A DNA stretch of 22,066 bases. It comes from a virus. How positions within the stretch are numbered: the stretch's first letter is position 1; each line of letters begins with the position of its first letter. Below are positions 1 to 22,066 of this stretch, one piece after another. The translations under genes and the position numbers were made by a program. The notes beneath the pieces are model-generated. The model saw only the letters and a program-made list of their open reading frames with translations, did no database searches and was not told the DNA's origin. The stretch lies in IMG/VR virus record IMGVR_UViG_3300022674_000061, positions 1-22,066 of that record, one strand, 5' to 3'.

Positions 1-15
1 AGGAGAAGAATCTAA

Positions 16-2844
16 ATGGCATTTAGAATAACTACAACCGGAATCCAATCTCCGATTGTTTTCGGAGATTTGGGTGGTGTTTCATATACCCATCCTTTAG
101 TTGATTATGATTTAGAAGATCAATTTCGAGATGAGGATATTCGAGCATCGTTAGATGTTCAAGCTGCAATTGATAATGGATGGATTACGGTGGTTGATGA
201 ATTTGGAAATTCTATTACAAAGACAGAGGAGTCTGTATCTCATGGTGAATTATCTGGATTATCCAGAGATGATCATGAACAATACGCTATTACAAATGGT
301 GCTGATAGAACTATATTTAATGTTAATAATCCACTTGAAAATGATATTTTTCTTTATGATGCAACAGCGGGTGTTTGGTATAACAATCCTGGAGGAGATT
401 CAGGAACTAGTGGTACATCAGGATCAAGTGGTAGTAGTGGTTCTTCCGGAACATCAGGAATAGATGGGACTTCCGGGTCATCTGGATCAAGTGGTGAAGA
501 TGGAACATCGGGCACATCAGGTAGCTCAGGGTCTTCCGGAACTTCAGGAATAGATGGTAATGATGGAACGTCCGGATCATCAGGATCTAGCGGTACATCG
601 GGGGTAAATGGAAATGATGGAACATCTGGTTCAAGTGGTACATCAGGTATATCAGGAGATGATGGAACGTCCGGATCATCAGGATCTAGCGGTACATCAG
701 GTATTTCAGGAGATGATGGAACGTCCGGTTCATCCGGATCATCTGGATCAAGTGGTACATCGGGAACTTCAGGAGTAGATGGCGATGATGGAACTAGCGG
801 ATCATCAGGAACAAGCGGCGAAGATGGAACATCGGGCACATCAGGTAGCTCGGGAAATAGTGGCACAAGTGGCTCCAGTGGTTCTTCGGGGTCATCAGGA
901 AGTTCTGGCACAAGTGGGTCTTCGGGTAATTCAGGAACTTCAGGATCATCCGGTACGTCTGGGTCTTCTGGTACGTCAGGCGCAGATGGAGTTTCCGGAA
1001 CATCTGGTTCTTCGGGATCTTCTGGAACATCTGGTAATACAGGAACTTCTGGGTCAAGTGGTTCTTCCGGAACTTCGGGGTCTTCTGGAACATCAGGAAT
1101 AGATGGTGATGATGGAACAAGTGGGTCATCTGGTACATCTGGTAATGATGGCACTTCAGGATCAAGTGGTACATCCGGTATAGATGGAAACGATGGTACT
1201 TCAGGTAGTTCGGGTTCTTCTGGTACTTCAGGTATTGATGGTACAAGCGGGTCATCAGGTTCAAGTGGAACTTCGGGGGTAGATGGTGATGATGGAACAA
1301 GTGGATCTTCAGGTTCTTCAGGAACATCTGGATCATCCGGTTCGAGTGGAACAAGTGGTGAGGATGGAACGTCGGGTACATCTGGCGAAGATGGCACTTC
1401 AGGCAGTTCGGGATCTTCTGGTACTTCAGGTATAGATGGAAATGATGGTACAAGCGGATCAAGCGGCACATCTGGAATAGATGGTACTTCTGGTTCATCA
1501 GGTACTTCGGGGGTAGATGGCAATGATGGAACGTCAGGTTCTTCTGGTTCGTCTGGTTCAAGTGGTACATCAGGTTCAGATGGATCTGATGGAACTTCAG
1601 GAAGCTCTGGTAGCTCAGGATCAAGTGGGGCGTCTGGAACTTCCGGATCATCAGGATCGAGTGGTTCAAGCGGTTCTTCTGGAACATCAGGAATAGACGG
1701 AACAAGTGGATCATCAGGGTCGAGTGGTAGCTCAGGAATAAGTGGGTCTTCGGGATCATCAGGTTCAAGTGGAAGTTCGGGTTCTTCTGGTAGTTCAGGG
1801 AGTAGTGGTAATACCGGTACATCTGGATCTAGCGGGTCATCAGGAACATCAGGTACTTCTAAAACACCACATCATTGTGATTTATATTATTCAGGTACTG
1901 CGGCAATTGGTACTGGCTGGACTGATATGCCTCTTAATAATACAAGAGAAAAAACATCAGCTTTTACACATACATCCCCATCAGCAGAAGTTACAATAGC
2001 TACAGCGGGGAAATATATTGTTCATTATAAAGTATCATCATTGGGTGGTGGTAGAAGTCAATCTGCATGTCGTCTTGCTTTAGATACAGGATCGGGTTAT
2101 GCTTTAGTTCCTGGTAGTACAGGCCAGATGTATAACAGGCAGGCAAATCATGGTGCTAGTGCTACATCTCCTATGATTCTAGATTTAGCAGTTGGAGATA
2201 AATTAAAAGTTCAAGCTATGAAAACACAAGGCACTAGCAATACAGTATTATTTGCTGCTGACTCAGAATTAGTTATTTATGATGCTCCAGCAGTTGGTCC
2301 AAAGGGAGATACTGGTCCTCCAGGCACTGGTTCAACTATTGATGTTCAAGAAGAAGGGGTTGATATAGCAAATACGCCTCATTCAACATTAGACTTTAGA
2401 GGGGCATCTGTTACAGCAACAGATCAAGGAAGTGGTGTTGCAAGAGTAACTATAACAACAGATACTCCTACTTTTGGTTCATCATTTGCACAGTCTGCTA
2501 GTGATGCAGAAAGCACTACAACAAGCACAACATTTCAACAAAAAGTAACATTACAAGTTAGTGGTTTAACAACTGGAAAATATAGAGTTGGGTGGCACTG
2601 TGAAATGAGAACGGATTCAATTTCTGATTTCATGTACATGCAAGTACAGTTAGATAATACTACAACATTAGCTGCTCCAGTTATAGAACCAAAAGATACA
2701 AATAGTTATTATCCTTTTAGTGGTTTTGCATATGTTGATTTAAGTGCTTCTACTACATATGATTTTGACTTGGATTACAGAAGTGAAAATGGAGATACAA
2801 CATATATAAGAAGAGCTAGATTAGAATTTTGGAGGGTAAGTTAA
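16..2844 (+). CDS. Collagen-like Gly-X-Y tail fibre/adhesin with two C-terminal beta domains
   Basis: Likely a receptor-facing fibre or virion surface protein of 942 residues. Residues 1-128 form a non-repetitive head with a DDHEQY motif of the kind seen in phage fibre proteins. Residues 130-615 are about 162 uninterrupted Gly-X-Y triplets built from GTS, GSS, GID, GND, GED and similar, with no proline. Residues 616-755 form a beta-rich domain resembling C1q/TNF-like jelly rolls (inference), then a short true collagen motif (GPKGDTGPPG) and a second beta-rich domain to the end. Start: AGGAG at 1-5, ten bases before the ATG. The next gene begins two bases after the TAA. Residue composition differs sharply from the neighbours, but the flanking domains look native. 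It could instead be a capsid fibre; the family is recognised only by repeat type and context. Confidence 0.85.
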   Translation: MAFRITTTGIQSPIVFGDLGGVSYTHPLVDYDLEDQFRDEDIRASLDVQAAIDNGWITVVDEFGNSITKTEESVSHGELSGLSRDDHEQYAITNGADRTIFNVNNPLENDIFLYDATAGVWYNNPGGDSGTSGTSGSSGSSGSSGTSGIDGTSGSSGSSGEDGTSGTSGSSGSSGTSGIDGNDGTSGSSGSSGTSGVNGNDGTSGSSGTSGISGDDGTSGSSGSSGTSGISGDDGTSGSSGSSGSSGTSGTSGVDGDDGTSGSSGTSGEDGTSGTSGSSGNSGTSGSSGSSGSSGSSGTSGSSGNSGTSGSSGTSGSSGTSGADGVSGTSGSSGSSGTSGNTGTSGSSGSSGTSGSSGTSGIDGDDGTSGSSGTSGNDGTSGSSGTSGIDGNDGTSGSSGSSGTSGIDGTSGSSGSSGTSGVDGDDGTSGSSGSSGTSGSSGSSGTSGEDGTSGTSGEDGTSGSSGSSGTSGIDGNDGTSGSSGTSGIDGTSGSSGTSGVDGNDGTSGSSGSSGSSGTSGSDGSDGTSGSSGSSGSSGASGTSGSSGSSGSSGSSGTSGIDGTSGSSGSSGSSGISGSSGSSGSSGSSGSSGSSGSSGNTGTSGSSGSSGTSGTSKTPHHCDLYYSGTAAIGTGWTDMPLNNTREKTSAFTHTSPSAEVTIATAGKYIVHYKVSSLGGGRSQSACRLALDTGSGYALVPGSTGQMYNRQANHGASATSPMILDLAVGDKLKVQAMKTQGTSNTVLFAADSELVIYDAPAVGPKGDTGPPGTGSTIDVQEEGVDIANTPHSTLDFRGASVTATDQGSGVARVTITTDTPTFGSSFAQSASDAESTTTSTTFQQKVTLQVSGLTTGKYRVGWHCEMRTDSISDFMYMQVQLDNTTTLAAPVIEPKDTNSYYPFSGFAYVDLSASTTYDFDLDYRSENGDTTYIRRARLEFWRVS
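400..1860 (+). repeat. Gly-X-Y triplet-coding repeat region
   Basis: Nine-base-periodic and three-base-periodic coding repeat encoding GTS/GSS/GxD triplets inside the fibre gene. Ser and Gly codons are heavily mixed (TCA, TCT, TCC, TCG, AGT, AGC; GGA, GGT, GGG, GGC), but longer exact copies exist: 560-599 equals 659-698 (40 bases, 99-base offset) and 496-527 equals 820-851 (32 bases, 324-base offset). These offsets are multiples of three, so the frame is kept. Confidence 0.9.
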
Positions 2845-2845
2845 A

Positions 2846-3868
2846 ATGGCAGAAACAAAATATACTTTTAGTATAACGGGAGATTTTCCTAATAAAAAGG
2901 TCAATACAAATAAATTGACTTATGAAATACAAGAATCCGAGATAACAATCGCATTATCACATATCAATACTGATCCAAATGATTGTTTTATATGGTTTAA
3001 AGATGAATTGCCAGTCGATAGTTCTGCTGCCCTTGTTACGATAATTTCTAATCATAGCGGAGAGTCGTTGCCATCAAAATCTCAACCTGTTTCGCTTTCA
3101 GAAGAATTTCGTGATAAAGGAGGAAAATTAAGAGTTCATCAAACATCAAGAAAAGATGGACTTGCAATTCATTGGACAAGTGAAGGTGATAATAGAAGTG
3201 ATCCAACAATATTTGGCAAAGGAAATAATCTATCACATGTTCATAATATTGGTGATGAAACAAGCCACACAATTTATGTTGATTTTAATAGTTTGGAGAA
3301 TGAAAGCTGGATTCATGAAGTTGTATTGACATGGAAAGGGTGTTTTCTTGATATTATAACTGTTGATATTGTTCCCGATGTTGTTTCGGTTATTGATTCA
3401 ACATCTAGTTCATTTACAACATATGGTCCTATTATTATTCCTGCAGAACCTGGAACAGGAACAATTGATTTAGCTCAAGATGTATTAGCATATGGGGGTG
3501 GTCTTGTAACAAGAGATTCCCCATCAGATCCATCAGTTTCCCCAAGTCCTGCATTTTGGGATGCTGATTGGAATAGTGATACAGGAAGATTTGAAAACTT
3601 AAGAGCCAATCCAACAGGCGAAGGTCAATATAATATGTTTCATACTGAATTAGTGTTAAATAGAACATTTAATAAAATTCAAATCTTAGGGGATGGTTTT
3701 CAAGTTTTTAATTCATCTGATACAGATGAACTTACACATGGCTTAAGATTAAAGTGTATTTTTGAAACAAGATTACCTGATCATGATTGGGCAATATCTG
3801 GTATCGTTGTTATGCATAGAAAATATGTTCAGATTAAACCTGAAGATTGTAAACTTTGTGTAGGATAA
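2846..3868 (+). CDS. Unknown probable virion protein, 340 aa
   Basis: No family recognised. The protein begins MAETKYTFSITGDFPNKK and is rich in beta-type sequence with many His, Asp and Asn residues (for example LSHVHNIGDETSHT around residues 129-142). It has no signal peptide or membrane segment. A glycine/proline-containing linker near residues 195-225 (PIIIPAEPGTGTID, then SPSDPSVSPSPAFWDADW) may divide two domains. The C-terminus carries a CKLC pair. Start: GGAGGG at 2831-2836, inside the end of the fibre gene, which argues for translational coupling with the fibre. Its place directly after the fibre suggests a fibre partner, chaperone or attachment protein; that is inference. Confidence 0.8.
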   Translation: MAETKYTFSITGDFPNKKVNTNKLTYEIQESEITIALSHINTDPNDCFIWFKDELPVDSSAALVTIISNHSGESLPSKSQPVSLSEEFRDKGGKLRVHQTSRKDGLAIHWTSEGDNRSDPTIFGKGNNLSHVHNIGDETSHTIYVDFNSLENESWIHEVVLTWKGCFLDIITVDIVPDVVSVIDSTSSSFTTYGPIIIPAEPGTGTIDLAQDVLAYGGGLVTRDSPSDPSVSPSPAFWDADWNSDTGRFENLRANPTGEGQYNMFHTELVLNRTFNKIQILGDGFQVFNSSDTDELTHGLRLKCIFETRLPDHDWAISGIVVMHRKYVQIKPEDCKLCVG

Positions 3869-3886
3869 ATAGGAGGAATTAAAAAT

Positions 3887-4084
3887 ATGTCTGAATCTTT
3901 AAAAGATAAAACAGATCAGGAACTAGCTGATCTTATAAGACAAAATACGGAAAAAGTACCGCAAGGAGATGGTTTTTTTGAGGAATTAAAAGAACGAGCA
4001 AAAAAATCATTTAGATATAATCGTGAATGTAATAGAAGGGGTTTTGATATATTAACGTTATTGAAAAACAACCCACCTTCTTAA
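3887..4084 (+). CDS. Small unknown charged helical protein, 65 aa
   Basis: No family recognised. A 65-residue highly charged, probably helical protein (MSESLKDKTDQELADLIRQN) with a basic stretch ERAKKSFRYNRECNRRGFD near residues 36-54. Start chosen from the strong AGGAGG at 3871-3876, upstream of the ATG. It sits 18 bases after one virion gene and 29 bases before the next, so it is probably cotranscribed with the fibre cluster. Its role is unknown. Confidence 0.7.
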   Translation: MSESLKDKTDQELADLIRQNTEKVPQGDGFFEELKERAKKSFRYNRECNRRGFDILTLLKNNPPS

Positions 4085-4113
4085 GATAATAAAATTACAG
4101 GAGATTTAAAATA

Positions 4114-5709
4114 ATGCCTATTTCATTTTTAGTTCCACAACAAACAACTCCAACAGAAGAATGGGTGCAAGTATTTGGGGAAGCATGGGTTGCTGCTGTA
4201 GGTAGTTATTTTCCACTTACTCCAAGCTATGACTCTGATGGTGGGGAACTTGCTTTAGAAGTAGATGGTCCTTGGGCAACTGATTTGATCATTTCTAAAA
4301 TTAGAATAACATTTACAGGAGTTGCTAGCATTGGTTACTTTGGAGTTATTCCTGATGATGGACCACCTCAAAGTACAACCGATTACGTCTCTGGTCAAGA
4401 ATTTGATGTTAATATTACTCCTGCTGATCCATTATATGCTTTGTATTGGGATAATGGTATTTCAGGAGAATTTTCAGTAACGTCAATTGAGTTTTTAGTT
4501 TCAGCTCCAGAACCAATCGACCCAGAAACTTTAGACTGTACTGATTACACAGATGAATTATATTGGGATTCAACTAATACTGTCGGAACTTATTCTGATC
4601 CTAATTGGGTTTCAGTTAATTCTGGAGGCGACGATTATATTCAACTAGTTCCTTGGGGAACCACTCCACCTGGATCTAGTTGGAATGATGGGTATCAACC
4701 TGCATACGCAAGAATCTTATTCACGGGACCTTCAACAGTAGATATAGTGATGCAACAAAAGGAACCGGGTGGATTTGAAGATTTCTTAATTTCAGAAGAA
4801 GGATATAGTTCAGGAGATGTTCTAACTGTTGGTGCTTCATTTTTTGCCTCTTCATTTAAACTCAGTAGTATATATATAGGAAATTCTCCTGGTACTGGTA
4901 CAATCACAGTTACGGGTGTCTTATTGTGCTGGGGGCCAACGGTATGTCAAGAGTGGTTAGATGTAGGGGATGCTCAAGATTTTCCACCTAAATATCCTGC
5001 ACCAAATGTAGTTGAAACTATCAGTATTATGCCAGGATCTTATGGAGCATTAAGATACTATCCATTCGTTGATGGTCTTACAGGATTTGCTGAATTTACT
5101 TTTTATCCTGTAACTGTAACTTCTACTGACGCGAATAATTTTACTGTGACAACATATACTGGCGATGGATTATACGATACTATATCAACAACTGGTGGGA
5201 CAGTTGAGTTATGGGTTGAGACTTCAGACTCATCGTTAAATCCTCCTTTGTATGTTGTTATTGAAAATGAAGAAGTTGGAAGTGAATGTGATATATTTAA
5301 TGTTAGATTCGGAACTGAAATCCAAGATTATTCTACATCAGGACCAGCTATGGCGGATCCAATTCTAACCCTTACTGATGATTCTCAACCTTTCCTTGGT
5401 GGAGAATCAAGGTATTTTCCAGTTGGATTCACTGTAGCTCCTAATCGTATTAGTGCTGTTCATTATACACTAAAAAGTTCTGGTGGGTATGATGTAACTG
5501 TTACTAGTCACAATGGATCTGATAATGAATTTTTAATTACACTTTGGGATGGAAATATGGCAAACCCAGTTAACGAACTTTCAAGTGGCGGTGTTGCGGC
5601 AATTTATGTAACTGGTTTAGCCACAGATGATTTTTATGTTACAGTTAATCAGTTTGATTCTAATGGAAGAAGATCTGACTTTACAATTTTCTATCCACAG
5701 CCATTCTAA
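4114..5709 (+). CDS. Beta-rich virion/fibre protein, 531 aa
   Basis: Probable surface or fibre protein made of several beta-sandwich-like segments; no named family recognised. It begins MPISFLVPQQ, which resembles the starts of the proteins at 5760 and 6741. It is very rich in Gly, Thr, Ser, Asp and aromatic residues and poor in Lys. Two C-terminal stretches look distantly alike: residues about 306-350 (GALRYYPFVDGLTGFAEFTF onward) and about 430-480 (GGESRYFPVGFTVAPNRISA onward), each followed by a TVT-type strand and a [TS]xxGxD/N turn, suggesting duplicated domains. Start: AGGAG at 4099-4103. The neighbours are other putative fibre genes. Confidence 0.75.
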   Translation: MPISFLVPQQTTPTEEWVQVFGEAWVAAVGSYFPLTPSYDSDGGELALEVDGPWATDLIISKIRITFTGVASIGYFGVIPDDGPPQSTTDYVSGQEFDVNITPADPLYALYWDNGISGEFSVTSIEFLVSAPEPIDPETLDCTDYTDELYWDSTNTVGTYSDPNWVSVNSGGDDYIQLVPWGTTPPGSSWNDGYQPAYARILFTGPSTVDIVMQQKEPGGFEDFLISEEGYSSGDVLTVGASFFASSFKLSSIYIGNSPGTGTITVTGVLLCWGPTVCQEWLDVGDAQDFPPKYPAPNVVETISIMPGSYGALRYYPFVDGLTGFAEFTFYPVTVTSTDANNFTVTTYTGDGLYDTISTTGGTVELWVETSDSSLNPPLYVVIENEEVGSECDIFNVRFGTEIQDYSTSGPAMADPILTLTDDSQPFLGGESRYFPVGFTVAPNRISAVHYTLKSSGGYDVTVTSHNGSDNEFLITLWDGNMANPVNELSSGGVAAIYVTGLATDDFYVTVNQFDSNGRRSDFTIFYPQPF

Positions 5710-5759
5710 GTTATAATAATAAAATATAATTAACATGTAATAAGGAGGAACTTTTAAAT

Positions 5760-6194
5760 ATGCCAGTTACGTTTGCTGTTAAGAAATCAGTTGTTCCCCC
5801 CGCATGTGGAAGCTATGAAACATTACAAGATGCGATTGACAATCCAGCACATATAGCAACTGATTGGTTTGAAGAAAATATTGCATTGAACATTGCAGGC
5901 GATGAATATGCAGCTGTAGTACAATATAATGAGCTTCCGGATGGCGGTACTATTTATGCGGCTGCAAATAATTTTTCAGCACTTGGCGAAACTATGTGGG
6001 TTTATATTGTTGAAGGAGATGGAGATGTTTTTGATACTGTTATTTTGACTGGGTTTGCTCCATCTGAAATTGTCAGCATTCCTGCAAGCGCGCCATTTTA
6101 CGCGGTTGTTAGAAATTTCAATGATGGAGAGTGTGATAATATAGAATTTGAATTAGAAGGTGGTCCAGGTCCAGGTCCAGGTCCAGGTCCATAA
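5760..6194 (+). CDS. Small virion protein with (GP)5 tail
   Basis: Unknown 144-residue protein, beta-rich and acidic, with an N-terminal segment MPVTFAVKKSVVPPACGSYE nearly matched by the frameshifted gene at 6741 (MAVSFFVKKSSVDP). This suggests a shared docking peptide. The last residues are GGPGPGPGPGP, encoded by five perfect GGTCCA units running into the stop codon. Start: AAGGAGG at 5742-5748, about a dozen bases upstream. It probably belongs to the same adhesin/fibre cluster as its neighbours. Function not determined. Confidence 0.75.
   Translation: MPVTFAVKKSVVPPACGSYETLQDAIDNPAHIATDWFEENIALNIAGDEYAAVVQYNELPDGGTIYAAANNFSALGETMWVYIVEGDGDVFDTVILTGFAPSEIVSIPASAPFYAVVRNFNDGECDNIEFELEGGPGPGPGPGP
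6162..6191 (+). repeat. GGTCCA x5 hexanucleotide repeat
   Basis: Five perfect tandem copies of GGTCCA, ending directly at the TAA, encode the (GP)5 tail of the 5760 gene. A change in copy number keeps the frame and only changes the tail length. Confidence 0.95.
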
Positions 6195-6211
6195 ATAAAG
6201 GAGAAACTTAA

Positions 6212-6730
6212 ATGATACATGGAGTTAAAGATCATCCAGTTGATGAACATTTCACAGTAGCTGATGGAAACGGAAATTTAATTGCTGGCATTGATACTAC
6301 ATCATTTACTGTCCATGTATATAATCCGTCTGGAGTTGATGTTGAATCTTCAGTTGGAAATGGGTTTACGGAGTTGGGTGGGGGCAATTACAAATATACT
6401 TTTACTCCAGATATAAATGGTGTTTGGTATGTGATTGTTACGCACCCAACTTATTTCCCTTGGGGCAAGACTGATGATGTATATGTTGATACTGCTGATA
6501 TGACGGAAATTTATGAAATTGTTAGAAGAACACTTGGTCTTGTTCATCACAATATGTATATCGATAATCCTACTTATGACGATTATGGAAATATGGTTTC
6601 TGCAAGAGTAAGGATTTATTCTGATTCTGCATCTGTTGGAACAAGTTCAAATGTTATTGAGACATATTTAATTACAGCAGATGGAACAGAATGTGGTCAA
6701 TTTAGTTATTGGCAACAAGTTGTAACATAA
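6212..6730 (+). CDS. Ig-like virion protein, 172 aa
   Basis: Probable virion surface or tail-associated protein. Residues about 1-95 look like an immunoglobulin/carboxypeptidase-regulatory-type beta domain (adornment strand DGNGNLIAGIDTTSFTVHVY, then FTELGGGNYKYTFTPDINGVWYV, a pattern typical of such domains). Residues 96-172 form a second part (YEIVRRTLGLVHHNMYIDNP, then VSARVRIYSDSASVGT). No signal peptide or membrane segment. Start: AAAGGAG at 6198-6204. The next gene's GGAGG overlaps the sequence just after this stop. The role is inferred from fold and context only. Confidence 0.75.
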   Translation: MIHGVKDHPVDEHFTVADGNGNLIAGIDTTSFTVHVYNPSGVDVESSVGNGFTELGGGNYKYTFTPDINGVWYVIVTHPTYFPWGKTDDVYVDTADMTEIYEIVRRTLGLVHHNMYIDNPTYDDYGNMVSARVRIYSDSASVGTSSNVIETYLITADGTECGQFSYWQQVVT

Positions 6731-6740
6731 TGGAGGTACT

Positions 6741-7368
6741 ATGGCTGTAAGTTTTTTTTGTAAAGAAATCGTCAGTTGATCCATTGTTTTTTGAGGATTT
6801 TACAGATGGAATAGGAGATTGGTCAAGGACAAATAATTTAAATGGCGGAAGTGATTGGTATCAAAGTAATAGTGTTAGACTTTTTACAACTGGGGGATCA
6901 ACATCTTATGCACAAAGATACTGGGATAATGGAATGACCGGAGATTGGGATTCTGAAATAGATTTTGAAATATTAAATCCTGGAACAACAGGACAAACTA
7001 CATTCTATTATAATATATCAGTTGGAATAGGTTTTCCTGATCAAAATAGAATAAGAATTTTTAAGAAGATTTCAGAATCAAATGTAACTTCCCAAATAAT
7101 AGTTAACAATGTGGTTTCAGATCAATCAACTTCTCCAGCTGTAAGTTTTCCAAGTAAATTCAGAATAGTTAAAAGCGGAACTACCTTCACCACTTATTTT
7201 GATTTGGGTTCTGGTTTTCAGCAAGATGCTAGTTTTGTAAAATCTGGGTGGGATGCATCTACATTTACACCTCTTTTGTATTTGTTTAAAAATGGCAGTG
7301 ACACTCCTTCATTTAAAGTTAATAGTTTTACAGTTACTTCAGCTGGAGGTATAGTCAGTACTTTATAA
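6741..7368 (+). CDS. Lectin-like adhesin, frame interrupted at a T8 run
   Basis: The only start with a proper ribosome site is ATG 6741 (GGAGG at 6732-6736). It reads MAVSFFCKEIVS and stops at TGA 6777-6779. Skipping one base in the eight-T run (6752-6759) gives MAVSFFVKKSSVDPLFFEDF, which continues open to 7368 and matches the start of the 5760 protein. The +1 frame alone would have to begin at TTG 6784, which has no ribosome site. The full product would be about 208 residues, a concanavalin/LamG-like beta-sandwich (DWDSEIDFEI; FRIVKSGTTFTTYFDLGSG), plausible for glycan binding. The break may be programmed frameshifting, polymerase slippage, a real mutation or a sequencing error. Confidence 0.75.
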
Positions 7369-7405
7369 CATGATTTATTTTAACATGTAACATAACCAAT
7401 TTTTT

Positions 7406-7421
7406 GGAACAAAATTTAAAG
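7406..7421 (+). promoter_or_regulatory. GAACAAA promoter-like motif before 7432
   Basis: GGAACAAAATTTAAAG, preceded by a T run as at 13546, sits in the leader of the 7432 gene and overlaps its ribosome site AAAGGAG. One of five intergenic copies. Confidence 0.4.
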
Positions 7422-7431
7422 GAGATTTCAT

Positions 7432-7632
7432 ATGATTGACATTGCGACAATGGGTAAGTTTAGATCCTGTTGTGGAACCAGGTATGGGGGAGGCGGTGCT
7501 CCACCATACAGAACTAATGTTCAAGAGCAAGTGAAACCAGTAGTATTTGTTCGCAATGTTAAGATGAAAACTTTAAATGACACGGATGATTTAATAGAAA
7601 AGATTACAGTAAGATTAAAAGATGATTTATAG
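7432..7632 (+). CDS. Small Gly/Cys protein, 66 aa
   Basis: Unknown 66-residue protein. It has a CCGTRYGGGGAPPYR stretch near residues 13-27, then a basic beta-like segment (KPVVFVRNVKMKTLND) and an acidic/basic C-terminus. Start: AAAGGAG at 7418-7424, in a leader that also carries a GAACAAA promoter-like motif, so this may open a transcription unit with the gene at 7665. An internal ATG at 7450 is a weaker alternative. It ends in TAG; the frame would reach TAA only four codons later, so nothing shows which stop is used. Confidence 0.65.
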   Translation: MIDIATMGKFRSCCGTRYGGGGAPPYRTNVQEQVKPVVFVRNVKMKTLNDTDDLIEKITVRLKDDL

Positions 7633-7664
7633 TGTAGTAATTAACATATGGAGGATCAATAAAA

Positions 7665-8468
7665 ATGTTAAAGTTAAATGTCAATCAAGAGAAGCAATTA
7701 AACTTCGAAATCCAGATTGGCGGAGTTCAAACAGAGCAGGTTCAAAGTCATCTAAGAATTGATATTGATGGCGTCGAATATGGGTTTCCCGCGCACGTAG
7801 GAAATGAATCAATTACTGTTGATCTTCCCCCACTGAGATCAGTTACTGCAAGAAAGTTAAAGGAAGGCGAAGAAGTTAAAGTTAAACTTGAGATTGTAGC
7901 TGATGGTCATTATCTAACACCATGGCAAGATACATTCATGTTATCAAATCCGTTGGTGATTGAAGCGAAAATTGTTGATGATGACTTCAAACCAGCACCT
8001 GCCTTTAAAACAAAACTTGTTTCTAAGGGCGGAACTGGCGACCAATCTCAAGGAGTTATGCTTGAGCAAGTTGAAGAAGAAGAAAAAGATGAAAATCAAC
8101 AAATCAAAGAAAGCGTTTCTTCTGGATCATTAAATGAAGAAGAAATGACTGAAAGACTTGTAAACAAACTTGCAGAAAAACTAGGCGGAATGTTTGAGAA
8201 GGGAAAAACAACAAAAGTAGTAAAAGAAGAAAAACCTGTTACAACAAGTAAAAAAGAAAAAGTTATAAAAGAAGAAAAACCAAAAAGAATTACAAAAGAT
8301 GAAGTTGCCAATATTACAGAAGAAGGCGTGTATGAATACATGTCCAGAGCAGGAACTAAAAATCCAACTGTTCAAAAACTTCTGTATGAACAAGCACAAG
8401 TTGCAGCTGGTTCTTCAAAACCAGTAGATGTTCTAAGACAAGTAGTAAAGTTACTCAAATCTAAATAA
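7665..8468 (+). CDS. Two-part phage protein with charged C-terminal half, 267 aa
   Basis: Family not named. Residues 1-110 form a regular beta-rich domain (LNFEIQIGGVQTEQVQSHLR; VEYGFPAHVGNESITVDLPP; LKEGEEVKVKLEIVADGHYL). Residues about 130-215 are highly charged and probably helical or disordered (EQVEEEEKDENQQIKE; a KKEKVIKEEKPKR stretch). The C-terminal 55 residues look folded and helical (EEGVYEYMSRAGTKNPTVQK). The charged middle recalls phage assembly or scaffold proteins, but this is only inference. Start: GGAGG at 7650-7654, eleven bases before the ATG. It is the last gene before the lysis-like cassette. Confidence 0.75.
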   Translation: MLKLNVNQEKQLNFEIQIGGVQTEQVQSHLRIDIDGVEYGFPAHVGNESITVDLPPLRSVTARKLKEGEEVKVKLEIVADGHYLTPWQDTFMLSNPLVIEAKIVDDDFKPAPAFKTKLVSKGGTGDQSQGVMLEQVEEEEKDENQQIKESVSSGSLNEEEMTERLVNKLAEKLGGMFEKGKTTKVVKEEKPVTTSKKEKVIKEEKPKRITKDEVANITEEGVYEYMSRAGTKNPTVQKLLYEQAQVAAGSSKPVDVLRQVVKLLKSK

Positions 8469-8599
8469 CCGGAGGTGATGATACCTATTGCGCGGATGTA
8501 TTAGATTAATCTGAAGACTTAGACGTAAAACACAAATAAGAAATAATGGTGCAAAAAAATTACCAAATAAATTAAGGCGTAAATAGAGAGAAATGAATA
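8469..8599 (+). other. Intergenic segment with interrupted basic mini-ORF
   Basis: This gap has a strong GGAGGTGATG ribosome-site-like sequence at 8471-8480 but no uninterrupted gene. Reading from TTG 8488 gives LRGCIRLI, then TGA at 8512-8514, then RLRRKTQIRNNGAKKLPNKL and a stop at 8584. From ATG 8480 the frame gives only MIPIARMY. The very basic peptide and the strong ribosome site suggest a small, possibly decayed or recoded, gene. Confidence 0.3.
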
Positions 8600-8926
8600 A
8601 TGAGACGTGCAGACATATTCCGATTAAGGAGAAGCGATCAAGGAACAGAAGGGATTCTTGTTTCTGGGAATTACGATTGTAGAACTCTTGAATTACCCTG
8701 GCGTGATAATCAGAAGCAGATATCTTGTATTCCTCCCGGTGAATATGATGTTGAAATGAGACTTTCAAATAAATATGGTCGAATTTATTGGGTAAGACAA
8801 GTTCCAAATAGGACATATATACTTATTCATTCCGGAAATTATACTGGAGATGTTTCAAAAGGATATAAAAGCCATGTTATGGGTTGTATTCTTTTGGGTA
8901 AAGAAAGTGGTTTTCTTGGAGGATAG
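8600..8926 (+). CDS. DUF5675 family protein, ended early by TAG
   Basis: The 108 residues match the DUF5675 phage family by pattern: RRADIFRLRRSDQGTEGIL, CRTLELPWRDNQKQISCIPP, GEYDVEMRLSNKYGRIYWV, ILIHSGNYTGDVSKG and SHVMGCILLGKESGFLGG. The family is often found in phage lysis regions, but its biochemical role is not settled. The expected C-terminal segment follows directly after the TAG, in the same frame (8927-9019: VAVLNSRITVRAFMEEMDYQ and so on to TAA). The complete protein would be 139 residues, a normal length for the family. Members commonly have glutamine near the TAG position, so a CAG to TAG change or amber readthrough fits. The ribosome site upstream is weak. Confidence 0.8.
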   Translation: MRRADIFRLRRSDQGTEGILVSGNYDCRTLELPWRDNQKQISCIPPGEYDVEMRLSNKYGRIYWVRQVPNRTYILIHSGNYTGDVSKGYKSHVMGCILLGKESGFLGG

Positions 8927-9019
8927 GTTGCAGTTTTAAATTCAAGAATAACAGTTCGAGCATTTATGGAAGAAATGGATTATCAACCATTCAAGTTAAG
9001 AATTCAAGAATCGTTTTAA
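8927..9019 (+). other. In-frame C-terminal continuation of the DUF5675 gene after TAG
   Basis: Thirty codons open in the same frame as the 8600 gene and ending in TAA at 9017-9019. They encode VAVLNSRITVRAFMEEMDYQ and ten more residues, the segment expected at the end of DUF5675 proteins. Either a readthrough extension or the remnant of a recently truncated gene. Confidence 0.7.
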
Positions 9020-9036
9020 ATACGGGAGGTAGAAGA

Positions 9037-9723
9037 ATGATCGGATGGGATGTTATACTCGGTGGAGTAACTGGGTTGATTGGTAATGCATTCACAACCT
9101 GGTTTAAATATAAGAATGCCAAAATGGAAAATGAGCATAAAGAGAACATGGTCAAACTGGAAAGTCAGGCTATGGTTCAAGAAGCTCAAATGCAGATTGA
9201 AGTAACAAAGTCTAGAATTGAAGGTGAAGTTGAATTAGCAGATGCAGCTGCTTTCGATACATCACAGGAAGTTGGCAATCAAAAACTATTCCATGAAAAA
9301 TGGATTGATATGTTAATGGAAGCAGGAAGAACTAAAAAATGGACTGGGTGGATTTATAATTTAATAGGAACATTTATTGCTGCAGCATTTGCATTAGTAG
9401 ATTGGCTGAATGCTGCAATGAGACCATCATTAACTATTTATCTTGTTGCATCTTCAAGCTACATTACATATCTTGCATGGCAGATAATGCAACAAGCTGG
9501 TTTAGATGCAATGACAGCAACACAAGCAGTTGGTATTTTTAATCAGGTGACATCAACAATGATTTTCTTGGCAGTTTCTGCTGTAACGTGGTGGTTTGGC
9601 GACAGAACAATGTCTAAATATTTACAACAGAAAGATGCAAGAGATAGCAGAACTTCATCAAGTCCTTCAGGCAAACCTGGTATTAAACCAAAACCAGGGG
9701 GAGCTGGCGATGTTGATATTTAG
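9037..9723 (+). CDS. Holin-like phage membrane protein, 228 aa
   Basis: Probable inner-membrane protein. Residues 1-20 are hydrophobic (IGWDVILGGVTGLIGNAFTT); residues about 25-85 are charged and helical (KNAKMENEHKENMVKLESQA). Two or three further membrane segments follow: about 107-126 (IYNLIGTFIAAAFALVDWLN), 130-150 (LTIYLVASSSYITYLAWQIM) and 171-190 (TSTMIFLAVSAVTWWFGDRT). The C-terminus is hydrophilic with GKPGIKPKPGG. Start: ATACGGGAGG before the ATG at 9037. Its place between DUF5675 and a spanin-like gene suggests a lysis role such as a holin; this is inference. The TAG stop overlaps the start of the next gene. Confidence 0.75.
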   Translation: MIGWDVILGGVTGLIGNAFTTWFKYKNAKMENEHKENMVKLESQAMVQEAQMQIEVTKSRIEGEVELADAAAFDTSQEVGNQKLFHEKWIDMLMEAGRTKKWTGWIYNLIGTFIAAAFALVDWLNAAMRPSLTIYLVASSSYITYLAWQIMQQAGLDAMTATQAVGIFNQVTSTMIFLAVSAVTWWFGDRTMSKYLQQKDARDSRTSSSPSGKPGIKPKPGGAGDVDI

Positions 9724-10183
9724 GAGAAAAGAACCTGAAAAACCAAAACCTTTTTATGTAAGACAGCCAATTGCAACTGTTGCAGTTGTTCTAACGATGA
9801 TTGGTATGTTTGTCTTGGGTCCAATTGGTATAATATACAATGGGATGACAGAAGAACTTAAACACAAAGTAGATAACCAGACACTTCAATTAATGTTGAA
9901 AAATCAACAAACATTAATTGAACAAAACAAAGCTGAAGCTGAACGTAAAAGAGAAGAAGATGCTAAAAAATTTGAGGATCTTCAAAGGACTCAACAGAGA
10001 ACATTGGAGACTATTCAGAATCTACAAATGCAACGCCCTGCTCAAACACAGCAATCTCCAACATCTACACCTCAACCTGTTGTAACAAAAGAAGTATTTG
10101 AGTACTATTTAACTTTAACACCTGACCAAAAAAGAGCATTTAAAAAATTAAGTCCCGCTTTTCAAGTTTTACCAGATCCTTAA
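9710..10183 (+). CDS. Spanin-like protein: one membrane segment plus coiled coil, 157 aa
   Basis: The ATG at 9710 was chosen because it lies 14 bases inside the upstream gene, gives a clean N-terminus (MLIFRRKEPEKPKPFYVRQP) and places a positive-inside membrane helix at residues about 21-44 (IATVAVVLTMIGMFVLGPIG). Residues about 48-110 form a charged Gln/Glu/Lys-rich coiled coil. They are followed by a Pro/Thr/Gln linker (PAQTQQSPTSTPQP) and a small folded end (EVFEYYLTLTPDQKRAFKKL). This layout resembles Rz-type inner-membrane spanins, with the coiled coil in the periplasm, but no sequence family is recognised and no outer lipoprotein partner is seen. Confidence 0.7.
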   Translation: MLIFRRKEPEKPKPFYVRQPIATVAVVLTMIGMFVLGPIGIIYNGMTEELKHKVDNQTLQLMLKNQQTLIEQNKAEAERKREEDAKKFEDLQRTQQRTLETIQNLQMQRPAQTQQSPTSTPQPVVTKEVFEYYLTLTPDQKRAFKKLSPAFQVLPDP

Positions 10184-10198
10184 TAGAAAGGGAAGTAC

Positions 10199-10765
10199 AT
10201 GGATTTTAAAGAGAAGGTTATTGAGTTATTAGAAACTAATATGACAGAAAAAGGATTTGCTTTATGGAAAGGTATTGATAAAATCTTACCTGATGCTTGG
10301 AGCAAACCAACTTCATCAACAGGAAAATATCACAAAAAACTAAATGGAGATGTTCCAAACCAAGGGGAACACATTTATCATTTAGCATATTCAACTGTCA
10401 AGTTATTCAGGATGTTTGACATAAAAGCAAAAACTCCTGATGCAGATAAAATGTTATTTGCTGTTGTTCTCCATGATGCATTAAAATATGGTCCGCACGG
10501 TACTAGAAAACATACTGATTACCAACATGATAAAAAAGCAGCAGATATGGTATCTGAAAACAAAGAAACATTTCAAAAGATAATGACAGAGGAACAATTT
10601 TTTGTATTAGAAGAAGCGATAAGATTTCATTCTGGAAGATGGAGTACTGATGTTCCAAAACGCCAGAAATTTTCCTTTAAAGATTATAACCCAGAAACCT
10701 TCTTTCTTCATATGTTAGATATGATGAGTACTGCTGATTTAATTCAAACAGACGTGAGGGAGTAA
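10199..10765 (+). CDS. HD-domain phosphohydrolase-like protein, 188 aa
   Basis: Likely metal-dependent phosphohydrolase of the HD superfamily. Visible ligands are His58 or His61 (GEHIYHLAY), the His92-Asp93 pair (VVLHDALKYGPHG), His110-Asp111 (DYQHDKKAAD), His144 (AIRFHSGRW) and Asp174 or Asp180 (LHMLDMMSTADLI). This is the full pattern expected of an active HD fold. The substrate cannot be told; HD proteins act on nucleotides or phosphodiesters. Start: ATG 10199, with GAAAGGGAAG a few bases upstream. It lies between the lysis-like cassette and baseplate genes and is close-packed with the next gene (3-base gap), so it is probably late-transcribed. Confidence 0.85.
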   Translation: MDFKEKVIELLETNMTEKGFALWKGIDKILPDAWSKPTSSTGKYHKKLNGDVPNQGEHIYHLAYSTVKLFRMFDIKAKTPDADKMLFAVVLHDALKYGPHGTRKHTDYQHDKKAADMVSENKETFQKIMTEEQFFVLEEAIRFHSGRWSTDVPKRQKFSFKDYNPETFFLHMLDMMSTADLIQTDVRE

Positions 10766-10768
10766 TGA

Positions 10769-11425
10769 ATGGCTACAGTTTTAACATCATATTCACTTGT
10801 TCCAGAATTACAACACTGGTTCAACCATTTCGTTATAAACTCGAAAGTCAATAAATATCGAGTTCCCCCTCCTGTAGATATTCCGCCGTTATACCTTGGT
10901 GAAAATTCATTTATCGATATGCTTTTTAATGACTCCTATTCGCATAAAGATTATGAATATCGATACACCCAACAAACAAATCCTTTGTGTATTCCAAGGC
11001 AAGTGTTTATGCGTTTACAGATATATCCCGGTTCATCACAATATCTTGTTCTTGATCCGAATGGTTCTAATGTTTTCAATTTACAAGCTGATGACTTTGC
11101 AACTTTAGATGCTCTTCTTGCATATAGAAATTACGATTCAACTGCTCTAACGATTATAGATTCAACTGCGGTTCAGTTTGTTGGAGATTCAACTGCTGGA
11201 GTTTTTATTCTTTATGCATCATTGAATAGTCTTTCAACAGAGTTATCTAAAATGATCTATCTGTATTTGATGTTGAAAAGATATAATGTGTTTCAACCGT
11301 ATAATAATAATTCTTTGGTTTCATCTGGAGGACTTTTAGAAACGTGCTATGAGTCCTATCTAATTGATCAATATTTCTGTTTTATGATAGAACGTAAACC
11401 AGATTTGCTTTATAACTGTACTTAA
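10769..11425 (+). CDS. Probable tail/baseplate protein, 218 aa
   Basis: Unknown 218-residue protein rich in Tyr, Leu, Asn and Ser, starting MATVLTSYSLVPELQHWFNH. It precedes the baseplate gene by 11 bases and reads as part of the same tail module. Residues about 122-146 contain three DSTA units (YDSTALTIIDSTAVQFVGDS), encoded by three copies of GATTCAACTGC at 11135, 11159 and 11186. A near copy of this segment occurs near the end of the 11437 protein. No signal peptide or membrane segment. Start: GAGGGAG at 10757-10763, overlapping the upstream stop. Confidence 0.75.
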   Translation: MATVLTSYSLVPELQHWFNHFVINSKVNKYRVPPPVDIPPLYLGENSFIDMLFNDSYSHKDYEYRYTQQTNPLCIPRQVFMRLQIYPGSSQYLVLDPNGSNVFNLQADDFATLDALLAYRNYDSTALTIIDSTAVQFVGDSTAGVFILYASLNSLSTELSKMIYLYLMLKRYNVFQPYNNNSLVSSGGLLETCYESYLIDQYFCFMIERKPDLLYNCT

Positions 11426-11436
11426 AGGGAGATACG

Positions 11437-13455
11437 ATGGCGTATAATATTAATAAATTTTGGGAGATCCTTGAAGAGATTCAAAGTGGTACTGGTGATC
11501 TTACCGAAGCTGTGAAAGCTATTGCAAAGAATGAGCAAGCTTCAGCTAATAGATTTATTGAATTAGTAATTGACCAGATTTCCTATAACACTCCCGATTG
11601 GCAAAGATTAAGAAGATTCTTTAGAGATTGGTATGCCTCTCATAGGACTTTGACTACATTTCAATCAAATATATCTGATGTCTATCAGATGCCAAATGAT
11701 CAATTAGATGAGTTGTTTAGAAGTTTTGGGTATAACTATTCATCATCACTTAGAAATCCTGTAACAAACGAAGCCCCTTTAAATAAGGTAAATTTCTTTT
11801 TAGATCTTGTAAACCTTTATAAAAGGAAAGGTACTCCACAAGGTCTAGTTGATGTTCTTCAATATTATGGAATAACAGATGTTGATATTTATGAACTACA
11901 GCTTCAATTTGATGATCGTGTTTTAAAAGATTCGACTGATCTAATTTTTAAAGGTAGGGTTGCAGCAGGTACGACTGGTGATCTTACTCCTATTTATTTA
12001 GCATTCAATTTTCTTACTGACAGAGATCCCCATTGGTTACAAACTGAAAGTCAAATTAGACAACTATATAATTTAAATAAAATTAATTTTCCTTCACAAT
12101 CTCCATACTTTGCAGTTAAACCCTTGTTTGATGAAGAAGCTACAGATGCTGCAACTGGTATTTTAACAAGGCAGATTCAAAATCAATATACTACTTGGGA
12201 TAATGCCGGGCAACCTGATGAAGGAACAATTGCAGTACTTCCACAAAACGCTGTAATATCAATTCTTGGAGAGACTGTATCAGTATTAACTCTATATCTT
12301 TCAACCATATATACGTTCAATAAGGAGTTCACAGTAGGTGCTCCTGCGAGTCGTTTTATATGTTATGATGGAACTAATACAGTTGCTGCTGATATTATTG
12401 ATGAGTTCAGAACTTTAACTGAACAAAAATTAACAAGTCGTGCTCAACAGAAAGCTAACTGGATTCAATATCTTGATTTGTTTAGTAGAGTAATCAGTCT
12501 CAATTTTCTACAGTCTCATGAAGATGGCGGAGACTATCTTGCAATATTACATCCATCAGTAAAAACAGCTCTTGATAACCTTGCGACTGATAATATTTCA
12601 GTTCTTGGTTCACTTTTAAATGATCTTGGTGAATGGGTAAGAAACAATATAAGTTATGGCTTCATTAATATGAGTTATATCTTATTTGGTCTTGAATCTC
12701 TATTTGGAAATCTGAAGGATGTAATTGAATTTTTCAAACCATACAGAGCTAGAATTGTTCCTCTTGAAACAATTCAATTTACCAATAGATTGTTCAACTC
12801 TATTATTGTTGAAGATAGTTTCTCTTTTGATGCAAATATTGATGTTCATGATTTTATTACAGGAGATAGTATTCCGTGTTGCACAGAACAAGGGATTGAT
12901 TCTACAACTCCTGTATGTTTAGATGCAACAGCAACTAATTACTTTTATAGCCGTGAAACATACGACTGTGGTTCATGGCATGATATTGGTGCTGTTACTG
13001 ATTTACCTCAAGAATTGTTTATTGAAATTCAAGATTCAATTTATGATTCTATGAGATGTCCTTCATTTTATGGCAATGATATGACAGCCATAAGTGAAGT
13101 TATTGTAACCTCAGAAATAATTGAAACCCCAGTTGACTCTACTTCTCTTATTATTGATTCTACTGCTGTACCATTTTCTCAATATTATCAATCAGGTGGC
13201 TTCGAAAACTTTGATGGTGTTTTGGCATGGGACGGAACATCATATGTTCAAGAACGTCAATGGGATGGAACCGCATATGTTTATGTAAATACAGGGGTTC
13301 CACTATATATAGCTGTAGAAGATACACAAGGACGATTTGATTGCACACACGGTTTTGATTTAGTTCAAATTGAAGTTATCTACCAACTATCTTATCTGCT
13401 TCAAGAAAATGGAGATTATCTATTACAAGAAAATGGTGATAGAATAATTATCTAA
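11437..13455 (+). CDS. Baseplate protein with tail-protein-I-like domain, 672 aa
   Basis: Probable baseplate wedge component. The segment at residues about 125-150 (FLDLVNLYKRKGTPQGLVDV, then LQYYGITDVDIYE) matches the RKGTP-x-x-L-x-x-x-L pattern of phage tail protein I/baseplate families. Residues 1-110 are helical (RLRRFFRDWYASHRT), residues 150-450 are mixed, and the C-terminal 200 residues are beta-rich with Cys-containing segments (SIPCCTEQ; TYDCGSWHDIG). Near the end lie a DSTSLIIDSTAVPF segment shared with the 10769 protein, a WDGT[SA]YV duplication and a tandem YLLQENGD repeat. Start: AAGGGAGA before ATG 11437. Exact T4 counterpart not assigned. Confidence 0.8.
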   Translation: MAYNINKFWEILEEIQSGTGDLTEAVKAIAKNEQASANRFIELVIDQISYNTPDWQRLRRFFRDWYASHRTLTTFQSNISDVYQMPNDQLDELFRSFGYNYSSSLRNPVTNEAPLNKVNFFLDLVNLYKRKGTPQGLVDVLQYYGITDVDIYELQLQFDDRVLKDSTDLIFKGRVAAGTTGDLTPIYLAFNFLTDRDPHWLQTESQIRQLYNLNKINFPSQSPYFAVKPLFDEEATDAATGILTRQIQNQYTTWDNAGQPDEGTIAVLPQNAVISILGETVSVLTLYLSTIYTFNKEFTVGAPASRFICYDGTNTVAADIIDEFRTLTEQKLTSRAQQKANWIQYLDLFSRVISLNFLQSHEDGGDYLAILHPSVKTALDNLATDNISVLGSLLNDLGEWVRNNISYGFINMSYILFGLESLFGNLKDVIEFFKPYRARIVPLETIQFTNRLFNSIIVEDSFSFDANIDVHDFITGDSIPCCTEQGIDSTTPVCLDATATNYFYSRETYDCGSWHDIGAVTDLPQELFIEIQDSIYDSMRCPSFYGNDMTAISEVIVTSEIIETPVDSTSLIIDSTAVPFSQYYQSGGFENFDGVLAWDGTSYVQERQWDGTAYVYVNTGVPLYIAVEDTQGRFDCTHGFDLVQIEVIYQLSYLLQENGDYLLQENGDRIII

Positions 13456-13591
13456 CCCCACCTAAGATTCCAACTATATCCTGCGTTTAAAACTAATAAA
13501 CAGTTAATATACTTATAGATTTTAAGCATACAACCTTACTTTTTTAGAACAAAAAAATAAAGGCAGCTAATTCATTTTATGGAGATAGTAT
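13456..13591 (+). promoter_or_regulatory. Leader/promoter region of the phosphoesterase gene
   Basis: Non-coding gap with an AT-rich centre, ending in the promoter-like motif AGAACAAAAAAATAAAGG at 13546-13563 and the ribosome site GGAG at 13581-13584. A TATACT hexamer at 13508-13513 lacks a convincing partner. No terminator is seen after the baseplate gene, so readthrough is possible. Confidence 0.4.
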
Positions 13592-14512
13592 ATGTCAGCA
13601 TACAAGAATGAGATTCAGAAGCTAGCAGATACAACCCTATTAACTAACAAAGAAATTGCTAAAATTGTCGGATGTTCTGAAAGAACAGTTAGAGCATATG
13701 CAGGTTCTTATGTAGCAAGATGTCAAGCAAAAACAGCACAAGAAAATCAAGACCCCTTTCAAATTCAAAAAGTAGTAATCCTTCCTGATATTCACTACCC
13801 ACATTATGAACAGAGAGTTATGGATGCAGTCGATGAGTTTATCATTGATTATGAACCAGACGAACTTGTTTATATGGGTGATCAAATTTCTTTAGATTGT
13901 ATTTCATTTTGGAATAAAAGAAAACCTCTTTTAAAAGAAGGCCAAAGACTTTTAGATGATTTTGATGGATTTAATGAATCTGTATTATTGAACCATGAAA
14001 ACATTACATCTCCAGAAATAAAAAGAACATTCATGATTGGCAATCATGAATACAGATTAACATTATATGCTCAAGAACATCCAGAGTTAGCTGGATTCGT
14101 TGACATTGAAAGACATTTGAATCTTATAGATCGTGGTTATAAAATTGTTCCATTCAATGAAATCCATAAGGTTGGAAAACTGAGTGTTATTCATGGATAC
14201 TATTGGAATAAGTATCATGCAGCAAAAACACTTGAGGCTTTTGAAGGCAATGTTGTTTATTCACATGTTCATAACCCTCAAATGTATGCAAAGGTTTCTC
14301 CTGTTGATAGAAAGGGTTATCATACTGCTACCTCGCTTCCATGTTTATGTAATATCAAACCAGATTATCACAAGAATGCTCCAAATTTTTGGATTAATGG
14401 TTTTGGTATTGTAGAATATCTTCCAGCAACAGGTTTCTTTAATCTATATACAATCATTATTATTGAAGGATCTTTTATGTTCAATGGTAAATATTATGGA
14501 AAGAAATTATAA
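13592..14512 (+). CDS. Helix-turn-helix plus calcineurin-like metallophosphoesterase, 306 aa
   Basis: N-terminal helix-turn-helix at residues about 14-38 (LLTNKEIAKIVGCSERTVRA), joined to a calcineurin-type phosphoesterase. Metal-site motifs are all present: Asp66 and His68 (PDIHYPH), Asp97 (YMGDQ), Asn151-His152 (IGNHEYR), His201 (SVIHGYYW) and His225-x-His227 (YSHVHNP). The protein should therefore be a two-metal phosphodiesterase or phosphatase, possibly acting on nucleic acid because of the DNA-binding head (inference). The last 30 residues are hydrophobic (FNLYTIIIIEGSFMFNGKYY). Start: TGGAGAT at 13580-13586. It is a single gene with its own leader, ahead of a reversed island. Confidence 0.9.
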   Translation: MSAYKNEIQKLADTTLLTNKEIAKIVGCSERTVRAYAGSYVARCQAKTAQENQDPFQIQKVVILPDIHYPHYEQRVMDAVDEFIIDYEPDELVYMGDQISLDCISFWNKRKPLLKEGQRLLDDFDGFNESVLLNHENITSPEIKRTFMIGNHEYRLTLYAQEHPELAGFVDIERHLNLIDRGYKIVPFNEIHKVGKLSVIHGYYWNKYHAAKTLEAFEGNVVYSHVHNPQMYAKVSPVDRKGYHTATSLPCLCNIKPDYHKNAPNFWINGFGIVEYLPATGFFNLYTIIIIEGSFMFNGKYYGKKL

Positions 14513-14549
14513 ACCAGGCACAGGCGGGGGACCACCCGTTACAATTTAG

Positions 14550-14595
14550 AAAAAAAATGCTAGGGGTAAAGTGTGATCATCACAATACCCCCAGC
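14550..14595 (-). terminator. Intrinsic terminator of the reversed island
   Basis: Read on the minus strand, stems GCT/AGC and GGGGTA/TACCCC, with one mismatch, enclose an inner GTGA/TCAC hairpin and are followed by A then eight T. There is no T run on the plus-strand side, so it acts on transcripts from the tRNA, the three-way-junction RNA and the 14826 gene. Confidence 0.8.
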
Positions 14596-14675
14596 ACCAA
14601 CAGGTTTGCAGAGCGTTTCACTATCCGCTGCGAACGGCCTTCATGACGTTGCCTAACTGCTGGCAAATTGGTTTT
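14596..14675 (-). ncRNA. Structured transcript between tRNA and terminator
   Basis: Non-coding stretch lying on the same minus transcript as the tRNA. It can form a TTGCC/GGCAA hairpin (14649-14666) and a GC-rich GCAG...CTGC hairpin around 14608-14632. No known RNA family is recognised; it may simply be the trailer of the tRNA transcript. Confidence 0.3.
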
Positions 14676-14748
14676 GCCGGGAGGGGGATTCGAACACCCC
14701 ATCGACCTAGAGCGGACCCTAGCTGCTCTACCGTTAAGCTACCCCGGC
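14676..14748 (-). tRNA. tRNA with atypical anticodon arm (anticodon uncertain, CCG best fit)
   Basis: A 73-base minus-strand cloverleaf. The acceptor stem GCCGGGG pairs with TCCCGGC (one G-T pair), the D arm is GCTT-AACGGTA-GAGC, and the T arm carries TTCGAAT with a GGGG(T)G/CCCCC stem containing one bulged T. No CCA is encoded. The anticodon arm is odd: CTAGG/TCTAG leaves a six-base loop GTCCGC, or a four-pair stem leaves an eight-base loop GGTCCGCT. U33 would be followed by CCG (arginine), but position 37 would be a C. The gene may be a decayed or specialised tRNA. Confidence 0.6.
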
Positions 14749-14751
14749 TTA

Positions 14752-14826
14752 GGAGAAGGGTTGCCATTACTGGGACAAGGGCCAAACGCAACCTGCTCGG
14801 TATCCTCCACCAGCATATGCTTCTCC
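14752..14826 (-). ncRNA. 75-base three-way-junction RNA beside the tRNA
   Basis: On the minus strand a 7-bp closing stem GGAGAAG/CTTCTCC encloses two hairpins: TGCTGGT/ACC(G)AGCA with a GGAGGAT loop, and GGTTGC/GCAACC placed directly against the closing stem. Length and closing stem are tRNA-like, but there is no TTCRA T loop. It begins at the last base of the upstream gene's TAG and ends three bases before the tRNA. Family unknown. Confidence 0.4.
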
Positions 14827-15167
14827 TAAAATAAGACTTCCACTCTCTTTCCAGAATTCATGTCTGCCAGAACAACAGAGTTTTTCCGCATGAACATCAC
14901 CTTCTTGTCCCCGACGATCTTATGTGGAATGCCAGGATCAATCATGTCAGTTCTTTGACCAATCGGAAAACCTTTGATCTCTTGAACAGTGAATCCTGCG
15001 ATAGATACAGGTTCGGAAGTAATGTTGTTGAATTCTAGATCTTCATCTGGGATAAAGTTACAAGGGCCTGCATACTTGTGACAAATATCACAAGATCCCT
15101 TCACCTTATCCTCGTTTGAATGAATCCTGTATTCCCTTGTCTTTGCACAACTATCACAGTATAGCAT
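14826..15167 (-). CDS. Small zinc-ribbon protein, 113 aa
   Basis: Unknown 113-residue protein with an N-terminal zinc-ribbon-like pattern: Cys4-x2-Cys7 (YCDSC) and Cys26-x2-Cys29 (SCDIC), followed by a mostly beta-type domain (GFTVQEIKGFPIGQRTDMID; KKVMFMRKNSVVLADMNSGK). It probably binds one zinc ion; the function is unknown. Start: GAGAGG upstream of the ATG at 15165-15167. It begins two bases after the stop of the membrane protein gene, so the two form an operon. The TAG stop is probably real, because the same frame runs on into the structured RNA and tRNA. Confidence 0.75.
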   Translation of the reverse strand: MLYCDSCAKTREYRIHSNEDKVKGSCDICHKYAGPCNFIPDEDLEFNNITSEPVSIAGFTVQEIKGFPIGQRTDMIDPGIPHKIVGDKKVMFMRKNSVVLADMNSGKRVEVLF

Positions 15168-15169
15168 AA

Positions 15170-15391
15170 TTACCTCTCTTTAGTTAATATAGTTCGTAGT
15201 ATTCGAAATTGTTTATCAGCATTGAATCCAAGAGTATAGCCAACTAAAATTAAAATTGCTGTAAGTACTAACATTTTTACATTGAAATTAATGAATGTTA
15301 CTATACCTACTACTATAGCAGCTCCGATATACAAACCTGCCAAACATGATGAAAGCATGAAATTCCATAATATCTTTTCTTTATCGCTCAT
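15170..15391 (-). CDS. Small two-helix membrane protein, 73 aa
   Basis: Small membrane protein with two predicted helices, residues about 8-35 (WNFMLSSCLAGLYIGAAIVV onward) and about 39-57 (KMLVLTAILILVGYTLGF), and a basic C-terminus (RILRTILTKER). Start ATG 15391 was chosen over ATG 15454 because a very strong GGGGGAGGAGGG lies just upstream. No family recognised. The hairpin-like topology would suit a holin, antiholin or superinfection-exclusion peptide, but nothing in the sequence decides this. First gene of the reversed island. Confidence 0.6.
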   Translation of the reverse strand: MSDKEKILWNFMLSSCLAGLYIGAAIVVGIVTFINFNVKMLVLTAILILVGYTLGFNADKQFRILRTILTKER

Positions 15392-15409
15392 ACCCTCCTC
15401 CCCCACTTT

Positions 15410-15438
15410 ATAATAAAAAAATAGATTCCCTTCGCCAA
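15410..15438 (-). promoter_or_regulatory. Possible sigma70-type promoter of the reversed island
   Basis: On the minus strand TTGGCG (15433-15438) and TATTAT (15410-15415) are separated by 17 bases, directly upstream of the ATG at 15391. The -10 matches 5 of 6 consensus bases and the -35 matches 4 of 6. It would give a very short leader holding only the ribosome site. Confidence 0.35.
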
Positions 15439-15481
15439 AGTTTTCTTCTATCACTAATTAATATATATAGAATATCATTTA

Positions 15482-15500
15482 AAAAATGAGAACAAATAAA
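15482..15500 (+). promoter_or_regulatory. GAACAAA promoter-like motif before HNH gene
   Basis: TGAGAACAAATAAATATG runs directly into the ATG of the HNH gene and leaves no room for a ribosome binding site. One of five copies of the motif GAACAAA plus A/T-rich tail seen in intergenic positions of this window. Confidence 0.4.
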
Positions 15501-15501
15501 T

Positions 15502-16017
15502 ATGAGATTGTGTAAATGTGGTTGTGGGCAACCAATAGAAATTAAACCGTGGCATAAACATCGTGGGACACCTTCGTATATAAAAGGTCACTATTGGAAT
15601 GGGAAGAAAAGAGCAAAAGAAACAAATCAAAAAGTAAGCGAAGGAAATAAAGGACGAACTTGTTTTTGGAAGGGAAAGAAACGACCTAAACATAGTAAAT
15701 GGATGATGAAAAACTGTCAAGGAGATACTCATCCAGCATGGAAAGGCGGTCTTTCATGTGAACCATATTGTGATGTGTGGCAAGACAAAGACTATAAAGA
15801 ATCAATAAAGAAACGAGATGGATATAAATGTTTAAATCCTGATTGTCAAAATATTTCATGTCGTCTAACATTACATCATATCAATTATAATAAAAAGGAC
15901 TGTTCTCATAAGAATTTAATAACTCTTTGTTTAAGTTGTAATGGAAGAGCTAATGCAGATAGAGAATGGAATGAAAGTTGGTATCTGGCAATATTACATA
16001 GGAGATATGGTTATTAA
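15502..16017 (+). CDS. HNH homing endonuclease, 171 aa
   Basis: Free-standing HNH endonuclease. The N-terminus has a Cys-rich motif (LCKCGCGQPIEIK) and repeated Gly/Lys-rich DNA-binding-type segments (YIKGHYWNGKKRAKET; CFWKGKKRPKHSKWM; GDTHPAWKGG, NUMOD-like). The catalytic domain occupies about residues 105-165: KRDGYKCLNPDC, LTLHHINYNKKDCSHKNLIT, LCLSCNGRANADREW, giving the expected His-His, Asn and zinc-ligand Cys pairs. No ribosome site precedes the ATG; a promoter-like motif abuts it instead. A second motif copy follows the stop, so the gene is bracketed by similar sequences. Likely acts by cutting an allele lacking it. Codons are more A-rich than the neighbours. Confidence 0.9.
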   Translation: MRLCKCGCGQPIEIKPWHKHRGTPSYIKGHYWNGKKRAKETNQKVSEGNKGRTCFWKGKKRPKHSKWMMKNCQGDTHPAWKGGLSCEPYCDVWQDKDYKESIKKRDGYKCLNPDCQNISCRLTLHHINYNKKDCSHKNLITLCLSCNGRANADREWNESWYLAILHRRYGY

Positions 16018-16117
16018 ATAAGAACAAATTAAATGAAACGCCACACGATAGTACCAATCGACTTTAAACTAAAAAAAATTGAGGTCTTAGTCGATGACCT
16101 GTAAAGGAGAAACTATC
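16018..16117 (+). promoter_or_regulatory. Structured leader of the polyhistidine/zinc-ribbon gene
   Basis: It begins with the promoter-like motif AAGAACAAATTAAATG (16019-16034). Two pairings compete or interlock just before the ribosome site GGAG (16105-16108): ATCGACT (16057-16063) with AGTCGAT (16089-16095), and AGGTC (16082-16086) with GACCT (16096-16100). AAACGCCACACGAT (16036-16049) also pairs, with one mismatch, with 16961-16974 after the gene. Confidence 0.5.
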
Positions 16118-16951
16118 ATGACATACAAAGACAATTTCGTAGTAGAAGTAAAATGTAACGGTAAAATCCTGAGAGTTAGAGATGGTGCTGTTCACCTACC
16201 TTTCGGAAGTGAGTATTCAATCCTTCTAAAAAATCTAAATTCAAGACGAGCTTCTGTCAAAGTTCACGTTGATGGCCAAGACGCTCTTGATTACAGTTCG
16301 TTGATTTTAGGTTCAAATGAAACAACAGAACTTCAAGGATTTCTTAGTGGGAATGTTGCAAGAAACAGATTTAAGTTTATTCACAAGACAAAACAGATTC
16401 AAGACCATAGAGGTGATAGAGTTGATGATGGATTAGTTCGTGTTGAATTTGCTTTTGAAAAAGAAGTTGAAACAATCAAAACAATTCTTACAGAACATCA
16501 TCACCATCACCATCATCATAGAAATGAACATATATATCACCACTGGAATTATAACGATTGGTTTAATGGTAATTCATCTGCAAAATATGGTTCAGCAGAT
16601 AATGTAAGATCTGTATTTTCAAATAATGCATCTGATATTGTTGGATGTGCTGGAAACACTCAAAGTTCAAATATGGTTCAAGTTGAATCTCTTGGTGTTG
16701 AATCACAGCCATTATCTGATGAAGGAATTACAGTTAAAGGGTCAGAATGTAACCAGGAATTTCGCTATGCTTCTATTGGGGCACTTGAACAATCTAAAGT
16801 CATTACAATTCAATTGAAGGGAATTACAGAAAACCAAGCTCAAGTAACTGCTCCTGTAACTGTTCAAACAAAACTAGAATGTAAAACTTGTGGAACAAAA
16901 TCTAAATCATCTTTTAAATATTGTCCTAATTGTGGGACATATCTAGAATAA
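16118..16951 (+). CDS. Phage protein with natural 8-His run and C-terminal zinc ribbon, 277 aa
   Basis: The start at 16118 (GGAGAAACTATC then ATG) is preferred over the in-frame ATG at 16094. The N-terminal 125 residues form a beta domain (VVEVKCNGKILRVRDGAVHL; PFGSEYSILLKNLNSRRASV). A run of eight histidines follows near residues 128-135, then RNEHIYHHW, a Ser/Asn linker, a second beta segment, and a C-terminal zinc ribbon (ECKTCGTKSKSSFKYCPNCG, two CxxC pairs). Function unknown. The His run and zinc ribbon suggest metal binding. The gene is a one-gene unit with its own leader, strong terminator and flanking inverted repeats. It is probably an accessory cassette, not a core virion gene. Confidence 0.8.
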   Translation: MTYKDNFVVEVKCNGKILRVRDGAVHLPFGSEYSILLKNLNSRRASVKVHVDGQDALDYSSLILGSNETTELQGFLSGNVARNRFKFIHKTKQIQDHRGDRVDDGLVRVEFAFEKEVETIKTILTEHHHHHHHHRNEHIYHHWNYNDWFNGNSSAKYGSADNVRSVFSNNASDIVGCAGNTQSSNMVQVESLGVESQPLSDEGITVKGSECNQEFRYASIGALEQSKVITIQLKGITENQAQVTAPVTVQTKLECKTCGTKSKSSFKYCPNCGTYLE

Positions 16952-16979
16952 TGAAATAAAATCGTGTGGGGTTTTATGC

Positions 16980-17038
16980 GAGGGCGTTAGTATAGCATTG
17001 ACATTCGGTAGCTCATGTTTGCTAACGCCCTCTTTTTT
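16980..17038 (+). terminator. Strong intrinsic terminator
   Basis: An 11-bp perfect stem GAGGGCGTTAG (16980-16990) and CTAACGCCCTC (17022-17032) with a 31-base loop, followed by six T. It ends the 16118 unit. There is no T run for the minus direction. Confidence 0.9.
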
Positions 17039-17071
17039 ACGTCGATTTCAGATCCAAACCTTCCACATTCT

Positions 17072-17089
17072 AAGAACAAAATATAAAGT
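17072..17089 (+). promoter_or_regulatory. GAACAAA promoter-like motif before virion gene
   Basis: AAGAACAAAATATAAAGT lies between the terminator at 17038 and the start at 17120, a position where a promoter is needed. It matches the motif at 7406, 13546, 15487 and 16019. Confidence 0.5.
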
Positions 17090-17119
17090 ATGTTCACCGT
17101 CATAAAAAGGAAATCACTT

Positions 17120-17797
17120 ATGGAAAAGAAAATTGAGACAATAGAAGTTGTTGCTAAGGATGTTTATGGTGACAATTGTTTAAACGATCAGTTTGGTTCT
17201 GGTAGAAGAGCCAACGATGGGAAGCCAGAAGGGTTCGTTGAGATTTATGAGGTGGATGAATCTGGCAACAAAAAATTAGTGGGGAAATCAAATTTAGTTC
17301 TTTATATTGGACGTGAATGGTTAGCTCAAAGATTTGTAAATATTGACAATCCAAATGTTTCCTCAACCAAGGATCAATTTTTAAGTTGGTTCGGTTTGGG
17401 CGATGGCGGTGTTATTCCAGGAAATCCTTTAAACCCAGCCCCACCAACTCTTTTAGATACTGAACTGAACAATCCAATTATGATTACTGATGCTACTTCG
17501 GTTGCAGCAGATTATAGAAGCTCCCCTGTAGCTGGTTTTTACAAAATCCCCTTTGATTCAATTGAGTTTGAACAGGACGCTTTAAATGATGATAAATGGT
17601 TAGTTCTAAAAGTTACCACAACCGTTGCCGCTAGTTACGCAAATGGCACTCAAATAAGCGAAGCTGGTTTATATGCTTCTACAAGTACAGTTGGTGGCTT
17701 TGGAGGACCATTTGTTATTTTCTCAAGGGTGACCTTCCCATCCATTGTAAAAACGGAAGATAGACGATTAATTTTTTCATGGTTCTTGTATGTATAA
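17120..17797 (+). CDS. Probable virion structural protein upstream of tail sheath, 225 aa
   Basis: Unknown 225-residue phage protein. The start at 17120 is preferred over ATG 17090 because the latter overlaps the promoter-like motif, while AAAAGG lies ten bases before 17120. Segments KKLVGKSNLVLYIGREWLAQ, FLSWFGLGDGGVIPGNPLNP and GTQISEAGLYASTSTVGGFG, then FVIFSRVTFPSIVKTEDRRL, resemble small tail or baseplate proteins that carry a 'REW...GxG' pattern (inference). The C-terminus FSWFLYV ends at TAA, sharing one base with the ATG of the HNH gene. Before that insertion it was probably adjacent to the sheath gene. Confidence 0.75.
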   Translation: MEKKIETIEVVAKDVYGDNCLNDQFGSGRRANDGKPEGFVEIYEVDESGNKKLVGKSNLVLYIGREWLAQRFVNIDNPNVSSTKDQFLSWFGLGDGGVIPGNPLNPAPPTLLDTELNNPIMITDATSVAADYRSSPVAGFYKIPFDSIEFEQDALNDDKWLVLKVTTTVAASYANGTQISEAGLYASTSTVGGFGGPFVIFSRVTFPSIVKTEDRRLIFSWFLYV

Positions 17798-18687
17798 TGA
17801 AATGTTTAATCTGTAATCAAACTGTTAAGAATTTTAGAAGTTTACAAAAGCATGTTTTTTATCAGCATAATCTTAAAAGTAAAGAATATTATGATAATTA
17901 TTTGAAGTTAAAACATGAAGGTTTTTGTTTGATTTGTAATAAGGTCACGAATTATATAAACATAAACCAGGGATATCATGATTATTGCTCGATAAAATGT
18001 CAAAGTAAAGATCATAGTATCATTAAAAAAAGAGTTTCTAAGACATCAGGAAAAAATCATTGGATGTCTAAAAATAATGGTAATCCAAATAGAGGAAAAA
18101 AATACGAAGAAATTCATGGAGTTGAAAAAGCGAATTTGTTAAAGAAAAAGCTTTCAGATATATTTCATAATAATTTTTGTGGTGATAAAAACTCATTTTT
18201 TGGAAAACACCATACATCAGAAACTAGATTTTTACTTAGTTTAAAAAGAAAAGGGAAAACATATGAGGAGATTTTTGGATTAGAAAAAGCGAAATATTTA
18301 AGGGATGTTAAGAAGAAAGAACCTTCTTGTTCATTTCAGGATGCTGATCAGTATAATTTTAGATTTTATGATCTTAACTTAAGAAAAAAGATTCTAAAAG
18401 AACAATATGATTTTTGTCCAATATGTTTTTGTAAATTAGAAAAAAGGAAGAATTTACATCATATAAATTATGTAAAAAAAGACAATAGAAGAAGAAATTT
18501 GATCTATCTATGTATACCTTGCCATGCAACAACAAATGGTAATAGAGATTTTTGGAAAGCGTATCTAAAAACAATAAATAGAGAAATATTAAAAAATGAA
18601 AAATTTTCAAGGAGATTAGTATTACAGGTTGAAAGAAATTTAAGCATAGATAATCGACAAAATATTTTAAGTAGGAGGATACGCTAA
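17797..18687 (+). CDS. HNH homing endonuclease with zinc finger and NUMOD-like repeats, 296 aa
   Basis: Start taken at ATG 17797, overlapping the upstream TAA by one base; ATG 17779 would intrude into that gene. Layout: C2H2-type zinc finger at residues 3-24 (Cys3, Cys6, His19, His24); a second Cys cluster (CLICNKVTNY; DYCSIKCQSKDH); NUMOD3-like segments (GKNHWMSKNNGNPNRGK; GDKNSFFGKHHTSETR); a repeated [GK]K[KT]YEEI[HF]G[VL]EKA module seen twice; and a C-terminal HNH domain (DFCPICFCKLEKRKNLHHIN; LCIPCHATTNGNRDFW). It is A/T-rich and Lys-rich, unlike the structural neighbours. Its last codons contain the sheath ribosome site and its TAA shares a base with the sheath ATG. Free-standing, intron-type endonuclease. 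Confidence 0.9.
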   Translation: MKCLICNQTVKNFRSLQKHVFYQHNLKSKEYYDNYLKLKHEGFCLICNKVTNYININQGYHDYCSIKCQSKDHSIIKKRVSKTSGKNHWMSKNNGNPNRGKKYEEIHGVEKANLLKKKLSDIFHNNFCGDKNSFFGKHHTSETRFLLSLKRKGKTYEEIFGLEKAKYLRDVKKKEPSCSFQDADQYNFRFYDLNLRKKILKEQYDFCPICFCKLEKRKNLHHINYVKKDNRRRNLIYLCIPCHATTNGNRDFWKAYLKTINREILKNEKFSRRLVLQVERNLSIDNRQNILSRRIR

Positions 18688-20639
18688 TGGCAGCAAATGT
18701 CTCGCCTGGAGTTTTTTCAAAAATAATAGATTTATCTCAATTCGTCCAAGCGGTTCCATCAACAATCGGATTTATTGCAGCTCTGACTGAAAAAGGAGAA
18801 GACAACACTCTCAAATTTATCGGATCAAGAGCTGATTTGATTTCCGAATTTGGTGAACCAAATATTGCGACTTATGGAAAGTATTATGGCCAAGGCCCAT
18901 ACTGTGCTTACAACTATTTAGGAGAATCTGGTTCTCTATATTTCATGAGAGTATTACCTGATAATGCTACTTATGCAAATATGAGAATTGATGCAACAGT
19001 ACAGGCTGGCGACTCAACCGCAGGTATGCAAATTACATTTGTTGAAGGTATGAACGATACAGATGAATTGCAATCAAATTTACAACAAGATGGCACTGCA
19101 TTTCCAGTGTGTTTCTTATATCCAATCGGAAGAGGACAATGGTATAACAGACTTGGTATAAGATTAACGGAGGTTGCTAATCCAACCCTCTGGGATCAGT
19201 ATATTCTTGACATCTATGAAAGACAATCAGATGGGGATGATGCGATTATAGAATCATTTGATGTGTCATTCTTAAAAACAGCACAAGATAGCGCTGGAGA
19301 ATCAATCTGGATTGTTGATGTCTTGAATACATATTCATCAGTATTGAGAGCAGAAGCATATATTGATGAAGATACAGATAGATTTTCTGCTGGTTATGAT
19401 GAAGTTGTCAGAGTATATGACAAAGACATTGATACAAATATTACTGCAACAATTACACCTGGTGCTGCTGATCTTACAGATATCAAGCAGGACTTCTCTG
19501 AATGGGAAGGTGCTGGCAGTGGAGATTATATTATTGTTGTAAAAGATGCTAGAGGAAATGAAATTTGGGGCTGGTGTGGACCAGCAGCAGGTTTTGATGA
19601 TGATACTATCACTGTGTTTGCAGAGAAATCATTATCAACTCAAGCATGGAATGGAAATACAGCAGATTTTGATCCAACTACTGATATGGAATATCGTATC
19701 AAGAAAGGTTATGCTAACCTTGCATCAGCCTTTGCATCATCTGATCCTGTACCACTAAGAAAAGGAAGTGATGGCGATCTTCTACAGGCTGATGGAACTC
19801 TAGATCAAACTGAAGCAACAACACTTCTAAATCAAGCGTACAGTGGTATCATTGACGATACAGTTCTTGATAATGAAAATGTTTACTTCTCAATGGTTTT
19901 CGATTGTGGTTATCCATCAGATGTTAAGACAGCTATCAGCACATTATGTCAAACCAGACGTGACTGTGTTGGTATCATGGATAACGGTGACAATGCAACA
20001 GTTAATCTTGCTCTTGCAACAAGAAATAATACTAACACATTTAACAATTACTTTGTTGCATTGTACGAATCATATAATAAAGTTTTCGATTCATTTACAG
20101 GACAAGATGTTTGGTTCTCACCAATCTACCACATGTCCTACATTCTACCAAGAAACGATACTGTAGCTGAACTTTGGTTTGCAGCTGCTGGTTTCAATAG
20201 AGCAGCAATTGATACAATTAAGGAACTTCGTTACAATCCTCGTCTTGGCGAGAGAGATCAGCTATACTTTAAACAACTAAACCCGATTGTGAAATTCAAT
20301 CCTGGTTATGTTGTTTGGGGTCAGTTGACATCTCAAGCCAGAGCAAGTGCTCTTCAAGATTTGAACATTGTAAGACTTGTTCTATACATCAAGAGAGCAT
20401 TTGAAGACTTCTGTCGTTTCTTCATCTTTGAACAGAATGATCCAATTACTTGGGCACAGGTTTCAAGTAGATTGGTTGAATTCCTTGAAGAGATCAAAAA
20501 GAAACGTGGTCTTACAAACTACTCAGTTTCAGTTGGTGCAACAGACTACGAGAGACGTACTAAGAGATTCCACGTAGACGTAACTCTAGAACCAACCAGA
20601 ACTGTTGAACAGATTGAACTGAACTTCTTCATCGTTTAA
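18687..20639 (+). CDS. Contractile tail sheath protein, 650 aa
   Basis: Clear T4 gp18-type sheath subunit, which polymerises around the tail tube and contracts at infection. Residues 1-100 contain the sheath N-terminus (NVSPGVFSKIIDLSQFVQAV; STIGFIAALTEKGEDNTLKF; GESGSLYFMRVLPDNATY). The middle carries a variable insertion with a beta domain (residues about 105-330). The C-terminal core is characteristic: YNPRLGERDQLYFKQLNPIV, GYVVWGQLTSQARASALQDL, IVRLVLYIKRAFEDFCRFFI, FEQNDPITWAQVSSRLVEFL and TKRFHVDVTLEPTRTVEQIE. Length is typical. Start: AGGAGG at 18673-18678, inside the HNH gene. A terminator follows ten bases after the stop. The tube gene, usually next, is not here, because a reversed operon follows. 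Confidence 0.97.
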   Translation: MAANVSPGVFSKIIDLSQFVQAVPSTIGFIAALTEKGEDNTLKFIGSRADLISEFGEPNIATYGKYYGQGPYCAYNYLGESGSLYFMRVLPDNATYANMRIDATVQAGDSTAGMQITFVEGMNDTDELQSNLQQDGTAFPVCFLYPIGRGQWYNRLGIRLTEVANPTLWDQYILDIYERQSDGDDAIIESFDVSFLKTAQDSAGESIWIVDVLNTYSSVLRAEAYIDEDTDRFSAGYDEVVRVYDKDIDTNITATITPGAADLTDIKQDFSEWEGAGSGDYIIVVKDARGNEIWGWCGPAAGFDDDTITVFAEKSLSTQAWNGNTADFDPTTDMEYRIKKGYANLASAFASSDPVPLRKGSDGDLLQADGTLDQTEATTLLNQAYSGIIDDTVLDNENVYFSMVFDCGYPSDVKTAISTLCQTRRDCVGIMDNGDNATVNLALATRNNTNTFNNYFVALYESYNKVFDSFTGQDVWFSPIYHMSYILPRNDTVAELWFAAAGFNRAAIDTIKELRYNPRLGERDQLYFKQLNPIVKFNPGYVVWGQLTSQARASALQDLNIVRLVLYIKRAFEDFCRFFIFEQNDPITWAQVSSRLVEFLEEIKKKRGLTNYSVSVGATDYERRTKRFHVDVTLEPTRTVEQIELNFFIV

Positions 20640-20646
20640 TCTAAGC

Positions 20647-20690
20647 AAAAAAATTAGCCACCCTTGAGTTATCTTGGGTGGCTAATTTTT
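20647..20690. terminator. Bidirectional intrinsic terminator
   Basis: A 15-bp perfect stem (20649-20663 with 20676-20690) with GCCACCC/GGGTGGC at its core, a 12-base loop, and A runs before and T runs after. It serves both the plus-strand sheath gene and the minus-strand CreA-like operon that converge here. Confidence 0.9.
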
Positions 20691-20701
20691 CGTCGGCATT
20701 A

Positions 20702-21181
20702 TTAGGGAGAAAGGGGTTTTCCGAGCGGTACAACCGAAAGTGAATGCTTCATGGACCCATCAAATAATTTCGTGGTGTAGACATTATAGATGAGAACATT
20801 TTTCACTTTGTCGTAAGTTCTGGAGATTTTCATCTCCTTTGTCCCAATTGATTTGCTGAAATGGGCAATATCATGATTGGTTGATTTGTTGATGATTTGA
20901 TTGCCATCTTTGTCCACTGGTATATCACCCGTAAGACGACAAGCAATTGAAGTGTTGCTTGGGTCGGAGAATTGAAATCCTGTTCCGATAATATGTGTTA
21001 CATAAATGCTAACAAATGGATTTTCAGGGTCATCAATTCTCAGAGTTTCAAGGTCATAGTTGTTTGGCCCAAGACGGTCGATGGCCATGAACCTGTCGAT
21101 CTGAACTGCGGTTGGTCCTGCTAAAGCGAAGGGAACCAAACATAACCAGATAGCGATGACTGCAAAAATCGGTCTTTTCAT
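20702..21181 (-). CDS. CreA-like exported protein, 159 aa
   Basis: Resembles the bacterial CreA family of small periplasmic proteins of unknown biochemical role. A Sec signal peptide is clear: KR, then hydrophobic IFAVIAIWLCLVPFA, with a signal peptidase I site ALA|GP near residue 21. The mature part matches family hallmarks: DRLGPNNYDLETLRIDDPEN, FVSIYVTHIIGTGF, SDPSNTSIACRLTGDIPVD, MKISRTYDKVKNVLIYNVYT and KLFDGSMKHSLSVVPLG. Length fits E. coli CreA (about 157). Start: AAAGGA before the ATG; it begins 11 bases after the upstream gene, so it is the last gene of a minus-strand operon. A host-type gene in a phage tail region is unusual and suggests transfer. Confidence 0.85.
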   Translation of the reverse strand: MKRPIFAVIAIWLCLVPFALAGPTAVQIDRFMAIDRLGPNNYDLETLRIDDPENPFVSIYVTHIIGTGFQFSDPSNTSIACRLTGDIPVDKDGNQIINKSTNHDIAHFSKSIGTKEMKISRTYDKVKNVLIYNVYTTKLFDGSMKHSLSVVPLGKPLSP

Positions 21182-21192
21182 TTGAAATCCTT

Positions 21193-21723
21193 TCAGTCAA
21201 ATTTAAAATTCAATGAATCCACTTCTTTTTGATATTGTTGTAAACTCTCCATTGCCTTCCATGCTTCATCAATGATCTCTTGATTCATAAATTGAACTAC
21301 ATTGATAATTATAAGGCTTATTCTAAATACTTCTTGACCATGTACATAATTATGGCGATCTTGTTCCCATTTTTCAGCAAAACTTTTATATTCTTGTCTC
21401 CCCCTTCTAACTGGATTATCTATTTTTTTGAGAATGAGATTTAATTCATCCAGTAACTGAAGAAAGAAGAAACATGATCTTGGATGAAGGATTGCGTTAT
21501 TGAGAGAACAGAATACAGGAGAACATGTGACACTACTTGATATTAATTCAACCTGTTTTAAATCAACATCTTTTATATCAAATATTCCAACCTGTTCTCT
21601 CATGCTAAGATGACTTTTGAGATCAAAATCCGGAGGAACAGCTACAAATTCTGCCATAATATAATTTTTGATTCTCGTATTTAATTCACGGTAATCATTT
21701 GGGTCATCTAAATTCATGTTCAT
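21193..21723 (-). CDS. Unknown soluble protein, 176 aa
   Basis: No family recognised. The start at 21723 was chosen because AGGAG lies nine bases upstream (CAGGAGAAGACAGTATG), and because the longer frame to ATG 21903 would overlap the upstream gene by more than 100 bases. The protein is mostly helical: SHLSMREQVGIFDIKDVDLK, a Cys-containing segment (SSSVTCSPVFCSLNN), LQLLDELNLILKKIDNPVRR, FAEKWEQDRHNYVHGQEVFR, and a hydrophobic stretch RISLIIINVVQFM before a helical end. It could be a soluble protein with a buried hydrophobic helix. It ends in TGA, 11 bases before the CreA-like gene, so the two are coexpressed. Confidence 0.6.
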   Translation of the reverse strand: MNMNLDDPNDYRELNTRIKNYIMAEFVAVPPDFDLKSHLSMREQVGIFDIKDVDLKQVELISSSVTCSPVFCSLNNAILHPRSCFFFLQLLDELNLILKKIDNPVRRGRQEYKSFAEKWEQDRHNYVHGQEVFRISLIIINVVQFMNQEIIDEAWKAMESLQQYQKEVDSLNFKFD

Positions 21724-21784
21724 ACTGTCTTCTCCTGGATGAAGAACGTTTGTCATCCTGATATTTCGAGTTCGGTAACCTTCT

Positions 21785-22066
21785 TCAATGGTGGCTGATT
21801 CTGATTCCTGGTAACCCACCCCAATCATTTTCATGCTCAAGGTCAGCATAGACTCCGCCGCCTTCGTCACCATATTCAAAAAAGTAGACATAGCCCGGTC
21901 CATTTTCTATTATGAATGATTTAGCCATTTCAATAGCTTGCATTCTTCTAATGATGTTGGCTTCTTCAGTACACTCCAGACTCCATATTCTATTTCTGTG
22001 AATGTCCCATTTATCAACTCCCTCTCTTCTAGCAACAGTTTCTGCATGATCCCAACTATGTGTTAA
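21785..22066 (-). CDS. Partial unknown gene, C-terminal 93 residues
   Basis: An open minus-strand frame enters at the window edge and ends at TGA 21785-21787. It reads THSWDHAETVARREGVDKWD, then IHRNRIWSLECTEEANIIRR, MQAIEMAKSFIIENGPGYVY, FFEYGDEGGGVYADLEHEND and WGGLPGIRISHH. The sequence is not low-complexity and has normal composition, so it is a plausible gene end. Family unknown. It overlaps the over-long frame to 21903, which is therefore rejected as the start of the next gene. A 61-base gap separates it from the 21723 start. Confidence 0.6.
   Translation of the reverse strand, partial: LTHSWDHAETVARREGVDKWDIHRNRIWSLECTEEANIIRRMQAIEMAKSFIIENGPGYVYFFEYGDEGGGVYADLEHENDWGGLPGIRISHH

Follow-up and report, generated by a model that had tools for sequence, protein, structure and literature searches.

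A motif that begins with GAACAAA and ends with TAAAG recurs on the plus strand of an uncultured virus contig, IMG/VR record IMGVR_UViG_3300022674_000061, of which we analysed the whole 22,066-nt stretch (hereafter the window). The original prediction took the motif for a candidate phage late promoter, perhaps used by a phage-specific sigma factor or polymerase and similar in its A/T part to the late promoter of T4. What does the motif do, and what reads it?

The motif in the window and in its relatives

All five predicted motif strings were found on the plus strand, the fourth beginning at 16020 rather than 16019. They had been assigned to intergenic leaders; this was not strictly so for the string at 15490, which lacks TAAA and overlaps the ATG of an HNH gene (15502). 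A pattern search for GAACAAA-N1-5-TAAA gave 5 matches in the window versus 0.33 expected, and 0 of 100 shuffles reached 5. The fifth match, at 16893, was located within the zinc-ribbon gene and encodes a conserved peptide. Bare GAACAAA showed no enrichment: the window had 9 copies, versus 6.5 expected. The sites, scored with a PWM fitted on other contigs, and the features next to them were as follows.

7403..7420, plus strand: candidate late-type promoter site TTTGGAACAAAATTTAAA, followed after 11 nt by the ORF at 7432 (PWM 16.0; pattern search)
13543..13561, plus strand: candidate late-type promoter site TTTAGAACAAAAAAATAAA, before a metallophosphoesterase gene at 13592 (PWM 18.7; pattern search)
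15489..15504, plus strand: AGAACAAATAAATATG, a weaker late-type site that overlaps the HNH start codon (read from the sequence)
16018..16035, plus strand: late-type site ATAAGAACAAATTAAATG of the zinc-ribbon gene (PWM 11.4), its GAACA kept in about 45 relatives
16980..17032, plus strand: inverted repeat GAGGGCGTTAG...CTAACGCCCTC followed by a T-run, terminator-like, directly before the next late site (read from the sequence)
17070..17087, plus strand: candidate late-type promoter site CTAAGAACAAAATATAAA, upstream of the 17120 gene (PWM 17.4)
17120..17797, plus strand: putative virion structural gene, the first gene 3' of the conserved candidate promoter (PHROG 5417 / 19418)
18687..20639, plus strand: tail sheath gene (PHROG tail sheath, E=4e-75), the query for relatives

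Site AGAACAAATAAATATG scored below the PWM listing threshold of 8 and was an exact fit to the AACA-6N-TA of phage AR9. Elsewhere in the window, a tail-fibre-like protein (400-1860) carried hundreds of residues in GSSGTSG-type repeats, and a tRNA-Arg (CCG) was found on the minus strand (14675-14748).

With the tail sheath gene as the query, we retrieved 80 IMG/VR loci that were 62-84% identical; in the annotated phage collection, none reached 60% identity to this gene. Upstream of the homologue of the 17120 gene, the site was present in 68 of the 68 loci with enough sequence. Among 46 non-redundant sequences of this region, AGAACAAA was invariant and AATATAAA was 85-100% conserved, with most flanking columns at 35-60%; the TATAAA part was more variable than the AGAACAAA core. 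This site is, on strong evidence, a conserved footprint. A C-x-AA element located 16-19 nt upstream of AGAACA before this homologue was 89-96% conserved in the relatives and was absent before the sites at 7407 and 13547.

The motif was not equally common within genes, as judged by its placement in 82 loci: 133 of 167 matches lay between genes, and 91% of the sequence was coding. The shorter pattern AGAACA(A/T)A was intergenic in 208 of 352 cases in 862 kb of relatives, of which 9% was intergenic, and 206 of the 208 were on the strand of the sheath gene. Between genes it was 3.9- to 9-fold enriched in three long contigs. Motif matches were mostly found 15-40 nt upstream of gene starts, on the gene strand.

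Analysis of k-mer enrichment in upstream regions identified two motifs besides ribosome-binding sites, which were refined by EM to TtTAGAACAAAAtAtAAA and TTAATATATATAG; when EM was begun from weak or random seeds, its output was either unclear or consisted of ribosome-binding and start-codon signals. Scanning a 223-kb contig with a matrix fitted to other contigs gave 23 late sites at score 14, versus 2.9 expected from shuffles. These sites preceded the genes for the major head protein, HNH endonucleases and others, and a late site together with an early-type site was located upstream of the DNA polymerase gene. Twelve further contigs with a gp226-like gene (see below) contained 151 motif matches versus 47 for the reversed pattern.

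Many phages rely on host RNA polymerase (RNAP) for part of their transcription, and TATAAA is close to TATAAT, so the motif could be a sigma-70-type promoter with TATAAA as its -10 box. We consider this very unlikely: it was AGAACAAA, not TATAAA, that was invariant, the -35 position (17 nt upstream of TATAAA) was among the least conserved columns, and the relatives carry RNAPs of their own.

The early-type element and the zinc-ribbon leader

The second motif, TTAATATATATAG, was enriched in upstream regions and occurred in tandem with the late motif. It is AT-rich and resembles the AR9 early promoter AAATATATATTAT (PMC5312081). In the window, where 0.01 occurrences were expected by chance, one was found, close to the following features.

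15451..15470, plus strand: TCACTAATTAATATATATAG, the sole early-type element of the window (PWM 21.9)
15502..16017, plus strand: HNH endonuclease gene (PHROG HNH, E=8e-4)
16057..16100, plus strand: leader with two interleaved covarying helices (16057-16063/16089-16095 and 16082-16086/16096-16100), directly 5' of the Shine-Dalgarno sequence
16112..16951, plus strand: zinc-ribbon gene (Pfam zinc ribbon, under the curated cut-off)

Upstream of the zinc-ribbon gene, most relatives had TTAATATATATAG followed by GAACA after 3-4 bases, and others had a slightly wider gap. Comparison of these upstream regions indicated that in the window the HNH gene is inserted between an early-type and a late-type element, which in most relatives stand side by side; a similar coding stretch was located ahead of the site in locus L065. 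In AR9, the late consensus is AACA-6N-TA/G, the early consensus is AAATATATATTAT-6N-G, and both precede continuously expressed genes (PMC5312081). The pairing of early and late elements would be the anatomy expected from this scheme. If the AR9 spacing applied, transcription from the late site of the HNH gene itself would begin at the ATG and yield an mRNA without a leader.

The ORF list placed the start of the zinc-ribbon gene at 16094, and the Shine-Dalgarno sequence AAAGGAG indicated the ATG at 16112. In the window and 39 relatives, 100% of 480 cells in the two leader helices were paired, with 68 double changes, and 0 of 500 shuffles were equal to this; the leader had no match in Rfam. The leader may control translation, by way of either a pseudoknot or two alternative hairpins, in a manner comparable to the leader of T4 gene 32. 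A pseudoknot with both full helices was considered; there are no nucleotides between the two 3' strands, so that both full helices probably do not form at once.

RNA polymerases, the gp226-like subunit and the DNA base

The RNAP and gp226-like genes were located in relatives, not in the 22-kb contig. The 223-kb relative, the longest one bearing the sheath gene, contained two beta and two beta' genes. The AR9 non-virion subunits best matched one of these RNAP pairs, and the virion-type subunits of AR9 and phiR1-37 matched the other. Both RNAPs of this relative had unsplit beta and beta', unlike those described for AR9 and phiKZ. The 223-kb relative encodes both beta and beta' and a Gp23-type capsid, as do the uncultured mReC contigs, which came partly from IMG/VR (capsid PF07068; PMC7481178). 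The clade carrying the motif is likely the mReC lineage; promoters and sigma-like subunits go unmentioned in the mReC paper.

AR9 gp226 matched one 492-codon ORF of the 223-kb contig and the orthologous ORF of a second contig (phmmer, E=1e-4). An hhalign comparison of gp226 with the gp226-like profile gave P of about 2e-5 and, with 25 orthologues, covered 164 columns including the V206 region. A first structure model from 3 sequences reached pLDDT 45 and was set aside; the model used was built from 25 sequences (pLDDT 77). Its best Foldseek matches in the PDB, and the only significant ones, were AR9 gp226 and phiKZ gp68 (E 5.6e-5 to 6e-4; next match 0.9), both sigma-like subunits of non-virion RNAPs; global TM-scores were low (0.34-0.42), leaving the domain placement uncertain. 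In a viral structure library, matches ranked 1-13 included the jumbo phages Noxifer, Ea35-70, RP12 and Eowyn. PDB sequence searches with the protein and its profiles returned nothing relevant, and a profile search over the whole AR9, phiR1-37 and phiKZ records returned nothing. Because these direct searches were empty, the homology rests on phmmer against the ORFs of the clade itself, hhalign and fold.

V206 is the AR9 gp226 residue that excludes thymine (PMC9209446). At this position, 28 of 28 clade loci had F or Y, once S, and the 8 known homologues aligned all had V. No clade arginine aligned with the pocket arginine R363, in an alignment that is weak here. These two differences suggest that the mechanism of promoter reading may differ from that of AR9.

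The gp226-like gene adjoined the virion-type RNAP rather than the non-virion one: in the 223-kb contig, 1.1 kb separated it from the virion-type beta' gene, and in the second contig the two genes were also close together. This placement would suit a promoter that is read by the virion-type RNAP with the gp226-like subunit, leaving the AT-rich motif to something else. Such an assignment is nevertheless very improbable, as the homologous subunit of AR9 and phiKZ belongs to the non-virion RNAP (PMC9209446, PMC7598289), and early promoters of the AR9 type are AT-rich, like the second motif.

AR9 uses uracil on its template strand (UUGU), and we looked for genes bearing on the base used in the clade. 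A thymidylate-synthase-family gene was present in the 223-, 244-, 248- and 277-kb contigs, four of the five longest; the 203-kb contig was without it and had a dUTPase. Searches found no thymidylate synthase in AR9 and no dUTPase in AR9 or phiR1-37. The distribution of the gene suggests that the DNA of the clade probably contains thymine or a modified base rather than uracil, a modified base being possible because the family includes hydroxymethylases. Tentatively, and with the odds somewhat against it, the clade may have kept the AR9-like template-strand reading of AACA/TTGT in thymine or modified-pyrimidine DNA by means of a subunit in which an aromatic residue replaces the uracil-selecting valine; on this reading, its unsplit RNAP subunits may retain the form that preceded the splitting of jumbo-phage RNAPs.

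The probable reading and comparison with known systems

We propose, with a probability of about 0.75, that TtTAGAACAAAAtAtAAA serves as the late promoter in a clade of jumbo phages that encode RNAPs, and that it is read by the non-virion RNAP with the gp226-like subunit, and that the virion RNAP reads TTAATATATATAG early. The non-virion RNAP with this subunit would melt the DNA and read the AACA core as TTGT on the template strand, like the UUGU of AR9, and transcription would start roughly 7-12 nt downstream of AACA. The AT-rich TTAATATATATAG element would be read early by the virion RNAP, and genes preceded by both would, as in AR9, be expressed throughout infection. Points against this proposal are the missing fixed 6-nt spacer of AR9, the place of the gp226-like gene beside the virion-type RNAP, the differences at V206 and R363, and the location of the RNAP and gp226-like genes in relatives. 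In outline, this agrees with the phage-specific late promoter and phage polymerase originally predicted, given the footprint, the gene-strand bias, the two RNAPs and the gp226/gp68-type subunit in the relatives; the T4 likeness was not upheld.

The motif could instead be a conserved DNA or RNA signal other than a promoter, for example one for packaging, replication or mRNA processing, since any protein-binding site could be conserved this strictly and promoter function is deduced from comparison. We regard this as very unlikely: the motif is strand-specific and precedes many genes that are unrelated to one another, with a spacing suited to a short leader that includes a Shine-Dalgarno sequence; moreover, one site follows the terminator-like repeat at 16980-17032, and the motif occurs in tandem with an early-promoter-like element. 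The least probable reading is a T4-type late promoter, TATAAATA, used by host RNAP with a gp55-like sigma factor: the phage has a contractile tail with a sheath, a relative has a Gp23-type capsid and the TATAAA part is, like the short T4 element near -10, AT-rich, but the TATAAATA octamer was not the consensus, the conserved AGAACAAA core, which sets the clade apart from T4, lay upstream of it, and a search of six contigs for sigma-70 region 2 (PF04542) gave no match, a weak argument in that gp55 itself is divergent from that model. The T4-type and sigma-70-type readings were both rejected on consensus and spacing.

The comparison thus yields a candidate late promoter class and its probable reader in an uncultured group found in many metagenomes. 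The choice that gp226-type subunits make between uracil and thymine becomes open to testing, and operons and gene timing can be predicted for genomes without a cultured host.

Among known systems, phiKZ shares a phage-encoded multisubunit RNAP and a sigma-like subunit homologous by fold (PMC7598289, PMC12809450). Its late promoter consists only of TATG at the start site, which is read by a beta-like subunit and not by gp68 (PMC7598289, PMC12809450); the clade motif is longer. The late promoter of AR9/PBS1 (PMC5312081, PMC9209446) shares with the clade the AACA core on the non-template strand, an AT-rich early class and genes with both elements, as well as, in the relatives, a gp226-family subunit and two multisubunit RNAPs. 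The clade differs from AR9/PBS1 in its longer consensus, TtTAGAACAAAAtAtAAA, and in lacking a fixed 6-nt spacer before TA/G, the spacing to TA being variable; AACA-6N-TA/G was 2.6-fold enriched between genes in AR9 and 0.8-1.2-fold in the clade. It differs also in having F/Y at V206, unsplit beta and beta' and a thymidylate-synthase-family gene, of which AR9 has none.
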